Shown in pieces: positions 1 through 64,000 of a DNA stretch of 64,000 bases. A program made the position numbers and the translations under genes. Under the pieces are notes generated by a model. That model made no database searches. It was not told the DNA's origin and was given only the letters and a program-made list of their open reading frames with translations. Source of the DNA: Candidatus Contendobacter odensis Run_B_J11. Its GTDB lineage: Bacteria; Pseudomonadota; Gammaproteobacteria; Competibacterales; Competibacteraceae. Positions within the stretch are counted from its first letter, which is position 1; each line of letters starts with the position of its first letter. Where the stretch lies: NCBI RefSeq assembly GCF_000531125.1, contig NZ_CBTK010000261.1, positions 1 through 64,000 on the forward strand, in the 5' to 3' direction.

Positions 1-1007
1 CCGGCGAGGGGTCAGTCACGCTCTGCATGATAGATCCGGTCACTCACCAGGCCACCCAGGTGTTTTCAACCCGACCGCGCCCGACCGCCGTCCCCCCGTT
101 TTGCAGTCGCCCGAACTGCACCGCCTGCTGGGGTGATGGAACCACGCATCCACTTGACGCCCGCAACGAAATCTTTTCAATCCCAGTCAAGGATCAGGGA
201 CAGCAGTTCGGAGTCCTGATCGTCCGCAACCCCGGATTGGAAGGGGTCGCCGCCTGGCAACTGCCGTTGCTGGAAGCGGTGGCGCGCCACCTTGCCGCCA
301 CGCTGCGAACCACCGAGCAGATAAAGCATCGCCAGCAGTTGGATTTATTGGAAGAACGCAATGCTATTGCTCGCGAGTTGCATGACTCATTGGCGCAATC
401 CCTGTCCTACCTGAAAATTCAGATCAGCCGCCTGCAAGCCCTGCTGAGCGACGCGGAAACTGCCCCGGAGGCGCGCGACATCGTCAATGAGCTGCGTAAG
501 GGGTTAAATAGCGCCTACCGCCAGTTGCGGGAACTGATCACGACCTTTCGTCTGAAAATGGAATATACCCAGATGGAAGATAGCCTGAGCGAGGTGGCGC
601 AGGAGTTTAGCCGCCGTGGACATTTGCCCATCGACCTGGATTGCGCTGGCTGGCAATGTAAGCTCAAGCCTAACGAGCAGATTCACGTCATGCACATCAT
701 CCGGGAAGCGCTGAATAATGCGGTAAAGCACGCCCATGCCAACCGCATTACAATCCGGCTCAGCAGTAGTCTGGACAGCGGTGAGGCGATCATCGCTGTT
801 AGCGACAACGGCGTCGGCCTACCCGCTCACCTCGAGCGCGAGAATCATTTTGGTCTCAGCATCATGCGCGAACGGGCCCGCCATTTGAGCGGTACTCTGG
901 ACCTGGAATCCCAGCCTGCCGGCGGCTTGCATGTACAACTACGATTTATGCCAGCCGCGCACCGCCCGTCCCCGACTGAACACACGCATGAGGCACGATA
1001 TGCTTGA
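1..1007 (+). CDS. narX: Nitrate/nitrite sensor histidine kinase NarX, 5' end missing
   Basis: C-terminal part of a NarX/NarQ-family kinase; the frame is open back to the first bases of the window, so the periplasmic sensor, membrane segments and HAMP domain lie outside it. What is visible: a Cys cluster (CSRPNCTAC, about residue 26 after the first internal Met), as in the NarX central module; a HisKA_3 H-box ARELHDSLAQSLSYLK with the phospho-acceptor His; then a HATPase_c domain with the N-box EALNNAVKHAH, G1 box SDNGVGLP and a G2-like FGLSIMRERA. The family senses nitrate and nitrite in the periplasm and phosphorylates NarL. The stop codon lies inside the start region of narL, so the two are translationally linked. 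Confident in family; NarX rather than NarQ rests on the Cys cluster and narL linkage. Confidence 0.93.
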   Translation, partial: GEGSVTLCMIDPVTHQATQVFSTRPRPTAVPPFCSRPNCTACWGDGTTHPLDARNEIFSIPVKDQGQQFGVLIVRNPGLEGVAAWQLPLLEAVARHLAATLRTTEQIKHRQQLDLLEERNAIARELHDSLAQSLSYLKIQISRLQALLSDAETAPEARDIVNELRKGLNSAYRQLRELITTFRLKMEYTQMEDSLSEVAQEFSRRGHLPIDLDCAGWQCKLKPNEQIHVMHIIREALNNAVKHAHANRITIRLSSSLDSGEAIIAVSDNGVGLPAHLERENHFGLSIMRERARHLSGTLDLESQPAGGLHVQLRFMPAAHRPSPTEHTHEARYA

Positions 1008-1650
1008 CGAAACTCAGACCATCCTGGTTATTGACGACCATCCGCTGATGCGCCGAGGGATTCTGCAACTCATCGCCATGGAGGGTTCTCTGCGGCTGGT
1101 CGGTGAGGCCGGCAACGGTCAGCAGGGGCTGGAATTAGCCTGCCAGTTGCAGCCCGACTTGATTTTACTTGATCTGAATATGCGTGGTTTAAGCGGTTTG
1201 GATACTTTGAAAGCGATCAAGGCTGCTGGTCTGGACGTGCGGGTGATCATCCTTACCGTCTCCGATAGCGAAGACGATGTGGTCTCAGCGCTGCGGGCGG
1301 GCGCCGATGGTTACCTGCTCAAGGACATGGAGCCAGAAGACGTATTGCACAGCCTGAAGATCGCCGCGCAAGGCCGGATGGCGCTCGGCGAACGGGTTGC
1401 AGAAATTCTGGCTAATTCTCTGCGCCACGAAAGCCAGCCCAAGCCGGCGGGCAGCGTCGGATTAACCGAACGGGAACAGAAAATCCTCTCACTGATCGCC
1501 GTCGGCCATAGCAACAAGCTGATTGCTCGCGAACTGAAAATCACTGAAGGCACGGTGAAGGTGCATGTCAAACACTTGCTGAGCAAGCTCGATCTGGATT
1601 CGCGGGTTGAGGCGGCGATTTGGGCGGTCAAGAACGGTCTTCGCAAATAA
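1000..1650 (+). CDS. narL: Nitrate/nitrite response regulator NarL
   Basis: Receiver domain (residues about 5-120; acidic pocket DDHP near the start, phospho-acceptor Asp in LILLDLN, conserved Lys in LLKDMEPED) followed by a LuxR/GerE helix-turn-helix (LTEREQKILSLIAVGHSNKLIA and downstream TVKVHVKHLLSKL). This is the FixJ/NarL class. I take the ATG at 1000 because a GAGG at 990-993 sits at good distance, and the receiver domain begins at once; ATGs or other starts further upstream would overlap narX by up to 76 bases. It should be phosphorylated by NarX and bind TACYYMT heptamers, a cluster of which lies upstream of narK in this window. Confidence 0.93.
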   Translation: MLDETQTILVIDDHPLMRRGILQLIAMEGSLRLVGEAGNGQQGLELACQLQPDLILLDLNMRGLSGLDTLKAIKAAGLDVRVIILTVSDSEDDVVSALRAGADGYLLKDMEPEDVLHSLKIAAQGRMALGERVAEILANSLRHESQPKPAGSVGLTEREQKILSLIAVGHSNKLIARELKITEGTVKVHVKHLLSKLDLDSRVEAAIWAVKNGLRK

Positions 1651-1683
1651 ATGTCTTCAGAATGATAATTTCTACCCATCCGC

Positions 1684-2835
1684 TCATCTCTCCGTTGCCC
1701 GCTGCACCAGCGCCCAGTGCAAGCCGGCAATGAGGTCGGACTGAGTAATCATACCTACCAGCTTGTCGTTGGTATCAACCACCGGTAGATGATGAAAGCC
1801 AAAGTCAGACAACATAGGCACCAACTCTAGCAAGGGCTGGTCTTCACGCACCGTCTTGACCGTCCGGGTCATAACATTCTCGACCCGTGGTTCGTTCCCG
1901 GATTGCCCGGATAACCAAACAGCCAAGGTGTGTGCATCCTGTTGTAATCCTTCAATTGGAATGTGTTTAAGCAAATCTACAAGAGTGATCACTCCCACCA
2001 ATTGTCCGATGTGATCGAGCACAGGCAACGCCCCAACCTTGTGCTGGCGCAATAGGCGCCAAGCCTCGCCTGCCCACTGCAGGGAAGAAATAGTCACCAA
2101 TTCACGGGACATCACGGATGCACAGTTGAGTTCACCAAACACCCGAGTTATCGCATTATCTTCTGCCTGCGCCATCAGGCGCTGCAATTCGGCGGCGCCG
2201 ATATCCGGCATCACCTGTTCCTTGGCCAGCGCCGCGCGCACGTCCTCGGCCCGCACCCCAGTACGCGCAGTGGGTAGCGGATTGCCTACCCCGTGCGGGT
2301 CGGGCATGGGCGAGCGCGGCGGATGCGGATAAGCGCGGCCGAGGAGGCGATTGAGACCCCAGGCCAACGCCAACAACAAAATGGCGTTGAGGGCTACCGG
2401 GGTGAGTAAGTAGCCGTAACCGAATTGCTGTACTTCGTGGTGGGCCAGGATGGGGATGAGCGCAGCAGCCCCACCCGGTGGATGCAGGCAATGCAAGCGA
2501 AGCATGGCGAAGGTAGCCAGAAAAATAGCAAGGCCACAGGCCAGCAGGGGAGGCTCAACCCAACGCGCCAGGGTAATCCCGATGGTGATGCTGATCAGTT
2601 GACCACCGATAAAGGGCCAAGGCTGAGCCAATGGGCTAGTGGGCAAGGCCAGCAGAATAATGGCCGATGCGCCCATCGAGGCAATCAGCACCGGCGCCAA
2701 GGCGCCAGGCGCCAGTAGAGTAGAGAGGATGCCGGTGAGCAGCACCGCCACACCGATAGCAACAGCGGCGCGTAATGCTTCCCGCGTAGAAAGCGGTGGG
2801 GTGTCCGGTAAGCAACTCTGGAGAAAAGCAAACAT
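1684..2835 (-). CDS. HPP-family integral membrane protein with two C-terminal CBS domains
   Basis: The N-terminal half (about residues 15-170) is a run of hydrophobic helices containing the signature LHCLHPPGGAAAL that names the HPP family. The C-terminal half carries two CBS repeats (about 240-300, with SVMSRELVTISSLQWAGEAW, and 315-375, with VENVMTRTVKTVREDQPLLE). CBS pairs usually bind adenine nucleotides and gate a partner domain. A plant chloroplast HPP protein (AtNITR2;1) has been reported to move nitrite; the position here, convergent with narL and divergent from narK, fits a nitrite or nitrate role, but this is inference. It shares the 276-bp regulatory region with narK. Confidence 0.85.
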   Translation of the reverse strand: MFAFLQSCLPDTPPLSTREALRAAVAIGVAVLLTGILSTLLAPGALAPVLIASMGASAIILLALPTSPLAQPWPFIGGQLISITIGITLARWVEPPLLACGLAIFLATFAMLRLHCLHPPGGAAALIPILAHHEVQQFGYGYLLTPVALNAILLLALAWGLNRLLGRAYPHPPRSPMPDPHGVGNPLPTARTGVRAEDVRAALAKEQVMPDIGAAELQRLMAQAEDNAITRVFGELNCASVMSRELVTISSLQWAGEAWRLLRQHKVGALPVLDHIGQLVGVITLVDLLKHIPIEGLQQDAHTLAVWLSGQSGNEPRVENVMTRTVKTVREDQPLLELVPMLSDFGFHHLPVVDTNDKLVGMITQSDLIAGLHWALVQRATER

Positions 2836-2860
2836 ATGGTTCTATTAAACCAGAGGCGTG

Positions 2861-2901
2861 AGAGGTATCCCCAGGTACTTCGGAATACCTCCAAGGAGGT
2901 A
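2861..2901. promoter_or_regulatory. Cluster of NarL/NarP heptamers, including a 7-2-7 inverted pair
   Basis: TACCTCC-AA-GGAGGTA at 2886-2901 is a perfect palindrome; each half matches 6 of 7 positions of the NarL heptamer TACYYMT in the 7-2-7 spacing that NarL and NarP prefer. AGAGGTA at 2861-2867 is an exact heptamer on the minus strand, and TACTTCG at 2876-2882 matches 6 of 7. The palindrome centre is about 195 bases upstream of the predicted narK transcription start. Confidence 0.7.
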
Positions 2902-2979
2902 CTATTCTTTCAAGGGTTTTCCAAACACCCAGGTTGTTTTTACATAAAAATAATACAAAACAATTAGTTAATAGAAAAA

Positions 2980-2992
2980 AATCAAGTACTCT
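2980..2992 (+). promoter_or_regulatory. Possible IHF site
   Basis: AATCAAGTACTCT matches WATCAANNNNTTR at all but one informative position and lies in an A/T-rich stretch with A-tracts, between the NarL heptamers and the FNR box, where a DNA bend would be expected. IHF sites are degenerate, so this is only suggestive. Confidence 0.35.
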
Positions 2993-3039
2993 AAAAGAGG
3001 TAAATATCCAGCGCAAACGCCTGAAGCCCAGAAAAAACC

Positions 3040-3053
3040 TTGATTTTCATCAA
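3040..3053 (+). promoter_or_regulatory. FNR box upstream of narK
   Basis: TTGATTTTCATCAA is an exact match to the FNR consensus TTGAT-N4-ATCAA. Its centre is 41.5 bases upstream of a start predicted from the -10 hexamer at 3076-3081, the defining spacing of class II FNR-activated promoters. This predicts anaerobic induction of the narK-narGHJI-moaA operon. Confidence 0.88.
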
Positions 3054-3075
3054 GCTATTACCCTCTGCTTAAACG

Positions 3076-3081
3076 TAATAT
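3076..3081 (+). promoter_or_regulatory. -10 element of the narK promoter
   Basis: TAATAT, five of six matches to TATAAT. With a transcription start near 3088 it places the FNR box at -41.5; no good -35 hexamer is seen, as expected when FNR replaces it. Confidence 0.65.
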
Positions 3082-3111
3082 TGCGACCGCAGCATTCTCG
3101 TGAGGTCCGCA

Positions 3112-5808
3112 ATGGCTACGCTCAAACAAAAACAAGTTTCCGTTCTGACGATGAGCACTCTGGCCTTCGCGGTGAATTTCGCCGTGTGGGTCATGTTTTC
3201 CGTCATCGGGATCAAGATTAAAAGCGAACTCAATCTTAACGAAACCGAATTCGGCCTGTTGGTGGCGACGCCGATTCTGACCGGCTCTCTGGTGCGCTTG
3301 CCCTTAGGGCTGTTGACCGACCGCTACGGCGGAAGAATCGTGTTCTTCATCCAGATGCTCCTGGTGTCGATTCCGACCTGGCTGGTCTCCTACGCCACCG
3401 AGTATTGGCAATATCTGGTGCTGGGCCTGTTCGTCGGGCTGGCCGGCGGCTCCTTCGCGGTCGGCATCGCCTACACCTCGACCTGGTTCAGCAAGGAGCG
3501 GCAGGGCACGGCGATGGGCATTTTCGGGGCCGGCAACGCCGGGTCGTCGCTGACCAAGTTTATCGCCCCGCTGATCATTGCCGCGTTCGGCGGCGCTTGG
3601 CAGATGGTGCCCAAAATTTACGCCGTCGCCATGGTGGTGATGGCGGCGCTGTTCTGGTTCTTCACCTACACCGACCCGCTGCATGAGAAAGACGCTCAGC
3701 AGAATCGGTCCCGCCAGACCCTCGGTCAACAGCTCACGCCGCTGCTCGATGCCCGGGTGTGGCGCTTCGGTCTGGCTTACGCTTTCGTTTTCGGCGCGTT
3801 CGTGGCCATGGCGCTGTGGCTGCCCAAGTACTACGTCGGCGAATACGGCCTGCCGTTGGCTGCCGCCGCCTTCCTGACCATCTTCTTCGACCTGCCTTCC
3901 GGGGCGATTCGCGCCTTGGGTGGCTGGGCCTCCGATAAATGGGGCGGCAATACCGTGACCTGGTGGGTGCTGTGGGTCAGCCTGATTTGCCTGTTCCTGC
4001 TCAGCTATCCGCCCACCACCCTGATCATTCACGGCATCAAGGGCGAGGTGGCGGTCAACCTGGGCGTGGGCATCGTGCTGTTTACGGCGCTGGTGTTCAT
4101 CGTCGGCCTGGCGCAGGGTTTTGGCAAGGCCAGCGTCTATCGCAGTCTGGCCGATCATTATCCCACCCAGATGGGCGTGGTTGGCGGCATCGTCGGCCTG
4201 ATCGGCGGGATGGGCGGCTTTGTCCTGCCGATCATGTTTGGCGTCGCCGCCGACGCTGTTGGCGTGCGCAGCAGTTGCTTCATGCTGATGTTTCTGCTGG
4301 TGGTGGTCACCATGATCTGGACCTGGGTGGCCGAGAACAATGAGCGCGAAGCCATCCTGGAGCGGCATGCCGACGTCCGCGCCGAACTGGTGGGTGCCGA
4401 ACTCATCGAGCGGGCGCGGCCACGTCGGCATCTGTTGATCGACTGGCGGCCGGATGACGAGACGTTCTGGGAGAAGACCGGCCGGCGGATCGCCAACCGC
4501 AACCTGTGGCTGTCGATGCCCGCCCTATTGCTGGCCTTCGCGGTCTGGGTGGTGTGGAGCGTGATCGTGGTCGAGCTGCCGCACGTCGGCTTTAAGTTCA
4601 CCACCAACCAACTGTTCTGGCTAGCGGCGCTGCCGGGGCTATCGGGGGCGTTTTTCCGGGCGTTGTACTCGTTCGTGGTGCCGATCTTCGGCGGTCGCAA
4701 CTGGACCGTGTTCAGCACCGCACTGCTGTTGCTGCCGACTTTGTGGATCGGCGTTGCGGTGCAGGATATCAACACCAACTACGCGGTGTTCGTGGTCATC
4801 GCCCTGCTATGCGGCCTTGGGGCGGGCAACTTTTCCTCCAGCATGGCCAACATCAGCTTCTTTTATCCGCAGCGGTTGCAAGGCACCGCGCTGGGCCTGA
4901 ACGGTGGCATTGGCAACCTGGGCGTTGGACTGGCGCAGCTCATTGCGCCCATCGCCGTCTACAGCGGAGCGCTGCTGATTCTGGGCGGCAACGCGCAAAG
5001 CCATACCGATGGCGGGGTAACCACCCAAATCTGGGTACAGAACGCCGGCTTCATCTGGGCGCCGTTCATCGTCGCCGCCGCCGTCGCCGCCTGGTTCGGC
5101 ATGGACAACATCGCCAGCGTCAAGGCCGGTTTCGCTGAGCAGGTGGCGATCTTCAAGCACAAGCATCAGTGGTTGATGAGCTGGCTCTATACCGGCACCT
5201 TCGGTTCGTTCATTGGTTTGGCGGTCAGCTTCCCGATGCTGGTCAACACTGAGTTCCCCGGGGTGGATGCTTTCAAATTCGCCTTCATCGGTCCGTTGCT
5301 CGCGGCGCTGGTGCGGCCCATTGGCGGCTGGCTGTCCGACCGCCGGGGTGGCGCACCGATCACCTTCTGGAGCTTTGTCGTCATGGCGGTGGCTGCTCTG
5401 GCTTCCGTGGCGTTTCTGCCAGCGGCGGATAGCGGCGGTCATGCGGTCGGTTTCGTGGCGATGTTCCTGATTTTGTTTCTCGGCGCCGGGATCGGCAACG
5501 GCTCCACTTTCCGCATGATCCCGACCATCTTCCGCACCTTGCACGAGCGGGAGGTGATGGATCGCAACGATGCGGCGGCGCTGGAACAGGCGCGGCGCGT
5601 CGGTGCCACCGAGGCCGCCGCCACCATGGGCTTCAGCTCGGCGGTTGCGGCTTTCGGCGGGTTCTTCATCCCAATTGCCTGCGGCGCCTCGATCAATCTG
5701 ACCGGCAGTCCCCAAGGCGCGCTGATCTTCTTCAGCCTGTTCTACCTGACCTGCCTGTGGATCACCTGGCGGTGGTATTCCGGCAAGGAGGCGGAGGCGC
5801 CCTGTTGA
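3112..5808 (+). CDS. narK: Fused NarK1-NarK2 nitrate/nitrite transporter
   Basis: About 898 residues, twice the usual NarK length: two complete MFS units of the nitrate/nitrite porter (NNP) family in one chain. Unit 1 (about residues 10-408) has the NNP signature as GAGNAGSS after ERQGTAMG; unit 2 (about 460-895) has RLQGTALGLNGGIGNLG and a preceding GNFSSSMANISFFYP. They are joined by a charged cytoplasmic linker of about 50 residues ending WRPDDETFWEKTGR. In Paracoccus such a fusion joins a nitrate/proton symporter (NarK1) to a nitrate/nitrite antiporter (NarK2); the same division is likely here. Start ATG 3112 is chosen for the GAGG at 3102-3105; a GTG at 3100 is also in frame. First gene after the FNR-type promoter. 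Confidence 0.92.
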   Translation: MATLKQKQVSVLTMSTLAFAVNFAVWVMFSVIGIKIKSELNLNETEFGLLVATPILTGSLVRLPLGLLTDRYGGRIVFFIQMLLVSIPTWLVSYATEYWQYLVLGLFVGLAGGSFAVGIAYTSTWFSKERQGTAMGIFGAGNAGSSLTKFIAPLIIAAFGGAWQMVPKIYAVAMVVMAALFWFFTYTDPLHEKDAQQNRSRQTLGQQLTPLLDARVWRFGLAYAFVFGAFVAMALWLPKYYVGEYGLPLAAAAFLTIFFDLPSGAIRALGGWASDKWGGNTVTWWVLWVSLICLFLLSYPPTTLIIHGIKGEVAVNLGVGIVLFTALVFIVGLAQGFGKASVYRSLADHYPTQMGVVGGIVGLIGGMGGFVLPIMFGVAADAVGVRSSCFMLMFLLVVVTMIWTWVAENNEREAILERHADVRAELVGAELIERARPRRHLLIDWRPDDETFWEKTGRRIANRNLWLSMPALLLAFAVWVVWSVIVVELPHVGFKFTTNQLFWLAALPGLSGAFFRALYSFVVPIFGGRNWTVFSTALLLLPTLWIGVAVQDINTNYAVFVVIALLCGLGAGNFSSSMANISFFYPQRLQGTALGLNGGIGNLGVGLAQLIAPIAVYSGALLILGGNAQSHTDGGVTTQIWVQNAGFIWAPFIVAAAVAAWFGMDNIASVKAGFAEQVAIFKHKHQWLMSWLYTGTFGSFIGLAVSFPMLVNTEFPGVDAFKFAFIGPLLAALVRPIGGWLSDRRGGAPITFWSFVVMAVAALASVAFLPAADSGGHAVGFVAMFLILFLGAGIGNGSTFRMIPTIFRTLHEREVMDRNDAAALEQARRVGATEAAATMGFSSAVAAFGGFFIPIACGASINLTGSPQGALIFFSLFYLTCLWITWRWYSGKEAEAPC

Positions 5809-5828
5809 TGAGCTACCTCTTATCCCAA

Positions 5829-5852
5829 CCTTTCTCCCTCAAGGGGAGAAGG
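5829..5852. repeat. C/G-rich hairpin repeat (copy a)
   Basis: TTCTCCC-TCAA-GGGGAGAA stem-loop preceded by a pyrimidine-rich arm (CTCTTATCCCAACC) in the narK-narK gap. It belongs to the dispersed hairpin family also seen at 13361, 14118, 14219, 19873, 20261, 29863, 32771 and 36660. No T-run follows, so it is not an ordinary terminator. Confidence 0.6.
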
Positions 5853-5890
5853 ATTTTAGAACCTCTGTTTTTGCGATGGAGCATCTTCGT

Positions 5891-7243
5891 ATGACCGAAC
5901 ACAACCCTCGAACATGGTTGAGCGTCTGGACTCCAGAAGATCCGGGGTTCTGGGAAACTACCGGCAAAAGTCTGGCTTGGAAGACGCTGACTATCACCAC
6001 CCTGAATCTGATGATGGCTTTCATCGTCTGGTTCATGATCAGCGCCCTGGTGGTGCGCCTGCCCAACATCGGCTTCAAGCTGACGCCGACCCAGTTGTTC
6101 TGGCTGGCGGCCATGCCGGGGCTGGCCGCCGGCATCCTGCGCGCCATCCACACCTTCCTGATTCCGCTGTACGGCACCCGCCATGTTGTGGCTTTCTCTA
6201 CCCTGTCGTTGCTGATTCCGGCGCTGGGCTGGTTCTTTGCGATTCAGGATCCGACCACGCCTTACTGGGTGTTGTTGCTGCTGTCGTTCTTGGCGGGGCT
6301 GGGCGGCGGCAATTTCAGCTCCTTCATGCCCTCGACCAGCCTGTTTTTCCCGAAACGCCTGCAAGGCACGGCGCTGGCGATTCAGGCTGGCATCGGCAAT
6401 TTCGGCGTCAGCGTAGTGCAATTCGTCACGCCGTGGATCATCGGTTTTGCGCTGTTCGGCACGCTGGCCGGCGTGTCTCAAACCTTCGTTCCTTCCGCAC
6501 CGGGCGCTGCTACCAAGCCGATGTGGTTGCAAAACGCGGCGTTGATTTACGTACCGTTCATCGTGGTGTTCGCCATCGCCGCCTGGACGATGCTGAAGTC
6601 GGTGCCGGTGCGGGCCAACTTCCGCGAGCAACTCGACATTTTCCACTTCAGCAACCGGCACGGCTTCTGGATGACCTCGCTCTACATCATGACTTTCGGC
6701 TCGTTCTCCGGCTTCGCCGCCACCTTCCCGTTGATGATCAAGCAGATGTATACGGTGTTGCCGGGTGGCCCGGACCCGCTGGCCTGGGCTTTCCTCGGCC
6801 CGTTGGTCGGGGCCGCCGCCCGGGTCGTGGCCGGCCCAATCTCCGATAAGTTAGGCGGCGCCATCGTGACGCATTGGTCCGGCATCGGCCTGCTGGCTTG
6901 CGCTATCGGCGTGACCTTCTACACCCATCCGACCTCGATGGAGCAGTTCCCGCTGTTCGTTGGGCTGATGCTGGGTGTGTTCTTCTTCAGTGGTTTCGGC
7001 AACGCCTCAACCTTCAAGCAGATGCCGATGATCTTCGAGCCGCGCCAGGCCGGCGGCATCATCGGCTGGACTTCGGCTATGGCCTCGTTCGGCCCGTTTA
7101 TTTTCGGAATGCTGATTGGCTGGTCGTTCGCCGCCACCGGTTCGCCGAATGCTTTCTTCTACGGCGTGGCGGTGTTTTACCTGTTCAACATCGTGATCAA
7201 TTGGTGGTTCTACGCCCGTAAAGGGGCGGAAAAACCGTGCTGA
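5891..7243 (+). CDS. narK2: Second NarK-type nitrate/nitrite transporter
   Basis: About 450 residues, one MFS unit of the NNP family, closest by eye to unit 2 of the preceding fused protein (shared FWETTGKS/FWEKTGRR entry, GFKLTPTQLFWLAAMPGL, GNFSSFMPSTSLFFPKRLQGTAL and the signature GIGNFG). Twelve membrane segments are evident. Start ATG 5891 is preferred since GGAG at 5878-5881 lies 9 bases ahead; an ATG at 5876 overlaps that site. It lies between the fused transporter and narG in the same direction, so with the fusion the operon provides three NNP units. Its exact direction of transport (antiport of nitrate for nitrite, or proton symport) cannot be told from sequence alone. Confidence 0.9.
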   Translation: MTEHNPRTWLSVWTPEDPGFWETTGKSLAWKTLTITTLNLMMAFIVWFMISALVVRLPNIGFKLTPTQLFWLAAMPGLAAGILRAIHTFLIPLYGTRHVVAFSTLSLLIPALGWFFAIQDPTTPYWVLLLLSFLAGLGGGNFSSFMPSTSLFFPKRLQGTALAIQAGIGNFGVSVVQFVTPWIIGFALFGTLAGVSQTFVPSAPGAATKPMWLQNAALIYVPFIVVFAIAAWTMLKSVPVRANFREQLDIFHFSNRHGFWMTSLYIMTFGSFSGFAATFPLMIKQMYTVLPGGPDPLAWAFLGPLVGAAARVVAGPISDKLGGAIVTHWSGIGLLACAIGVTFYTHPTSMEQFPLFVGLMLGVFFFSGFGNASTFKQMPMIFEPRQAGGIIGWTSAMASFGPFIFGMLIGWSFAATGSPNAFFYGVAVFYLFNIVINWWFYARKGAEKPC

Positions 7244-7314
7244 GTGAAGTGAATAGTGCATAGCGAATTAGTGAATAGCACTCGCTCATCGCTGATAAAA
7301 CGAGGTTCATCATC

Positions 7315-10300
7315 ATGAGTCATTTTCTCGACCGGCTGAATTTTTTCAAAAAAGTCACCGATACTTTTTCTGGCGATCACGGCATCGTTACTCAAGAGGA
7401 TCGCGGCTGGGAGGACGCCTATCGCGCCCGCTGGCAACACGACAAGATCGTGCGCTCCACACACGGGGTGAACTGTACCGGCTCCTGTAGCTGGAAAATC
7501 TACGTCAAAAACGGGCTGGTCACCTGGGAAACCCAACAGACCGACTACCCGCGCACCCGTGACGATTTACCGAACCACGAGCCACGCGGCTGCCAGCGTG
7601 GCGCGTCCTACAGTTGGTATCTCTACAGCGCCAACCGGGTGAAATACCCGATGGTGCGCGGCCGACTTTTGAAACTGTGGCGCGAGGCGCTGGCGCAGAA
7701 GAAAGACCCGGTGGACGCCTGGGCTTCCATCGTCGAAGACCCGGCCAAGGCTGCCGAGTACAAGACCATGCGCGGGTTGGGCGGCTTCGTCCGCGCCAGT
7801 TGGGAAGAAGTGAACCCGATCATCGCCGCCGCCAACGTCTACACTGCCAAACAGTACGGTCCGGACCGCATTTACGGTTTCTCGCCGATTCCGGCGATGT
7901 CGATGGTGTCCTACGCCGCTGGCTCCCGCTATCTGTCGCTGATTGGCGGCGCTTGCGGCAGCTTCTATGACTGGTACTGCGACCTGCCGCCCGCCAGCCC
8001 GATGATCTGGGGCGAGCAGACCGACGTGCCGGAATCGGCGGACTGGTACAACTCCACCTTTCTGATGATGTGGGGTTCCAATGTCCCGCAGACCCGCACC
8101 CCCGACGCGCACTTCATGACCGAGGTGCGCTACAAGGGTGCCAAGATCGTAGTGGTCTGCCCGGATTATTCGGAAGCCTCCAAATTCGCCGATGTCTGGC
8201 TGCATCCCAAGCAGGGCACCGACGCTGCTGTCGCCATGGCGATGGGTCACGTCATCCTGCGCGAGTTCCATCTCGACGGTCAGAGCGAGTACTTCAACAA
8301 GTACGTGCGCGAGACCACCGACTTCCCCTATCTGGTGATGCTCGACCCGCGTGAGGACGGCAACTATGTCAACGGTCGTTTCCTGCGCGCTTCAGACCTC
8401 GCTGATAGCGCCGGCCAGGCGAATAATGCCGATTGGAAGACGTTGGCCTTCGACGAGAATAGCGGCAATTTGATCGTTCCCAATGGCTCCATCGGGTTCC
8501 GCTGGGGCGAAAAAGACGGCATGGTCGGCAAGTGGAATCTGGAAGCCAAGGAATCGCTGGCGGGCGCAAAGACCCAGTTGCGCCTATCGGTGAACGAGAT
8601 TAAGGATGCCGTCGCGCCAGTGGCCTTCCCGTATTTTGGCGCCACTCAGCATCCGCACTTCACTTGCACCCAGCACGACGCGATTCAGGTTCGCCACGTC
8701 CCGGCCAAGAAAATCAAACTGGCTGATGGCCGCGAGGCGCTGGTCGCGACGGTCTACGATCTGACGCTCGCCAATTACGGCCTCGACCGTGGCCTTGGCG
8801 GCGGCAACATCGCTCAGAGTTATGACGATGACGTGCCTTACACCCCGGCCTGGCAGGAAAAAATCACCGGCGTTCCCCGCGCCCAGATCATCGCGGTCGC
8901 CCGCCAGTTCGCCGAGAACGCCGACAAGACTCACGGCAAGTCGATGATCATCATCGGCGCGGCGATGAACCACTGGTATCACATGGACATGAATTACCGG
9001 GGCGTCATCAACATGCTGATGATGTGCGGGTGCGTCGGGCAGAGCGGCGGCGGTTGGGCGCACTACGTGGGTCAGGAGAAGTTGCGGCCGCAAACCGGCT
9101 GGACGGCGCTGGCCTTCGCGCTGGATTGGCACCGCCCGCCCCGGCATATGAACTCCACTTCGTTCTTCTACATTCACAGCAGCCAGTGGCGCTACGAAAA
9201 ACTGGCGATGAGCGAAATTCTCTCGCCGCTAGCCGATCCGAAGCAGTGGCAAGGGACGCAGATCGATTACAACGTGCGCGCCGCGCGCATGGGCTGGCTG
9301 CCGACCGCGCCGCATTTCGACGCCAATCCGCTGAAACTGGCGAAGGCTGCCATCGAGGCGGGCAAGACTCCGGCTGAGTATGTGGTCGAAAACCTCAAGT
9401 CCGGCAAAGTCGATTTCGCGTTCGCCGATCCCGACAATCCGGTCAACTTCCCGCGCAACCTGTTCGTGTGGCGCTCCAACCTGCTGGGCTCTTCGGGCAA
9501 GGGCCACGAATACTTCCTCAAGTATCTGCTGGGCACGACGCATGGCGTACAGGGCAAGGATTTGGGCAAGGATGGCGGCGAGAAACCGATGGAAGTCAAA
9601 TGGCGCGATGCGGCGCACGGCAAGCTGGATCTGCTGGTCACGCTGGATTTCCGTATGTCCACGACCTGCATGTATTCCGACATTGTGCTGCCGACGGCGA
9701 CCTGGTACGAGAAGAACGACCTCAACACCTCCGATATGCACCCGTTTATCCATCCGCTGTCGGCGGCGGTGGACCCCGCGTGGGAGTCGCGGACCGACTG
9801 GGATATTTTCAAAGGCATCGCGAAAACCTTCTCGGAAGTCTGCGTTGGACATCTGGGAGTGGAGAAGGACATCGTCGCGCTGCCGACCTTGCACGACACC
9901 CCAACCGAACTGGCGATGCCCGACGTGCGCGACTGGAAGAAGGGCGAATGCGACTTAATCCCTGGCAAGACCGCGCCAAGCTTGGTCGTGGTCGAGCGCG
10001 ATTATCCCAACACCTATCAGAAATTCACCTCGGTTGGCCCGCTGCTGGACACGCTCGGCAATGGCGGCAAGGGCATCGGCTGGAACACGCAGGATGAAGT
10101 CGCCGCGCTGGCGACGCTGAATCATACGGTGCTGGAGGAGGGGGTCGCCAAGGGCCGCCCCCGGATTGAGACGGATATCGACGCCGCTGAAATGGTCATG
10201 ATGCTGGCGCCGGAGACCAACGGCCATGTCGCGGTCAAAGCTTGGGAGGCGCTGAGCAAGATCACTGGCCGCGATCATACCCATCTGGCCCTGCCTAAAG

Positions 10301-11076
10301 AACACGAAAAGATCCGCTTCCGCGACATCCAGGCGCAGCCGCGCAAGATCATCTCCTCGCCCACTTGGTCGGGACTGGAAGATGAGAAGGTTTCGTACAA
10401 CGCGGGCTACACCAATGTCCACGAACTGATCCCGTGGCGCACCGTCACCGGTCGCCAGCAGTTCTATCAGGATCACTTGTGGATGCTCGGTTTCGGCGAA
10501 GCGATGTGCGCTTACCGACCGCCGGTGGATATGAAGACTATCGATCCGATCATTGGCAAGAAGCCGAATGGCAACCCGGAAATCGTGCTGAATTTCATCA
10601 CCCCGCATCAGAAGTGGGGCATCCACAGCACCTACACCGACAATCTATTGATGCTCACCCTGTCGCGTGGCGGTCCGATCATCTGGATATCCGAGGCAGA
10701 CGCCAAGAAGGCGGGTATCGAGGATAACGACTGGATCGAAGCCTACAACGTCAACGGCGCGATTGCGGCGCGGGCGGTGGTCAGCCAGCGGGTGCCGGAA
10801 GGCATGTCGATGATGTACCACGCTCAGGAAAAGATCGTGAACACGCCCGGCTCCGAAACCACCGGCACGCGGGGCGGCATTCACAATTCCGTCACCCGCA
10901 CCGTGCTGAAGCCGACCCACATGATCGGCAGTTACGCCCAGCAGAGCTACGGCTTCAACTACTACGGCACCGTCGGCGCTAATCGTGACGAGTTCATCGT
11001 CGTCCGCAAAATGGACAAGGTCGATTGGCTGGATGACGAGACTCCCTCTGAAGCCTCAACTGTGGAGGCGCATTAA
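7315..11076 (+). CDS. narG: Respiratory nitrate reductase, alpha subunit NarG
   Basis: 1253 residues, the normal length for NarG. Catalytic subunit that reduces nitrate to nitrite at a Mo-bis-MGD centre on the cytoplasmic side. The N-terminal FS0 iron-sulfur ligand region is visible as HGVNCTGSCSW with a further Cys in EPRGCQRGAS (His + 3 Cys pattern). The Mo-site region GEQTDVPESADWYNS and WGSNVPQTRTPDAH is intact, as is DFRMSTTCMYSDIVLPTATWYEK (split here by the usual family motifs). No Tat signal, as expected for NarG. A GAGG lies just ahead of the ATG. Followed two bases later by narH. Confidence 0.97.
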   Translation: MSHFLDRLNFFKKVTDTFSGDHGIVTQEDRGWEDAYRARWQHDKIVRSTHGVNCTGSCSWKIYVKNGLVTWETQQTDYPRTRDDLPNHEPRGCQRGASYSWYLYSANRVKYPMVRGRLLKLWREALAQKKDPVDAWASIVEDPAKAAEYKTMRGLGGFVRASWEEVNPIIAAANVYTAKQYGPDRIYGFSPIPAMSMVSYAAGSRYLSLIGGACGSFYDWYCDLPPASPMIWGEQTDVPESADWYNSTFLMMWGSNVPQTRTPDAHFMTEVRYKGAKIVVVCPDYSEASKFADVWLHPKQGTDAAVAMAMGHVILREFHLDGQSEYFNKYVRETTDFPYLVMLDPREDGNYVNGRFLRASDLADSAGQANNADWKTLAFDENSGNLIVPNGSIGFRWGEKDGMVGKWNLEAKESLAGAKTQLRLSVNEIKDAVAPVAFPYFGATQHPHFTCTQHDAIQVRHVPAKKIKLADGREALVATVYDLTLANYGLDRGLGGGNIAQSYDDDVPYTPAWQEKITGVPRAQIIAVARQFAENADKTHGKSMIIIGAAMNHWYHMDMNYRGVINMLMMCGCVGQSGGGWAHYVGQEKLRPQTGWTALAFALDWHRPPRHMNSTSFFYIHSSQWRYEKLAMSEILSPLADPKQWQGTQIDYNVRAARMGWLPTAPHFDANPLKLAKAAIEAGKTPAEYVVENLKSGKVDFAFADPDNPVNFPRNLFVWRSNLLGSSGKGHEYFLKYLLGTTHGVQGKDLGKDGGEKPMEVKWRDAAHGKLDLLVTLDFRMSTTCMYSDIVLPTATWYEKNDLNTSDMHPFIHPLSAAVDPAWESRTDWDIFKGIAKTFSEVCVGHLGVEKDIVALPTLHDTPTELAMPDVRDWKKGECDLIPGKTAPSLVVVERDYPNTYQKFTSVGPLLDTLGNGGKGIGWNTQDEVAALATLNHTVLEEGVAKGRPRIETDIDAAEMVMMLAPETNGHVAVKAWEALSKITGRDHTHLALPKEHEKIRFRDIQAQPRKIISSPTWSGLEDEKVSYNAGYTNVHELIPWRTVTGRQQFYQDHLWMLGFGEAMCAYRPPVDMKTIDPIIGKKPNGNPEIVLNFITPHQKWGIHSTYTDNLLMLTLSRGGPIIWISEADAKKAGIEDNDWIEAYNVNGAIAARAVVSQRVPEGMSMMYHAQEKIVNTPGSETTGTRGGIHNSVTRTVLKPTHMIGSYAQQSYGFNYYGTVGANRDEFIVVRKMDKVDWLDDETPSEASTVEAH

Positions 11077-11078
11077 TC

Positions 11079-12629
11079 ATGAAAGTACGCGCGCAAATCG
11101 CCATGGTCCTGAACCTGGATAAGTGCATTGGCTGTCACACCTGTTCCGTGACCTGCAAGAACGTCTGGACCTCGCGGGACGGGATGGAATACGCCTGGTT
11201 CAATAACGTCGAGACCAAGCCCGGCATCGGCTATCCCAAGGAGTGGGAGAGCCAGAAGAAGTGGAATGGAGGCTGGACATTGCGCAAGGACGGCAAGATC
11301 GAGCCAAAGCAGGGGAGCCGGTGGCGGATTCTGGCCAACATCTTCGCCAATCCTGATTTGCCGGCGATTGATGACTACTACGAGCCGTGGGATTACGACT
11401 ACGCGCATTTGCAGAACGCGCCGGAATCGAAGGCCATGCCGACCGCCCGCCCGCGTTCGGCAATCAGCGGCGAGCGGATGGAGAAGATTCTGTGGGGGCC
11501 GAACTGGGAGGAAATCCTCGGCACCGAGTTCGCCAAGCGCTCCAAGGATTACAACTTTGAGAAGGTGCAAAAAGAGATTTACGGCGAGTTCGAGAACACC
11601 TTCATGATGTACTTGCCGCGCCTGTGTGAGCACTGCCTGAACCCGGCTTGCGTCGCTTCGTGCCCCAGCGGCGCGATCTACAAGCGCGAGGAGGATGGCA
11701 TTGTCCTGATCGATCAGGACAAGTGCCGGGGCTGGCGGATGTGCGTGTCCGGTTGTCCGTACAAGAAGATTTACTACAACTGGAACACCGGCAAATCGGA
11801 GAAGTGCATCTTCTGCTATCCGCGCATCGAATCCGGCCAGCCGACGGTGTGTTCGGAGACCTGCGTGGGCCGCATCCGTTACCTGGGCGTGCTGCTCTAT
11901 GATGCCGACCGGATCGAGCAGGCCGCCAGCGTCGCTGATGAGCAGAGTTTGTATCAGGCGCAACTCGACATGTTCCTCAACCCGTTCGACCCGATGGTGC
12001 AGACTGAAGCGCGAGAGGCCGGCATTCCTGAGGCGTGGCTGCAAGCGGCCCAGGATTCGCCGGTCTACAAGATGGCGATGGACTGGAAGATCGCCTTTCC
12101 GTTGCATCCCGAATACCGCACCTTTCCGATGGTCTGGTACGTGCCGGCGCTGTCGCCGATTCAGGCCCGCGCTGAGGCCGGCCAGATCGGGATGAATGGC
12201 ATCCTTCCCGATGTCGGCTCGCTACGAATTCCGCTGAAATATCTCGCCAACCTGTTGACCGCCGGCGATGAAAAGCCGGTCAAGCTGGCGCTGGAGCGGA
12301 TGCTGGCGATGCGGGCCTATATGCGCGCCAAAACGGTGGATGGCGAAATTCGGGATGAGGTGCTGAAGGCGGTCAATCTGCGGATCGATCAGGTAGAGTC
12401 GATGTACCGCTACCTGGCGATTGCCAACTATGAAGATCGCTTCGTGATACCGACCTCACACCGCGAATACGCCAGCGCCACCTATGACGCTTTCGGCGAA
12501 CGCGGCGGTTGCGGCTTCAGCTTTGGCAATGGCTGCTCGCCGGGGACGGATAAGACTAACCTGTTCGGCGGCAAGAAGGTGACGACTCGTCGGGCGATTC
12601 CGATCCGGGTTGAACCGGCAGGAAAGTAG
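11079..12629 (+). CDS. narH: Respiratory nitrate reductase, beta subunit NarH
   Basis: 516 residues. Electron-transfer subunit between NarI hemes and NarG. All four Cys groups are present: CIGCHTCSVTC near residue 16; CEHCLNPACVASCP; CRGWRMCVSGCP, in which Trp replaces one Cys as in the 3Fe-4S cluster of NarH; and CIFCYPRIESGQPTVC with a following CVG. The 3' end overlaps nothing but narJ begins 13 bases on. Confidence 0.97.
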   Translation: MKVRAQIAMVLNLDKCIGCHTCSVTCKNVWTSRDGMEYAWFNNVETKPGIGYPKEWESQKKWNGGWTLRKDGKIEPKQGSRWRILANIFANPDLPAIDDYYEPWDYDYAHLQNAPESKAMPTARPRSAISGERMEKILWGPNWEEILGTEFAKRSKDYNFEKVQKEIYGEFENTFMMYLPRLCEHCLNPACVASCPSGAIYKREEDGIVLIDQDKCRGWRMCVSGCPYKKIYYNWNTGKSEKCIFCYPRIESGQPTVCSETCVGRIRYLGVLLYDADRIEQAASVADEQSLYQAQLDMFLNPFDPMVQTEAREAGIPEAWLQAAQDSPVYKMAMDWKIAFPLHPEYRTFPMVWYVPALSPIQARAEAGQIGMNGILPDVGSLRIPLKYLANLLTAGDEKPVKLALERMLAMRAYMRAKTVDGEIRDEVLKAVNLRIDQVESMYRYLAIANYEDRFVIPTSHREYASATYDAFGERGGCGFSFGNGCSPGTDKTNLFGGKKVTTRRAIPIRVEPAGK

Positions 12630-12642
12630 GGGAGGTTGCACC

Positions 12643-13356
12643 GTGAAAACACTGAAAGTCTTATCGGCCCTGTTGAGCTATCCACAGCCGGAGATGCAGG
12701 CCGCGCTGGGTGAAATGGGGGATGCGCTCGCCAGAGAAAATCTGTTGCCGGTGCGGGAGTATTCGGCGCTGCTGGCGTTGATGAATCGGTTGGCCTCCAC
12801 CCCGCTGATGACATTGCAGGAGCAGTATGTGGCGTCGTTTGATCGGGGCCGGGCGCTGTCGCTGTATCTGTTCGAGCACGTTCACGGCGAATCGCGGGAT
12901 CGCGGCCAGGCGATGGTGAATCTGCTGGAGGCATATCGCCAGCACGGCTTCGCCCTCAACGCCCGCGAGTTGCCCGACTATATTCCGCTGTTTCTGGAAT
13001 ATCTGGCGCAACGGCCAGGGGGAGAAGCGCTGGATTCGCTAACCGACGCCATGCACGTCATGACCTTGATCGGCGCGCGGCTGACCGAACGGGGCAATGA
13101 TTATCACGTCGTGTTCGACGCCCTCGCTGCGCTGGTGGGTGAACCGGCGGACATTGAAGACATTCGGCGGCAGGCGGCGACCGAGGGTCCCGATGAGACG
13201 GTGGTGAATATGGACAAGATATGGGAAGAGGAGGCGGTGACGTTTCTGGCGAATCAGGACGGTTGCGGCATCAACCGCCCCATGCCAGGCGCGGCGCAGC
13301 CGGTGCAATGGGTTCCCCGGCCCGGTTCCATTCAACAGCCGGCCCACTCTCGCTAA
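12643..13356 (+). CDS. narJ: Nitrate reductase maturation chaperone NarJ
   Basis: About 237 residues of the NarJ/TorD/DmsD chaperone family; it delivers and checks insertion of the Mo cofactor into NarG before membrane attachment and is not part of the final enzyme. Helical, acidic, with the family pattern LLSYPQPEMQ at the start and LPDYIPLFLEYLA in the middle. I choose the GTG at 12643 because GGGGAGG at 12629-12635 precedes it by 7 bases and the homologous region starts right there; an earlier TTG would overlap narH. The C-terminal tail after NRPMPGAAQP is family-variable. Confidence 0.93.
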   Translation: MKTLKVLSALLSYPQPEMQAALGEMGDALARENLLPVREYSALLALMNRLASTPLMTLQEQYVASFDRGRALSLYLFEHVHGESRDRGQAMVNLLEAYRQHGFALNARELPDYIPLFLEYLAQRPGGEALDSLTDAMHVMTLIGARLTERGNDYHVVFDALAALVGEPADIEDIRRQAATEGPDETVVNMDKIWEEEAVTFLANQDGCGINRPMPGAAQPVQWVPRPGSIQQPAHSR

Positions 13357-13360
13357 ACGA

Positions 13361-13405
13361 TCCCCCCTCTCCCGCCAGGAGAGGGGTTGGGGAGAGGGCG
13401 ATTTT
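13361..13405. repeat. C/G-rich hairpin repeat (copy b)
   Basis: Between narJ and narI: CCCCCTCTCCC-gcca-GGAGAGGGG followed by TTGGGGAGAGGG. Same family as the other copies; read on the minus strand it gives the shared layout of pyrimidine arm then hairpin. Within an operon, so it is transcribed and may affect mRNA stability between genes. Confidence 0.65.
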
Positions 13406-13427
13406 CCATCATTCGAGGCAAACGATC

Positions 13428-14108
13428 ATGAGTTACCTGGATACCCTGTTTTTTGGCGTCTATCCCTATCTGGCTGGCGCGGTGTTCCTGTTTGGCAGTC
13501 TGGTGCGGTTTGACCGTGACCAGTTCACCTGGAAAGCCCATTCCAGCCAGATTTTGAACAAGAAGGACATGCGGCTGGCCAGCAATTTGTTCCATGTTGG
13601 CATCATCCTGCTGTTTTTCGGCCACTTCTTCGGGATGTTGACGCCGCTGGAAATTTTGCACGCCATCGGCGTTTCCGCCAGCGCCAAGCAAGTGCTGGCG
13701 GTGGTCGCGGGTACGATCTTCGGCGTGATGTGTTTTATCGGCTTGACGATGCTGGTGAAGCGGCGGCTGACCGATCCACGGGTGCGGGCGACCAGCACCC
13801 GAATGGACATTTTCATCCTGCTGCTGCTGTATGTGCAGTTGATTCTCGGCCTGCTGACCGTGCCGGTGTCGCTGATGCACCTGGACGGCCACAACATGCT
13901 CAATTTGATGGCCTGGGCGCGGAATGTCGTGACCTTCGATCCGGCGGAAGCGGTCGCCGCCGTGAGTGAAATCGGCTTCCTGTTCAAACTGCACATGGTG
14001 CTGGGCATGACGGTATTTCTGGTGTTTCCGTTCAGCCGCCTGGTGCATATCTGGAGCGCGCCGGTCACTTATCCCGCCCGGCCCTATCAGGTGGTGCGGC
14101 AGCGCTGA
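13428..14108 (+). CDS. narI: Respiratory nitrate reductase, gamma subunit NarI (cytochrome b)
   Basis: 226 residues, five membrane helices. Diheme b subunit that oxidises quinol at the membrane and passes electrons to NarH. Heme-ligand regions are recognisable: NLFHVGIILLFFGHFFGM (two His, helix II) and FKLHMVLGMTVF plus FSRLVHIW (two His, helix V). The ATG at 13428 gives the usual N-terminus MSYLDTLFFGVYPY; the frame is open further upstream through copy b of the repeat and into narJ, but nothing conserved is there. It completes the narGHJI set. Confidence 0.96.
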   Translation: MSYLDTLFFGVYPYLAGAVFLFGSLVRFDRDQFTWKAHSSQILNKKDMRLASNLFHVGIILLFFGHFFGMLTPLEILHAIGVSASAKQVLAVVAGTIFGVMCFIGLTMLVKRRLTDPRVRATSTRMDIFILLLLYVQLILGLLTVPVSLMHLDGHNMLNLMAWARNVVTFDPAEAVAAVSEIGFLFKLHMVLGMTVFLVFPFSRLVHIWSAPVTYPARPYQVVRQR

Positions 14109-14117
14109 TTCGACTTG

Positions 14118-14147
14118 AATCCTTCTCCTGAACAAGGGGAAGGATTC
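14118..14147. repeat. C/G-rich hairpin repeat (copy c)
   Basis: ATCCTTCTCC-tgaacaa-GGGGAAGGAT stem-loop between narI and moaA. No following T-run. Confidence 0.5.
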
Positions 14148-14187
14148 GCGTTCAATAACCAAGGTCAACAGCTCTGAGGTCTCCTGC

Positions 14188-15246
14188 GTGCCTATCCCGT
14201 CTGGTTCAAACATCCTCGCCCCTGATCCCTCTCCAAAAGGGTGGGGGGAAAACGCTCCGCTGGTGGACCGGTTCGGTCGCTCGGTGAACTACGTGCGGTT
14301 TTCCGTGACTGACCGCTGTGATTTCCGCTGTGTCTACTGCATGAGCGAGCGGATGACGTTTCTGCCACGGGCTAAGGTGTTGACGCTGGAGGAGCTGGCG
14401 ACGCTGGGTCGAGCCTTTGTGGAACTGGGGGTCCGCAAGATTCGCATCACCGGCGGCGAGCCGCTGGTGCGGCAGAACGTGCTATGGCTGCTCCAGCAAC
14501 TGGGCCGATTGCGCGATCACGGCTTGGCGGAGCTGGTGCTGACGACCAACGGTTCGCAGTTGGAACGGATGGCGGCGGAGTTGAAAGCGGCTGGAGTGGC
14601 GCGGATCAATATCAGCCTGGACAGCCTTGATCCGGAACGCTTCCGCCGGATTACTCGCGTTGGCGAACTGGATACGGTGTTGCGCGGCATCCGTTCGGCT
14701 CAGGCCGCCGGTTTTCAGCGCCTCAAGCTGAATGCGGTGATCCTGAAAGGCCGCAATCATGATGAAGTGGCGGCGCTGGCGCGCTTCGCCATCGAGAATG
14801 GGCTGGATATCAGCTACATTGAGGAAATGCCGCTGGGCGCGATGGGCGATCATGACCGCGCTGAACTTTATTATTCCAGCGATGCGATTCGCGCCGATCT
14901 GGCGCGGGTTTTCACCCTCACGCCGACCACTGAAAGTAGCGGCGGACCTTCCCGCTATTACCGAGTTTCGGGAACCGACAGCCGCATCGGTTTTATCTCG
15001 CCGCACAGCCACAACTTCTGCGGCGATTGCAACCGTGTGCGGGTTTCCGCTGAAGGTCGGTTGCTGTTGTGTCTGGGGCAGGAACATTCGGTGGACTTGC
15101 GCCACGTCCTGCGCGCTCATCCCGGCGACCACGAACGGCTGAAACAGGCGATTGTCACTTCGATGGATATCAAGCCGCGCGGCCACAATTTTCAACTCGG
15201 CGGCCAGCCGGTGATTCTGCGTTATATGAGCCATACCGGCGGCTGA
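14188..15246 (+). CDS. moaA: GTP 3',8-cyclase MoaA (molybdenum cofactor synthesis)
   Basis: 352 residues. Radical-SAM enzyme for the first step of molybdopterin synthesis, GTP to 3',8-cyclo-GTP. N-terminal cluster CDFRCVYC, second C-terminal cluster from CGDCNRVR plus a Cys in LLLCLGQ, and the essential C-terminal Gly-Gly (YMSHTGG at the very end). Start GTG 14188 is supported by GAGG at 14176-14179. About the first 27 residues precede the family's usual start (VDRFGRSVNYVRFSVTDRCD) and are encoded by a copy of the dispersed hairpin repeat (14219-14252). Last gene of the nar operon, supplying cofactor for NarG; convergent with hsdR with only 6 bases between. Confidence 0.95.
   Translation: MPIPSGSNILAPDPSPKGWGENAPLVDRFGRSVNYVRFSVTDRCDFRCVYCMSERMTFLPRAKVLTLEELATLGRAFVELGVRKIRITGGEPLVRQNVLWLLQQLGRLRDHGLAELVLTTNGSQLERMAAELKAAGVARINISLDSLDPERFRRITRVGELDTVLRGIRSAQAAGFQRLKLNAVILKGRNHDEVAALARFAIENGLDISYIEEMPLGAMGDHDRAELYYSSDAIRADLARVFTLTPTTESSGGPSRYYRVSGTDSRIGFISPHSHNFCGDCNRVRVSAEGRLLLCLGQEHSVDLRHVLRAHPGDHERLKQAIVTSMDIKPRGHNFQLGGQPVILRYMSHTGG
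14219..14252. repeat. C/G-rich hairpin repeat inside moaA (copy d)
   Basis: CCCCTGATCCCTCTCCAAAAGGGTGGGGGG lies within the moaA frame and encodes PDPSPKGWG near the N-terminus. Same arrangement (pyrimidine arm, then hairpin) as the intergenic copies. Confidence 0.6.
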
Positions 15247-15252
15247 AACCGA

Positions 15253-18200
15253 TCACGACGGGCGCATGATGCTCTCGCCAAACTGGCCGCTTGCGCTCTG
15301 CTGCCAGATAAAGCTGTAGACTTTCTTTGCCGCTTCTTCCTTGTCAGCAACCGAAAATGTTGGGCTGGGTAGCCATGAATAGAGATGATCCAGGATGAAC
15401 ACTTCTACCTCGGCTTGGGTCTGCGCCTTCTGTGTCCACTGATCGAGCGGGGCGAGGAGATTTTGTAGTGCGTGAAGCAACTCTTGACTGGCCTTCTTAA
15501 TCTGATCTTTTTCGATTGTGTTCAGTTTTTCTTTTTTAAGTAAATCGAACAGCGCCAGTTCTTCTTCGCTCAAGCCTTCTTCTACCGCCCGGCGTTGTTC
15601 AGCGTCCAGGCTATTGGCGAGATCGACCAGCTTGGCGAAGGTTTCTTCAAGAGTGACGCGATCCTTTTCCCGATTGTAGTCAGCGATAATTTCCTGATAG
15701 CGCTTGTTGTAATCCATGCGCTCTGGGTTATGCGCCAGCATCGTAGCGAGCTTTTGCTCAACAATGTCACGGATGCTTTGTAGTGCGGTGGCTTTCCGCT
15801 TCACTTTTTTGGCGAATTCATCCCGCAACTTTTCCAGGTCAATTTGGCTCAAGTCGTAGAATTTAGGTTCGTCAGAAACCTGCTCATAGGTTTGGGTGCG
15901 GATGGCTTCGTTGACGATGCGATGCAATGCTTTGAGTAATTCTGATACGTCGGCGGTGTCGCGCCGCTCGGTTAGTTTCTTGTAGAGGGCTTCAAGATTG
16001 TCATGCCGCTCAGCGTAAACGACAGTAGCGGGTTCACTTACCAGCGCCTTGAAACGACTGAACACCTGCCGGACCAGAATCTTGAAGCGGCATTGGGCTT
16101 CGTCGGAGGTATAGACCGCCTCTTCCGCGTCGGCAAAAGCAGTGGTCCGAATAAAACCTTTCGCGCCGATCAGTCGGGCCGGGTTGAAACCCAAATTCCG
16201 CAAGTGGGCTTCGGTTTCCTCGATAGCCTCCAGCAGGGCTTTGACTCGATCTTCCACGGTCCCGATGATTTCCTCGCCTTGGGTGTGATTGTCGCCCAAA
16301 GCATATTGGGCTAAAGCTTCGCGCAGGCTTTTAAGCATCCCGTTGTAATCTACGATCAGCCCGAAGTCCTTGTCGGGATAGCACCGATTGGCGCGGGCGA
16401 TGGCCTGCATCAGGGTATGCGCCTTCATCGGCTTGTCGAGATAGAGGGTCGAGAGGCATTCCACATCGAAGCCGGTCAGCCACATCGCGCAAACGATGGC
16501 GATCCGAAAGGGATGCGCTGGATTCTTGAAGGCGGATTCCACGTCGACCCGCTGGCCGTCCGCTGTCTCAAAGCCACGTTTCATGATCGTGCGGTGAGGG
16601 ATGATGTCAAAGCCCCACTGCTTGAAGTCAGCGACTTCGTTTTGCGCCTCGCTGATGATGATTTCGATAAGCGTCTCGTCCAGCCATTTCGCTTTGGCCC
16701 GTAGCCGGTCGCGCTGGGCGTGAAGAAGCTGCCGGGCGTCGGCGTCCCGTTCCATGACGATGGCCGCTTCCTTGGTGGCGATCTCGCTACTCACGGCGGT
16801 TTGTTTCTGTCGCCAGTGTGGTTCAATCTGCTGGAACATTCGGGCGCAGGTGATCTTGTCGATGCACACCAGCATGGATTTACCGGATTCCCAGCGGGTG
16901 GTGACGTATTCCACAAAATCAGCGGCAACCTTCTCTAACCGGTCATCGGCGGTGATGATTTCGTAATCCTTACCCAGCAATTTCTCCAACAGGGATCCTT
17001 GGTCTGGATTCAGGTCGGCTTTTTCAATAGCGTCGGCGATGCGGTCGTTAAGGTCGGTCCGGGTTAGTTTCAGTTTCTCGCCCCGGTTTTCATAGACCAG
17101 CTTCACCGTCGCGCCGTCTTCTTCGGAACGCTTGAAGTCATAGCAAGAGACATAATCGCCGAAGATGCGCCGGGTCAGGTGATCGTGTTTGAACAACGGG
17201 GTGCCGGTGAAACCCAGGAAGGCGGCGTTGGGCAGCGCTAAGCGCATGTTGCAGGCTAATTTGCCGGCTTGGGTGCGGTGCGCTTCATCGGAAATCACAA
17301 TGATGTCGTCGCGGCGGCTGTAAGGCTGATCCGGCTTTACGTCCTGGTTGAATTTGTGGATCAGGCTGAACAGGTAGCGGTGGTTTTGCTGGAGTAGTTG
17401 CGCCAATGCTTGACCCGAACTCGCCCGTGGAGTGTTATCGTCAGCGATCCCACAGCCGGCAAAGGTGCGGTAAATCTGGCTATCCAGATCGTCGCGGTCA
17501 GTCATCAGCAGGAAAGTGAAGTTACCGTGAATCTGCCGCCGAACCTTTTCAGTAAAGAAGGCCATCGAGTAGGACTTGCCGCTGCCTTGGGTGTGCCAGA
17601 ACACGCCCAGCTTGCCCAGCTCCGGGTGTGCCGGCTCCGGTAGCCGCACGGTGCGGGGTTCATCGGGCGCGGCCAGCGCCAGTAGCTCGCGGTCAGTGGC
17701 CTGTTCCCGATGCAGTTCAATGACGCGATAGCTCAGCCGTTTTTCCGGCGGGTATTCCAATTTCAGTGCTTCTTGGCGGATTACTGCCGCCACGGCATGG
17801 TTTACGCCAAGTACCTGGTGATTACGCGCCACCACCTTACGAGTTGCGCCCGGTTTGCTGGCGTCGAACAGGATGAAGTTCTCAACGATGTCCAGCAGTC
17901 GCGTCTTGTCCAACATCCCATTGAGCAACACTTCGGCGTCCACGTTGCCCGCGTCGCGTTCGTCGAGGCGCTTCCATTCCGCGAAGTGTTCCCACTGGCT
18001 GGTGATAGAGCCGTAGCGGGCGCGATGACCGTTGCTGACGACGAGAAAAGCGTTGTGGTGGAAGGCGTGGGCGATGACATGCTCGTCCAGATAATCTTTG
18101 AGGTTGCCCTCGAAGCCGGCGCGGATGTTTTTATAGATCGCTTTGAGTTCGATGAACACCAGCAGCAGGCCGTTGACGAAGCAGACTAAATCGGCGCGGC

Positions 18201-18654
18201 GGTTGTAGCCGGGGGCGCGCAGGCCCGTGAGCTTAAGTTCCCGCACCGCTAGAAAGCGGTTGTTGGCGGGATTGCGAAAGTCGATGACTTGGGCTTGGGC
18301 GTGGCGCAATTCGCCTTTGGCGTCGCGGTAGCTGACGGGTACGCCGTCACGGATCAGCCGGTAAAACGTCTGGTTGTGCTGAAGCAGGGAACGGGAGAAG
18401 TCGTAAGCAGTGAGCTGGCTCACCGCGTCATCAATCGCTTTGGGCGGTAAGAGGCGGTTGAGTTTGACCAGTGCGGCGCGTAAATCACGCTTCAACACCG
18501 TATCGCGAGTATCGGCGCGGCCTAGTGTGCCGTCCGGCCCGAATGTTTCCTGATTCCAGGCATAAACGCTGTCCCAACCCAAGACTTTTTCCAGATGTTC
18601 GGCGAAGGTAGCCTGTACCAGCCGGTCTTCGCTATTGATGTCGGTGTAGGCCAT
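15253..18654 (-). CDS. hsdR: Type I restriction enzyme, R (motor/endonuclease) subunit HsdR
   Basis: 1133 residues. N-terminal PD-(D/E)XK nuclease domain with RADLVCFVNGLLLVFIELKA (Asp and ExK, about residues 155-172). SF2 translocase: Walker A TQGSGKSYSM (about 355), DEAH in VISDEAHRT (about 455), motif III LGFTGTPL, and later helicase-C motifs (LTGFDVECLSTLYLDKPM, QAIARANR). The C-terminal third is helical, for contact with HsdM. It cuts DNA after ATP-driven translocation. Last gene of the hsd operon, 37 bases after hsdS. No frameshift or missing motif seen, so the enzyme looks complete. Confidence 0.95.
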   Translation of the reverse strand: MAYTDINSEDRLVQATFAEHLEKVLGWDSVYAWNQETFGPDGTLGRADTRDTVLKRDLRAALVKLNRLLPPKAIDDAVSQLTAYDFSRSLLQHNQTFYRLIRDGVPVSYRDAKGELRHAQAQVIDFRNPANNRFLAVRELKLTGLRAPGYNRRADLVCFVNGLLLVFIELKAIYKNIRAGFEGNLKDYLDEHVIAHAFHHNAFLVVSNGHRARYGSITSQWEHFAEWKRLDERDAGNVDAEVLLNGMLDKTRLLDIVENFILFDASKPGATRKVVARNHQVLGVNHAVAAVIRQEALKLEYPPEKRLSYRVIELHREQATDRELLALAAPDEPRTVRLPEPAHPELGKLGVFWHTQGSGKSYSMAFFTEKVRRQIHGNFTFLLMTDRDDLDSQIYRTFAGCGIADDNTPRASSGQALAQLLQQNHRYLFSLIHKFNQDVKPDQPYSRRDDIIVISDEAHRTQAGKLACNMRLALPNAAFLGFTGTPLFKHDHLTRRIFGDYVSCYDFKRSEEDGATVKLVYENRGEKLKLTRTDLNDRIADAIEKADLNPDQGSLLEKLLGKDYEIITADDRLEKVAADFVEYVTTRWESGKSMLVCIDKITCARMFQQIEPHWRQKQTAVSSEIATKEAAIVMERDADARQLLHAQRDRLRAKAKWLDETLIEIIISEAQNEVADFKQWGFDIIPHRTIMKRGFETADGQRVDVESAFKNPAHPFRIAIVCAMWLTGFDVECLSTLYLDKPMKAHTLMQAIARANRCYPDKDFGLIVDYNGMLKSLREALAQYALGDNHTQGEEIIGTVEDRVKALLEAIEETEAHLRNLGFNPARLIGAKGFIRTTAFADAEEAVYTSDEAQCRFKILVRQVFSRFKALVSEPATVVYAERHDNLEALYKKLTERRDTADVSELLKALHRIVNEAIRTQTYEQVSDEPKFYDLSQIDLEKLRDEFAKKVKRKATALQSIRDIVEQKLATMLAHNPERMDYNKRYQEIIADYNREKDRVTLEETFAKLVDLANSLDAEQRRAVEEGLSEEELALFDLLKKEKLNTIEKDQIKKASQELLHALQNLLAPLDQWTQKAQTQAEVEVFILDHLYSWLPSPTFSVADKEEAAKKVYSFIWQQSASGQFGESIMRPS

Positions 18655-18691
18655 GGCTGAGGTTGCTAAGGTTTAGGCTTGGGTTACACGT

Positions 18692-19843
18692 TCACACCGC
18701 AATCTCGCCGCTCATCAGGCGCGGCAGTAGCAAATCGCGGGCGGCGCGGAGTTTTTGGTTTATCTCTTCGAGTTTGTTTAGTTGCTCGTGGATCAGTGCG
18801 ACTGTTTCCAAGAAAGCGTGAAAGATAGTAACTGCTGGAATAATCAATGGGCGGCTATAAGCCAAATTTCGATTGAGACCAGGAACGGCTACATCGGTAC
18901 TGATGAAGTGCATGTGCTTGAGCGCATAATATAGGTAGAGATTACTTGTTACGGTGTCAATAAAATAAACCGTGTCAATCGGGTAGAAATTCTTAGCACA
19001 CCAATATACGCTACCGACATTACCCTTGCGGCCTAAGATGATTCCCGGCCCTTCCACAAGCGATTTATTGTGTGTACCGACAACACCACTTGAGCCATAA
19101 ACAGGGAAAGGCCCATCTATACGATCATCAGCTTTTAGCGCCTTGCCGTAATTAAGTATCACTTGGTTACCGAGTGTTTTCCGCTCCCACCCCTCCGGCA
19201 CACCATCAATAATTCGCGTATGTTCATAGCCAGGAAAGCGCAGCCGCACGAACCATTCCCGATAGAGCAGCCGCGCCGATCCTTCCAATAACGTCATTCG
19301 GCGGCGGTTGTTTTCAATGAGGTCGTCGTAGGCGGAGAGGGTAGAGGCGATTTGGTTTTGAACTTCGATTGATGGATACCGGATTGGTAGCCCGGCTACG
19401 ATTCCAGCGCTGAGATTGAGCATCGTTGTCCCAACAGCGTGTTGCTCTAACCACTGCACGATATGGTTTTGTTCCATAAAATAATAGAGAAACTCCGGCA
19501 CAAGCTCTTTGCCGTTTACTTCAATCTTTAAGCAGCCAGTTCCACAGAGCCAACCCTCTTGCTCGATTCTAATAAACGCTCGCTTCGTTACATCACCTCG
19601 ACGCGGCAACACAAGTGACCGTGACTTGATCTTATGGCGTTCAAGGCGGTTTGCAGTCTCTTCTGAGATTCTGGCTATGGATTCAAAGGAAACTCGCCCG
19701 TTTGCAATGTCTTTGGGCATGATGACTGGGACGCCATCAGATTGATAATCAGATTGATGGAGTTGTGATCCAAACGGTCCAGTCTGAATTAGCCCACCAT
19801 CGCGTGTGGTGAGTTCTCCGAGTGAGGAGTTGCGCCAAGTCAT
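18692..19843 (-). CDS. hsdS: Type I restriction-modification, specificity subunit HsdS
   Basis: 383 residues with two target-recognition domains (about 1-160 and 205-360) separated by conserved coiled-coil stretches: QIASTLSAYDDLIENNRRRMTL in the middle and QLNKLEEINQKLRAARDLLLPRLMSGEIAV at the end, the usual HsdS layout. It sets the bipartite recognition site, which cannot be predicted from sequence here. Its ATG overlaps the stop of the preceding DUF559 gene as ATGA, so it is translationally coupled to it. TRD regions are more A/T-rich than the flanking genes, as usual for exchanged specificity modules. Confidence 0.93.
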   Translation of the reverse strand: MTWRNSSLGELTTRDGGLIQTGPFGSQLHQSDYQSDGVPVIMPKDIANGRVSFESIARISEETANRLERHKIKSRSLVLPRRGDVTKRAFIRIEQEGWLCGTGCLKIEVNGKELVPEFLYYFMEQNHIVQWLEQHAVGTTMLNLSAGIVAGLPIRYPSIEVQNQIASTLSAYDDLIENNRRRMTLLEGSARLLYREWFVRLRFPGYEHTRIIDGVPEGWERKTLGNQVILNYGKALKADDRIDGPFPVYGSSGVVGTHNKSLVEGPGIILGRKGNVGSVYWCAKNFYPIDTVYFIDTVTSNLYLYYALKHMHFISTDVAVPGLNRNLAYSRPLIIPAVTIFHAFLETVALIHEQLNKLEEINQKLRAARDLLLPRLMSGEIAV

Positions 19844-20250
19844 ACTCCCAACTCCTCAATTCCGCAACCGCTCCCTCCCCCCTTGCGGGGGAGGGCTGGG
19901 GTGGGGGGCGTTCTCTCCAACACCTCCAAAATCTGCATTAACACTCCCTCAGTTTGATTCAGCACTTCGTTATTCCAGAATCGCAGCACCTGAAATTCCT
20001 GTTCCGCCAGCCACTGATCCCGTCGGGCATCATAAACCTGTTGTTCCTGATGCTGACTGCCGTCAATTTCAATGATCAAGCGGCGCTCCAGACAAATAAA
20101 ATCAACGATGTAAGAACCCATAGGCATTTGGCGACGGAAACGATAACCGGCGATTTGCCGTTGGCGCAGATGCTTCCAGAGATGCCGTTCAGCATTAGTC
20201 ATGTTGGAGCGAAGTTCTCTTGCGCGCTCGGTTAGATGTGATTGGGTCAT
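19840..20250 (-). CDS. DUF559-family endonuclease-like protein
   Basis: 136 residues from the ATG at 20250. Typical DUF559 core: RELRSNMTNAERHLWKHLRQ, then FRRQMPMGSYIVDFICLERRLIIEIDGSQH with the D..E-x-D pattern of a Vsr-like/PD-(D/E)XK fold, then DARRDQWLAEQEFQVLRFWN. Biochemical role of the family is not established; nuclease activity is inferred from the fold. The last 20 or so residues (PPTPALPRKGGG) are encoded by a copy of the G-rich repeat, and an identical inverted copy lies just upstream of the start, so the gene is bracketed by a perfect 36-bp inverted repeat. It sits between the toxin gene and hsdS and overlaps hsdS by 4 bases. Confidence 0.85.
   Translation of the reverse strand: MTQSHLTERARELRSNMTNAERHLWKHLRQRQIAGYRFRRQMPMGSYIVDFICLERRLIIEIDGSQHQEQQVYDARRDQWLAEQEFQVLRFWNNEVLNQTEGVLMQILEVLERTPPTPALPRKGGGSGCGIEELGV
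19873..19908. repeat. 36-bp inverted repeat, downstream copy (copy e)
   Basis: CCCTCCCCCCTTGCGGGGGA followed by GGGCTGGGGTGGGGGG; exact reverse complement of 20261-20296. Lies inside the 3' end of the DUF559 gene and is translated there. Contains its own hairpin CCCTCCCCC-cttgc-GGGGGAGGG. Confidence 0.95.
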
Positions 20251-20260
20251 GCGGTTATTA

Positions 20261-20296
20261 CCCCCCACCCCAGCCCTCCCCCGCAAGGGGGGAGGG
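20261..20296. repeat. 36-bp inverted repeat, upstream copy (copy f)
   Basis: Exact reverse complement of 19873-19908, 10 bases upstream of the DUF559 start codon. The two copies are in opposite orientation with 352 bases between their inner ends, so the transcript could also fold into one long hairpin enclosing the gene. Confidence 0.95.
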
Positions 20297-20347
20297 TGAC
20301 TTATTATTTAAGCGATGCTACTTATTTGGAAAAGAGCATCTCTTTAC

Positions 20348-20731
20348 TTATTGTTTCAGCGCCAACTTCCGGCAATTCAAACCAGTGACCCCGTGCAAAT
20401 GTTCGTCATTGCTCAATAACACCGCGCCGTATGTAATAGCGGTAGCAGCAATGATTGCGTCGGGGAGCTTGAGCCGATGGTCGCGACGTAGCCGGATCGC
20501 TTCTTCCTTGATGTCATGGCTCAGACCAATGATTTGAATGCTATCCAGAAAACGCAGCAACCTAGTTTCCTGATCAGTGACTAAGCCGGGGAATCCTCGT
20601 AACTCGATTTCTGAGATCATTGAAATCGCTATGCGGCCATGGGGCAGTGTTTCATCCAGCAATCCCTTTTGCAGATAGATGACCGCGTTGGTATCTAATA
20701 TAAAGTTCAACGGTCCCACTCCCGATCCCAT
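20348..20731 (-). CDS. PIN-domain toxin (VapC-like ribonuclease)
   Basis: About 120-127 residues, a complete PIN domain: FILDTNAVIYL with the first catalytic Asp, an E in ISEIELRGFPG, and the C-terminal acidic group LKLPDAIIAATAI then LLSNDEHLHGV. VapC-type toxins are Mg-dependent RNases. The ATG at 20731 gives an extra 7 residues; a TTG at 20710, overlapping the antitoxin stop as TTGA, gives the family-typical start MNFILDTN. Partner gene lies immediately upstream and overlaps. The pair is embedded in the hsd operon, between hsdM and the DUF559 gene. Confidence 0.9.
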   Translation of the reverse strand: MGSGVGPLNFILDTNAVIYLQKGLLDETLPHGRIAISMISEIELRGFPGLVTDQETRLLRFLDSIQIIGLSHDIKEEAIRLRRDHRLKLPDAIIAATAITYGAVLLSNDEHLHGVTGLNCRKLALKQ

Positions 20732-20961
20732 TCACTGCGCTGTTGGCGTTGCCATTCTACGGGATCATCCATCGGCCAGTTAATGGTTCCGGCAAACTGC
20801 ATCAGCCGTTCTGAATCGTCTTTACTCTTCTCTGCTGCATCTACTGGCTCTGGCGCTAGGACGATAACCCTGGCCTTACGCCCAAAAAACTGACGGAATG
20901 CCTCCGGCAACTTGCCATCAGCGGGAATAACCATTTCCAATTCTATGGCCTGTAACATCAC
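20707..20961 (-). CDS. Probable antitoxin of the PIN toxin
   Basis: 84 residues. Starts MMLQAIELEMVIPADGKLPE, followed by a RKARVIVL strand, a pattern common in small antitoxins that precede PIN toxins, with a charged C-terminal half (VEWQRQQRSEWDREWDR) suited to wrapping a toxin. No clear helix-turn-helix or AbrB signature can be named. Assigned by size, position just upstream and 25-base overlap with the toxin gene; begins 6 bases after the hsdM stop. Confidence 0.7.
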   Translation of the reverse strand: MMLQAIELEMVIPADGKLPEAFRQFFGRKARVIVLAPEPVDAAEKSKDDSERLMQFAGTINWPMDDPVEWQRQQRSEWDREWDR

Positions 20962-20967
20962 GTTCTC

Positions 20968-23121
20968 CTAAATCAGTTCCTCAAAATTCTGGGCAATTTT
21001 CGCCGCCAGTTCCACCGCTTCCCGATTTAGATCCATCAACTCCACATGAATGTCGCGGAAGGTCTGCTCGAAATCGAAGTCCTCATCCACTTCTGGCGGG
21101 GCAACGCCCACGTAGCGGCCCGGGGTCAAACTCCAATCAGCGGCTTCGATGTCAGCGCGGGTCACTACCTTGCATAAGCCCGGCACCGCTTGCATCTCAG
21201 CGTTGGGGAAACGGTCTTGCAGCCAGACGATTTGCCGGTGGAAATAGGCAACGGCCTTGAGTTGCTCCACCGCCTGTTTGCGCGCTTCCTCCAGTTGCTT
21301 GAGGCGTTTGGTGGCGAGGCGGCGATCATGAAATTCGGCGGCTTCTTCAAGCGCGGCCAATTCCTGCGCCAGTGGCCCACAGCGGGCGGCCAGCTTGTAA
21401 AGCAGGTCTACCTGTTTGACCAATCCCTTAATCCGAGTAGCCAGCGGCTCAAAGGCATGGCGGGCGGTGTGTTGGGCGGTGTTGGTGTCAAGTGGAACAG
21501 TGGCGTATCGATCACGAAATGCCGCCAGTTCTTTAAGCAATACAGCCCGGTCCGCGTCATAGGCGTACCGGGCTTCGGCCAGTTCCGCCAGTCCATCGGT
21601 CAGCGGCTGTTGCTGTTCTGGCGTGAGGGTCGTCAACGCCTTCACCCGCTCCATGAACTCGGCAAGCTGATCTTGTAGCGCCTTAAAGGTGGTCTCAAAG
21701 CGTTCCAGTTCACCGGGAACGGCAGCGGCTTCTTGGCAGACGGTGGCGAAATAGTCCCGCACCAAGGCCAAAAATCGCAGCGGCTGACCGCGATACAGCC
21801 AGACGATAGCGGTGAGATTGGCGAGTTGCTCCGGGCTAAAGTCGTAAATCTTACGGGTGACTTTGCGGTAAACCGTGCGGGCGTCGAGCATCAACACCGT
21901 ATCGCGCCGCTCTGCCGGCTTCCCTTTGTCGAAATGCCACAATTCGCACGGCACGGTGCGGGTGTAGAAGAAGTTGGAGCGGATAGCGATCATCACGTCC
22001 ACATCGCCGGTTTGTATGATCTTGCGGCGTACCTCCGCCTCGCCATGTCCGGCGCTGGACGCCTGCGATGACATCACGAAACCAGCCCGGCCTTTCGGCC
22101 CCAGATAACTCCAGAAGTAGGAAATCCACAGGTAGTTACCGTTGGAGACCGTCTCCTTGTTCTTGCTGGCGTCCCCTTCTTTTTTCTTGCCCGCGCCTTT
22201 GGTGGTGCCTGGCAATCCAAACGGCAGTCGGCGGTCGCCCTTCACCTTCTCGACATCCACCATATCCACATTAAACGGCGGATTCGCCATGACAAAATCA
22301 CACCGACCGAACAGGCTGTGCTCATCCTGGTAGAAGGTGTTGGCCTCGCGGATATCGCCTTCCAGTCCATGCACGGCCAGATTCATCCGGGTTAAGCGAA
22401 TCGTGGTCGCGGTCTTTTCCTGCCCGTAGAACGTGACTTTATGGCTGGTATCCTGACCCTGACGCTCAATAAAGTGACTGGATTGCACGAACATCCCCCC
22501 GGAACCGCAGGCCGGGTCGAAGACAATGCCATGGTCGGGTTCAATGACATTGACGAGGGTTTGCACCAGTGCGGGTGGAGTGAAGAATTCGCCATTGTCT
22601 TGCGCGCCCTGGATCGCGAACTTCATCAGGAAGTATTCGTAGATGCGGCCAAAGACATCGCCGCTGGCGTTACGCAGCACTTCACGGTCGAAAGTGCGCA
22701 ACAGGTTTTCGAGTAAATCGCTCTCGAACTTGTCGTAATCCCTCGGTAACTGACCCCGCAGCGGCTCGAACTCCTCTTCAATGGCGTTCATCGCCTCGAT
22801 CAGCGCCTCCGCCAGCTTGCCGTCCTTGGGCCGCTTGAGCAGCGTGTCATAGCGGGCCGGTTCGGGGAGCATCAGCGAGCGCCGTTTCTTGAAATCAATA
22901 CTCTGCAAGGGCCGCTGGGGCATTTTGCCCGCCGCCTGATCGGCTTCGATCTGTTTCAACGCCGCCTGATAGCGGTTGCTGGCATGGCGCAGAAAAATTA
23001 CCCCCAGCACCGGCATACAGTATTCGCTGGAGGTCAGCTTGGAATTGGCGCGAAGCTGATCGGCGGCTTCCCACAGCGAGGATTCCAGTTGTTCGATGTG
23101 GTGGAGGGCGTTGTGGGTCAT
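20968..23121 (-). CDS. hsdM: Type I restriction-modification, methyltransferase subunit HsdM
   Basis: About 717 residues from the ATG at 23121 (a TTG four codons upstream is also in frame). N6-adenine methyltransferase: N-terminal helical HsdM_N domain (SLWEAADQLRANSKLTSSEY), SAM motif FDPACGSGGMFVQSS (about 204) and catalytic MANPPFN (about 280). It is longer than common HsdM proteins (about 500): after about residue 480 there is a helical, coiled-coil-rich extension (QQPLTDGLAELAEARYAYD, then AALEEAAEFHDRRLATKRLK) ending in a short conserved tail that contains LTPGRYVGVAPPEVDEDFDF, a type I MTase C-terminal motif. First gene of the hsd operon. Confidence 0.94.
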   Translation of the reverse strand: MTHNALHHIEQLESSLWEAADQLRANSKLTSSEYCMPVLGVIFLRHASNRYQAALKQIEADQAAGKMPQRPLQSIDFKKRRSLMLPEPARYDTLLKRPKDGKLAEALIEAMNAIEEEFEPLRGQLPRDYDKFESDLLENLLRTFDREVLRNASGDVFGRIYEYFLMKFAIQGAQDNGEFFTPPALVQTLVNVIEPDHGIVFDPACGSGGMFVQSSHFIERQGQDTSHKVTFYGQEKTATTIRLTRMNLAVHGLEGDIREANTFYQDEHSLFGRCDFVMANPPFNVDMVDVEKVKGDRRLPFGLPGTTKGAGKKKEGDASKNKETVSNGNYLWISYFWSYLGPKGRAGFVMSSQASSAGHGEAEVRRKIIQTGDVDVMIAIRSNFFYTRTVPCELWHFDKGKPAERRDTVLMLDARTVYRKVTRKIYDFSPEQLANLTAIVWLYRGQPLRFLALVRDYFATVCQEAAAVPGELERFETTFKALQDQLAEFMERVKALTTLTPEQQQPLTDGLAELAEARYAYDADRAVLLKELAAFRDRYATVPLDTNTAQHTARHAFEPLATRIKGLVKQVDLLYKLAARCGPLAQELAALEEAAEFHDRRLATKRLKQLEEARKQAVEQLKAVAYFHRQIVWLQDRFPNAEMQAVPGLCKVVTRADIEAADWSLTPGRYVGVAPPEVDEDFDFEQTFRDIHVELMDLNREAVELAAKIAQNFEELI

Positions 23122-23264
23122 TTGTGGGGTCAATTCGATTCAAAAAGATCGGCGCGCTAAACGGGGAGGTCCGGGAAGTAGCGGAACAGGGAATCTACAG
23201 AGGGCCAGTGATGGCCTTCTCGAAACCCATGAACGGTCAACGGTCGATCCTCCGTCGATCTTCC

Positions 23265-23825
23265 TTATTGTCCCCCACCGAATGCGAACAGGCCAATGAT
23301 TGCGCCGCCCAGAATCAGGAAGGCTGGATTAATCCGATGGGTCAATAACAGGGTCGCGAAGACGGTGACCGCGATGGCTGCGGCAGTCCAAACAGCGACT
23401 ATTCCAAGGGCCAGAGTATCGGCAATTACACCCTTGCCCATGGTGATAGAGCCGGCCAGGAACAGACCGATGGCAACCGGCCCAAGACCGCGTTGAATCG
23501 CATCCCGCCATGGCCATCCTTCCAGCCGCTTCCAGAGTCGTCCCACTCCGAAGGTTAGAAGAGCGGTCGGTAAAAAGAACGCGGCGAATACCGCCAACGC
23601 GCCCAGCGATCCGGCCACCCGCTCGCCGATGGCAATCACCATCATCATGTTGGGTCCGGGCGCCATCTGCCCGATGCTGTAAAGATGAATGAGTTGGGTA
23701 GACGTCAGCCAGTGGTGAACATCAACGGTGAGGGTTTTGAGTTCGGGAAACGCAGCCATGCCGCCACCGACGGTCAGCAGCGACAGGTACGCGAACACTC
23801 CGATCAACGAGGGAAACTGGTTCAT
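23265..23825 (-). CDS. chrA: Short-chain chromate transporter, second half (ChrA/CHR family)
   Basis: 186 residues, six hydrophobic segments, with the CHR motifs LTVGGGMAAFPELKTLTVD near the start and IGQMAPGPNMMMVIAIG; in short-chain CHR systems two such proteins of opposite membrane topology work as a pair to export chromate. Its ATG overlaps the stop of the other half (ATGA), showing the two were translated as a unit. Its own frame is intact, but its partner is interrupted (next entry), so function is doubtful. Confidence 0.88.
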   Translation of the reverse strand: MNQFPSLIGVFAYLSLLTVGGGMAAFPELKTLTVDVHHWLTSTQLIHLYSIGQMAPGPNMMMVIAIGERVAGSLGALAVFAAFFLPTALLTFGVGRLWKRLEGWPWRDAIQRGLGPVAIGLFLAGSITMGKGVIADTLALGIVAVWTAAAIAVTVFATLLLTHRINPAFLILGGAIIGLFAFGGGQ

Positions 23826-24400
23826 GATTGGGGGGACTCCTTACGTCCAGCGCGGGGGCGATGCCACCCGATTGCGAGCGCTCCCACACCAAACAGCACG
23901 TAAAGAACGGACAGGTGAAACACGTTGATGCCGATTACAGCGAGCGCTACAAAAAACAGGTCGCCCAAGCGTTCCAGCGTCTTCTGAGCCAATTACACCC
24001 CGGTGGCGAAGATCAATCCGACCGCCGCCGCCGCCGCTCCGTGCAACATGGCTGTGGCGGCAGGCTGATGGCCGTGATGACCATAGGCCACTCCCACCGC
24101 GAACATGATCAGCGCGCCCGGTAAGCAGATGCCTGCCATCGCGACAATGGCGCCCGGCACGCCGCGTAGGTGGTCTCCCACCAGGATCGCCATGTTGGTC
24201 GCATTCAGACCTGGCAGCGATTGGCTGATCGCGAGAAAGCTGACGAAGGCGGAGTCGGTCAGCCAGCGGCGCTTGGCGACGAGACTCGTCCGCAGATAGG
24301 CGACGACGCTCCCGCCGAAGCTGGTCGCTCCAATCAGCAGGAAAACCCCGAAGATCTGGCCGATTGTTACGTCCATGGAGTCTTTCTGATCGCTCTTCAT
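23822..24400 (-). pseudogene. chrA: Short-chain chromate transporter, first half, broken by an in-frame TAA
   Basis: Reads MKSDQKDSMDVTIGQIFGVF, then TSFGGSVVAYLRTSLVAKRR and QSLPGLNATNMAILVGD, all CHR-family. At 23993-23995 the frame meets TAA after IFATGV. Beyond it the same frame continues without another stop for 56 codons (LAQKTLERLGDLFFVALAVI, then a further hydrophobic stretch and WHRPRAGRKESPQS) and ends in a TGA overlapping the next ATG. TAA differs from the CAA (Gln) expected there by one base. Full frame 192 residues, normal for the family; truncated product 135. Start ATG 24400 overlaps the stop of the upstream gene (ATGA). It could also be a sequencing error. Confidence 0.8.
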
Positions 24401-25314
24401 TCTTGAGCCTGGTCCGGCGCATGCAACTGGGTTTGATAAACAATGCCGGTCTTGGTCGTTCCCAGAGAAACCCAATCGCTCCCGATTTGCTGGAGCGTGG
24501 TGAAAAACTGCTTGCCGCGTTCCATGGCTTTGGTATGGAGTTCGTCGTTGCGCTGGAACTTGCATTGAAATGAAAATTCTCCCGCGAGCGGCTTATGGGT
24601 GCCCCGTTCGCGCCATAGCGCCGCATTGGCCTTGGCCTTGACTCCCTTGCCGAAATCCAGCACTCCCAAATCCTGCAATACCTCTTCGACAATCGTCTGA
24701 TTTACCAACTGGACTTTTTCGGTATCGTCGGTGGCCAGCGCCTGCAAACACGGAAAAACCCGCGCAATGTTCGCCATGGCGGCGTGATGCTCCTCTGGAG
24801 CCTGACTTAAACCAAATTGCACGTTGTGCGAGAACAGCAACCGGTGCCCGCCGATTTGATCCTTCAACGGCAGAGCCTCGGCCTTGAATTTGATTCGATA
24901 CGAGCCGGCAATGTTGGGCCGCACATCCAATTCGGCGGTTTTTTGCATGTCGGGATGGCGAAACTTGAAGACGATCTCCGGGTCGCCCACCGGGAAGTTG
25001 TCTTCGTAGATAATCCGCCGCCGCAAGATGAACTGATGGCGGTAGAGCCTGAAATCCGCCGTGTCGAGAAAAACGACCTCCCGGATTTTGGGCTTTGTAT
25101 TCACCACGCCCTCGGCGGAAAACCCCACTTTGAAGGCGTCAGCCGCACGCTGCACCAGTACGCCGTAGTCCCGAAAACTCTTTACGGAGGTGAATCGTTC
25201 GGGTTTCAGAATCACTTTGCATTCGAGATAGTGAACCGTATCGAGCGGATGTCCGTCGCTGTAAGTTCCCGGCTGGAGATCAAGAAATCTGGGATATGCA
25301 TCATTTTTCAACAT
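24397..25314 (-). CDS. Unrecognised cytosolic protein upstream of the chromate transporter
   Basis: 305 residues, no signal peptide or membrane segment. Alternating beta-strand segments rich in Lys, Arg and Glu (YLECKVILKPERF, REVVFLDTADFRLYRHQFIL, EIVFKFRHPD, YRIKFKAEAL) are weakly reminiscent of triphosphate-tunnel (CYTH-like) proteins, but the ExExK motif is not clearly present and I do not assign it. Start ATG 25314 is supported by GGAGA 8 bases upstream. ATGA overlap with the chromate transporter gene puts it in the same transcript. Its first 18 codons and leader lie within a 101-bp unit that is repeated in tandem just upstream. Confidence 0.75.
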   Translation of the reverse strand: MLKNDAYPRFLDLQPGTYSDGHPLDTVHYLECKVILKPERFTSVKSFRDYGVLVQRAADAFKVGFSAEGVVNTKPKIREVVFLDTADFRLYRHQFILRRRIIYEDNFPVGDPEIVFKFRHPDMQKTAELDVRPNIAGSYRIKFKAEALPLKDQIGGHRLLFSHNVQFGLSQAPEEHHAAMANIARVFPCLQALATDDTEKVQLVNQTIVEEVLQDLGVLDFGKGVKAKANAALWRERGTHKPLAGEFSFQCKFQRNDELHTKAMERGKQFFTTLQQIGSDWVSLGTTKTGIVYQTQLHAPDQAQE

Positions 25315-25462
25315 TTTGTTTCTCCATTTTCGCTATTGTGTTCCTCCGCTCGAAATCCAGTGTAAGTTCCCGGCTGGAGATCAAGAAATCTGGGATGTGC
25401 ATCATTTTTCAACATTTTGTTTCTCCATTTTCGCTATTGTGTTCCTCCGCTCGAAATCCAGT
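25261..25462. repeat. Tandem duplication, 2 x 101 bp
   Basis: Copies at 25261-25361 and 25362-25462 differ at one base that I can see (A at 25295, G at 25396). The unit contains the ribosome binding site, ATG and first 18 codons of the minus-strand gene at 24397-25314. The outer copy starts a second frame (MLKNDAHPRFLDLQPGTY) that does not join the gene because 101 is not a multiple of three. Confidence 0.95.
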
Positions 25463-25794
25463 GCTTGTTGGGTACTCGTCTGATTAGAACTCCGCCGCGA
25501 TTCGAGCCAAGGTATGGTTACAATTGTCCCCGCAGTTATCGCCACTCGGCAACTTTTTATAATCATAAAAGAAGTTCTTCGATCTTTTGTCCAGCAACTC
25601 CAGGACTTTTGCTCATGAACTTTAGTGTCGTCATACCCGTGAAAACGGGTATCCAGTTTTTTCAACGGGTTGATGGATTACCGCTGGCGCGGGAATGACG
25701 GCAAGCGAACGTCCTGAACTCCTTAGTGCTTTCCGATTGGCATGGATAGTGCCCAATTGCTTTGAGATTAAGCATACCAAGCGGGTCGCTGTCG
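25463..25794. other. Intergenic stretch before nasT
   Basis: About 330 bp without a supported gene. It holds the end of the tandem duplication, a MITE-like palindromic repeat (25622-25702) and the untranslated lead into nasT. No convincing promoter could be picked by eye. Confidence 0.6.
25622..25702. repeat. MITE-like palindromic repeat with CGTCAT/ATGACG ends
   Basis: Begins GTCGTCATACCCGTGAAAAC and ends GCGCGGGAATGACGGC. Inner hairpins ACCCGTGAAAACGGGT and CGCTGGCGCG. The end sequences are those of a short dispersed palindrome found in many proteobacteria (form: GTCATACCCGCG...CGCGGGAATGAC). Only one copy in the window. Confidence 0.7.
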
Positions 25795-26376
25795 ATGAAA
25801 AAAGTTGAAGTTATGCTGATTGACGCCCATCCAGGGCGATCAGCGATTCTGGAGCAGGCGCTGAGCGATGCCGGTTATCACATTACCGTTCGCACCGCCC
25901 GCACCGATCAGTTGTTGCAGCAGGTGCGGGAAACCCAGCCCGACGTGATTCTGATTGATATTGAGCTGCCCGACCGTGACACCCTGGAACAGTTGCGCGA
26001 TGTTGGGCAAAACCAGCCCCGGCCGATTGTGATGTTCGCTGAACGCAGCGATCCTGAGACTACTGCCGCCGCCTTGCGGGCCGGGGTCAGCGCTTATGTG
26101 GTGGACGATCTCAACCCGCGCCGCCTCCAGCCCATCATGGAGGTCGCCATCGCCCGGTTCCGCGAGTATCAGGCGTTGCGCCGGGAACTGGAGGAAACCC
26201 GCAACCGCCTGGCCGAGCGCAAGGTGATTGAAAAAGCGAAGGGTCTGCTGATGGCGCAGCGAAATTTGAGCGAGGAGGAAGCTTATCAGGCGTTGCGCAA
26301 GCTGGCGATGGATCGCAATCAGCGGATCGGCGAGGTAGCGCGCACCGTGACCTCACTGCTGGAAATGCTGGGTTGA
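25795..26376 (+). CDS. nasT: ANTAR-type antitermination regulator NasT
   Basis: 193 residues from the ATG at 25795. Receiver-like domain (LIDAHPGRSAILEQAL, acceptor Asp in DVILIDIELPDRD) then a coiled linker and a C-terminal ANTAR RNA-binding domain (RKVIEKAKGLLMAQRNLSEE and EAYQALRKLAMDRNQRIGEV). NasT proteins bind two-hexaloop RNA leaders and prevent termination ahead of nitrate assimilation genes; such a leader lies 190 bases downstream. In known systems NasS, a nitrate-binding protein, holds NasT inactive without nitrate; no NasS gene is in the window. Confidence 0.93.
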   Translation: MKKVEVMLIDAHPGRSAILEQALSDAGYHITVRTARTDQLLQQVRETQPDVILIDIELPDRDTLEQLRDVGQNQPRPIVMFAERSDPETTAAALRAGVSAYVVDDLNPRRLQPIMEVAIARFREYQALRRELEETRNRLAERKVIEKAKGLLMAQRNLSEEEAYQALRKLAMDRNQRIGEVARTVTSLLEMLG

Positions 26377-26406
26377 AGAGCCGCTGCTTACTTTGGTGCA
26401 AGAGCA

Positions 26407-26421
26407 TGGCGCGCTGCGCCA
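26407..26421. other. Short GC hairpin after nasT
   Basis: TGGCGC-GCT-GCGCCA, a perfect 6-bp stem, 30 bases after the nasT stop. No T-run follows. Confidence 0.4.
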
Positions 26422-26460
26422 CGATAGCGCAAATCGGGCGTCAAACCGGAGGAAAAACCC

Positions 26461-26478
26461 ATGAGCACTGCCCGTTAA
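26461..26478 (+). CDS. Possible five-codon leader peptide
   Basis: ATG-AGC-ACT-GCC-CGT-TAA (MSTAR) preceded by a strong GGAGG at 26448-26452, 8 bases upstream. It lies between nasT and the ANTAR leader hairpins. Either a translated leader that adds ribosome control, or the relic of a lost gene start. Only the ribosome binding site supports it. Confidence 0.35.
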   Translation: MSTAR

Positions 26479-26564
26479 TTCAATGTCGATCAATCACTCA
26501 ATAAAGATGGCGCGTTTCATGCTTCTGTTTTGCTAACAACCTTTCCCAGCGACGGGACGGGTTA

Positions 26565-26602
26565 CGCGGCCAACGACGGTCGCGCATCGGACAAAGGCGT
26601 CC
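26565..26602 (+). ncRNA. ANTAR-target two-hexaloop antiterminator RNA
   Basis: Hairpin P1, 26565-26584: stem CGCGGCC/GGTCGCG (7 bp, one G-U) with loop AACGAC. Linker CATC. Hairpin P2, 26589-26602: stem GGAC/GTCC with loop AAAGGC. Both loops have six bases with A at position 1 and G at position 4, the ANTAR-target rule. The 3' side of P2 is the 5' arm of the terminator at 26595-26641, so forming P2 excludes the terminator. nasT is next door. Confidence 0.88.
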
Positions 26603-26641
26603 AGCTTTCGCGGAATACGCGGAGCTGCGACGCCTTTTTTT
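26595..26641 (+). terminator. Conditional intrinsic terminator of the nas/nrt leader
   Basis: AGGCGTC-c-AGCT pairs with AGCT-gc-GACGCCT, with an inner CGCG/CGCG stem, followed by seven T's (26635-26641). It ends 27 bases before the nrtA start, so it can shut off the whole operon. Overlaps P2 of the ANTAR target at 26595-26602. Confidence 0.88.
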
Positions 26642-26668
26642 ATGGGTCATCTGGCGGGGATTTACGAT

Positions 26669-28093
26669 ATGAACAAAGCGAACGTGACGACCGTAGCACA
26701 AGCGCCCGACCTGTCCCGGCGCCGCTTTCTCCAGGGCGGCGGACTGGCGCTCGGTGGCGCTACCCTGCTGGGCGGAACTGCACCCTGGCTGCGGACCAGC
26801 GCCTGGGCGGGCGAGGGCGGTGGTTTGGAGAAATCCAAATTGACCTTGGGTTTTATTCCGCTCACCGATTGCGCGCCGTTGGTGGTGGCGGCGGAGAAAG
26901 GATATTTCAAGAAATACGGCCTGGAGGCGGCGCTTTCCAAGGAGGCGTCCTGGGCCAATATCCGCGACAAGGTGTCTATCGGCGAACTGGACGGCGCGCA
27001 CATGCTGGCGGGGATGCCCATCGCCGCCAGCCTCGGCGTGGGCGCGTTGCCCAAGGCCACAATCACCGCGTTCTCGATGGATCTCAACGGCAACGCCACC
27101 ACCGTTTCCAACGAATTGTACGAGCGGATGGTGAAGGCCGACCCCGAAGCGATGAAGGAGCGCCCGCTCACCGCCCGCGCCCTGAAAAAGGTCATTGACG
27201 CCGACAAGGTCGCCGGCAAGGAGCCGATGACCTTTGCCGTGGTGTTCCCGGTCTCTACCCACAACTATCAATTGCGCTATTGGCTGGGGTCGGCGGGCAT
27301 CAACCCCGATCAGGATTTACGACTGATCGTGATTCCGCCGCCGCAAATGGTCGCCAATCTCAAGGCCGGCAATATCGCCGGTTATTGCGTCGGTGAGCCG
27401 TGGAATGAGCGAGCGGTGGAAACCGGGATTGGCCGGGTGCTGATTACCAGTTATGAATTGTGGAACAACAACCCGGAAAAGGTGTTCGGCGTCAATCTGG
27501 AATGGCATGAGAAAAATCCGCGCACCCATCAGGCGTTGCTGATGGCCTTGCTGGAAGCGACGCAATGGATGGATCAGCCGGAAAATCGAATGGAAGTGGT
27601 TCGGCTGATTGCGCAAAAGTCCTATGTCAACGCGCCGGAAGACGTGGTGAAAATGTCCATGACCGGCACCTTCAAATACGCGCAAAACGAAGAACCGCGC
27701 CCGCTGCCGGATTTCAATGTGTTTTACCGTTATGCCGCCAATTTTCCCTGGCGGTCGCACGCCGCCTGGTTCATCACTCAGATGTACCGCTGGGGCCAAC
27801 TGGAACAGCCCGCCAACATTCTCCAGGCCGCCGCTTCGATCTATCGCCCCGACCTGTACCGGCAGGCCGCCAAAGCCTTGAATCTGCCATATCCGACGAT
27901 TGAGGTGAAGACCGAGGGCAGTCACGCCGCAGGCTGGACCCTTAACGAAGCGACCACCCCGATAGCAATGGGGCCGGATCGCTTTTTCGATGGCGGGCAG
28001 TTTGATCCCAAAAAACTGGGCGAGTACGTCACCGGCTTTGCAGTGAAAAACCTGAAAGTCGCGCCGGATGCGTTGTTGAAGGCCAACGCCTGA
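26669..28093 (+). CDS. nrtA: Nitrate ABC transporter, periplasmic binding protein NrtA
   Basis: About 474 residues from the ATG at 26669. Twin-arginine signal SRRRFLQGGGLALGGATLLG, export by Tat. The rest is the CmpA/NrtA nitrate-binding family: KLTLGFIPLTDCAPLVVAAE, DGAHMLAGMPIAA, CVGEPWNERAVETG. NasS sensors are related but lack a signal peptide, so this is the transporter component. An in-frame ATG at 26642 is too close to the terminator T-run to be used. First gene after the antiterminator leader. Confidence 0.93.
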   Translation: MNKANVTTVAQAPDLSRRRFLQGGGLALGGATLLGGTAPWLRTSAWAGEGGGLEKSKLTLGFIPLTDCAPLVVAAEKGYFKKYGLEAALSKEASWANIRDKVSIGELDGAHMLAGMPIAASLGVGALPKATITAFSMDLNGNATTVSNELYERMVKADPEAMKERPLTARALKKVIDADKVAGKEPMTFAVVFPVSTHNYQLRYWLGSAGINPDQDLRLIVIPPPQMVANLKAGNIAGYCVGEPWNERAVETGIGRVLITSYELWNNNPEKVFGVNLEWHEKNPRTHQALLMALLEATQWMDQPENRMEVVRLIAQKSYVNAPEDVVKMSMTGTFKYAQNEEPRPLPDFNVFYRYAANFPWRSHAAWFITQMYRWGQLEQPANILQAAASIYRPDLYRQAAKALNLPYPTIEVKTEGSHAAGWTLNEATTPIAMGPDRFFDGGQFDPKKLGEYVTGFAVKNLKVAPDALLKANA

Positions 28094-28111
28094 ATGGGAG
28101 AGGAAACCGAG

Positions 28112-29050
28112 ATGAGCAATAAGGTCATTGCCCTGACCATCACGCCGCCGATTGTTGCCGAAACGGCGCCGGTCGTTAAAGTTCGCCCGCCGGTTCGGGA
28201 AGCGGCCAACGTCGAGCGGCAACCGCCCGCATCCCCGGCCTACAATTTTCCGCCAGTGTCGAAAGCCAGACTTCGCGCCGCCGCGCTCACTCGCGCCATC
28301 GTCTTGCCGACTCTGGTTTTCCTAGTGGTGCTGGCTATCTGGACCTTCGTCAACGCCAAAATCACCAGCGACATTCCCACTCCCGCCGCCACCTGGGCGC
28401 GAGCGGTGGAGATTTTCAGCAACCCGTTCTACGTCGCTGGCCCGAATGACATGGGCATCGGCTGGCAGGTGTTGTATTCGCTGGGTCGGGTCATGGCCGG
28501 TTTCGCCCTAGCGGTCATCGTGGGGATTCCGGTGGGCTTTCTGATGGGTGCCAGCCGCGCTTTTTATCAAGCCTGCTATCCGCTGGTGCAGATTCTGCGC
28601 CCGGTCAGTCCGCTGGCCTGGCTGCCGATTGGCCTGCTGGTGTTTCAGGCCAAAGACCCGTCGGCCATCTTCGTGATCTTCATCACCAGCATCTGGCCGG
28701 TGATCGTCAATACCGCCGCCGGGGTGCAGGCGATTCCGCAGGATTATCTCAACGTGGCGCGGGTGTTGCGTCTGGGCAAGCTGGAAGTGACCCGCCGCAT
28801 CCTGATTCCCGCCACTCTGCCGCATATTCTGACCGGGATGCGGCTGTCGCTGAGCGTGGCCTGGATGGTGATCGTGGCGGCGGAAATGCTCACCGGCGGG
28901 GTCGGCATTGGCTTCTACGTCTGGGACGAGTGGAACAATCTCAACGTCGCTTCGATCATCGTGGCGATTGGCCTGATCGGGCTGGTCGGCATCGCGCTGG
29001 AAAGCGTGATGAATCTGGCGCAGCGCCATTTTGACTACAACCGCCGTTGA
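28112..29050 (+). CDS. nrtB: Nitrate ABC transporter, permease NrtB
   Basis: About 312 residues. N-terminal cytoplasmic stretch rich in Pro, then six membrane segments and the binding-protein-dependent transport signature (ALVIFQAKDPSAIFVIFITS region; LRLGKLEVTRRILIPATLPH, the EAA loop that contacts the ATPase). Close to NrtB/NasE. ATG 28112 is preferred over 28094 because GAGAGG lies between them at suitable distance. The 3' end runs close to nrtD. Confidence 0.92.
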   Translation: MSNKVIALTITPPIVAETAPVVKVRPPVREAANVERQPPASPAYNFPPVSKARLRAAALTRAIVLPTLVFLVVLAIWTFVNAKITSDIPTPAATWARAVEIFSNPFYVAGPNDMGIGWQVLYSLGRVMAGFALAVIVGIPVGFLMGASRAFYQACYPLVQILRPVSPLAWLPIGLLVFQAKDPSAIFVIFITSIWPVIVNTAAGVQAIPQDYLNVARVLRLGKLEVTRRILIPATLPHILTGMRLSLSVAWMVIVAAEMLTGGVGIGFYVWDEWNNLNVASIIVAIGLIGLVGIALESVMNLAQRHFDYNRR

Positions 29051-29064
29051 TGGAGGAAACCGCC

Positions 29065-29856
29065 ATGAGTTACCTGAACATTTCCAATGTAGACGTGGTG
29101 TTTCCCACCGCCAACGGCGCGTACATCGCCCTGCGCGAAGTGCATCTCGAAATCGAAAAAGGCGAATTCATCGCCATCATCGGCCATTCCGGCTGCGGCA
29201 AATCCACGGTGTTGAATGTAGTTGCCGGTCTGTTGCAGGCGACCCGTGGCGGAGTGCTGCTGGAAAATCGCGAAGTGAACAGCCCCGGTCCGGATCGGGC
29301 GGTGGTGTTCCAGAATCATTCACTGCTGCCGTGGCTAACGGTGTACGAGAACGTGCGGATCGCGGTGGATAAGGTGTTTGGCAAGAGCAAATCCAAGGCC
29401 GAACGCCACGACTGGACGCTGCACAATCTTCATTTGGTACACATGGATCACGCTGCCGACAAGCTGCCCGGCGCGATTTCCGGCGGAATGAAGCAACGGG
29501 TCGGCATCGCCCGCGCTTTGGCGATGCAGCCAAAAGTATTGCTGATGGATGAGCCGTTTGGCGCACTCGACGCGCTGACCCGCGCTCATTTGCAGGAATC
29601 GGTGATGGAAATTCAAACCGCGCTGAATAACACGGTGCTGATGATCACTCACGATGTGGATGAGGCGGTGTTGCTGGCTGATCGCATCGTGATGATGACC
29701 AACGGCCCGGCGGCAACAGTCGGCGAGATTCTCAAGGTGGATTTGCCGCGCCCGCGCCATCGGCTCGAACTGGCCGATGACGCCCGCTACAACCATTACC
29801 GCGCTGAGGTGCTGCGGTTCCTCTACGAGCGGCAACGGCGACCGGAAGCGGCGTGA
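29065..29856 (+). CDS. nrtD: Nitrate ABC transporter, ATP-binding protein NrtD
   Basis: 263 residues. Walker [11 protein letters not shown]-loop [16 protein letters not shown], signature [14 protein letters not shown], Walker [16 protein letters not shown], switch His in MITHDVDEA. The C-terminus is short, without the NrtA-like domain of cyanobacterial NrtC, so this is the NrtD/NasD form; a single ATPase gene implies a homodimer. ATG 29065 follows GGAGG at 29051-29055. Confidence 0.93.
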
Positions 29857-29862
29857 ACCGCT

Positions 29863-29903
29863 TCCCTCACCCCCGACCCCTCTCCCAGAGGGCGAGGGGA
29901 GTA
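29863..29903. repeat. C/G-rich hairpin repeat (copy g)
   Basis: CCCTCACCCCCGACCCCTCT then CCCAGAGGGCGAGGGGAG between nrtD and nirB. It has the full family layout of pyrimidine arm plus hairpin. Confidence 0.65.
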
Positions 29904-29930
29904 TGAATCTCAAGCGGCAAGGGTTTGAAG

Positions 29931-32372
29931 ATGAGCGCGAAAGAACGTCTGGTTCTGGTGGGTAACGGCATGGCCGGAATGCGTACTCTGGAAGAGTTGC
30001 TGACGATTGCGCCGGATCGCTACGACATCACCGTATTCGGCGCGGAGCCTTACGGTAATTACAACCGCATTCTGCTGTCGCCGGTGCTGGCGGGTGAGAA
30101 GACGGTCGAGCAGATCATGATCAATGATCTGAACTGGTATGCCGAGCGCGGGATTACCCTGTACGCGGGCCAGGAAGTGACGCGGATCAATCGGGCGCGG
30201 CGGCAGGTTCACGCCGCCGACGAGACCATTGCGCCGTATGACCGGCTGTTGCTGGCGACTGGCTCCGATCCCTTCATTATTCCCATTCCCGGTAATAGCT
30301 TGCCCGGCGTGATCACCTTCCGCGACATCCGCGATGTGCAGGCGATGCTGGATGCCGCCCAGGCCGGTAAAAAACAGGCCGTAGTCATCGGCGGCGGTCT
30401 GCTGGGGCTGGAAGCGGCTAACGGCTTGATGAAGCAGGGGATGGAAGTCACTGTCGTGCATTTGCTCGATGTACTGATGGAACGGCAACTTGATCCCGAA
30501 GCGGCGGCTCTGCTACGCGCCAGCCTGGAAGAGCGCGGGATGCGCTTCCTGACCGGTATGCAGACGGTCGCCCTGCTTGGCGAAGAGCGGGTTCGCGGCG
30601 TGCGTTTCAAGGATGGGCTGGAAATTCCCGCCGATCTGGTGGTGATGGCGGTTGGCATTCGTCCCAATATCACGCTGGCTAAAGCCTTCGGCATTCACTG
30701 CGAACGCGGCATCGTGGTCAACGACACCATGCAGACCTACGACCCGCGCATCTACGCGGTCGGCGAGTGCGTGCAGCATCGCGGCCAGACCTATGGCCTG
30801 GTCGCGCCGCTATGGGAACAGGCGCGGGTGTGCGCCAATCATCTCGCCTGCTACGGGATTAGTCGCTATCGCGGCTCGGTGACTTCGACCAAGCTGAAGG
30901 TGACGGGCATTGATGTGTTCTCCGCTGGCGATTTTGGCGGCGGGCCGGGCTGCGACGAGATCGTATTGCGCGATCGGGCGCGCAGCGTCTACAAGAAACT
31001 GGTGGTCCAGGATAACCGGGTCAAGGGCGCGGTGATGTACGGCGACACCATTGACGGCAACTGGTACTTCCAGTTGTTGCGCGAGGGAACCGACATCGGC
31101 GCGTTCCGTGATTCGATTCTGTTCGGGCAGGCGCACTTGGGCGACGCCGGCCATGGCGGCAACAACGTGCTGGCGATGGCCGATGATGCGGAGATTTGCG
31201 GCTGCAACGGGGTATGCAAGGGCGCGATTGTCAAGGCGATCACGGCGCAGAAACTGTTCACCCTGGAAGGCGTCCGCGCCCACACCAAGGCGTCGGCGTC
31301 CTGCGGTTCCTGCACCGGGCTGGTTGAGCAATTATTGGCCGCGACCGTCGGCGACTATTCCAAGACCGCCCAGGAAAAGCCGTTGTGCGCTTGCACCGAC
31401 CATAGCCACGATCAGGTGCGCAAAACCATCCGCGAACAGCATTTAACGAGCTTGCGGGCGGTATTCGAGTTCATGGAATGGAAAACGCCCGACGGTTGCC
31501 ATTCCTGCCGCCCGGCGATCAATTTCTATCTGCTTGCCACCTGGCCGGGCGAGGCGCAAGACGATTCGCAATCCCGCTTCATCAACGAGCGGGTTCACGC
31601 CAACATCCAGAAAGACGGCACTTATTCGGTGGTGCCGCGCATCTGGGGCGGGGTGACCAATGCGAAAGAATTGCGGGCTATCGCCGACGTGGCGGACAAG
31701 TTTCAGGTTCCCACCGTCAAGATCACCGGCGGCCAGCGCATCGATCTGTTGGGCGTGAAGAAAGAGGATTTGCCCAAGGTCTGGGCCGATCTCAACGCCG
31801 CCGGGATGGTCTCCGGCCATGCTTACGGCAAGTCGCTGCGCACGGTGAAAACCTGCGTCGGTTCCGAATGGTGCCGGTTCGGGACCCAGGATTCGACCGG
31901 GTTGGGAATCAAACTGGAGCGGATGACCTGGGGATCGTGGACGCCGCATAAGTTCAAGATGGCGGTGTCCGGCTGTCCGCGTAATTGCGCCGAAGCCACG
32001 ATCAAGGATTTCGGTGTGGTGTGCGTGGATTCCGGCTACGAACTGCATGTCGGCGGCAACGGCGGGATCAAGCTGCGCGGCACTGATTTGCTGTGCAAGG
32101 TGGCTACCGAAGCCGAAGCGATGGAGTACGCCGGGGCCTTCATGCAACTTTACCGAGAGGAAGGCCGCTATCTGGAACGCACCGCGCCGTGGCTGGAACG
32201 GGTCGGGCTGGCTTACGTTAAGCAGCGCATCGTCGAGGACGGCGAAGGCCGTAACGTGCTGCATCAACGGTTTCTCGCCTCCCAGCAGTACGCTCAGATC
32301 GATCCGTGGGCGGAACGCGCCAGCGGTCGGGTGGACGCCCACGAGTTCCAGCCGTTGCGGCAGGTGGGTTAA
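29931..32372 (+). CDS. nirB: Assimilatory nitrite reductase, large subunit NirB/NasB
   Basis: About 813 residues. NAD(P)H-dependent six-electron reduction of nitrite to ammonium. N-terminal FAD/NAD oxidoreductase (VLVGNGMAGMRTLEEL; second nucleotide site VVIGGGLLGLEAANGL; VYAVGEC-type motif as IYAVGECVQHRGQTYG). Two BFD-type 2Fe-2S modules (CGCNGVCKGAI...SCGSCTG; CACTDHSHDQV...GCHSCRP). Then ferredoxin-like and siroheme/4Fe-4S domains with CVGSEWCRFG and CPRNCAEA. Start ATG 29931 preferred over a TTG two codons earlier. Followed by nirD. Confidence 0.95.
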   Translation: MSAKERLVLVGNGMAGMRTLEELLTIAPDRYDITVFGAEPYGNYNRILLSPVLAGEKTVEQIMINDLNWYAERGITLYAGQEVTRINRARRQVHAADETIAPYDRLLLATGSDPFIIPIPGNSLPGVITFRDIRDVQAMLDAAQAGKKQAVVIGGGLLGLEAANGLMKQGMEVTVVHLLDVLMERQLDPEAAALLRASLEERGMRFLTGMQTVALLGEERVRGVRFKDGLEIPADLVVMAVGIRPNITLAKAFGIHCERGIVVNDTMQTYDPRIYAVGECVQHRGQTYGLVAPLWEQARVCANHLACYGISRYRGSVTSTKLKVTGIDVFSAGDFGGGPGCDEIVLRDRARSVYKKLVVQDNRVKGAVMYGDTIDGNWYFQLLREGTDIGAFRDSILFGQAHLGDAGHGGNNVLAMADDAEICGCNGVCKGAIVKAITAQKLFTLEGVRAHTKASASCGSCTGLVEQLLAATVGDYSKTAQEKPLCACTDHSHDQVRKTIREQHLTSLRAVFEFMEWKTPDGCHSCRPAINFYLLATWPGEAQDDSQSRFINERVHANIQKDGTYSVVPRIWGGVTNAKELRAIADVADKFQVPTVKITGGQRIDLLGVKKEDLPKVWADLNAAGMVSGHAYGKSLRTVKTCVGSEWCRFGTQDSTGLGIKLERMTWGSWTPHKFKMAVSGCPRNCAEATIKDFGVVCVDSGYELHVGGNGGIKLRGTDLLCKVATEAEAMEYAGAFMQLYREEGRYLERTAPWLERVGLAYVKQRIVEDGEGRNVLHQRFLASQQYAQIDPWAERASGRVDAHEFQPLRQVG

Positions 32373-32390
32373 GGAATGGAGAACATGATC

Positions 32391-32741
32391 ATGTATGACT
32401 GGCACGAAATCGGCGAACTTGACAACATTCCCCGGCTCGGCTCGCGGGTGGTGAATACGCCATACGGCGACGTGGCGATCTTCCGCGCCGCCGACGATCA
32501 GGTGTTCGCTCTGCGGGACCGCTGTCCGCACAAGGGCGGGCCGTTGTCGCAGGGCATTGTGTACGGCCATCGCGTGACGTGTCCGCTGCATAACTGGGTG
32601 CTGGAGCTGGACAGCGGCCAGGCGGTTGCGCCCGATGTGGGCTGCGCGACCTGTTATCCGCTGCGGCTGGAGAATGGGCGGATCTGGCTGGGGCTGAATA
32701 ACCTCGTCAATTTGTCGGCTGCGCCACAGCAAGCCGCTTGA
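32391..32741 (+). CDS. nirD: Assimilatory nitrite reductase, small subunit NirD (Rieske type)
   Basis: About 116 residues. Rieske 2Fe-2S ligands are complete: CPHKGG and CPLHNW, so this is the iron-sulfur form of NirD/NasE rather than the cluster-less enterobacterial form. ATG 32391 has GGAG 9 bases upstream (32378-32381); ATGs at 32376 and 32385 are in frame but less well placed. Partner of NirB. Confidence 0.93.
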   Translation: MYDWHEIGELDNIPRLGSRVVNTPYGDVAIFRAADDQVFALRDRCPHKGGPLSQGIVYGHRVTCPLHNWVLELDSGQAVAPDVGCATCYPLRLENGRIWLGLNNLVNLSAAPQQAA

Positions 32742-32757
32742 GCGGGAGGATTAAGCA

Positions 32758-35469
32758 ATGATCAGCAGCTTACCTCCCGCCCCAGCCTTCCCCCGCAAGG
32801 AGGGAGGGAGTGACAGCGGCGAAGAAATCCGCACCACCTGCCCCTATTGCGGAGTGGGTTGCGGGGTAAAGGTCACGGTGGATGCCGATGGTCAGGCGCA
32901 GGTGACGGGCGACGAGCGCCATCCCGCAAATTACGGACGGCTGTGTTCGAAAGGCGCGGCGCTAGGCGAAACTCTGAGTCTCGATGATCGCCTGCTTTAT
33001 CCTGAAATCCACGGACGGCGCGCGACATGGGATGAAGCGCTGGACGCAGTTGCCGCCGGTTTTCGCAACGCGCTGGCTGAACACGGTCCCGACGCCATCG
33101 CCTTCTATGTTTCCGGGCAGTTGCTCACTGAGGATTACTACGTCGCCAACAAGCTGATGAAGGGTTGTTTCGGCAGCGCCAACATCGACACCAATTCGCG
33201 GCTGTGCATGTCCTCTTCAGTGGCGGGACATCAACGGGCCTTCGGTTCCGACACCGTGCCGGGTTGCTATGAGGACTTGGAGGACGCTGATCTGGTGGTG
33301 CTGGTCGGCTCCAATCTGGCCTGGTGTCATCCGGTGCTGTATCAGCGCATTCTCGCCGCCCGCGAACAACGCGCCGGCAAACCCCGGCTGGTGGTGATCG
33401 ATCCGCGCCGCACCGCCACTTGCGAGGCCGCCGAAATCCATTTGCCGCTCAAACCGGGTTCGGATACCGCGCTGTTCAACGGTCTGCTGGCGCATCTCTA
33501 TCAGCAGGATCGGTTGAATCCAGAGTTTCTCGATCGGCATGTCGCCGGTTTCTGGTCAGCGTATCAGGCCGCCAAGGCGGTTGCGCCCAACATTCCGACC
33601 GTGGCCGCCAAAACCGGTTTGTCGGAAAGCGCGGTCGCCGAGTTCTATGGTCTCTGGGGCCGAACTCATAAAGTGGTGACGGTGTACTCGCAGGGCGTGA
33701 ACCAGTCTTCTTATGGCAGCGACAAGGTGAATGCGATCATCAACTGCCATCTCGCCACCGGGCGGATTGGTCAGCCGGGAATGGGGCCGTTCTCTGTCAC
33801 CGGTCAGCCGAACGCGATGGGAGGGCGTGAAGTCGGCGGGCTGGCCAGTCAATTGGCGGCGCACATGGATTTCGCGCCGGAGGCGGTCGAACGGGTGCGA
33901 CGCTTTTGGAAAGCGCCCGCCATCGCCAGTCGCCCCGGCTTAAAAGCAGTTGAACTATTTCAGGCGGTCGCCGACACCAAAATCAAGGCGCTGTGGATCA
34001 TGGGCACTAATCCACTGGTGAGTCTGCCGGACGCCGACGCGGCGCGGGAAGCGTTGCGGCGCTGCCCGCTGGTGATTGTCTCCGATGCGGTGGCGGATAC
34101 CGACACCGTGCGTTTGGCGCAGATCAAGCTGCCGGCGCTGACCTGGGGCGAGAAGGAAGGCGCGGTGACCAACTCCGAGCGGCGAATTTCCCGGCAGCGG
34201 GCGTTTTTGCCGCCGCCGGGCGAGGCGCAACCCGATTGGTGGGCGATGACTCAGGTAGCGCGGCGGTTGGGATTCGGCGCCCTGTTTCCCTACGAATCGC
34301 CAGCGGCCATTTTTCGCGAACACGCGGCGTTGTCGGGTTTTGAAAACGAGGGTCGCCGCGATTTCGACATTTCCGCGCTGGCCGATCTCACCGATGACGG
34401 TTACGACGCCTTGCCGCCGGTGCAATGGCCGTTGCCGCGTGGCGCAACCACAGGCGCTACGCGCCTGTTTGGCGAAGGCGGCTTTTTCACCGCCGATGGT
34501 AAAGCCCGCTGCATCGCGGTCGGCGAACGGTCGCCCGCGTATGCGGTGGACAAGAGCTTTCCGCTGATCCTTAATAGTGGCCGGATTCGTGATCAGTGGC
34601 ACACCATGACCCGTACCGGCAAAACGGCGCGACTGACCGGCCATATTCCAGAACCCTATGTTGAGATTCATCCGGTAGACGCGCTGGCCTGCGGCGTTAG
34701 CGAGAACGGGCTGGCGCGGGTGCAGAGTCGCTGGGGTGAAGTCATTGTCCGGGTGCGAACCAGCGCGGAACAGCAGCCGGGTAGCGTGTTCGCACCGATG
34801 CACTGGGGTTCGCCGCTGGCGCCACAGGGACGGGTCAACGCGGCAGTCAATCCGGCGGTCGATCCGCTGTCCGGTCAGCCGGAATTGAAGCACACCCCAG
34901 TGCGGGTGCAGGCGTACCGCCCACGCTGGCATGGCTTCCTGTTGTGCCGCGAAGCCATTGAACCGCCGACGGTGGAGTATCGGGTCAGCGTGCGCGAGCG
35001 GGCCTGCTGGCGCTATGAACTGGCGGGCGAAAATGTGATTGGCGATTGGCCGGACTGGGCGCGGACTCTGTTCGGCGACGATCCGGGCTGGGAATGGCTG
35101 GAATTCGCCGATGCGGGCACGGGGCGCTATCGGGGCGCGGTGCTGGCTGAGGGACGACTACAGGCTTGCCTGTTCGTTGCGCCGACTCACGAATTGCCGC
35201 TGCGTGGCTGGCTGGCTGGACTGTTCGCGGCAGCGGAACTCGGTGTTGCTGAACACGCCAGTTTGTTAGCCGGTCGGCCAAGGCCGGGCCAGCGGGATTG
35301 CGGACGGATCGTTTGCGCCTGTTTTGGCGTCGGGTTGAACGCGCTGACGACCGCCATTCGCGATCAGGGTTTGGCGACGCCGGAAGCGATTGGCGCGACG
35401 CTGAAAGCGGGCAGCAATTGCGGGTCTTGTGTGCCGGAATTGCGGCAACTCATTCAGGAGTACGGCTGA
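32758..35469 (+). CDS. nasA: Assimilatory nitrate reductase catalytic subunit NasA
   Basis: 903 residues. Mo-bis-MGD oxidoreductase of the NasA/NarB/NapA type, cytoplasmic. N-terminal 4Fe-4S motif CPYCGVGCGV with the fourth Cys in GRLCSKGAAL; cofactor-binding stretch SNLAWCHPVLYQR; C-terminal molybdopterin domain. After about residue 830 there is a BFD-type 2Fe-2S domain (CACFGVG...SNCGSCVPELRQL), an electron entry module found in many NasA proteins. The first 22 or so residues (SSLPPAPAFPRKEGG) are encoded by the dispersed repeat at 32771-32812. ATG 32758 is preceded by GGGAGG. Overlaps convergent mobB by 20 bases. Confidence 0.93.
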   Translation: MISSLPPAPAFPRKEGGSDSGEEIRTTCPYCGVGCGVKVTVDADGQAQVTGDERHPANYGRLCSKGAALGETLSLDDRLLYPEIHGRRATWDEALDAVAAGFRNALAEHGPDAIAFYVSGQLLTEDYYVANKLMKGCFGSANIDTNSRLCMSSSVAGHQRAFGSDTVPGCYEDLEDADLVVLVGSNLAWCHPVLYQRILAAREQRAGKPRLVVIDPRRTATCEAAEIHLPLKPGSDTALFNGLLAHLYQQDRLNPEFLDRHVAGFWSAYQAAKAVAPNIPTVAAKTGLSESAVAEFYGLWGRTHKVVTVYSQGVNQSSYGSDKVNAIINCHLATGRIGQPGMGPFSVTGQPNAMGGREVGGLASQLAAHMDFAPEAVERVRRFWKAPAIASRPGLKAVELFQAVADTKIKALWIMGTNPLVSLPDADAAREALRRCPLVIVSDAVADTDTVRLAQIKLPALTWGEKEGAVTNSERRISRQRAFLPPPGEAQPDWWAMTQVARRLGFGALFPYESPAAIFREHAALSGFENEGRRDFDISALADLTDDGYDALPPVQWPLPRGATTGATRLFGEGGFFTADGKARCIAVGERSPAYAVDKSFPLILNSGRIRDQWHTMTRTGKTARLTGHIPEPYVEIHPVDALACGVSENGLARVQSRWGEVIVRVRTSAEQQPGSVFAPMHWGSPLAPQGRVNAAVNPAVDPLSGQPELKHTPVRVQAYRPRWHGFLLCREAIEPPTVEYRVSVRERACWRYELAGENVIGDWPDWARTLFGDDPGWEWLEFADAGTGRYRGAVLAEGRLQACLFVAPTHELPLRGWLAGLFAAAELGVAEHASLLAGRPRPGQRDCGRIVCACFGVGLNALTTAIRDQGLATPEAIGATLKAGSNCGSCVPELRQLIQEYG
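32771..32812. repeat. C/G-rich hairpin repeat inside nasA (copy h)
   Basis: TACCTCCCGCCCCAGCCTTC then CCCCGCAAGGAGGGAGGG; differs from the DUF559-flanking copy f by a few bases over its length and is in the frame that encodes LPPAPAFPRKEGG, almost the peptide encoded at the DUF559 C-terminus. Confidence 0.8.
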
Positions 35470-35968
35470 ACTGGACGATAAAATCGGCGATGCCGTCCAC
35501 GTCATCCAGCGAAAATATCGGCAGTTCCGGGCGGCCATATTCGGATAGATCGCGCAGTGGATCACAGGCCACCGCGATCACGGTGCGGTCGTCGGGAAAG
35601 CGCGGCGGTTTATTGACCGCGTGAGGCCGCCAAATTTCCAGCTTGGGATAAGCGCCGCTTTTCCAACCTTCCACCAGCACTAAATCCACCGGTTGCAGGT
35701 GAGTCAGCAGTTCGGCCAGCGGCGGTTCCGGTGCTTCACGCAATTCGTGTAGCAAGGCCCAGCGCTGGCCCGTCGCCAAAATCACTTCTTGCGCGCCCGC
35801 CTCACGATGGCGGTAGGTATCCTTGCCGGGCACATCCAGATCGACATCGTGATGGGCATGTTTGAGAGTGGATACCGTCAGACCGTGTACCCACAATCGG
35901 GGAATCAGAGCGACGATCAGCGTGGTTTTACCGCAACCGCTCCAACCGCTGATCCCCAGAACTTTCAC
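35450..35968 (-). CDS. mobB: Molybdopterin-guanine dinucleotide biosynthesis adaptor MobB
   Basis: 172 residues, P-loop GTPase: GWSGCGKTTL at residue 8, LKHAHHDVDLD switch-like segment, DLVLVEGWKSG. MobB binds GTP and helps MobA form the bis-MGD cofactor needed by NarG and NasA. Start is GTG 35968 overlapping the mobA stop (GTGA). Confidence 0.93.
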   Translation of the reverse strand: MKVLGISGWSGCGKTTLIVALIPRLWVHGLTVSTLKHAHHDVDLDVPGKDTYRHREAGAQEVILATGQRWALLHELREAPEPPLAELLTHLQPVDLVLVEGWKSGAYPKLEIWRPHAVNKPPRFPDDRTVIAVACDPLRDLSEYGRPELPIFSLDDVDGIADFIVQFSRTPE

Positions 35969-36627
35969 GATTTGTCCTTAAGGCGCGGCCAATCGGCTTC
36001 CAGTTGTGCCAGATCGTCCGGGGTATTGATGTTGCGGAACCGCAGCGATTCGTCGGGAAATTCCACTGGAGCTGGACAGTGACGTTGCAGCCAGCGCCCG
36101 GCATTGCCAGCACCCGTCGCTAGATAATCGGCCAGATCGTCCTGCAACCGGACCGGTACTAACGCAAATACCGGTTGCCAGTACTCGTCACGGTATCTCA
36201 CGCTCACCGTCGCCTGCTCTCGCTCCAGCGCCGCCACCATTCTCTGGGCATAGTCGGGGGGCAATAACGGTGAATCGCAGGGCGCGATTAAAACATACGG
36301 GGTTCTGGCTACCCGCAGCGCGGCCAGAATCCCCGCCAACGGACCTCGAAAGTCACGGTCGCTATCGCTGACCACCTGGCAACCGAATCGCTGGTAAAGC
36401 TCCAGATGGCGGTTGGCGCTGATCAGCAGCTCTGCGACCTGCGGCTGCAACCGACGGAGGCTATGTGTGATCAGCGGTTCGCCGGCCAGTGGCAGCAGCC
36501 CTTTGTCGTGTCCACCCATCCGCTCGGCGCGACCACCGGCGAGAAGGACACCGGTCAGATCGGTCAAGTTTAAGTCGTGGAAACTACAAACTGATTGTTC
36601 GGAAGATGGGACTCCGGGTGTTCGCAT
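35965..36627 (-). CDS. mobA: Molybdenum cofactor guanylyltransferase MobA
   Basis: 220 residues, nucleotidyltransferase fold: GVLLAGGRAERMGGHDKGLL (GTP-binding signature) and APCDSPLLPPD (metal site). Attaches GMP to molybdopterin. About 20 residues precede the usual start; a later start cannot be excluded, but the ATG at 36627 is the only clear one before the signature. Confidence 0.93.
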   Translation of the reverse strand: MRTPGVPSSEQSVCSFHDLNLTDLTGVLLAGGRAERMGGHDKGLLPLAGEPLITHSLRRLQPQVAELLISANRHLELYQRFGCQVVSDSDRDFRGPLAGILAALRVARTPYVLIAPCDSPLLPPDYAQRMVAALEREQATVSVRYRDEYWQPVFALVPVRLQDDLADYLATGAGNAGRWLQRHCPAPVEFPDESLRFRNINTPDDLAQLEADWPRLKDKS

Positions 36628-36659
36628 ACTTCCAGCCCATTCATGATTAGCGTCTCAGC

Positions 36660-36700
36660 CAAGCTGGCTCCTCTCCCTTTGCGAGAGAGGAGCCAGAGGT
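36660..36700. repeat. C/G-rich hairpin repeat (copy i)
   Basis: TGGCTCCTCTC ... GAGAGGAGCCA, an 11-bp perfect stem, between mobA and gltD. No T-run on either strand. Degenerate member of the hairpin family. Confidence 0.55.
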
Positions 36701-36709
36701 ATGGAACGA

Positions 36710-38146
36710 TCAGACCGGCAATTCCGAGCTACCCATCAGATACTCGTCAACCGCTCGGGCGCATTGTCGACCTTCACGAATGGCCCACACCACCAGTGAT
36801 TGTCCACGCCGCATATCGCCGGCAGTGAACAGCTTGTTGACGGAGGTCTGATAGTCCTCTTCTCCGGCGCGAATGTTGCCGCGTTCATCCAGCGCTACGC
36901 CTAATTCGCCTAACATGCCGGTGTGAACCGGATGAACAAAGCCCATCGCCAGCAGCACCAACCCCGCCTTAATCTCGAAAGCGCTGTCAGCCATTTCAAC
37001 CATAACCTGTCGCCCGTTGCGCTCCTGCCATTCCAACCGCACGATCCGAATGGCCGTTACTCGACCGTCCTGACCGACAAAGGCTTGAGTGGCGACCGCC
37101 CAATCGCGTTCACAGCCTTCTTCCTGAGAGGAAGAGGTACGCAGCTTCAACGGCCAATTCGGCCACGTCAGCAGTTTGTTCTCATGCAGGGGCGGCCGGG
37201 GCATGATTTCCAACTGAGTCACCGATCGGGCGCCTTGCCGGATCGAAGTACCGACACAATCGGATCCGGTATCACCCCCCCCGATTACTACGACATCCTG
37301 ATTCGTTGCCAAAATCTCCTCATTCGCGATTTTCGCACCGGCCACCCGGCGATTCTGTTGGGTCAGAAAATCCATCGCATAGTGAATACCGCGCAGTTCA
37401 CGCCCTGGCACGGTCAGATCACGCGGTTGTTCGGACCCCCCCGCCAGCACTACGGCATCGAACTCTACCAGTAATGATCGAGCGGGAATGTCGGTGCCGA
37501 CATGGCTGTTGGGGCGGAACTCGACACCCTCGGCTCGCAGTTGCGCCAGGCGACGATCAATCAGCCCAGTTTCCAGCTTGAAGTCAGGGATGCCGTAGTG
37601 CAGCAGGCCACCGATGCGGTCGTTCTTCTCGAACACCACCACATCATGTCCGGCCCGCGCCAATTGTTGGGCGCAGGCCAGTCCGGCGGGTCCGGAACCT
37701 ACAACCGCCACTCGTTTGCCGGTGCGATGGGCGGCGATTTGCGGCGTGACCCAGCCTTCAGCCCAACCGTGATCAATGATGGCGCATTCAATATCCTTAA
37801 TCGTCACCGGTTGAACATTGAAGTTGAGAGTGCAAGACGCTTCACACGGCGCTGGACAGATGCGCCCGGTGAATTCCGGGAAGTTGTTGGTGGAATGCAG
37901 CACCTCCAGCGCCTCGCGCCAGTTGCCCCGATACACCAAATCGTTCCAGTCGGGGATGATGTTATGAACCGGACAGCCGCGATGGCAGTAGGGAATGCCG
38001 CAATCCATACAGCGGGCAGCCTGCTCGCGCACCTGTGGTTCTGCCAGCGGCACCACAAAATCGCGAAAGTGGGTCACCCGTTCAGCAATCGGCGCATAGC
38101 CGTGTTCATGGCGGGCGATTTCCAGAAAACCGGTAGGCTTACCCAT
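36710..38146 (-). CDS. gltD: Glutamate synthase (NADPH), small subunit GltD
   Basis: 478 residues. N-terminal 4Fe-4S region [20 protein letters not shown] site [18 protein letters not shown] site [14 protein letters not shown]. Feeds electrons to GltB. Three bases after gltB, so co-translated. Conserved C-terminal [14 protein letters not shown]. Confidence 0.96.
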
Positions 38147-38149
38147 GAG

Positions 38150-41100
38150 TTACGCTCCTACGGCCAGATCGGCCTTGTTGTCATCATGCCGGATGGTAGT
38201 GGATGCTTTGGCCTGCATGTCCTGTAGCGCACGACGGTAATCCAGCGGCATAATCTTGATGAACTTCGGCACGGCTTCGCGCCAATGTTCCAGCACCCGG
38301 CGGGCTGGTTCGCTGCCAGTGTAAAAATAGTGGCGGGCGACCAGAATGTGCAGGCGGAGGGCGTCATGACGCAGCAGGTTTTCAGGCAGCGTGGCTTGTG
38401 CCAGTGTGTTCCACTCGTTGTGAAGCACATGGACGTTAAAGGTCTCCGCAGTGTCATTAAGCGGTTCCAGTACCACCATGTCGCGGTTGGCGCGGCGGAC
38501 AAAGTCGCCGGTCTCATCCAGTACATAGGCGATCCCGCCGCTCATGCCCGCTGCGAAATTGCGACCCGATGGCCCCAGTACCACCACCACACCACCGGTC
38601 ATGTACTCGCAGCCATGGTCACCCACCCCCTCCACCACCGCCACCGCCCCGGAGTTACGTACTGCGAAGCGTTCGCCAGCCACCCCGCGCACATAGCACT
38701 CACCGGCGATAGCGCCGTACAGCACGGTGTTACCGACGATCATGTGATCCTCTGCCCGCCGCTGGCTTTGGGGTGGAGGCTGGATCGCGATGCGCCCGCC
38801 GGACAGCCCTTTGCCCACATAATCGTTGGCCTCACCGTGGAGATCCAGGGTGACGCCCCGCGCCAGAAACCCGCCAAAGCTCTGACCGGCGCTGCCGGTC
38901 AGGTGGATATGAATGGTGTCATCCGGTAAGCCGGCATGGCCGTAGCGCTGAGCGATGACCCCCGACAGCATGGCGCCGACGGTCCGGTCGCTGTTGCGTA
39001 CCGGAGTATCGATTCGCACCGCTTGTCCCGCTTCCAGTGCTGGAGTCGCTTGGGCAATCAACGTGCGATCCAGCACCGTGCTCAACCCGTGATCCTGCGT
39101 TTCGCAATGATGAACCGCGACGCCGGGCGGGGCGGGGGGTACCGCCAGCAGCCGGGTAAAGTCCAGCCCCCGCGCTTTCCAGTGGTGAATGGCGCGGCGC
39201 ATATCCAGTCGATCCGCCCGGCCGATCATCTCGTCGAAGCGGCGGAAGCCGAGTTGCGCCATCAGTTCGCGCACTTCCTGAACCAGGAAGGTGAACAGAT
39301 TGATGACGTGGGCGGGTTGACCGGGAAAGCGTTTGCGCAACTCTGGATCCTGGGTGGCAACTCCCACTGGACAGGTGTTGAGATGGCACTTGCGCATCAT
39401 TACGCAGCCGGCGGCGATCAACGCCGCAGTGCCGAAACCGAACTCATCGGCTCCCAGCATGGCGCCGATCACCACATCCCTGCCGGTACGCAAGCCCCCG
39501 TCCACCTGAACCGCAATCCGCCCGCGCAGCTTATTTTTCACCAGAGTTTGATGGGTTTCGGCCAAGCCGATCTCCCACGGCGATCCCGCATTCTGGATTG
39601 AGGTCAGCGGGCTGGCGCCGGTGCCGCCGTCTTCACCGGAAATAGTGACATGATCGGCATGCGCTTTGGCCACGCCTGCGGCCACCGTGCCGACGCCAAT
39701 TTCGGATACCAGCTTGACGCTAATCGCCGCCTCGGGATTGACATTCTTCAAGTCGAAGATCAGTTGCGCCAAATCTTCAATCGAGTAAATGTCGTGATGA
39801 GGCGGCGGCGAGATCAAGCCCACCCCGGGCGTGGAGTGACGCACCCGGGCGATCCAGTCATTGACCTTGTGGCCGGGGAGTTGACCGCCTTCGCCGGGTT
39901 TAGCCCCTTGCGCCATCTTGATTTGCAAGGTGTCAGCATTGACCAGGTACTCGGCAGTTACCCCGAAGCGGCCAGAGGCCACCTGCTTAATCGCCGAGCG
40001 CAGCGAATCGCCATTTTCCAGCGGGGTATAACGGATTGGATCTTCGCCGCCTTCGCCGGTGTTGGATTTGGCGCCCAATTGGTTCATGGCCAGCGCCAAG
40101 GTGGTATGCGCCTCCCACGAGATCGAGCCGAACGACATCGCGCCGGTTGCCAACCGCTTGACGATTTCGCTCGCCGGTTCCACTTCATCCAGTGGAACCG
40201 GCAAGCCAGTGCCGCGTAGATCGAAGAGACCGCGCAGATTACGCAGACCGTCGTGTTGATCGTCCATGAGCCGGCTATAGGCTTTGAACTGGTGGTAGTC
40301 GCCAGAACGCACCGCATGTTGCAGCAGGGCTACCGTTTCCGGGGTCCAGGCGTGGCGCTCGCCGCGCAACCGGTAGGCCAATTCGCCACCGGCGTCCAGG
40401 GCATTGCGGTACAGCGGAGCGTCGCCAAAAGCCTGACGATGACGAGTAGCGGCTTCTGCGGCGATTTCGGTTAAGCCCACACCTTCGATTACGCCTTGGG
40501 TTCCAGTGAAATAGCGTTCAATAAATTCACTGGATAGGCCCACCGCCTCAAAAATCTGTGCGCCGCAATAGGATTGATAGGTGGAGATGCCCATTTTTGA
40601 CATCACCTTGAGAATGCCTTTAGCAATCGCCTTAGTGTAATGCTCGTGGGCATCCGCCTCGGTCAAGGGCTGCGGCGCGTAGAGCAAGCTGGCGGACAGG
40701 GTATCAAAAGCCAGATAGGGATTGATCGCCTCAGCGCCGTAGCCCGCCAGCAGGCAAAAGTCGTGAACCCGCTTGGCCTCACCGGTTTCCACTACCAACC
40801 CCACTTCGGTGCGTAGACCGGCACGGATCAAATGGTGATGAACTGCGGCCGTGGCGAGCAGGGCGGGAATAGCAATGTGATCAGCGTCCAGCCCCCGGTC
40901 GGACAGAATGATGATGTTGCCACTCCGCCGCACCGTATCAGCGGCCTCACGACACAAGTCTTCCAGTGCCCGTGCCATGCCCGCCGCGCCGCGCTCCACC
41001 GGGTAACAGATGCTCAGGGTACGGGCGCGGAAGGCGCGGTCAACGTGATACTCAATCCGGCGGATCCGCTCCAAGTCGACATTGGCCAGAATCGGACGCT

Positions 41101-42805
41101 TGATCGCCAGCCGCTTCTGGCTGCCGGCGCTGCCCGGATCGAGCAGGTTAGGGCGAGGGCCGATGAAGGAGACCAGCGACATCACCAACGCCTCGCGGAT
41201 CGGATCAATCGGCGGGTTGGTGACTTGGGCGAAGGTCTGCTTGAAGTAGTCGGCCAACAACTTGGGGCGGTCGGAGAGTACCGCCGGCGGGGTGTCACGA
41301 CCCATTGAACCGATGGGGTCTTCGCCGCTAACCGCCATGGGTGTCAGGAAGGCGCGCAGGTCTTCCTGAGTGTAGCCAAAGGCTTGCTGGCGACGCAGCA
41401 GGGTGGGCGCATCGGGCGGCATCGGTCCGACCTCGGTCGGCAAATCCTGGAGGTGAATCTGGGTGGCGTCCAGCCAGGTCTGGTAGGGATGAGCGGCAGC
41501 CAGTTGATCCTTGATCTCGTTGTCATCAATGATGCGGCCCTGCTCCAGGTCGATCAGCAGCATCTTACCCGGTTGTAGCCGCCATTTTTTGACAATCTTT
41601 TCTTCCGGAATCGGCAGGACGCCCATTTCCGAGGCCATGATGACCTGATCGTCGTCGGTCACCAGATAGCGAGCAGGGCGCAGGCCATTGCGGTCGAGGG
41701 TAGCGCCGATCTGGCGACCGTCGGTAAAGGCGATGGCGGCGGGGCCGTCCCACGGTTCCATCAGCGCGGCGTGGTATTCGTAGAAGGCGTGGCGGCGCTG
41801 GTCCATCAGCGGGTTATCCGCCCACGCTTCCGGCACCATCAGCATCATGGCATGGGGCAGTGAGTAACCCCCGGCCAGCAGCAGTTCCAGCGCATTATCG
41901 AAGGTGGCAGAGTCGGAAGCGCCATCGCCGATCAGCGGCCAGAGTTTGTCCAGATCAGCGCCGAGCCGGTCGGATTTCATGTTGTGGCGCCGGGCCAGCA
42001 TCCAGTTGATGTTGCCGCGCAGGGTGTTGATCTCGCCGTTGTGGCAGAGGTAGCGAAACGGGTGCGCCAACGCCCAGGTGGGAAAGGTATTGGTGGAGAA
42101 GCGCTGATGAACCAGCGCCAACGCTGATTCCAGCCGGAGATCCCGCAGATCCGGGTAATACACGCTGAGATTGCTGGCCAGGATCATGCCCTTGTAAACC
42201 AGGGTCCGCGAGGATAACGAGGCGACATAGAATGACAACTGGCGATTTGACTGCGGATCGCCGCTCCAGACGCTGTGATGAGCCTGTTTGCGCAATACGA
42301 ATAATTTGCGTTCAAAAGCGTCGCTGTCGGTACAGCTGGCGCCGCGTTGGATAAAGACTTGGCGGATCACCGGTTCGGTGGGCAGCACACTGTCGCCCAA
42401 GCAGGTGTTGTCGGTCGGCACATCGCGCCAGCCGAGGAGGATTTGGCCTTCGGCGGCAATGCTGCGTTCCAGTGCAGCCTCGCACTGAGTACGGGCGTCA
42501 CGCGGCAAAAAGACCATGCCCACTGCGTATTCGCCGGGGGCTGGAAGAGGGATGCCAATATTGGCGCACTCGGCTCGCAGGAACGCATCGGGAATCTGAA
42601 TCAGGATACCGGCGCCATCACCGGCCAGCGGATCGGCGCCGACCGCGCCGCGATGGCTGAGGTTAGCCAGGATTTCCAGTCCTTGGCGAATGGTTTGGTA
42701 ACTTTTGCGGTTCTTGATATTAACGACGAAGCCGATGCCGCAAGCGTCGTGCTCGTTACGTGGGTCGTAGAGACCCTCGGTGGAGTGCGGGTGAATCACA
42801 GTCAT
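38150..42805 (-). CDS. gltB: Glutamate synthase (NADPH), large subunit GltB
   Basis: About 1551 residues. Class II glutamine amidotransferase at the N-terminus with the nucleophile Cys exposed after a short propeptide ([11 protein letters not shown], residue about 20), then central domain, FMN-binding synthase domain ([35 protein letters not shown]), 3Fe-4S Cys set [19 protein letters not shown], and the GxxGxxxG repeat C-terminal domain. Converts glutamine plus 2-oxoglutarate to glutamate. ATG 42805 has GAGGA six bases away; an ATG two codons upstream sits directly on it. Assimilates ammonium made by NasA/NirBD. Confidence 0.96.
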
Positions 42806-42967
42806 GATCATTCCTCAAAAAACGGCGGCTGGCGGCATTCGGTGCGCTGGCGGATCCGCAAATAGAATTTTTTGATGCAATTCGCATACTACCGACCCCT
42901 TGACCGGTCATGCAACCGTCCAGAGGATCGGCATGGCTCTGTTGATTAGAACGCAGTGGCAGGCCAT

Positions 42968-44134
42968 TTATTCCTTTAACCGGTGCTGCTCCATGGATTC
43001 ATGCCATGCCGCTTCCTCGGCGTGCAAATATAAACCGGTAGTATCGAGCCGGGCATGGCGGGCGTTGCGCTGTAGAAAGCGGAGATCAATGCCGGCGTCG
43101 GCCTGGTGGGTAATGCTGGTGTGGCGGAACCAGTGGGTAGACGCTCGGCGCAGCTTCTCCGCCTGATGCGGATCGTCCAGTTCCATCCGTGCGGCGGTTT
43201 TTCCTACTAACTCCTTAATAATACGGTAAATCATGTTATCGCCAATACCTGCCGTCCCTTTGAGATTAAGGATTAGCGGTGTGGTTTCGTCGGGTACAGG
43301 CAAGGGGAGCAAGCTGTAAAAACGCCGATAATCCCGCAGGGCTTGCAACATATCCTGATTAACCGGCACCTGAGCTTCCTTGTGCCCCTTGCCGATGACA
43401 TGCCACCACCAGCGTCCCCGAATTTGGGTAAAGCTGCTCATGGTGTGACCGGCAACTTCGCTAACCCGGGGTCCCAGCAAATAGAGCAGGGCGATTAAAT
43501 AGCGGGTACGGGCGTAATGCTGGCAGTCACGCTCGCTGTCACGCGGCAGGGATTCGACGGTGGACAACAGCGCCTGCCATTGGTCGTGTTCGAGAAAACG
43601 TTCGATTTGGCGCAGCGACTGATGACGGTTACGGCGACGGGTTAATGCGATTGGATTCCCAGCCAGATAGCCTGCTTTGACCAGATAACTGAACAGTGAG
43701 TTGATAATCAGCATAGCCAGTTTGCGACTGGCGGGACTGAGTGGTCCCATAAAAGGTCGCCAGCGGGGATTGAAGCGCGGTGCCTTTGGCCCGCACCAGC
43801 GATCACGAGGTTGCGGGTTAGCGAGAAAGATTTCGTACAGGATGCAATCTTCGCGGGTCAAACTGGACAAGGGTTTGCCGCGCTCCAGCAGCGCCCATAA
43901 CAACAGGCGTTCCGCTTCCTTACGATAGTTGCGCAGGGTTTGCGGCGAGTCGTGAAATTCCGCCAGCCAGGTTTGAACAGCTTCGAGGTCATTGCCAGCG
44001 GCTAATTGGCAAACGACCTCGGGACCGGCGCGATTGCTGCCGGCGCGACCATCAAAAGCTTCCGGTATCCGTAACAATTCCAGTGGCTGGGGGGGCGTCA
44101 TTCCTGAAGCAGGAACCAAAGTAGTAAGGCGCAT
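42968..44134 (-). CDS. Tyrosine recombinase / integrase
   Basis: About 388 residues. N-terminal SAM-like core-binding domain (VQTWLAEFHDSPQTLRNYRK) and a C-terminal catalytic domain with the full set: Arg in LLGPRVSEV (about 223), Lys in GKGHKEAQ, HWFRHTSITH (H-x-x-R, about 336), His in NARHARLDTTGLYLHA and the Tyr nucleophile just after (about 367). The TTGLYLHA ending is like phage and integron-type enzymes. No partner excisionase, phage or tRNA gene is near it. ATG 44134 chosen; a GTG at 44146 is in frame. Confidence 0.88.
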   Translation of the reverse strand: MRLTTLVPASGMTPPQPLELLRIPEAFDGRAGSNRAGPEVVCQLAAGNDLEAVQTWLAEFHDSPQTLRNYRKEAERLLLWALLERGKPLSSLTREDCILYEIFLANPQPRDRWCGPKAPRFNPRWRPFMGPLSPASRKLAMLIINSLFSYLVKAGYLAGNPIALTRRRNRHQSLRQIERFLEHDQWQALLSTVESLPRDSERDCQHYARTRYLIALLYLLGPRVSEVAGHTMSSFTQIRGRWWWHVIGKGHKEAQVPVNQDMLQALRDYRRFYSLLPLPVPDETTPLILNLKGTAGIGDNMIYRIIKELVGKTAARMELDDPHQAEKLRRASTHWFRHTSITHQADAGIDLRFLQRNARHARLDTTGLYLHAEEAAWHESMEQHRLKE

Positions 44135-44482
44135 AGCGGGAGACACTCTACATGTGTTGTTTCGAGTGATTTTAGTCTACATGCTTGCGATAAACATAAT
44201 TCAAGATAATTGGACTAATCTTGAATTTCCGGGCATAAAATAATGTAAAAATACATGTTACGTAATAATTTATTATTAGTACGATCTCGCTATTCACCTC
44301 AAATTCTGCAGAAATGAGATCACAAGCCAATCCAGCAATACTGATTACCGCAACGCTTCGAACACCCGCGCTTGGCATCCCCGAATACAGAGAATTCCCA
44401 GGTTTACGCCCTGTTTAATAAGGATAAGAACCGCTAAAATCCAGCAGATGAAAAACTTGCCGCCAACGAGGGTTGCACGCTA
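44135..44482. other. A/T-rich gap between the recombinase and iorA
   Basis: About 348 bp with no supported gene and much lower G+C than its surroundings (44160-44330). A weak sigma-70-like pair TTGAAT (44221-44226) and TGTAAA (44244-44249), 17 bases apart, could start the iorA transcript. Being next to a recombinase gene, it is also where an attachment site might lie, but no repeat pair was found. Confidence 0.45.
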
Positions 44483-46363
44483 ATGAATGCTGTAGTTCAT
44501 GCCCAGGCTGAAAGCCGCCATCTCCTGTCGGGTAACGAGGCTGTAGCCCGCGCAGTCTGGGAAGCCGGTGTTCGGGTGGCCGCTGCTTATCCGGGTACGC
44601 CGGCGACGGAGATTCTGGAAAACATCGCCCAATATCCCGACATTTACTCGGAATGGTCGGTCAATGAAAAAGTGGCGGTCGAAGTCGCCATTGGTGCCTC
44701 GCTGGCTGGATCACGTGCGCTCGCAGCGATGAAGCACGTCGGGATGAACGTCGCTTCGGACGCTTTTATGACCCAGGCGCTCGCGGGTGTAGTCGGTGGG
44801 CTGGTGATCGTGGTAGCGGATGACGTTGGTTTGTCCTCCTCGCAGAACGAACAGGATTCCCGCTATTGGGGTCGCTTTGGTCACATGCCCATCCTGGAGC
44901 CAGCGGATTCCCAGGAAGCCTACGCCATGGTCAAGCGAGCCTTCGACCTCTCCGAAGATTACGAAGTCCCGGTAATCGTTCGCATGACCACCCGGGTCTG
45001 CCATGTCAAGGCGATGGTCATGGTCAGCGGTGAACGGATCGAACATCGCGCTGCCGGTTTTCAGAAAAATCCTCAGCGCTGGGTCATGACCCCGGCCAAT
45101 GCCAAGCCACGTTTGCCGTTGATGCACGAACGCGAGCGGAACTTGCGGGATTTAGCTGAAATCAGCGATTTGAATGAGACCTTCAGCGGCAGCGACCGAC
45201 GAATCGGCTTTGTCACTTCCGGTCCGGCATTCATGCACGTCCGCGAAACCTTCCCGAACGCACCCATACTCAAACTCGGCTTCAGTTGCCCGCCGCCGCT
45301 GGAGAAAATCCGTGCCTTTGCCGGTCAGGTGGACAGTATCGTCGTGGTCGAGGAAACCGAACCGCTGCTGGAGACCGAACTCCGCGCCGCCGGAATCAGC
45401 GTATACGGCAAGGACATTTTGCCGCGCTTCGGCGAGCTAGCGCCCAATGTGCTGCGTCCGGCTATTAAGCAGTTGTTGAATGAACCCTGTGAAGCACCGA
45501 TTCGAGTACAGAGCGGCGTGTTCCCCCGCCCGCCGACCATGTGCGCCTCTTGCCCGCATCTCGGCCCCTACTTCGCCCTTTCCCACATCCGCAATCTCAA
45601 CATCATCGGCGACATCGGCTGCTACACCCTCGGCGCCGGCCATCCCTGGAACGCACTGGATACCTGCACCTGCATGGGTGCATCGCTGAGCATGGCTCAC
45701 GGTATGGACAAGGGACGTGGCGAGTCTGATGAAAAGAAGCATATGGTTGCGGTCATTGGCGACTCCACCTTCCTGCATATGGGGATGCAGGGCTTGCTGA
45801 ATCTGATCTACAACCGGGGCAATGTCACCGTGCTGCTGCTGGATAACCGCTCGGTCGGCATGACCGGCGGCCAGGAAAATCCCGGCACCGGTCTGGACCT
45901 GCACGGCTTGGCGGCGCCACGAGTGGATTTTGCCAAACTAGCCGAAGCGCTGGGCATCCGCCCGGAACGCATTCGCACCGTCGATCCCTATGAGTTGCCG
46001 ACGATGGTCAAGCTGGTGCGGGAAGAGATCAAGATGAACGAACCTTCGATCATTATCACTAACCGCCCCTGCTCGCTCACCGACCGCTTTGAGCGGTTCA
46101 AACCCTATGCAGTGCTGGATGAAAAATGCACCGGCTGTGGCAATTGCATCGACCTGGGTTGCCCAGCAATTTTTGTCGCTCGCCGTGAAACAGTGATGAC
46201 CAAGAGCGGCAAATCCAAGGAACTCAGTTTCGCTCGCATTGACAGCAATGCCTGCACCGGCTGTCACCTGTGCGTCGGAACCTGCGCCCCTGAAGCCATC
46301 GTGCAAAACCTACCGATGCCACCTCACAGCCGTCAACCCATTTGGATCCATACCGTGCCATGA
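44483..46363 (+). CDS. iorA: Indolepyruvate:ferredoxin oxidoreductase, alpha subunit IorA
   Basis: 626 residues. Thiamine-diphosphate enzyme that decarboxylates aryl pyruvates (indole-, phenyl-, hydroxyphenylpyruvate) to aryl-acetyl-CoA, reducing ferredoxin. Pyrimidine-binding part with AAYPGTPATEIL; TPP-binding part with GDIGCYTLGAGHPWNALDT and GDSTFLHMG; two C-terminal 4Fe-4S motifs CTGCGNCIDLGCP and CTGCHLCVGTCAP. GAGGG lies ahead of the ATG. Overlaps iorB by ATGA. Paired in this window with an amino-acid transporter and phenylacetate-CoA ligase. Confidence 0.94.
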   Translation: MNAVVHAQAESRHLLSGNEAVARAVWEAGVRVAAAYPGTPATEILENIAQYPDIYSEWSVNEKVAVEVAIGASLAGSRALAAMKHVGMNVASDAFMTQALAGVVGGLVIVVADDVGLSSSQNEQDSRYWGRFGHMPILEPADSQEAYAMVKRAFDLSEDYEVPVIVRMTTRVCHVKAMVMVSGERIEHRAAGFQKNPQRWVMTPANAKPRLPLMHERERNLRDLAEISDLNETFSGSDRRIGFVTSGPAFMHVRETFPNAPILKLGFSCPPPLEKIRAFAGQVDSIVVVEETEPLLETELRAAGISVYGKDILPRFGELAPNVLRPAIKQLLNEPCEAPIRVQSGVFPRPPTMCASCPHLGPYFALSHIRNLNIIGDIGCYTLGAGHPWNALDTCTCMGASLSMAHGMDKGRGESDEKKHMVAVIGDSTFLHMGMQGLLNLIYNRGNVTVLLLDNRSVGMTGGQENPGTGLDLHGLAAPRVDFAKLAEALGIRPERIRTVDPYELPTMVKLVREEIKMNEPSIIITNRPCSLTDRFERFKPYAVLDEKCTGCGNCIDLGCPAIFVARRETVMTKSGKSKELSFARIDSNACTGCHLCVGTCAPEAIVQNLPMPPHSRQPIWIHTVP

Positions 46364-46962
46364 CTGCTGCTGATCGCGTGACCAACATCCTCGTTGTCGG
46401 CATCGGTGGTCAGGGGGTGATGACTGCCGCTGAAATGCTGGCCCGCGCTGCTCTGGCTCAGGGCTACGATGTCAAGAAGACCGAAGTGGCCGGTATGGCC
46501 CAGCGTGGCGGCGTGGTCTCTTCTCATGTCCGCTTCGGTCCCAAGATTTATTCACCGCAGATCGATCCCGGCGAAGCCGATCTCCTGATCGGCTTCGAAG
46601 CGGCAGAAGCACTGCGCTGGTTGCCTTATCTGCGCCCGACCGGCGTGGCCATGGTCAACACCTTGCGGCTTGCTCCACCGGTGGTTTCTGCGGGCCTGTA
46701 CGACTACCCTCTGGACCCGATAGGCGAACTGGCGGCGGCAGGTATTGCGGTTCATGCCTTTGACGCCGGTGCGCTGGCTGACGAATTAGGCAACTCCAAG
46801 CTGGTGAACACCATCATGCTGGGCGCAATCAGCGACTATCTGCCCTTCCCCGCTACGGTGCTTGAGGAGTGCATCGTCGCTGGCTTTCGCGCTTATAAGC
46901 CCAAGTTGGCGGACATCAACGCCCGCGCTTTTGCCGCCGGTCGGGCAGCGGGTCATGTATAG
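46360..46962 (+). CDS. iorB: Indolepyruvate:ferredoxin oxidoreductase, beta subunit IorB
   Basis: 200 residues of the gamma-domain oxidoreductase family (VGIGGQGVMTAAEMLARAAL, TEVAGMAQRGGVVSSHVRFG). Partner of IorA. Start ATG 46360 overlaps the iorA stop (ATGA); ATGs further upstream lie inside iorA. Confidence 0.93.
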   Translation: MTAADRVTNILVVGIGGQGVMTAAEMLARAALAQGYDVKKTEVAGMAQRGGVVSSHVRFGPKIYSPQIDPGEADLLIGFEAAEALRWLPYLRPTGVAMVNTLRLAPPVVSAGLYDYPLDPIGELAAAGIAVHAFDAGALADELGNSKLVNTIMLGAISDYLPFPATVLEECIVAGFRAYKPKLADINARAFAAGRAAGHV

Positions 46963-47008
46963 CCCAACTGTACTTTTCAGAGATGATCACTAAGCATGGG
47001 AGAAAAAA

Positions 47009-47614
47009 ATGGCCTTGCAACAGCAGAAGCATTCATTCATTAGTCAAGAAGATTATCTTGCAGGCGAGTTAATCAGTGAGGTCAAGCATGAATATATCGA
47101 TGGTGATGTTTATGCGATGGCAGGGGCAAGTAAAAATCATGAAAGGATTATCGGAAACGTTTTTGCCAAGCTTCATGCTCATTTAGAAAACACACCGTGC
47201 GAACCTTTTTTATCGGATTTAAAAATCAAAGTTGCAAACAGCTTTTTCTATCCCGATGCAATGGTCGTATGCAAGGACAAAACCGATCACGACTACTACA
47301 CGGAATCGCCGATCATCATTATTGAAGTGCTATCAAAATCAACGCGAAAAACCGATCAAGCCTTGAAGCGGAGAGCCTATCAGAGTTTGCCGAGCCTTAA
47401 CGAGTATGTGCTGATTGAGCAGGATTTTATTGATGTGGAAATTTGTCGAAAATCCAATCACTGGCAATCAGAACATTATTTCTTGGGCGATGAAGTCCAT
47501 TTCGCTACGATTGATCTATCGGTGTCGGTCGAAGCGATTTATGCGCGGGTGGCTAATGAGGAGATGAGAGAGTTTTTAGCAAACCGTAGTGACGCTATTA
47601 ATAATCACGAATAA
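47009..47614 (+). CDS. Uma2-family (DUF820) endonuclease-like protein
   Basis: 201 residues. Start pattern FISQEDYLAGELISEVKHEY, then a PD-(D/E)XK-like core: FYPDAMVVC and PIIIIEVLSKSTRKTDQALK. Members are widespread in cyanobacteria and in some proteobacteria; function unknown, nuclease inferred from the fold. Lower G+C than iorB and livK on either side, with a clear GGAGA site; it looks inserted between them. Its 3' end overlaps an upstream extension of livK's frame but not the real livK start. Confidence 0.85.
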   Translation: MALQQQKHSFISQEDYLAGELISEVKHEYIDGDVYAMAGASKNHERIIGNVFAKLHAHLENTPCEPFLSDLKIKVANSFFYPDAMVVCKDKTDHDYYTESPIIIIEVLSKSTRKTDQALKRRAYQSLPSLNEYVLIEQDFIDVEICRKSNHWQSEHYFLGDEVHFATIDLSVSVEAIYARVANEEMREFLANRSDAINNHE

Positions 47615-47651
47615 AAAGCCACAAATGTCTAACCCTGGGGAGGAAATAACA

Positions 47652-48791
47652 ATGAAAGATTATGGGTGGAAAATTATTCTGGCGGCGGCGCTGCTGGCGA
47701 TCACCAGCCTGGCGGGCGCGGTTGAACCGATTAGAATCGGTTCTTTCCTGTCGGTTACTGGCCCAGCTTCGTTCCTGGGTGACCCCGAACTGCGCACCTT
47801 GCAAATGGTGGTAAAGGACATTAACGCCAAGGGCGGCGTGAAGGGTCGGCCACTGGAACTGATTCACTACGACACCGGCGGCAACGCCCGCGAAGCGCTG
47901 AGTTTCGTCAAACGCCTGATTCAGAACGACAAGGTGGACCTCATTATCGGCGGTACCACCTCCGGCGATTCGCTGGCCGTTATCCCGGAGGTGGAAAAAG
48001 CGGGGATTCCCTTCATCTCATTGGCCGGCGCAGTCGACATCATCGAACCGGTCAAAAAGTGGGTGTTCAAGGTCGCCCACACCGACCGGATGGCCGCCGC
48101 CAAAATCTTTGAAGACTTGCGCAAGCGCGGGTTAACCAAAGTCGCGCTGATTACCGGTGACGGCGGTTTCGATAAATCCGGCCGCGAACAGCTTCTCAAG
48201 CTGGCGCCTGAATACGGCATTACCTTCGTTGCGGATGAGTCTTATGGCAATAAAGACACTGACATGACTCCACAACTGACCAAAATACGGTCATCAGATG
48301 CTGAGGCGATCATCAACTTCGGTTTCGGTCAGGCTCCGGCCATCGTTACCAAGAATATGAAGCAGTTGGGAATCAACCTGCCGCTCTACCAGTCGCACGG
48401 CGTTGCTTCCCAAACCTTCATTGACTTAGCCGGTGCGGCGGCGGAAGGGGTGCGTCTACCGGCGGCAGCCCTGGTGGTTGCCGAGCAGTTACCGAGCAGC
48501 GATCTACAAAAACCGGTGCTGCTTGCGTACAAGAAGCAGTATGAGGCCCAATACGGGCCGGTATCGACCTTTGGTGGCCATGCCTATGATGGCCTGATGA
48601 TTGCCGTAGCGGCGATGGAGCGAGCCGGTGATGCCGACAAGGCTAAGGTGCGTACCGAGATCGAAAAAACTCAGGGCTTCATCGGCACTGCGGGCGTATT
48701 CAACATGAATCCTACGGATCACATGGGCCTGAATCTGGATGCCTTCAAGATGGTGGAAGTTCGCAATGGCGCCTGGAAGATCGTCGAATAA
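47652..48791 (+). CDS. livK: Branched-chain/aromatic amino acid ABC transporter, binding protein
   Basis: About 379 residues. Signal peptide KIILAAALLAITSLAGA, then Peripla_BP_6 fold (IRIGSFLSVTGPASFLGDPE, DTGGNAREALSFVKRLIQND, GGTTSGDSLAVIP). Start ATG 47652 after GGGGAGG at 47637-47642; it is 37 bases downstream of the Uma2 stop. The link to iorAB and paaK suggests that the ligand is an aromatic amino acid or aryl acid rather than leucine; this is inference. Confidence 0.9.
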   Translation: MKDYGWKIILAAALLAITSLAGAVEPIRIGSFLSVTGPASFLGDPELRTLQMVVKDINAKGGVKGRPLELIHYDTGGNAREALSFVKRLIQNDKVDLIIGGTTSGDSLAVIPEVEKAGIPFISLAGAVDIIEPVKKWVFKVAHTDRMAAAKIFEDLRKRGLTKVALITGDGGFDKSGREQLLKLAPEYGITFVADESYGNKDTDMTPQLTKIRSSDAEAIINFGFGQAPAIVTKNMKQLGINLPLYQSHGVASQTFIDLAGAAAEGVRLPAAALVVAEQLPSSDLQKPVLLAYKKQYEAQYGPVSTFGGHAYDGLMIAVAAMERAGDADKAKVRTEIEKTQGFIGTAGVFNMNPTDHMGLNLDAFKMVEVRNGAWKIVE

Positions 48792-48800
48792 GCCCCGCTG

Positions 48801-49676
48801 ATGCCTGAGCAACTGTTTCAGTTCCTGGTCACCGGCATCACGGTAGGTTCCCTCTATGCGCTGGTGGGATTGGGTTTTGCCATCATCTACAACGCTTCCG
48901 ACGTGGTGAACTTCGCCCAGGGTGAATTCGTTATGTTGGGAGCGATGACTGCTATTGCGCTGCTGTCTGCAGGTTTACCGCTGCCTCTGGCGGCAATAGT
49001 CGCTACTCTGCTTACGGTGCTGGTCGGATTGCTGCTGGAGCGTTTCGCTATCGAACCTACAGTGGGCGCACCGGTGGTCACCACCATTATTATTACTATC
49101 GGCGCGGCCATCTTTCTGCGGGGCATCGCGCTGCTACTCTGGGGCAAGGACTTTCATCCCATGCCGGCCTTTTCTGGTGATCGGCCCATTCATCTAGGTG
49201 GAGCCACGCTATTGCCGCAAAGCCTGTGGGTCATGGGCGTCACCCTGCTGCTGGTCGTGCTGGTTCGACTCTTCTTCAATCGCACGCTATTGGGTAAGGC
49301 GCTGCTGGCCTGTTCGTTCAACCGCGCCGCCGCGCAACTGGTCGGTATCAATGTACGAGTGATGTTGCGGCTGGCCTATGGGTTGTCCGCCGGGTTGGGA
49401 GCGTTAGCCGGCATTCTCATCGCTCCGATTACCTTTAGCTCCTACGAAGCCGGGATTATGCTCGGCCTCAAGGGATTTTCCGCCGCTATCGTTGGTGGCA
49501 TTGGCAATCCCATGGGTGCAGTAGCCGGCGGCTTATTGCTTGGCGTGCTGGAAGCGCTGGGCGCAGGATTCATTTCCTCCGGTTATAAAGATGCCATTGC
49601 CTTCCTGTTCGTATTAATGGTGCTGTTCTTCGAGCCGACCGGATTATTTGGACATAAAGTCGCGGATCGGGTCTAA
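48801..49676 (+). CDS. livH: Branched-chain amino acid ABC transporter, permease LivH
   Basis: 291 residues, about eight membrane segments; LivH signature GLGFAIIYNASDVVNFAQGEFVM near the start (cut here: GLGFAIIYNASDVVNFAQ). Follows livK by 9 bases and precedes livM by 3. Confidence 0.93.
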   Translation: MPEQLFQFLVTGITVGSLYALVGLGFAIIYNASDVVNFAQGEFVMLGAMTAIALLSAGLPLPLAAIVATLLTVLVGLLLERFAIEPTVGAPVVTTIIITIGAAIFLRGIALLLWGKDFHPMPAFSGDRPIHLGGATLLPQSLWVMGVTLLLVVLVRLFFNRTLLGKALLACSFNRAAAQLVGINVRVMLRLAYGLSAGLGALAGILIAPITFSSYEAGIMLGLKGFSAAIVGGIGNPMGAVAGGLLLGVLEALGAGFISSGYKDAIAFLFVLMVLFFEPTGLFGHKVADRV

Positions 49677-49679
49677 CGG

Positions 49680-50633
49680 ATGCGACGAATCGGATTCTTC
49701 ACCTTTGCGGTCGGCGTGGCGTTGTTGCCGGCGCTGTTTCCCGATAACTACTTCGTCATGGCGGTGGGAGTATCAGCGGGTTTGAACGCCATTCTGGCGG
49801 TGGGCTTAAATCTGCTGATGGGTTACGCCGGCCAGATTTCACTCGGACACGCCGCCTTCTTCGGCATGGGCGCTTACACTTCCGCTATTTTGACCACCCG
49901 CTATGCCTGTCCCTCGCTAATCGCCCTGACCGCTGGGCTAATCATCGCCGGCGTCATCGCCTGGCTGCTGGCCCGACCGATCCTGCGACTGCGTGGGCAC
50001 TATCTGGCGATGGCGACGCTCGGCTTCGGCGTCATTGTTCATGTGCTGATGGTGCAGGCTACGCCATGGACGGGTGGACCGGATGGACTGAACGGGATTC
50101 CACCGCTCAACCTCCTAGGCTGGTCAGTGGACAGCGATCTCCGCTGGTACGCGGTGATCATGGCCGCTCTGCTGCTGGCGATTGGACTCTCGCTCAACCT
50201 GGTGGATTCACGGATCGGACGCGCGCTGCGCGCCGTGCGCGGCTCCGAGTTCGCCGCTCAAATGCTCGGCATTGACACCGGGCGCGCTAAAACTCAGGTG
50301 TTCGTTGTCTCCGCCCTGTTTGCCGCATTCGCCGGTAGTTTATTCGCGCATCAACAGAGTTTTGTCAGTCCAGACTCGTTCAATCTAACTGTTTCCGTCG
50401 AACTGGTGACCATGGTGGTGTTGGGTGGCTTGGCCTCGACTTACGGTTCGGCTTGTGGCGCGATTGCGCTGACTTTGCTGCACGAAGGACTGGTGGTGTT
50501 CGAGGATTACGAGATGATGATTCACGGCGCGCTGCTGATGGCCGTGATGATCTTCATGCCGCAAGGGTTGTTTATAGGTTTGAGCCAGGGAGCACGGCGG
50601 CTGTGGCGCTTAAAAAATAAGGCGTCAGCGTGA
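49680..50633 (+). CDS. livM: Branched-chain amino acid ABC transporter, permease LivM
   Basis: 317 residues, about nine hydrophobic segments; LivM motif GYAGQISLGHAAFFGMGAY and EAA-like RAVRGSEFAAQMLGID. Its stop overlaps the livG start as GTGA. Confidence 0.93.
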   Translation: MRRIGFFTFAVGVALLPALFPDNYFVMAVGVSAGLNAILAVGLNLLMGYAGQISLGHAAFFGMGAYTSAILTTRYACPSLIALTAGLIIAGVIAWLLARPILRLRGHYLAMATLGFGVIVHVLMVQATPWTGGPDGLNGIPPLNLLGWSVDSDLRWYAVIMAALLLAIGLSLNLVDSRIGRALRAVRGSEFAAQMLGIDTGRAKTQVFVVSALFAAFAGSLFAHQQSFVSPDSFNLTVSVELVTMVVLGGLASTYGSACGAIALTLLHEGLVVFEDYEMMIHGALLMAVMIFMPQGLFIGLSQGARRLWRLKNKASA

Positions 50634-51436
50634 CTACAGCTCTTTCCACCCTCCCCTCCGCCGCGCCTCTGCTTGCGGTTGAAGGACTGGAGCAAAGCTT
50701 CGGCGGCGTCATGGCGCTGGCCGGCGTCAGCTTCCAGGTGCCCGCCGGATTGATTTACGCCGTGATCGGCCCTAACGGGGCTGGCAAGACCACCCTGTTC
50801 AATGCGCTGTGTGGTTTCTACTCACCCTCCGCCGGTTCCATCTGCTTTGAAGGCGATGAACTGCTCGGTTTGCCGCCCTACCGTATCGCCGCCCTTGGCG
50901 TCACCCGAACCTTCCAGAATCTGCAACTGTTTTTCAACATGACCGTGCTGGAAAACGTCATGGTGGGCTGCCATTTACGCGCCCGAACTGGCTTGTTGGC
51001 TGCTGCGTTGCGCCTGCCGGGAGTACGACGCGAGGAACGGCAATTACGCGAATGGGCGCACGAAGCACTGGAAGTCTGTGAATTGGCGGATCGCGCCGAA
51101 CAACCGGCAGGCGCCCTGCCCTACGGCCTGATGAAACGAGTGGAGATCGCCCGCGCCTTGGCCGCAAAACCGCGCTTGCTGCTGCTGGATGAACCGGCAG
51201 CAGGACTTAACGATACTGAAACTCTAGCTCTACGCGACTTGATCGCCCGCATTCGTGCGGCTGGAATCACGGTGTTGCTGGTTGAACATCACATGCCGCT
51301 GGTGATGAGCGTTTCCGACCGTCTGCTGGTGCTGGATTACGGCAGTGTGCTGGCGGAGGGAACGCCAGCGGACATTCAGGCCGATCCCCGGGTCATCGCC
51401 GCCTATCTGGGAGGAGCGGTGCAGTATGCCGTCTGA
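50630..51436 (+). CDS. livG: Branched-chain amino acid ABC transporter, ATPase LivG
   Basis: 268 residues. Walker A GPNGAGKTTL, LivG-type TRTFQNLQLFFNMTVLENV, LPYGLMKRVEIARAL signature (variant of LSxGxxR), Walker B LLLLDEPAAGLND, VEHHMPLVMS. Start is GTG 50630. Confidence 0.92.
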   Translation: MTTALSTLPSAAPLLAVEGLEQSFGGVMALAGVSFQVPAGLIYAVIGPNGAGKTTLFNALCGFYSPSAGSICFEGDELLGLPPYRIAALGVTRTFQNLQLFFNMTVLENVMVGCHLRARTGLLAAALRLPGVRREERQLREWAHEALEVCELADRAEQPAGALPYGLMKRVEIARALAAKPRLLLLDEPAAGLNDTETLALRDLIARIRAAGITVLLVEHHMPLVMSVSDRLLVLDYGSVLAEGTPADIQADPRVIAAYLGGAVQYAV

Positions 51437-52151
51437 CGACCCTCTGCTGGAAATCACCGAACTGAGCAGCCATCATGGCCCGGTTTGCGCCATTCACACC
51501 GCGAATTTAACGATCTGTGCTGGCGAATTGGTCGCGCTGGTCGGCGGCAACGGCGCCGGCAAGACCACCCTGCTCCACACCCTGTCCGGTCTCCATCCCG
51601 CCAGCAGTGGCTGTATCCGCTTCGCCGGTCAGGACATCACCCGCTGGCCGCCCCATCGCATCGTCGCCGCTGGCATCTGCCAAGTGCCCGAAGGCCGCCA
51701 GATCTTCGCCCCGCTCAGCGTCGAGGATAATCTGCGGCTGGGCGCTTACCGCCAGCGCTGCGATCAGCCGTGGGTAAAGCAGGAACTGGAGCGAGTCTAT
51801 ACCCTGTTTCCGATTCTCCACGACCGTCGGCAGCAACTGGCCGGCACCTTGTCCGGCGGTCAACAGCAAATGCTGGCCATCGGTCGCGCCCTGCTGGGTC
51901 GCCCGCGTCTGCTGCTGCTGGATGAACCCTCAATGGGACTGGCGCCGCTGCTGGTTGAGGAAATCTTCCGGGTGATCCAGCGCCTCAACGCCCAAGGCGT
52001 CACCATCCTGCTGGTGGAACAAAACGCCCGCGCCGCTCTCGCCTTGGCGCAACGCGGCGCTATTCTGGAGACCGGCCGTATCGTCAAAACCGCCCCGGCG
52101 GCGGAACTGCTGGCCGATGATGCTGTGCGTCGGGCCTATCTGGGTTATTAG
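51426..52151 (+). CDS. livF: Branched-chain amino acid ABC transporter, ATPase LivF
   Basis: 241 residues. Walker A GGNGAGKTTL, CQVPEGRQIFAPLSVEDNL (LivF hallmark), TLSGGQQQMLAIGRAL, Walker B LLLLDEPSMGLAPL. Start ATG 51426 overlaps the livG stop region by 11 bases; the frame is open upstream but holds no conserved sequence. Confidence 0.93.
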   Translation: MPSDDPLLEITELSSHHGPVCAIHTANLTICAGELVALVGGNGAGKTTLLHTLSGLHPASSGCIRFAGQDITRWPPHRIVAAGICQVPEGRQIFAPLSVEDNLRLGAYRQRCDQPWVKQELERVYTLFPILHDRRQQLAGTLSGGQQQMLAIGRALLGRPRLLLLDEPSMGLAPLLVEEIFRVIQRLNAQGVTILLVEQNARAALALAQRGAILETGRIVKTAPAAELLADDAVRRAYLGY

Positions 52152-52161
52152 GAGCTAAACC

Positions 52162-52824
52162 ATGTACGTGGACCGGATCATGACCCGCGAAGTGTTGCAA
52201 GTCACCGAGAACACCCGGGTTCCGCAACTGGCGGCGCTGATGCGCGACCGCCACATCCGTCATTTGCCGGTGGCGTGCGATGGTCAACTGGTCGGACTGG
52301 TGACTCACCATGATCTCGAACGGGTCTCGCCCTCTCCCGTCACTACCCTGTCGGTCGGCGAAGCCAATTACCTGCTCGGCAAGCTCACTGCCGCCCAGGT
52401 CATGCATACCCCCGTAGTCACCTGCGCCCCGGACACCCTGGTTGAAGAAGCGGCGCGACTGCTGCGCCAGGAAAAGATCGGCTGCCTACCGGTGGTTGAA
52501 AACGGTCGGCTGGTGGGCATTCTGACTCACGAGGATGTGCTGGACTTCTTCCTCGACATCACCGGCTGCCTGATGGCAGACACCACCCGCATCGCCGTGC
52601 ATCTGCCCGACACCATCGGGCAACTGGGCCGGTTACTGGCCGCGATCAACGATGCGGGCGGCTATATCGCCACGGTGGTGTCGCCGCTGCACCCCGATCA
52701 AACCGGCTTGCGCATCGCCGTCGTGCGCTATCGCGCTCCGAACCCGCGTGTCTTGAACCAGCATCTGCGCGATCTCGGCTACGATCTGCTGACCGAAACC
52801 CTATCACCGCTGATCACGACTTAA
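52162..52824 (+). CDS. CBS-ACT domain protein (AcuB-like)
   Basis: 220 residues. Two CBS units (about 1-60, IMTREVLQVTENTRVPQLAA; about 76-130, VMHTPVVTCAPDTLVEEAAR), then an ACT-like domain (about 140-215; IAVHLPDTIGQLGRLLAAIN). CBS pairs bind adenine nucleotides and ACT domains bind amino acids, so a ligand-sensing regulatory role is likely; the effector is unknown. GGAG lies ahead of the ATG. Sits between livF and paaK in the same direction. Confidence 0.88.
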   Translation: MYVDRIMTREVLQVTENTRVPQLAALMRDRHIRHLPVACDGQLVGLVTHHDLERVSPSPVTTLSVGEANYLLGKLTAAQVMHTPVVTCAPDTLVEEAARLLRQEKIGCLPVVENGRLVGILTHEDVLDFFLDITGCLMADTTRIAVHLPDTIGQLGRLLAAINDAGGYIATVVSPLHPDQTGLRIAVVRYRAPNPRVLNQHLRDLGYDLLTETLSPLITT

Positions 52825-52854
52825 TCGTTATTCCCAACTCTGAGAGCGCTGCCC

Positions 52855-54162
52855 ATGATTCTGGATGTCGAACAGGAAACCCTGCCGCGTGAGGACTTGC
52901 AGGAATTGCAACTGCGCCGGCTGCGCGCCACCGTCGAGCGTTGCTACCATGCGGTCAAATACTACCGCGACGCCATGGACGGACTCGGCGTCAAGCCACG
53001 TCATATCCAATCACTGGCCGATGTGCGGCTGTTGCCCTTTACCAAGAAAGAAAACCTGCGCGAAAATTATCCGTTCGGTATGTTCGCCGTGCCCACCGAC
53101 CAAGTGGTGCGAATTCACGCCTCATCGGGCACCACCGGCAAGCCCACCGTAGTGGGATATACCCGCCGCGACATTCGCACTTGGGCGCGGCTGATGGCCC
53201 GCAGTCTGGCGGCGGCGGGAATGCGCGCCGGCGACCGCTTGCACAACGCCTACGGTTATGGCCTGTTTACCGGCGGGCTGGGATTGCACTACGGCGCTGA
53301 GGAACTGGGGGTGATGGTCACCCCGATTTCCGGCGGTCAGACCCAGCGGCAAATCATGCTGATTCAGGATTTCGAGCCGACCGGCCTGTCCTGTACCCCG
53401 TCCTATGCGCTCAATCTGGCGGAAACCGCCGATCACATGAATGTGGATTTGCGCAAACAATCGCTCAAGGTCGGCATCTTCGGCGCCGAACCCTGGACCG
53501 AGGAGATGCGCTATGAACTGGAGTCGCGCCTCGGCATCCAGGCGGTGGACATCTATGGTCTGTCCGAGGTTATCGGCCCCGGCGTCGCCATTGAGTGCCT
53601 CGAAGCCAAGAACGGCCTGCATGTGTTTGAGGATCATTTCCTGATTGAGGCGGTGGACGTGAATACCGGCCAGCCAATTCCCTACGGTGAAGCCGGCGAA
53701 ATCGTCATCACCTCGCTGACCAAGGAAGCCTTCCCGGTGATCCGCTACCGCACCCGCGATGTGTCGGTGCTTGATCCTGCGCCTTGCCGTTGCGGTCGAA
53801 CGCACGTCCGCATGAAGCGTGTCACCGGGCGCACCGACGACATGCTGATCATTCGCGGCGTCAACGTGTTTCCCTCGCAGGTCGAAGCGATTTTGATGCA
53901 GACCGAGACGCTATCGCCGTTCTACCAACTGGAAATTACCCGCGAAGGCAACCTTGATCTGCTGACCGTCAATGTCGAAGGCAGCCCGCCGCTGGTCGGC
54001 CAAGGCCAGGAAGCGATGGATCGCGTGGCGCACAAGGCCCAGAAAGACATCAAGGATTTCATCGGCGTAACGGCTAAAGTCATTGTCCGGCGCACCAGCG
54101 AACTGCCCCGCTCCGAAGGCAAGGCGGTGCGGGTCATTGACCATCGTAAACAGGCTAAATGA
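52855..54162 (+). CDS. paaK: Phenylacetate-CoA ligase PaaK
   Basis: 435 residues, adenylate-forming enzyme. Characteristic [16 protein letters not shown] (about 90), [30 protein letters not shown], and C-terminal [19 protein letters not shown]. Makes phenylacetyl-CoA from phenylacetate, ATP and CoA. Completes the route from aryl pyruvates alongside IorAB. Last gene of the cluster, convergent with the sulfotransferase. Confidence 0.95.
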
Positions 54163-54230
54163 CCGACCGCTTGACCACTATGAACCGATAAAAACTACCG
54201 GTCATTGGCGCACTCGAAGGATTCCATGCT

Positions 54231-54959
54231 TCAAAAGATTTTCCACGAGTCCAAGTCCATCGTGAGATACCGGGCTAGATCATCGATCCGTTCGTGATAA
54301 ATCGCTTGTAACACCGGCTTCAGACTGAGACGCAGGGGATGCCCAAGCCCAGCGAAAACCCGTTCTCGGCAGCCTTGTCTTTGCAACAGTTCGGAGTCAT
54401 AAAGGGAAACGCCGAGATGCTGGAAACAGCGATTCAGTAGTGTTTCGGGTTCGTTTACGATCTGCTCAAACCGCAATACGAGCAGTTGCTCATCCGGGAA
54501 TACAGTGCGCCAATTTTGCAGGCAAGACTGATAGTCCCCTCTTTTCACCGATCCTGTCGAATGAAAATGATCGCTAAACCAAGCGTCACTGGCTTCATCA
54601 ATCGTCATCTCAGCCCGCTGCAAAGCCATCAGCGCCGACGACCATGCCCTTTCGATAGGATTGCGGATCAGATAAATCAGTCGCAGCCGAGGGTTGCAGG
54701 CATAAATTTCTCGGATGATCTCTATCGGTAAGATCGCATACGCGGGAGTGATTTCTCCAGAAATAGGAACAGCCGCAAACTGCTCCAGATAGCTTTGGAT
54801 TCCAACCGCATCGTGGGGACGGTTCCAGAAGTGAGCTTCTTTAGTGAGAGGAAAAGCTAATTGCGGATGCTGCCGAAGCTGGCTGTATAACCAGGTGGTG
54901 CCGGCTTTTTGAGCGCCGATGCCAAGGAAGGACAACATTGGAGTCACCGATTCAAGCAT
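54231..54959 (-). CDS. Sulfotransferase family protein
   Basis: 235-242 residues, PAPS-dependent sulfotransferase: 5'-phosphosulfate loop GIGAQKAGTTWLYSQL at the start, 3'-phosphate region YLIRNPIERAWSSAL, and a later FEQIVNEP. Acceptor is unknown; neighbouring glycosyltransferases make a surface polysaccharide plausible. The first ATG (54959) lies in the T-tract of the terminator of the gene behind; an ATG at 54938, just ahead of the PAPS loop, is equally likely. No clear ribosome binding site for either. Confidence 0.85.
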   Translation of the reverse strand: MLESVTPMLSFLGIGAQKAGTTWLYSQLRQHPQLAFPLTKEAHFWNRPHDAVGIQSYLEQFAAVPISGEITPAYAILPIEIIREIYACNPRLRLIYLIRNPIERAWSSALMALQRAEMTIDEASDAWFSDHFHSTGSVKRGDYQSCLQNWRTVFPDEQLLVLRFEQIVNEPETLLNRCFQHLGVSLYDSELLQRQGCRERVFAGLGHPLRLSLKPVLQAIYHERIDDLARYLTMDLDSWKIF

Positions 54960-54987
54960 AAAAAAACCACCACCCGAAGGTGGTGGC
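54960..54987 (-). terminator. Intrinsic terminator of the secreted protein gene
   Basis: On the minus strand: CCACCACC-TTCG-GGTGGTGG followed by seven T's. Eight base pairs closed by a stable UUCG tetraloop. Lies 41 bases after the stop of the gene at 55029-56528. Confidence 0.92.
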
Positions 54988-55028
54988 TGCGAACATCAGA
55001 GCCTGAAAAGGCTTGCAATCAGGCCATC

Positions 55029-56528
55029 TTACGGAGCAGGACGCACATAGCCATGATTCATCATCTGACCATAGCTTTTCAAGCGGTCGCCAAAAGTACG
55101 GGCCTTAAAGATAAAGCCAGTAGCCGGTAAGCCGGTGCTAACTGGAGCCCCCGTAAAACCCAAATTTACCCAACCATATGGGGATTCAGGTTTCAACTGG
55201 CCTTTAACGTCGACCACTTGTGCAACAGCGGAGCTGAACGCCGGCGTCAAGGCACCATACGTAGAGTTACCAATCACCAACACATTGGTTTCATAGGGCA
55301 GGGTGCTAATCACAACCTCCGGCGGTGGCGCAGGCGACACGGTAACACCGTCAGTAGTGACTACTGCTACAGCTTCTTCCCGATCATACAACGTATAGGT
55401 AACGGTGATGTTTGACTTGCCCGGCGCAAGAAACGCATTCTGGAAGGGCGTGAGAGGGAGCTGGCAATTGGCTGCGATAACGCCACCACCGGTATTGTTT
55501 CTCCACTGGTTACAACCGGCCTGAATGTTGGTGTTGGAGATGTCGGCCCGGAACGACTTGGTTGGGAAAGTCACTACCCAGTCTGTCTGAACGCCATTGG
55601 CAGGAAAGTTCGACCACTCGTTAATAACCGCAGTCGCGTTAATAGTTGACTCAACCAGGGGCAGCGCAGTGTTGTTCCAGAGGCCCGTATGTGAAGCCAG
55701 CGCCGGCTCCAGGAACCAGGGAAACTGTTGTGCAGTCACCAGGTTCTGACCCACGCCCCAGCCCTGAATATGGGTGGCGGTGCCACCTGCGGACAGGCCA
55801 AGCGCCTGGTTCAAATAGCTGATGTTGACCTTGAGCGGAGATGGGCTGGTAATGGGACCATAATCGCCACGCGCAAGCGGATCTCCCGATCCAGCGACTC
55901 CGGTGATAGGACCACTCACCCAAGCAGGAATGGCTACGCCTCTGACAAAACGGTTTTGCGCTGCTACGCAGTCAACCGGTTCGCCATTCACATGCTTGGC
56001 AAAGGCAGGTGCTCCTGCTGGAGTGCCGGGGATCTCACCCATGACCAGAAGTTCAACGTACCCCTCGAGCATGCGCTCGTTGGTCTGCGGTCCCTGATCA
56101 GCGAATTGGCCAGTATACGCCAGCGCATTGCCAAATTCCCCACTGTTGCGCACCGAAATCGGGACAGTGCAGGAGCGATCAGTGGTCTGCAGGAAGGGGC
56201 GACCTGCATTGTTAGAAAGTGAGGCGGTCCAGACATCAAACGGCGACAGCAGCACATTGAAGTCCAGCACGTCGCGGGAGTTATAGGATTCGCGCACCCG
56301 TACTTTCACCGCCAGTGAGTTGCCAGTGGTATTGGTGATATTCATCAAAGTTTGCCACCCAGCGCGCACAGTGTAATAAGGCACTGTCACTGCGGTACCA
56401 CTAGTAACGCCAGTAACAAGAGGCCCTGATAACGATTGGGCACTGGCGAGTTGCGACCCCGCCATCAGAGCGGCTGACAGCAGCCCGGCAGTAGCCATAG
56501 CTGTACTGATTTTATTCATTCTGAACAT
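55029..56528 (-). CDS. Secreted protein of unknown function
   Basis: 499 residues. Signal peptide, STAMATAGLLSAALMAGSQL then ASAQ, cleaved near residue 30. No membrane anchor after that. The mature part is Gly/Thr/Asn-rich, beta-type (VPYYTVRAGWQTLMNITNTT, then ITVTYTLYDREEAVAVVTTD), with few Cys. I recognise no enzyme motif. A near-ideal promoter (56681-56709), a 145-base leader, a GAGGGGAAG ribosome site and a strong terminator make it a free-standing and probably well-expressed gene, as for an abundant surface or secreted protein. Confidence 0.85.
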   Translation of the reverse strand: MFRMNKISTAMATAGLLSAALMAGSQLASAQSLSGPLVTGVTSGTAVTVPYYTVRAGWQTLMNITNTTGNSLAVKVRVRESYNSRDVLDFNVLLSPFDVWTASLSNNAGRPFLQTTDRSCTVPISVRNSGEFGNALAYTGQFADQGPQTNERMLEGYVELLVMGEIPGTPAGAPAFAKHVNGEPVDCVAAQNRFVRGVAIPAWVSGPITGVAGSGDPLARGDYGPITSPSPLKVNISYLNQALGLSAGGTATHIQGWGVGQNLVTAQQFPWFLEPALASHTGLWNNTALPLVESTINATAVINEWSNFPANGVQTDWVVTFPTKSFRADISNTNIQAGCNQWRNNTGGGVIAANCQLPLTPFQNAFLAPGKSNITVTYTLYDREEAVAVVTTDGVTVSPAPPPEVVISTLPYETNVLVIGNSTYGALTPAFSSAVAQVVDVKGQLKPESPYGWVNLGFTGAPVSTGLPATGFIFKARTFGDRLKSYGQMMNHGYVRPAP

Positions 56529-56680
56529 GCTTACTTCCCCTCATTAACAAGGTTTAGAGACGAACCATAAGACTGGCACACTGCTGGGGGCTGCTTGTTA
56601 ACCGGCTGTCTTGAAATTAACTGCATCCGAGTGAGTGCAGTAGACATCGTTACCAAGTGCTCGCAGGTAAAAGTGCGCCG

Positions 56681-56709
56681 AAAATAACAAGCTAACCGCA
56701 CCCTGTCAA
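56681..56709 (-). promoter_or_regulatory. Sigma-70 promoter of the secreted protein gene
   Basis: On the minus strand TTGACA (56704-56709, perfect -35), 17-base spacer, TATTTT (56681-56686, -10, 4 of 6). Start would be near 56674, leaving about 145 untranslated bases before the ATG. Confidence 0.7.
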
Positions 56710-57071
56710 TAAAAAGCCAAGCAGACGAGAGTGCTTCCAGAATTCCTTCCCAATCCGATGCACGATTCATGAAGGTTACACATTTTTACTGCATTTTGGG
56801 CAGGCACATCCCCAAAATTAACAATGGTCGCCAACAAAAGCCGACATGACAACCAAAGAAGTGCAACAAACTAGCTACAACCCCTATGAGCTTTTGTGGA
56901 AGCCCAACAAATTCCGAGCCGAGAATCCAGCGGAATAGTATTAGCGTCTGAATGTACAACATGCTTTTCAAATTTACAACTCTTTTCAAATTTACAACAA
57001 CTCAGTGGTCTTATTGCGCTGTCACATCGGTTAGCCACCATTCCGTAGAGTCAAGTAGCGCACAGGTATTG

Positions 57072-57092
57072 GTGGGCGATGCCTACGCCCAC
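57072..57092 (-). terminator. Hairpin just after the CAP-domain gene
   Basis: GTGGGCG-7 bases-CGCCCAC, 13 bases beyond the stop codon. No T-run, so either a weak or factor-assisted terminator, or an mRNA end stabiliser. Confidence 0.35.
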
Positions 57093-57104
57093 TGGTAAAA
57101 GACT

Positions 57105-58943
57105 CTATTGCACTTCATACACTTCCACGAGAGCATTGCCGGTGGTGGCATCAGCCCCGCGCACGATGGCGGTGTAAGCGCCGGGATTAAGCGTAGTCAA
57201 AATTGCGGCCTCCTGAGCGTAGCGCGGCCGGGCAGGATGCGCCTGAATCTCGGCAGCGTTGACGGCTGTACCCCAATCATCGTTGCTGAGAATAGCCTGA
57301 CCGCTGGCATTATGCAGGGTGATATTGGGATCATTCAGCACAGAGGGCACGCCGGCTTGAGCCAACGCCGGTCCTTTGGCTGTGATCAACACCTTTTTGG
57401 CGGCGTTGCCGCTAATAATGAAACCGCCGATCATCACGCTGTCTCCCGTGCCGACCCAACCTCGCGTAGAGATGTTGACCAATCGAGAAGTAGTATTGCC
57501 GGCTTCGAGATCGTAAACCTCGACGAGGGCATTGCCAGTAGTGGAACCGGCCCCGCGCACGATGGCGGTGTAAGCGCCGGGATTAAGCGTAGTCAAAATC
57601 GCGGCTTCCTGAGCGTAGCGCGGCCGGGCAGGATGCGCCTGAATCTCCGCCGCATTCGCGGCCGTACCCCAGTTGTCGTTGCTAAGGATGGGCTGACCGC
57701 TGGCGTTATGCAGAGTGATATTAGGATCATTCAGCACCGAAGGCACGCCTGACTGAGTCAGGGTCGGACCTTTGGCAGTGATCAACACTTTTTTTGCGGC
57801 GCTGCCACTAATGATAAAACCACCGATCATCACGCTATCCCCCGTGCCAACCCAGCCCCGCGTAGAGATGTTGGTCAACAGGGTGGACAATGGCGTTGGC
57901 GTTGGTCCCGCCGCATCAATCTGATAATCCAATAAAACACTGCTGCCGCTCACGGTCACGTTACGGCTGGCGCTCGGTACCCCGCCGCCGGAAAAATTGA
58001 CGGTCAGGGCACCGCTGGCGGTTACTGGAATCGCATAGCCGCCGCCTGCCGCAGTCATCGCGTAATACGTGCCCTGACTGGGCTGAACCATCACGTTGCC
58101 GTAACCCTCACCCGGATCGTAACGTCCGTTCTTATCCTTGTCCTGCCAGACCGTGCCGACCAAAAAGACATTGAACTGATCGACACCATTTTCAGTGGCG
58201 TAACAGTAGTTGCCGGTGACCACCAGAGGGCCAATAGCAGTAGCCGGATTGGTTTCGGCCACTGCGGCAAGGCCCACATTAGTGTAATCGAAGTCAATCG
58301 CCATCAACCCCATGCGGTGGCCTCGACCGGGCTGCATCCCGCTGCCATCGCCCGGACCCCAATCAATATTCCAGGCAGCATGAGTATTCAACGCGCTGGT
58401 TGCATAGGAAAAGACACTACCACGCGCCAGGGTAAAGCGGAAACCGGCAGCGGTGATCTGGTCGAACTGCTGGTTGTGATCCTGAGCATCGCGGGAGATC
58501 AGATCGTCGGAATGCATCTTGGCCGCCTGATACAGTCGAGCATCGAACGCGGCAGGCGGTTTAGCGGCATAGCTGGCGAACTCGCTTTGCAGCAGATTAG
58601 TGTTCACCTGGAAGTAACTCCGACCACTGGCGACATCAGAGTTTGGCTCCGTCGCCAGCCACCGACCCTCAGCAGCCGGATCTCGCCGGGCGCGGTTCAT
58701 CAGCCAGACCAGCGCCTGTTCATCACCGTTGGGGTGTTGACCATCAGCGGTTCGGTGATAGGTCCATTCAGCAGCGGGCGCGGCAGTGACAAAGGGTACC
58801 GGATTCAACTGGAGCAGCACCGGGTATTCCAGATCCAATGTTAACGGCGGATCGGGTTCTGCCATGTGCAGCAACTCGCTGGCCGAGGCGAAGGCGGTGG
58901 TTCCCACCAGCAGACCGCTGGCTATCAACAGGGTCATTTTCAT
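57105..58943 (-). CDS. Secreted CAP-domain protein with a duplicated C-terminal module
   Basis: About 612 residues. Signal peptide MTLLIASGLLVGTTAFASAS. CAP/SCP (PR-1-like) domain at about 70-260: NGDEQALVWLMNRARRDPAA, HSDDLISRDAQDHNQQ with the conserved His and Asp, then MGLMAIDFDYTNVGL. A spacer of about 90 residues (VWQDKDKNGRYDPGEGYGNV) is like an SdrD B/EF-hand-like unit. Then two modules of 132 residues each, starting NISTRGWVGTGDSVMIGGFI, almost identical in protein and DNA. ATG 58943 has GAGG at good distance. Function unknown; surface adhesion or matrix role is only a guess. Confidence 0.87.
   Translation of the reverse strand: MKMTLLIASGLLVGTTAFASASELLHMAEPDPPLTLDLEYPVLLQLNPVPFVTAAPAAEWTYHRTADGQHPNGDEQALVWLMNRARRDPAAEGRWLATEPNSDVASGRSYFQVNTNLLQSEFASYAAKPPAAFDARLYQAAKMHSDDLISRDAQDHNQQFDQITAAGFRFTLARGSVFSYATSALNTHAAWNIDWGPGDGSGMQPGRGHRMGLMAIDFDYTNVGLAAVAETNPATAIGPLVVTGNYCYATENGVDQFNVFLVGTVWQDKDKNGRYDPGEGYGNVMVQPSQGTYYAMTAAGGGYAIPVTASGALTVNFSGGGVPSASRNVTVSGSSVLLDYQIDAAGPTPTPLSTLLTNISTRGWVGTGDSVMIGGFIISGSAAKKVLITAKGPTLTQSGVPSVLNDPNITLHNASGQPILSNDNWGTAANAAEIQAHPARPRYAQEAAILTTLNPGAYTAIVRGAGSTTGNALVEVYDLEAGNTTSRLVNISTRGWVGTGDSVMIGGFIISGNAAKKVLITAKGPALAQAGVPSVLNDPNITLHNASGQAILSNDDWGTAVNAAEIQAHPARPRYAQEAAILTTLNPGAYTAIVRGADATTGNALVEVYEVQ
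57112..57876. repeat. Two tandem near-identical coding modules (396-bp period)
   Basis: Copies about 57112-57480 and 57508-57876, offset 396 bases (132 codons). Long stretches are identical, for example the run around CACGATGGCGGTGTAAGCGC in each. Differences are mostly silent or conservative, pointing to a recent duplication or continuing gene conversion. Confidence 0.9.
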
Positions 58944-59090
58944 CAGGTTCACCTCAAATCAGGAAAATGCGTTTAATTATGTCATTTTTTTGAAGCGATA
59001 GTCATAAAAAAGGGGAAATTTAAGAAAATAGAGCAAGGCTTCCCCGTTCTGTTTGGAAGCAAAAAATTGGTTACCGCGTGACTAAACCCA

Positions 59091-60380
59091 TTAGCCCTCG
59101 ACTTGGCAGGTCCAAGTCGGCGCATACACTACATGATGCAATCCGCCGGCCAATAGCAGCGGACTGAGTAGCAGCAACCCCCAGCGCCAGCGCTCCGGCA
59201 AACCCGACCAGCCCCAAGCAGCCAATGGTGCAGCGTACCAAGTCCAATAGGTCATGATCCGCAGCGTCCAGTTGTGGTCCCGCAACCACGGAGTCAGCGC
59301 CAGAAATACCCCACCGAAAGCCATGAGAATCACGCAGGATTCGACGAAAAACGTCAATCCCGGCATGGATTCCCTACCTATCCGCCATAATCCCGACAGA
59401 AACAGCATCGCCAGCAGGATATTACCGCCCTGATACCAAACGATGTCCCCAGGATTCACACCCTGGTAGATGCGACCCAGCCAAGTGTATTGCCAGATTA
59501 GCGCCGCCACGGTACTGCCCACGGCCAACCCCTGAATCAGCGGCATCGACAAGCCGGCGCGCAGACTGCGAATCAGGCGCGCACCGTTTCCGTAACGACG
59601 CAGGCCATGCACTATCAGCAATGCACCCGCCAATACGCCCACCAGTACGCCAAAAAACCCGCTCGATTGGATACCCTGGATATGATTAGTGCGGATATCC
59701 AGCCAGATTAAGGGATACCACTGTGTGCCCAGCGCCAGGCAGCCGGCCAATCCCAACAGCAGGGTCGTTAGCACCCTGTACCCGGAACGGCCTTGGACGA
59801 AGCACCGCGCCCAGAACCCAAAAACCAAAGCAGTGAGTACCACGAAGCTCAGCGCGTGATAGCCGAAACACAGCAACCAGAGCAGAAAGAAGCTGCCACC
59901 GCAGCGCCCGCACCCCTGCAAGTCCCGGTAAGCCCGCCAGGCACCGGCTATCACCAGTAACATGCCCAACTGTTGCGGTCGACCTTCCAGCCAGGGGCCA
60001 AGGAAATAGCTACCGGTAAACAACCAGGGTAGGCACCGCCAAGCGGCCCCGGCGTTGCCTAGACTCACGCGGTACAACAACCAGAGTCCTAGAGGCAGAA
60101 TCACGCTGCTGTTCAGGGCAGCAACCGCGATCACCAGCGAACGGGTTTCCCAGCCGGTCCAATGGCTCAATTCCAGGATCAACCCGGCGTATCCCGGCCC
60201 AGAAATCGGCCAAACGCCTCCGCTATCCAGCCAGTCGAAGATTTTTAGATAGTTCTGCTCGTCGGTACCGCAGATCGGATAGCTCAGCCCCCAACGGGCA
60301 TAACCAGTCAATGCCGCCGTCAGAATCAGCAGGACGGACAAGTGCAGCGCTGGGAGGAACCGGTGGACTGACGATTCCAT
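59091..60380 (-). CDS. Polytopic membrane protein, possible glycosyltransferase of the GT-C type
   Basis: About 430 residues, some 10-12 membrane segments. The first luminal loop GTDEQNYLKIFDWLDSGG carries an acidic DE pair after helix 1, the position of the catalytic Asp in GT-C (GT39/mannosyltransferase-like) enzymes, but no family signature is certain. The ATG at 60380 follows GAGAAG; a TTG at 60392 overlapping the previous stop is an alternative. Co-directional with the three glycosyltransferase genes upstream. Confidence 0.65.
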   Translation of the reverse strand: MESSVHRFLPALHLSVLLILTAALTGYARWGLSYPICGTDEQNYLKIFDWLDSGGVWPISGPGYAGLILELSHWTGWETRSLVIAVAALNSSVILPLGLWLLYRVSLGNAGAAWRCLPWLFTGSYFLGPWLEGRPQQLGMLLVIAGAWRAYRDLQGCGRCGGSFFLLWLLCFGYHALSFVVLTALVFGFWARCFVQGRSGYRVLTTLLLGLAGCLALGTQWYPLIWLDIRTNHIQGIQSSGFFGVLVGVLAGALLIVHGLRRYGNGARLIRSLRAGLSMPLIQGLAVGSTVAALIWQYTWLGRIYQGVNPGDIVWYQGGNILLAMLFLSGLWRIGRESMPGLTFFVESCVILMAFGGVFLALTPWLRDHNWTLRIMTYWTWYAAPLAAWGWSGLPERWRWGLLLLSPLLLAGGLHHVVYAPTWTCQVEG

Positions 60381-60388
60381 GCGGCTTC

Positions 60389-61393
60389 TCAATACAAATC
60401 CCGCAACGCGCCCAGTGCGTAACCCCGTTCGTAAAACAACCGGCTGATGCGCCGTTCGATCTCGCAGGGTGGAATCTGCCGCTGCTGCTGGATCGGTTGG
60501 CGCTTGCGGCGCATCGCCGGGATACCGCGCAAAAAATCCCGATACAACCGGAATACGACGCTCAGCTTGCCCTTGATCGTGTAACGCAACAGGATGGCGA
60601 TGTGCAGCACCAGCATCCAGAACAGGTTTCGCAATAGAAACCGAGTCGGTACATCCTTGATCAGCGTGAACAGCGAATTACGGATGCCATGGTAGAGCAC
60701 AAAATCGCTATTCGGTCCGCCACTGGAAACGGAGCCTTTGTGATAAATCCGGGCGTCCTCAGCGTAAGCCGCCCGATAGCCTAGCAACACCGCCCGCCAG
60801 GCCAAGTCGGTATCCTCGGCGTAGCAGAAGAACTGCTCATCGAAGTACTCGCCGGAGGTGTGATGAACCTGACGCAGCAGATCCGCCGTATACAGCGCGC
60901 AGTTGCCGCTGGGACCGAGCAGCGGATCGTCCGGCGATTTGCGGTTGGAAGCCAGCCCGCACTTATAAAAAGTGATTCCCAAGTTATCAATTTGCGCACG
61001 GTCGGAATACTTCATGACCCGTGCCGCCACCATTTCAACCCGTTGCATCCGGTCGATTTGCGCCAGCATCCGTTCCAGAAAGTCCGGCTCGACCACGGCG
61101 TCATTATTAAGCAGGAGGAAGAATTCGTAGCGTCCATTGGGAATCAACTGCTCGAACAAGCGATTATGTGCGCCGGTGAACCCGTAATTTTCTGGAAAGG
61201 CGGTGAAGGCAATGCGTTCGGGATGGCAAGCAACATAGTCATGCAACTGGGCAACATCAGCGGCACTGGAACCGTTATCCACCAGAAAAATGTCAAACGC
61301 TGGCGTAGCAACCCGCAGCAGCGAATCGAGACACTCCACAGTATCAGCGGCGCGCCGGTAATTGATGACGATGACTGCGATCTCACCCATCAT
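60389..61393 (-). CDS. Family 2 glycosyltransferase
   Basis: 334 residues, GT-A fold: IAVIVINYRRAADTVECLDS, FLVDNGSS, the metal-binding LLLNNDAVVEP (DxD-like), CYAEDTDLAWRAVLLGYRAA (ED catalytic motif). Rhamnosyltransferase-like. The C-terminal 60 residues form an amphipathic tail. Start ATG overlaps the previous stop (ATGA). Confidence 0.92.
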   Translation of the reverse strand: MMGEIAVIVINYRRAADTVECLDSLLRVATPAFDIFLVDNGSSAADVAQLHDYVACHPERIAFTAFPENYGFTGAHNRLFEQLIPNGRYEFFLLLNNDAVVEPDFLERMLAQIDRMQRVEMVAARVMKYSDRAQIDNLGITFYKCGLASNRKSPDDPLLGPSGNCALYTADLLRQVHHTSGEYFDEQFFCYAEDTDLAWRAVLLGYRAAYAEDARIYHKGSVSSGGPNSDFVLYHGIRNSLFTLIKDVPTRFLLRNLFWMLVLHIAILLRYTIKGKLSVVFRLYRDFLRGIPAMRRKRQPIQQQRQIPPCEIERRISRLFYERGYALGALRDLY

Positions 61394-63429
61394 GGTACCG
61401 CCTCAGCAGCCAATATCCGTTCAATCCAGGTCAAGGTATTGTGCGCTTCGCGACGGTGGCAAAATCGCGCCGCCGTACCCAAGCCGCTGGTAACCAGCCG
61501 CCGGCGCAGTGCTGCATCATCCAGCAGACGCAGGAGGGCGACTGACATTAATTCCGGCTGCCCTGGCGGCACTAGCAGGGCGTTATCTTCATGCCGGGCA
61601 TACTCCAAAACGCCGCCAACATCGGTTAATACACAGGCTGCGCCGCAAGCCATTGCTTCCAAGGCGCAGCGCCCAAAACCCTGAAACTCGGAACCATCCA
61701 AAAAAAGGTCGGCTTCGGAGTACAGCTCAGCGAGTCGCTCCTGACGGATGACCAACCCCTCGTTGCGAAACGGGAAGGGAATCGCCTGCCGGTCGAGGAA
61801 CCGATCACCAAATAGCACGATCTCGGTTTCGGGACGGGCCTGCTTGATTTGAGCCAGCGCAGCGATGGTTGTGGGAAAGCCGCGCCGTGGAGTGCCAGGT
61901 CGGGCCATAGCCAGCACCACCGGTCGTAGACCGCGCTGGATCGAGCGCGGGTAGAACTGGCCTAGATCCATACCGAGTGGAATCTTGTCACTGGTATACC
62001 CGTCACCGGCAAGCTGCTCTTGCAGCCAGTCCGACATCACCACTCGATGTGGCAATAACCGGTAAGTCGCTTTTACCCGGTCCCGCTGAGAGGCTGACGA
62101 CTCTGGAAAAAACCAGGGTTCGTAATCCTGAATCAGATAGGCGGCAACCCGAGTTCGGCTATCCTGCCACAAGCGATGCACCCATTCCGCAGTATTCCAG
62201 TGCGTGGCGATGATCACCTCGCTATCGGGACATTCGGCCAGCAGCTCCTTGACACTCCGATAGATCAGCGGCTGGGTATACAACCGGCACCAGTCGTAAA
62301 TCAGCGGATCTTCATACAGTGCAACGATTCGCGCCTCAACCCCCAGCCGGATCAATTCGTTGACCACTTGCAATACCGAAAGTACTCCGCCGGCCACTAC
62401 CAGACGGTCCAGCACATAGGTCACCCGTAACCGTCCCACTGGAGTCCAGCGTTGCATCAGCGTCCGGCGCGGACAAAGCCGCCGCGCAGTCAAAATTGCG
62501 ATGAAGTGGCGAACGCCAAGCCGAGTCAGTTGCTTCGGCGAACGTCTCCCCTTCCATTCAGCGAGCAGATCACGACCGGCCTGCCACAACGCCGGTACCG
62601 GATCCCACCGATTGGAAAGTGCAAATAAATGGCGAACCGGTTTTAACGGATCGGCGCGACGGAAAGCACGGAACTGCTGTCGGTACACCGCTCCCCAGCG
62701 CTGATCGAACAACCGCCGGTTGCGCAGATAACGTTCCCGACCATCGCTGAAGGAACCACCCCCCCGATGGTAAACATAGACATCCTCGGCAACCACAGTG
62801 CGGAAGCCGGCGGTAGTTAATCTCATGCAGAGATCGGATTCTTCGCAATACCCGTGTTCGTAGATCGGATCAAACAACCCAACTTGGCGCAGGGCACTGC
62901 GCCGCAGCAGCAGGCAAAAACCTACTCCGGTAACGACATCGTGGCATTGTCCCTGGCGTTGCGCGGCCAGAGCATCATTCATCGCCAGATAGCTGGCGCC
63001 GGGCATCATGGGCAGATCGATATTGTCAGCGCGATTGCTCAGTGGGTTGACCGCTGCGATGCGAGGGTCTGATTCAGCGCAAGCCAGCAACCGCGCAAGC
63101 CAGCCGGGAGCGACCAGCGCATCACTATTAAGCAGCAATACATAATCGGAATCACCTTGTTCCATTGCCCAATTGCAACTCACTAGGAAACCTACATTTT
63201 CATTATGGCGTTGTAGGGTGATCCAATGCAGTGGTCTAGCGGCTTCCCTCATTACTACAGAAGATCTAGCCCAGTCACAAAGCCAAGCCGCAGTCACAGC
63301 ATCACTGGCATCATCTACGATCAACAACTGATTATCGCAGCGCGGTGTATACGCTAATAATGCATCCAAACAGTCGCGCACATGACTTAGACCGTTATGA
63401 ACCGGCAGAATAATCTGGATACTTGGCAT
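61390..63429 (-). CDS. Two-domain glycosyltransferase (GT2-GT4 fusion)
   Basis: 679 residues. N-terminal GT2 (about 1-310): IQIILPVHNGLSHVRDCLDA, LIVDDASD, LLLNSDALVAPGW, GYCEESDLCMRLTTAGF. C-terminal GT4-like GT-B domain (about 325-675): VTYVLDRLVVAGGVLSVLQV, VLAMARPGTPRRGFPTTIAA, and FQGFGRCALEAMACGAACVL with the E-x7-E of retaining GT4 enzymes (DGSEFQGFGRCALE). Such fusions can add two sugars in sequence. Stop touches the next gene's start by ATGA; its own start follows the previous stop with no gap. Confidence 0.9.
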   Translation of the reverse strand: MPSIQIILPVHNGLSHVRDCLDALLAYTPRCDNQLLIVDDASDAVTAAWLCDWARSSVVMREAARPLHWITLQRHNENVGFLVSCNWAMEQGDSDYVLLLNSDALVAPGWLARLLACAESDPRIAAVNPLSNRADNIDLPMMPGASYLAMNDALAAQRQGQCHDVVTGVGFCLLLRRSALRQVGLFDPIYEHGYCEESDLCMRLTTAGFRTVVAEDVYVYHRGGGSFSDGRERYLRNRRLFDQRWGAVYRQQFRAFRRADPLKPVRHLFALSNRWDPVPALWQAGRDLLAEWKGRRSPKQLTRLGVRHFIAILTARRLCPRRTLMQRWTPVGRLRVTYVLDRLVVAGGVLSVLQVVNELIRLGVEARIVALYEDPLIYDWCRLYTQPLIYRSVKELLAECPDSEVIIATHWNTAEWVHRLWQDSRTRVAAYLIQDYEPWFFPESSASQRDRVKATYRLLPHRVVMSDWLQEQLAGDGYTSDKIPLGMDLGQFYPRSIQRGLRPVVLAMARPGTPRRGFPTTIAALAQIKQARPETEIVLFGDRFLDRQAIPFPFRNEGLVIRQERLAELYSEADLFLDGSEFQGFGRCALEAMACGAACVLTDVGGVLEYARHEDNALLVPPGQPELMSVALLRLLDDAALRRRLVTSGLGTAARFCHRREAHNTLTWIERILAAEAVP

Positions 63430-64000
63430 TTACAGCATTCCAAAGTCGTCGCGGTCCAGCGGCAGATTGGGATTGTAGTAGGGATCGCCGTTTTGCAGGA
63501 TCGCCCTATGCCGCTTTCTCATATAAGCAACTTCTTGGGCGAATCGATGCTGCTTTTGTGGGGTGTCTTCGTGACCGCGAGTTTTGGACTCATAATGATA
63601 GAGTTCGCAATAGGGCGTAAATATATTCAGATAACCTTTTTCGCGCAGGCGTAAGCAAAAATCTACGTCATTGAAAGCGACTGCCAGATGCTTTTCATCC
63701 ATGCCACCCATCGCCTGATAAAGAGACTTTTTCACCATCAGACAGGCCGCAGTGACCGCGCTCACGTTCTGAATCTGATGCAGTCGCGAGAAGTATCCTG
63801 GATTATGCCGTTGGAACTGCCGATGGGCATGACCGGCGATGCCACCGATTCCAATGATGACCCCACCGTGCTGGATAGTGTCGTCGGGGTAGTATAGTTT
63901 GGCCCCGACTGCACCAACTTCCGTCCGCTGGGAGTGTTCTAATAAAGCTTCCAGCCAGTCCGCGGAAATCACCGCCATGTCATTGTTGAGTAGCAGTAAA
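63430..64000 (-). CDS. Family 2 glycosyltransferase, cut by the right edge
   Basis: The frame runs to the window end without a start, so the N-terminal part is missing. Visible: LLLLNNDMAVISADWLEALL (metal-site motif of GT2 at the very edge), GAVGAKLYYPDDTIQHGGV, TAACLMVKKSLYQAMGGMDE, FNDVDFCLRLREKGY. Polysaccharide-type glycosyltransferase; 3' end joins the GT2-GT4 gene with no gap. Confidence 0.9.
   Translation of the reverse strand, partial: LLLLNNDMAVISADWLEALLEHSQRTEVGAVGAKLYYPDDTIQHGGVIIGIGGIAGHAHRQFQRHNPGYFSRLHQIQNVSAVTAACLMVKKSLYQAMGGMDEKHLAVAFNDVDFCLRLREKGYLNIFTPYCELYHYESKTRGHEDTPQKQHRFAQEVAYMRKRHRAILQNGDPYYNPNLPLDRDDFGML

Follow-up and report, generated by a model that had tools for sequence, protein, structure and literature searches.

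A probable NasT-controlled antitermination leader with three hexaloop hairpins precedes the nitrate assimilation operon of Candidatus Contendobacter odensis

How transcription into a nitrate assimilation operon is controlled is the question raised by the leader that separates nasT from nrtA in the 64,000-nucleotide stretch of Candidatus Contendobacter odensis Run_B_J11 analyzed here (contig NZ_CBTK010000261.1, positions 1 to 64,000; hereafter the window). The best matches of the organism group it with Contendobacter and Competibacter. All genes and elements from nasT to the end of the operon lie on its forward strand. A first-pass annotation had described the leader as a complete NasT-type antitermination switch made of two hexaloop hairpins, with an ANTAR gene directly upstream. 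The neighboring gene, nasT (25795..26376), indeed encodes a 193 aa protein with a receiver-like domain (Pfam Response_reg PF00072, 57.8 bits) and a C-terminal ANTAR domain (PF03861, 73.8 bits, residues 133-185), the domain pair of NasT in NasS-NasT systems, and this ANTAR domain is the only one detected in the genome. In 68 of 81 relatives Asp stands where canonical receivers have their lysine, which suggests that protein contacts play a larger part in control than phosphorylation does. The genes downstream of the leader are nrtA (26670..28093), coding for a nitrate-binding protein with a Tat signal (SRRRFLQ; PF13379, 323.7-325.6 bits); the nrtB permease gene (28094..29050; TIGR01183 ntrB, 242.7 bits) and the nrtD ATPase gene (29047..29856; TIGR01184 ntrCD, 337.7 bits), both scoring above the cut-off; nirB, for the large subunit of assimilatory nitrite reductase (29925..32372; TIGR02374, 940 bits); nirD (32376..32741; TIGR02378, 95.5 bits); and a putative nasA/nasC-type assimilatory nitrate reductase gene (32758..35469), named from its gene context and a match to NF047855 that stays below the curated cut-off (414.8 bits). 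By Pfam, no NrtA-like domain is fused to nrtD. The nrtA start at 26670 is conserved in relatives together with the Tat motif, and the in-frame ATG at 26642 is a less likely start. Equivalent leaders adjoin nasT or precede nrt/nir genes in many Proteobacteria.

Three observations concern the surroundings and relatives of this locus. The start of a divergent ORF (24397-25314) carries a near-perfect tandem repeat of about 100 bp (GTAAGTTCCCGGCTGGAGATC..., 25263-25460), and an inverted sequence resembling a repeat element (CGTCATACCCGTGAAAACGGGTAT ... CGCGGGAATGACG, 25630-25705) lies upstream of nasT. Contig JAAUTD010000102.1 (L006), filed under 'Synechococcaceae cyanobacterium', encodes NasT and NrtA that are 96% and 92% identical to those of the window; it is probably misnamed, and it recurs in a genome (G015) placed in the window's own genus.

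The core of the leader can be read directly from its sequence. Hairpin P1 (26565..26584; CGCGGCC-AACGAC-GGTCGCG) has a 7 bp stem, formed by 26565-26571 and 26578-26584, and the loop AACGAC (26572-26577). It is followed by a 4 nt linker, CATC (26585-26588), and by hairpin P2 (GGAC-AAAGGC-GTCC), the putative antiterminator, in which 4 bp (26589-26592/26599-26602) enclose the loop AAAGGC (26593-26598). Both loops are hexaloops whose first letter is A and whose fourth is G (A1/G4), and these letters are invariant in eight Competibacteraceae relatives. When the region 26565-26602 was folded alone it adopted exactly P1 plus P2 in 92% of the ensemble, and thus both the sequence and the folding agree with the hexaloops and the 4-base linker described in the first-pass annotation. 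The loop and the 3' strand of P2 (26593-26602) are at the same time the 5' arm of an intrinsic terminator (26593..26641), composed of a hairpin (26593-26637), in which AAAGGCGTC (26593-26601) pairs with GACGCCTTT (26629-26637), and of a run of seven T (26635-26641) that ends 28 bases before the nrtA ATG. P2 and the terminator hence exclude each other, as had been proposed, and according to the predicted folds the terminator (-30.9 kcal/mol) displaces P2 (-4.0 kcal/mol) once its 3' arm is complete. A simple terminator scan is limited to shorter hairpins and for that reason passed over this terminator. Compared with shuffled versions, the leader has a much more stable predicted fold (z -6.15). 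A scan of both strands of the 64 kb gave the combination of dual hairpin and terminator a single time, and 30 dinucleotide shuffles of the plus strand of the window gave none.

The first-pass annotation had named the lack of a covariance hit at 26565-26602 as one result that would refute the NasT reading. The model used, R2, was built from 14 leaders of other lineages and left out the closest relatives of the window. Its best match in the window coincided exactly with 26565-26602 and reached 44.1 bits (roughly calibrated E 2e-8), and the second-best match scored 16.4 bits. In the R2 alignment eight of the 11 pairs show changes on both sides, and no shuffle equals its covariation score; for P1, two-sided changes affect six of the seven pairs across the 14 leaders. 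At Rfam's own gathering cut-offs no family matched the window. A permissive search gave as its best two families the narK RNA and P11, both at the place of the leader: narK RNA (RF03032) aligned with 26565-26601 at 30.2 bits, below its gathering score of 43.2, and P11 (RF00625) aligned over its full model length with 26496-26634 at 25 bits, below its gathering score of 70, so that the leader belongs to neither family at sequence level. That both models stay under their gathering scores counts against the NasT antiterminator reading.

The array does not begin with P1 however, as the first-pass annotation had it. A third A1/G4 hexaloop hairpin, P0, which had been overlooked, is present at 26538..26563 (loop AGCGAC, 26548-26553) in both the minimum-energy and the centroid structure, and it moves the start of the array from 26565 to 26538. 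Of the earlier description the A1/G4 loop pair consequently stands, but the count of two does not. As the structure nearest the 5' end of the predicted transcript, P0 might be a mere 5' stabilizing hairpin without a NasT site. We consider this unlikely, since in the eight Competibacteraceae the P0 loops (AGCGAC, ACCGAC, ACTGGC, ACCGCT, ACTGGC, ATTGGC, AATGGT and AAAGGC) all keep exactly A1 and G4 while positions 2, 3, 5 and 6 vary, and since unrelated leaders, too, carry additional A1/G4 loops upstream of P2, at a distance of 41-84 nt. Two pairs of the P0 stem show two-sided changes (C-G to U-A and U-A to C-G); both changes come from the same two relatives and give support of modest depth.

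Arrays of three to four A1/G4 loops recur in other NasT leaders. Upstream of P2, 51 non-redundant leaders contain 59 A1/G4 hexaloop hairpins, against 25 for the other fifteen letter pairs together and 1.5 A1/G4 hairpins expected from shuffles. The 51 leaders include related organisms, so that these counts are not independent events. At least two A1/G4 hexaloops besides P2 are present in 17 of the 51, and some of the leaders scored as having no further loop may be misclassified. Leaders of the Thiodiazotropha type have four A1/G4 loops, and in several of them R2 matches a second, upstream pair. These counts bear on a simpler explanation, namely that the region is an ordinary attenuator or terminator between nasT and nrtA, in which the hexaloops arose by chance and NasT plays no role. 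Intergenic intrinsic terminators are common, but the excess of A1/G4 loops, the covariation and the absence of the combination from the 30 window shuffles make this explanation very improbable.

The leader shares with the known dual-hairpin targets of ANTAR proteins (EutV-eutP, NasR-nasF and AmiR-amiE; PMC3369931, PMC8934654) the A1/G4 hexaloops, the C-G closing pairs, a short linker, the location of P2 within an intrinsic terminator and an ANTAR protein encoded in the genome; its stems of 7 and 4 bp exceed the minimum of 3 bp for such targets. It differs from them in having three hexaloops, with up to four in relatives, where the description has two, and in its linker. The open-access papers compared here describe two hairpins (PMC3369931, PMC8934654, PMC5424462). 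Natural eut leaders have linkers of 5-12 nt and a 3 nt linker is defective (PMC3369931). A linker of 4 nt, shorter than those of the eut leaders, is hence a second point against the NasT antiterminator reading; linkers in NasT leaders usually measure 3-6 nt. With P11 the leader shares the layout from a sigma-54 promoter through to a terminator, and the Pseudomonas P11 RNA before nirB carries three A1/G4 hexaloops (AACGAT, AGAGAA and AAAGGC). With the narK RNA it shares the aligned P1 and P2 strand, although the narK model leaves P2 unpaired. The narK RNA and the P11 'sRNA' (L138 and L134, Pseudomonas sp. sp1636) contain A1/G4 hexaloops followed by terminators. By their sequences both Rfam families resemble NasT antitermination leaders and may deserve re-annotation as such.

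One other RNA in the genome was considered as an ANTAR target and rejected. It lies upstream of coaBC (C298:76027-76129) and matched another model, R1, with 33.9 bits, but genomes that lack an ANTAR match have it as well, and in its second loop position 1 can be A, C, G or T. This RNA occupies the radC-coaBC gap of many relatives (L104, which is G000:C298:76027-76129 on the minus strand, and L113-L116, L118-L122 and L124-L133 in other Competibacteraceae). It is very conserved and structured, consists of GGCGGCTAACGGGGGCCGCCGTCGCGGAC-N-ATGGCGTCC ... terminator on the coaBC strand, and has no match in Rfam; possibly it is an unknown leader or small RNA.

Expression of the leader itself would depend on a promoter of the nitrogen-controlled type. 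A predicted sigma-54 promoter (TGGCGCG-N5-TGCT, 26508..26523) is the single match to its pattern in the window, where 0.24 are expected by chance; it is conserved in all eight relatives and is taken in by the P11 alignment. The transcript start predicted from it, at about 26534, directly precedes P0. A putative NtrC-like enhancer site (TGCGCC-ACGAT-AGCGCA) is located at 26415..26431, and a relaxed TGC/GCA palindrome pattern is matched 92-94 bp upstream of the sigma-54 -24 element in every one of the eight Competibacteraceae leaders. The genome encodes RpoN and NtrC (743 bits, above the curated cut-off), and no sigma-70 promoters were found near the leader.

Together, the R2 match, the covariation, the mutual exclusion of P2 and terminator and the adjacent ANTAR gene support the view that the leader of the nrtABD-nirBD-nasA operon in this Competibacteraceae bacterium is a NasT-controlled transcription antiterminator, to which we assign a probability of about 0.9. 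Under nitrogen limitation NtrC and sigma-54 would start the transcript at about 26534, judging from their sites. As RNA polymerase proceeds, the first about 108 nt would fold into P0, P1 and P2 in succession, which is what the folds predicted for the growing transcript, the sequence and its conservation indicate. Without active NasT the more stable terminator would, by the predicted energies, consume P2 and end transcription before nrtA. By analogy with the work on EutV, NasR and NasS-NasT, NasT made from the adjacent gene would first bind P0 and P1, the hairpins that are always available, and next stabilize P2; the terminator would thereby be blocked, and RNA polymerase would read into nrtA. 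Nitrate would presumably be the signal to which this switch responds.

In the characterized systems this signal is perceived by NasS, a cytoplasmic protein related to NrtA that binds nitrate and, as long as it is nitrate-free, keeps NasT inactive (PMC3795266). A separate NasS was not detected in the genome, which is 99.5% complete by the tool's estimate. Genome-wide, NrtA is the one strong match to PF13379; three other proteins match weakly, each below 40 bits. The locus thus has, in common with the NasS-NasT systems of Paracoccus and Bradyrhizobium (PMC3795266, PMC5424462, PMC6759348), a terminator leader and, beside or close to nitrate/nitrite assimilation genes, a NasT that combines a receiver-like domain and an ANTAR domain; it differs in that no signal-less nitrate-binding protein was detected and that the sole strong NrtA/NasS-type protein carries a Tat signal for export and is encoded inside the operon governed by the switch. 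The kind of switch was annotated correctly, but the word complete is consequently too strong for it, and control by nitrate is not assured, a third point against the NasT antiterminator reading. Related genomes with the same leader likewise have one strong PF13379 protein (in one of them nrtA is in two pieces), and so do Plasticicumulans, Novimethylophilus, Pseudomethylobacillus, Methylobacillus flagellatus and others, among which drafts can lack genes. Two PF13379 proteins are present in Neptuniibacter, Marinomonas and Pseudomonas.

The lack of a detected NasS in this genome and in several relatives would fit a NasT that is always active, in which case the leader would only tune expression and the real control would reside at the NtrC/sigma-54 promoter. 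The strong conservation of the NtrC-like/sigma-54 arrangement points the same way, as does a Paracoccus nasS mutant that makes nitrate reductase without nitrate and keeps ammonium repression (PMC5424462). All eight Competibacteraceae leaders, however, retain both terminator and hairpin array, which would be unexpected for a permanently open switch. We regard a permanently active NasT as possible but doubtful.

If the NasT switch does respond to nitrate, one candidate for the sensor is NrtA, the nitrate-binding protein. Compared with NasS or the C-domain of NrtC, the core of the window's NrtA gave 51-62% in most cases and 35-46% in others, against 35-49% with exported NrtA. In a tree it formed a lineage of its own (62/77) that did not decide the side. 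With a core nearer to NasS or the NrtC C-domain and a separate position in the tree, this 'NrtA' may or may not be a NasS with an added signal. Tat substrates fold before export, and the precursor could therefore act as a folded cytoplasmic inhibitor. A single Tat-exported NrtA in Competibacteraceae would then serve transport when exported and NasS-like inhibition of NasT as cytoplasmic precursor, with NasT acting on the three-hexaloop array, a proposal that we put forward very tentatively and consider rather improbable; if true, the switch would govern its own inhibitor. A cytoplasmic NrtA made from an internal TTG start found no support: the TTG at residue 61 is conserved, but TTG is used for leucine in 13 of 47 codons, and a conserved Shine-Dalgarno sequence is absent.

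Other loci show different arrangements. At two of them (L017 and L018) a signal-less NasS stands at the place corresponding to that of NrtA, in the order nasT - leader - nasS; there a NasT-type leader precedes nasS itself (L017 6646, L018 5919) and a second one precedes nrtA, an arrangement suggesting that NasT might feed back on its own inhibitor. In Thiodiazotropha the second PF13379 copy is fused to an ATPase, like cyanobacterial NrtC. Such NrtC-type ATPase-NrtA fusions of about 720-760 aa replace the free NasS at Thiodiazotropha-like nasT loci (L052, L054, L056, L059, L060, L065, L068, L069, L076 and L015; confirmed by Pfam in L065), and their fused NrtA-like domain could be the NasT sensor.

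The leader is thus a switch of known kind in a variant form, with an additional hairpin and with NasS not detected. Because leaders carrying three or four loops occur in nature, hand-off can be tested against bridging: under the hand-off model, additional upstream loops should contribute additively and be able to replace one another in part, whereas the bridging model predicts that only the loop pair adjacent to the terminator matters. What perceives nitrate when NasT occurs without detectable NasS is a question posed by Competibacteraceae, by Plasticicumulans and by methylotrophs such as Methylobacillus. Competibacteraceae are glycogen-accumulating organisms of wastewater plants, where nitrate use matters, and their variant leader puts both the use of several loops by ANTAR proteins and the working of NasT without NasS within experimental reach.

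Follow-up and report, generated by a model that had tools for sequence, protein, structure and literature searches.

BoxC-like hairpins bracket DUF559 nuclease genes in many bacteria and are probably the ends of a small mobile unit, with a likely stray end in nasA of Candidatus Contendobacter odensis

The window analysed here is a stretch of 64,000 nt from Candidatus Contendobacter odensis Run_B_J11 (contig NZ_CBTK010000261.1, positions 1 to 64,000, forward strand). It contains a type I restriction operon with a DUF559 gene set between two hairpins, and a nitrate reductase gene whose first codons include a third hairpin of the same kind:

18692..19843, minus strand: hsdS, type I specificity gene, whose start overlaps the DUF559 stop
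19840..20250, minus strand: DUF559 (PF04480) nuclease gene, 136 aa from its ATG
19873..19908, minus strand: hairpin downstream of the DUF559 gene and overlapping its frame, encoding PPTPALPRKGGG, 1 mismatch to the triplex pattern
20261..20296, plus strand: hairpin on the upstream side of the DUF559 gene, its head pointing inward, with 1 mismatch to the triplex pattern
20968..23133, minus strand: hsdM, type I methyltransferase
32758..35469, plus strand: nasA, assimilatory nitrate reductase, with Molybdop_Fe4S4, Molybdopterin, Molydop_binding and Fer2_BFD domains
approx. 32770..32820, plus strand: segment missing from 13 of 14 orthologues (the window is 48-51 nt longer than its relatives)
32773..32811, plus strand: BoxC/triplex-like hairpin repeat, head first, in the nasA reading frame, 4 mismatches to the published three-block pattern

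Within the restriction operon, a PIN-domain gene (20348-20731) lies between the DUF559 unit and hsdM. Elsewhere, the window carries a 101-bp tandem duplication (25260-25461, 99% identical) and a direct repeat of 300 nt (57115-57414 and 57511-57810, 86% identical, 396 apart).

The nasA gene starts at the ATG at 32758, behind a GGGAGG at 32744-32749 and an in-frame TAA at 32752-32754, and its product begins MISSLPPAPAFPRKEGGSDSGEE...CPYCGVGCG, with the hairpin repeat as codons 6-18. An earlier note on this DNA had described an in-frame hairpin near the NasA start, lying between a Shine-Dalgarno/ATG and the conserved enzyme and apparently tolerated there, and our reading of the nasA start region bears this out. 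The same note had considered that translation might begin after the repeat; there is no in-frame start between the ATG and the CPYC cluster, and a later start would lose that cluster. It had also likened the NasA peptide to the DUF559 C-terminus, and a near-identical 39-nt hairpin does give the end of that protein, which finishes in PPTPALPRKGGGSGCGIEELGV: the copies at 32770-32808 and 20258-20296 share 90% identity, and the two that surround the DUF559 gene, 19873-19908 and 20261-20296, are perfect 36-nt inverted copies of each other. The lettering of the copies in the earlier note, a to h, implies eight; three were found in the window. Their 21-nt core (≤3 mismatches) occurs 3 times there and 0 times in 100 shuffles. 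The two coding copies agree in reading phase, as had been claimed, but this is weak evidence, a roughly 1-in-3 event, since the three window copies contain no stop codon in any of their six frames, and the shared phase was ruled out as a sign of selection.

Searching 40 genomes, including that of the window (G000), gave 14 NasA orthologous loci (L041-L054). The expectation that homologues would lack the segment held for 13 of the 14, in which a short leader runs directly into the CPYC motif, but not for genome G017 (L043), which bears a same-length insert at the same NasA site, made of a related but different hairpin. In the NasA protein tree the window sequence pairs with G003, a short, long-branched row of only 95 residues, and G017 pairs with G018. 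Neither partner has the insert, and because the tree needs two changes, the inserts of G000 and G017 look independent; shared ancestry is not favoured, as the starred branches force two changes, with the G003 row short and long-branched. Two insertions of one repeat kind at one NasA site suggest a preference for translation-start regions. Two other copies in the window genome (L221 at C117:2004 and L222 at C261:95747) lie just upstream of apparent ORF starts, those of an AAA ATPase-like and a cobalamin adenosyltransferase-like gene (named by eye), which fits such a preference. A candidate target-site duplication at nasA (TGATCAGCAGC / TGACAGCGGC) was rejected as not significant, its score being reached in 1811 of 20000 shuffles and at 367 of 2642 sites of the same geometry.

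The window genome holds a second in-frame hairpin in a host gene, on the other strand of a 666-aa ORF (L071, contig C68, region 8500-10500). This ORF combines Y1_Tnp-like (IS200-like) sequence with a PLPKHGQDARATPP-type peptide and an Eco57I methylase, the last of which holds the hairpin, and in three alignments its plasmid-borne homologues lack 12-19 residues at the hairpin position.

The DUF559 gene proved to be a different case. The genome scan found 46 relatives of the window protein in named genomes of several phyla, and all but one locus (L125, too short) were scored for flanking inverted repeats. A score of at least 30 was reached at 31 of these 45 loci vs 13 of 1550 shifted windows from the same loci, and a score of at least 40 at 27 of 45 vs 0 of 1550. 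Among 69 further DUF559 loci from one class, found with the Pfam profile, the corresponding counts were 52 of 69 vs 17 of 701 controls and 42 of 69 vs 6 of 701; this set comprises 29 loci returned automatically (the window locus L009 uncounted) and 40 picked from the same listing, mostly by E-value order and mostly skipping fragments and hits within long open frames. The DUF559 loci are not independent of one another (several, for example, come from Herbaspirillum). Of 11 true Vsr genes, none reached a score of 30. In 56 of the 77 units with an unbroken frame (out of 83 units at a score of at least 30), the DUF559 frame extends into the downstream hairpin or beyond it; because DUF559 frames commonly do so, the hairpin-encoded peptide that ends the window protein is nothing unusual for a gene that is itself part of the element. 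The idea that one element had hit two unrelated host proteins, NasA and DUF559, does not survive this result, as the DUF559 gene sits between inverted hairpins in most loci examined; of the two, only the NasA copy is a host-gene insertion, and the earlier interpretation as a whole is partly supported.

Twelve plasmid-collection loci were viewed singly, outside these counts, and in several an inward copy is missing from one side or from both (L247 has none). On the Synechocystis sp. B12 plasmids (L227, L228), DUF559 and hairpin-like repeats adjoin DNA methyltransferase genes annotated as DUF1156 / PglX, which the units may interrupt. At L246, in Neisseria gonorrhoeae (NZ_CP119142.1), the gene for a relative of 3hrl, a DUF559 protein of known structure, lies between inward-pointing triplex-type repeats, one with 3 mismatches and the other with 1.

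The hairpins belong to a known repeat family, variously named BoxC, PIT, TM_ECO or intrastrand triplex motif (Holder et al., 2015; PMC4666352). The sections of that paper drawn on here report 3610 copies in 262 proteobacterial genomes, linked to genome instability, and describe the E. coli copies as always intergenic, with no mobility genes found near the sites. With the triplex pattern written as CCCTCNCCC-N3-6-GGGNGAGGG-N3-GGGNGAGGG and one mismatched pair allowed, the two copies that flank DUF559 match it at 1 mismatch, and the NasA copy, with 4, falls outside the strict BoxC/TM_ECO definition. The repeat is dispersed in several copies in the window genome and forms inverted pairs, as BoxC/TM_ECO does, but unlike the E. 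coli copies of those same sections it stands in frame in nasA and the methylase ORF and is paired with DUF559. A looser head-plus-hairpin pattern has 9 exact matches in the window genome, where the reversed pattern has 0. At 112 of 115 DUF559 loci (those with at least 100 nt on each side), the published triplex pattern points inward within 300 nt on both sides in 52, on one side in 26 and on neither side in 34, vs both sides in 1 and either side in 25 of 1229 controls.

Other repeat systems offer partial parallels. One is the palindromic elements of Rickettsia, to which Di Nocera et al. (2013; PMC3733652) refer. In these, too, unrelated proteins contain a palindromic repeat in their reading frames. 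They belong to another sequence family, and a candidate partner gene exists for the hairpins described here. Like REP/BIME elements with RAYT genes, for which intragenic REPs are known, the DUF559 unit is a gene flanked by inverted palindromes of a genome-dispersed kind, but the RAYT protein is a Y1 transposase and DUF559 a PD-(D/E)XK/EDxHD-type nuclease, PF04480 (relevant sections of Nunvar et al., 2010, PMC2817692, and Di Nocera et al., 2013). The copies read also lack the GTAG or CGTC tag that REPs carry at the palindrome's foot. Taken alone, the nasA case is a modest example of a tolerated palindromic insertion of the kind known from REPs and Rickettsia. A literature search by titles and abstract openings, with thin coverage of subscription journals, returned no link between DUF559 and palindromic repeats.

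By fold and profile similarity, DUF559 is predicted to be an EDxHD/Vsr-like nuclease. A profile of 43 DUF559 sequences (L110, with stop codons, was excluded from the alignment) matched 3hrl (endonuclease-like, Neisseria) and 3r3p (the I-Bth0305I catalytic domain; E 2e-5), and a predicted model (pLDDT 85.7) had the same two structures as its best fold matches (3r3p, E 4.3e-4, TMt 0.74), with E. coli Vsr (1vsr) a weak one (E 0.14, TMt 0.50). In the 43 rows, E21, H67 and D74 are invariant and D50 is conserved in at least 90%, which makes these the candidate E, D, H and D active-site residues, as assigned from the alignment. Profile matches to toxin B-subunits (E 0.018-0.14) were taken as chance, and PADLOC gave a weak DpdF match alone (5.5e-4). 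A DUF559-containing intein gene has been placed in the EDxHD family (in the portion of PMC9403480 consulted). The predicted fold resembles that of the EDxHD homing endonuclease I-Bth0305I and of Vsr (reviewed in PMC3943268), to whose acidic and histidine residues the conserved ones of DUF559 may correspond; the DUF559 gene differs in standing alone between hairpins and not within an intron or intein.

Gene and repeat also occur together at the level of genomes. With presence of DUF559 defined as PF04480 at E ≤ 1e-15, 78 of 369 genomes of the class had the gene, 78 had the hairpin pattern and 43 had both (OR 9.0, p 1.7e-14). With one genome per family (158 genomes: G000 and G026-G182), 22 had both, 16 the hairpin only, 11 the gene only and 109 neither (OR 13.6, p 2.4e-9); the exceptions are thus 16 of 38 hairpin genomes without DUF559 at this threshold and 11 of 33 DUF559 genomes without the pattern. 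The OR was 18.7 when at least 5 hairpins were required, and permutation within size terciles reached the observed overlap in 0 of 20000 trials.

Signs of movement came from two other bacteria. Genome G057 contains three closely related DUF559 units of ~0.5 kb (L144, L163 and L166), of which L163 and L166 are 98% identical across 534 bp, the match ending at the inverted ends. The unit is bounded by direct repeats, GGTTTGTAACC at L166 (11/11) and L144 (10/11) and GGTGCAGATT plus one base at L163 (10/11); part of the flank is common to L144 and L166, owing to their position in dispersed palindromes of one kind. With ≤2 mismatches, the end sequence is present at 10 places in the genome, and at four of these there is no DUF559 unit. 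In Deinococcus sp. NW-56, a hairpin-bearing DUF559 gene lies on a plasmid between hpaE and an oxidoreductase gene, two genes that overlap in D. proteolyticus; unit and hairpins are wholly missing from the relative's gene junction, which thus represents an empty site. D. proteolyticus has a DUF559 gene of its own at another junction of the same operon. The hallmarks of a transposable element (defined ends, direct repeats, several sites and an empty site) were found in the G057 units and at the Deinococcus junction, and these features point to transposition of the DUF559 unit, as read from sequence. Most units other than those of G057 have no clear direct repeats: repeats of at least 10 nt bound 6 of 83 units vs 19 of 6806 mispaired flanks, with those of L085 and L101 copying the start of the downstream gene and L156 and L180 looking like tandem hairpins. 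Among the Azospirillum matches listed, there was no clean empty site.

We consider it probable that the hairpin is the end of a small mobile unit with a single DUF559 nuclease gene of Vsr/EDxHD homing-endonuclease fold, and that the NasA copy is a stray end of it. The full unit would consist of hairpin, DUF559 and hairpin, about 0.4-0.55 kb in all. The inverted hairpin ends are probably what the nuclease recognises when it cuts DNA; repair or strand transfer would then copy the unit, a single hairpin or a hairpin pair to new places, often gene junctions and starts. In the window genome, one full unit would precede hsdS in the type I restriction operon, and a stray hairpin would have entered the first codons of nasA. 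That insertion may have survived because it is stop-free in all frames, has a net length that is a multiple of three and lies in a variable leader before the CPYC iron-sulphur motif, and NasA presumably remains active. We infer that the hairpins are substrates of DUF559 and are moved by it.

Alternatively, DUF559 could be a homing endonuclease that lands in pre-existing hairpin pairs, which would be its target and be spread by something else. The EDxHD fold is that of homing endonucleases, gene-less hairpin pairs exist (4 of 5 E. coli pairs point inward by the coordinates in Table 1, the part of PMC4666352 used for this count), and there are hairpin-rich genomes without DUF559, such as G072 with 44. 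The shared unit of G057, however, reaches past the hairpins to further inverted ends, with the direct repeats outside these, while in Deinococcus the unit and its hairpins are absent together from the relative's junction; we regard this account as unlikely.

A far less probable explanation involves no mobility at all: the hairpin would serve as a terminator or as a stem-loop with a regulatory role, or the extra NasA residues would be a conserved functional N-terminus. GC-rich stem-loops can act as terminators, and G017 does carry a segment of equal length at the same site. Against this stand the same three-block sequence found across phyla, inverted around one gene family and in coding frames; the reversed pattern, with 0 matches in every genome listed; and the 13 orthologues that lack the segment. 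Earlier work, as cited in the sections of Holder et al. used here, found no promoter or terminator activity. The least probable reading, in which Y1 (RAYT) transposases mobilise the hairpins like classical REPs and DUF559 is a passenger, can point to 8 Y1_Tnp matches in the window genome, one of them within the hairpin-holding methylase ORF, but the Y1_Tnp-hairpin association is weak (OR 3.3 vs 13.6 for DUF559, and 1.9 vs ~12.6 in a joint logistic fit that included genome size), the DUF559 association persists where Y1_Tnp is absent (3, 3, 3, 43; p 0.016) and the window copies have no tag beside the palindrome.

The mobile-unit reading extends to E. coli, where copy 9 of the published table (MG1655 1351204-1351239; PMC4666352, the table being the part used) falls between fabI and ycjD, on the downstream side of ycjD and 167 nt from it. 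This last gene (1351407-1351760) is annotated as DUF559, its last codons look like a decayed hairpin copy, and it is present in 3365 of 5426 complete E. coli genomes. A strain-level comparison of ycjD with repeat number covered one strain, IHE3034, which has no ycjD between fabI and sapF and, in the same paper's strain data as far as drawn on here, one motif copy. The ycjD locus gave no clean empty site for comparison, because in the strains examined that lack ycjD an efflux cassette adjoins sapF.

Because these hairpins enclose its gene in many bacteria, the DUF559 nuclease may spread a widespread repeat family, and the DUF559 family stands out as a strong candidate for the mobility factor that BoxC has lacked. 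With a specific enzyme family lying between inverted copies, the origin of BoxC becomes directly testable, including in E. coli K-12 at repeat 9 by ycjD. The chances seem to us about even that DUF559 and its hairpin ends form a separate class of transposable element, in which a nuclease replaces the transposase and which spreads triplex-forming BoxC across phyla; its members would perhaps be among the smallest autonomous elements (about 0.4-0.55 kb, roughly 110-150 aa), and in-frame peptides like that of NasA would be their fossils. If DUF559 does move the repeats, this large family, whose annotation gives its function as unknown, would gain a role, and hairpin insertions would explain why some annotated proteins contain odd peptides rich in proline and glycine.
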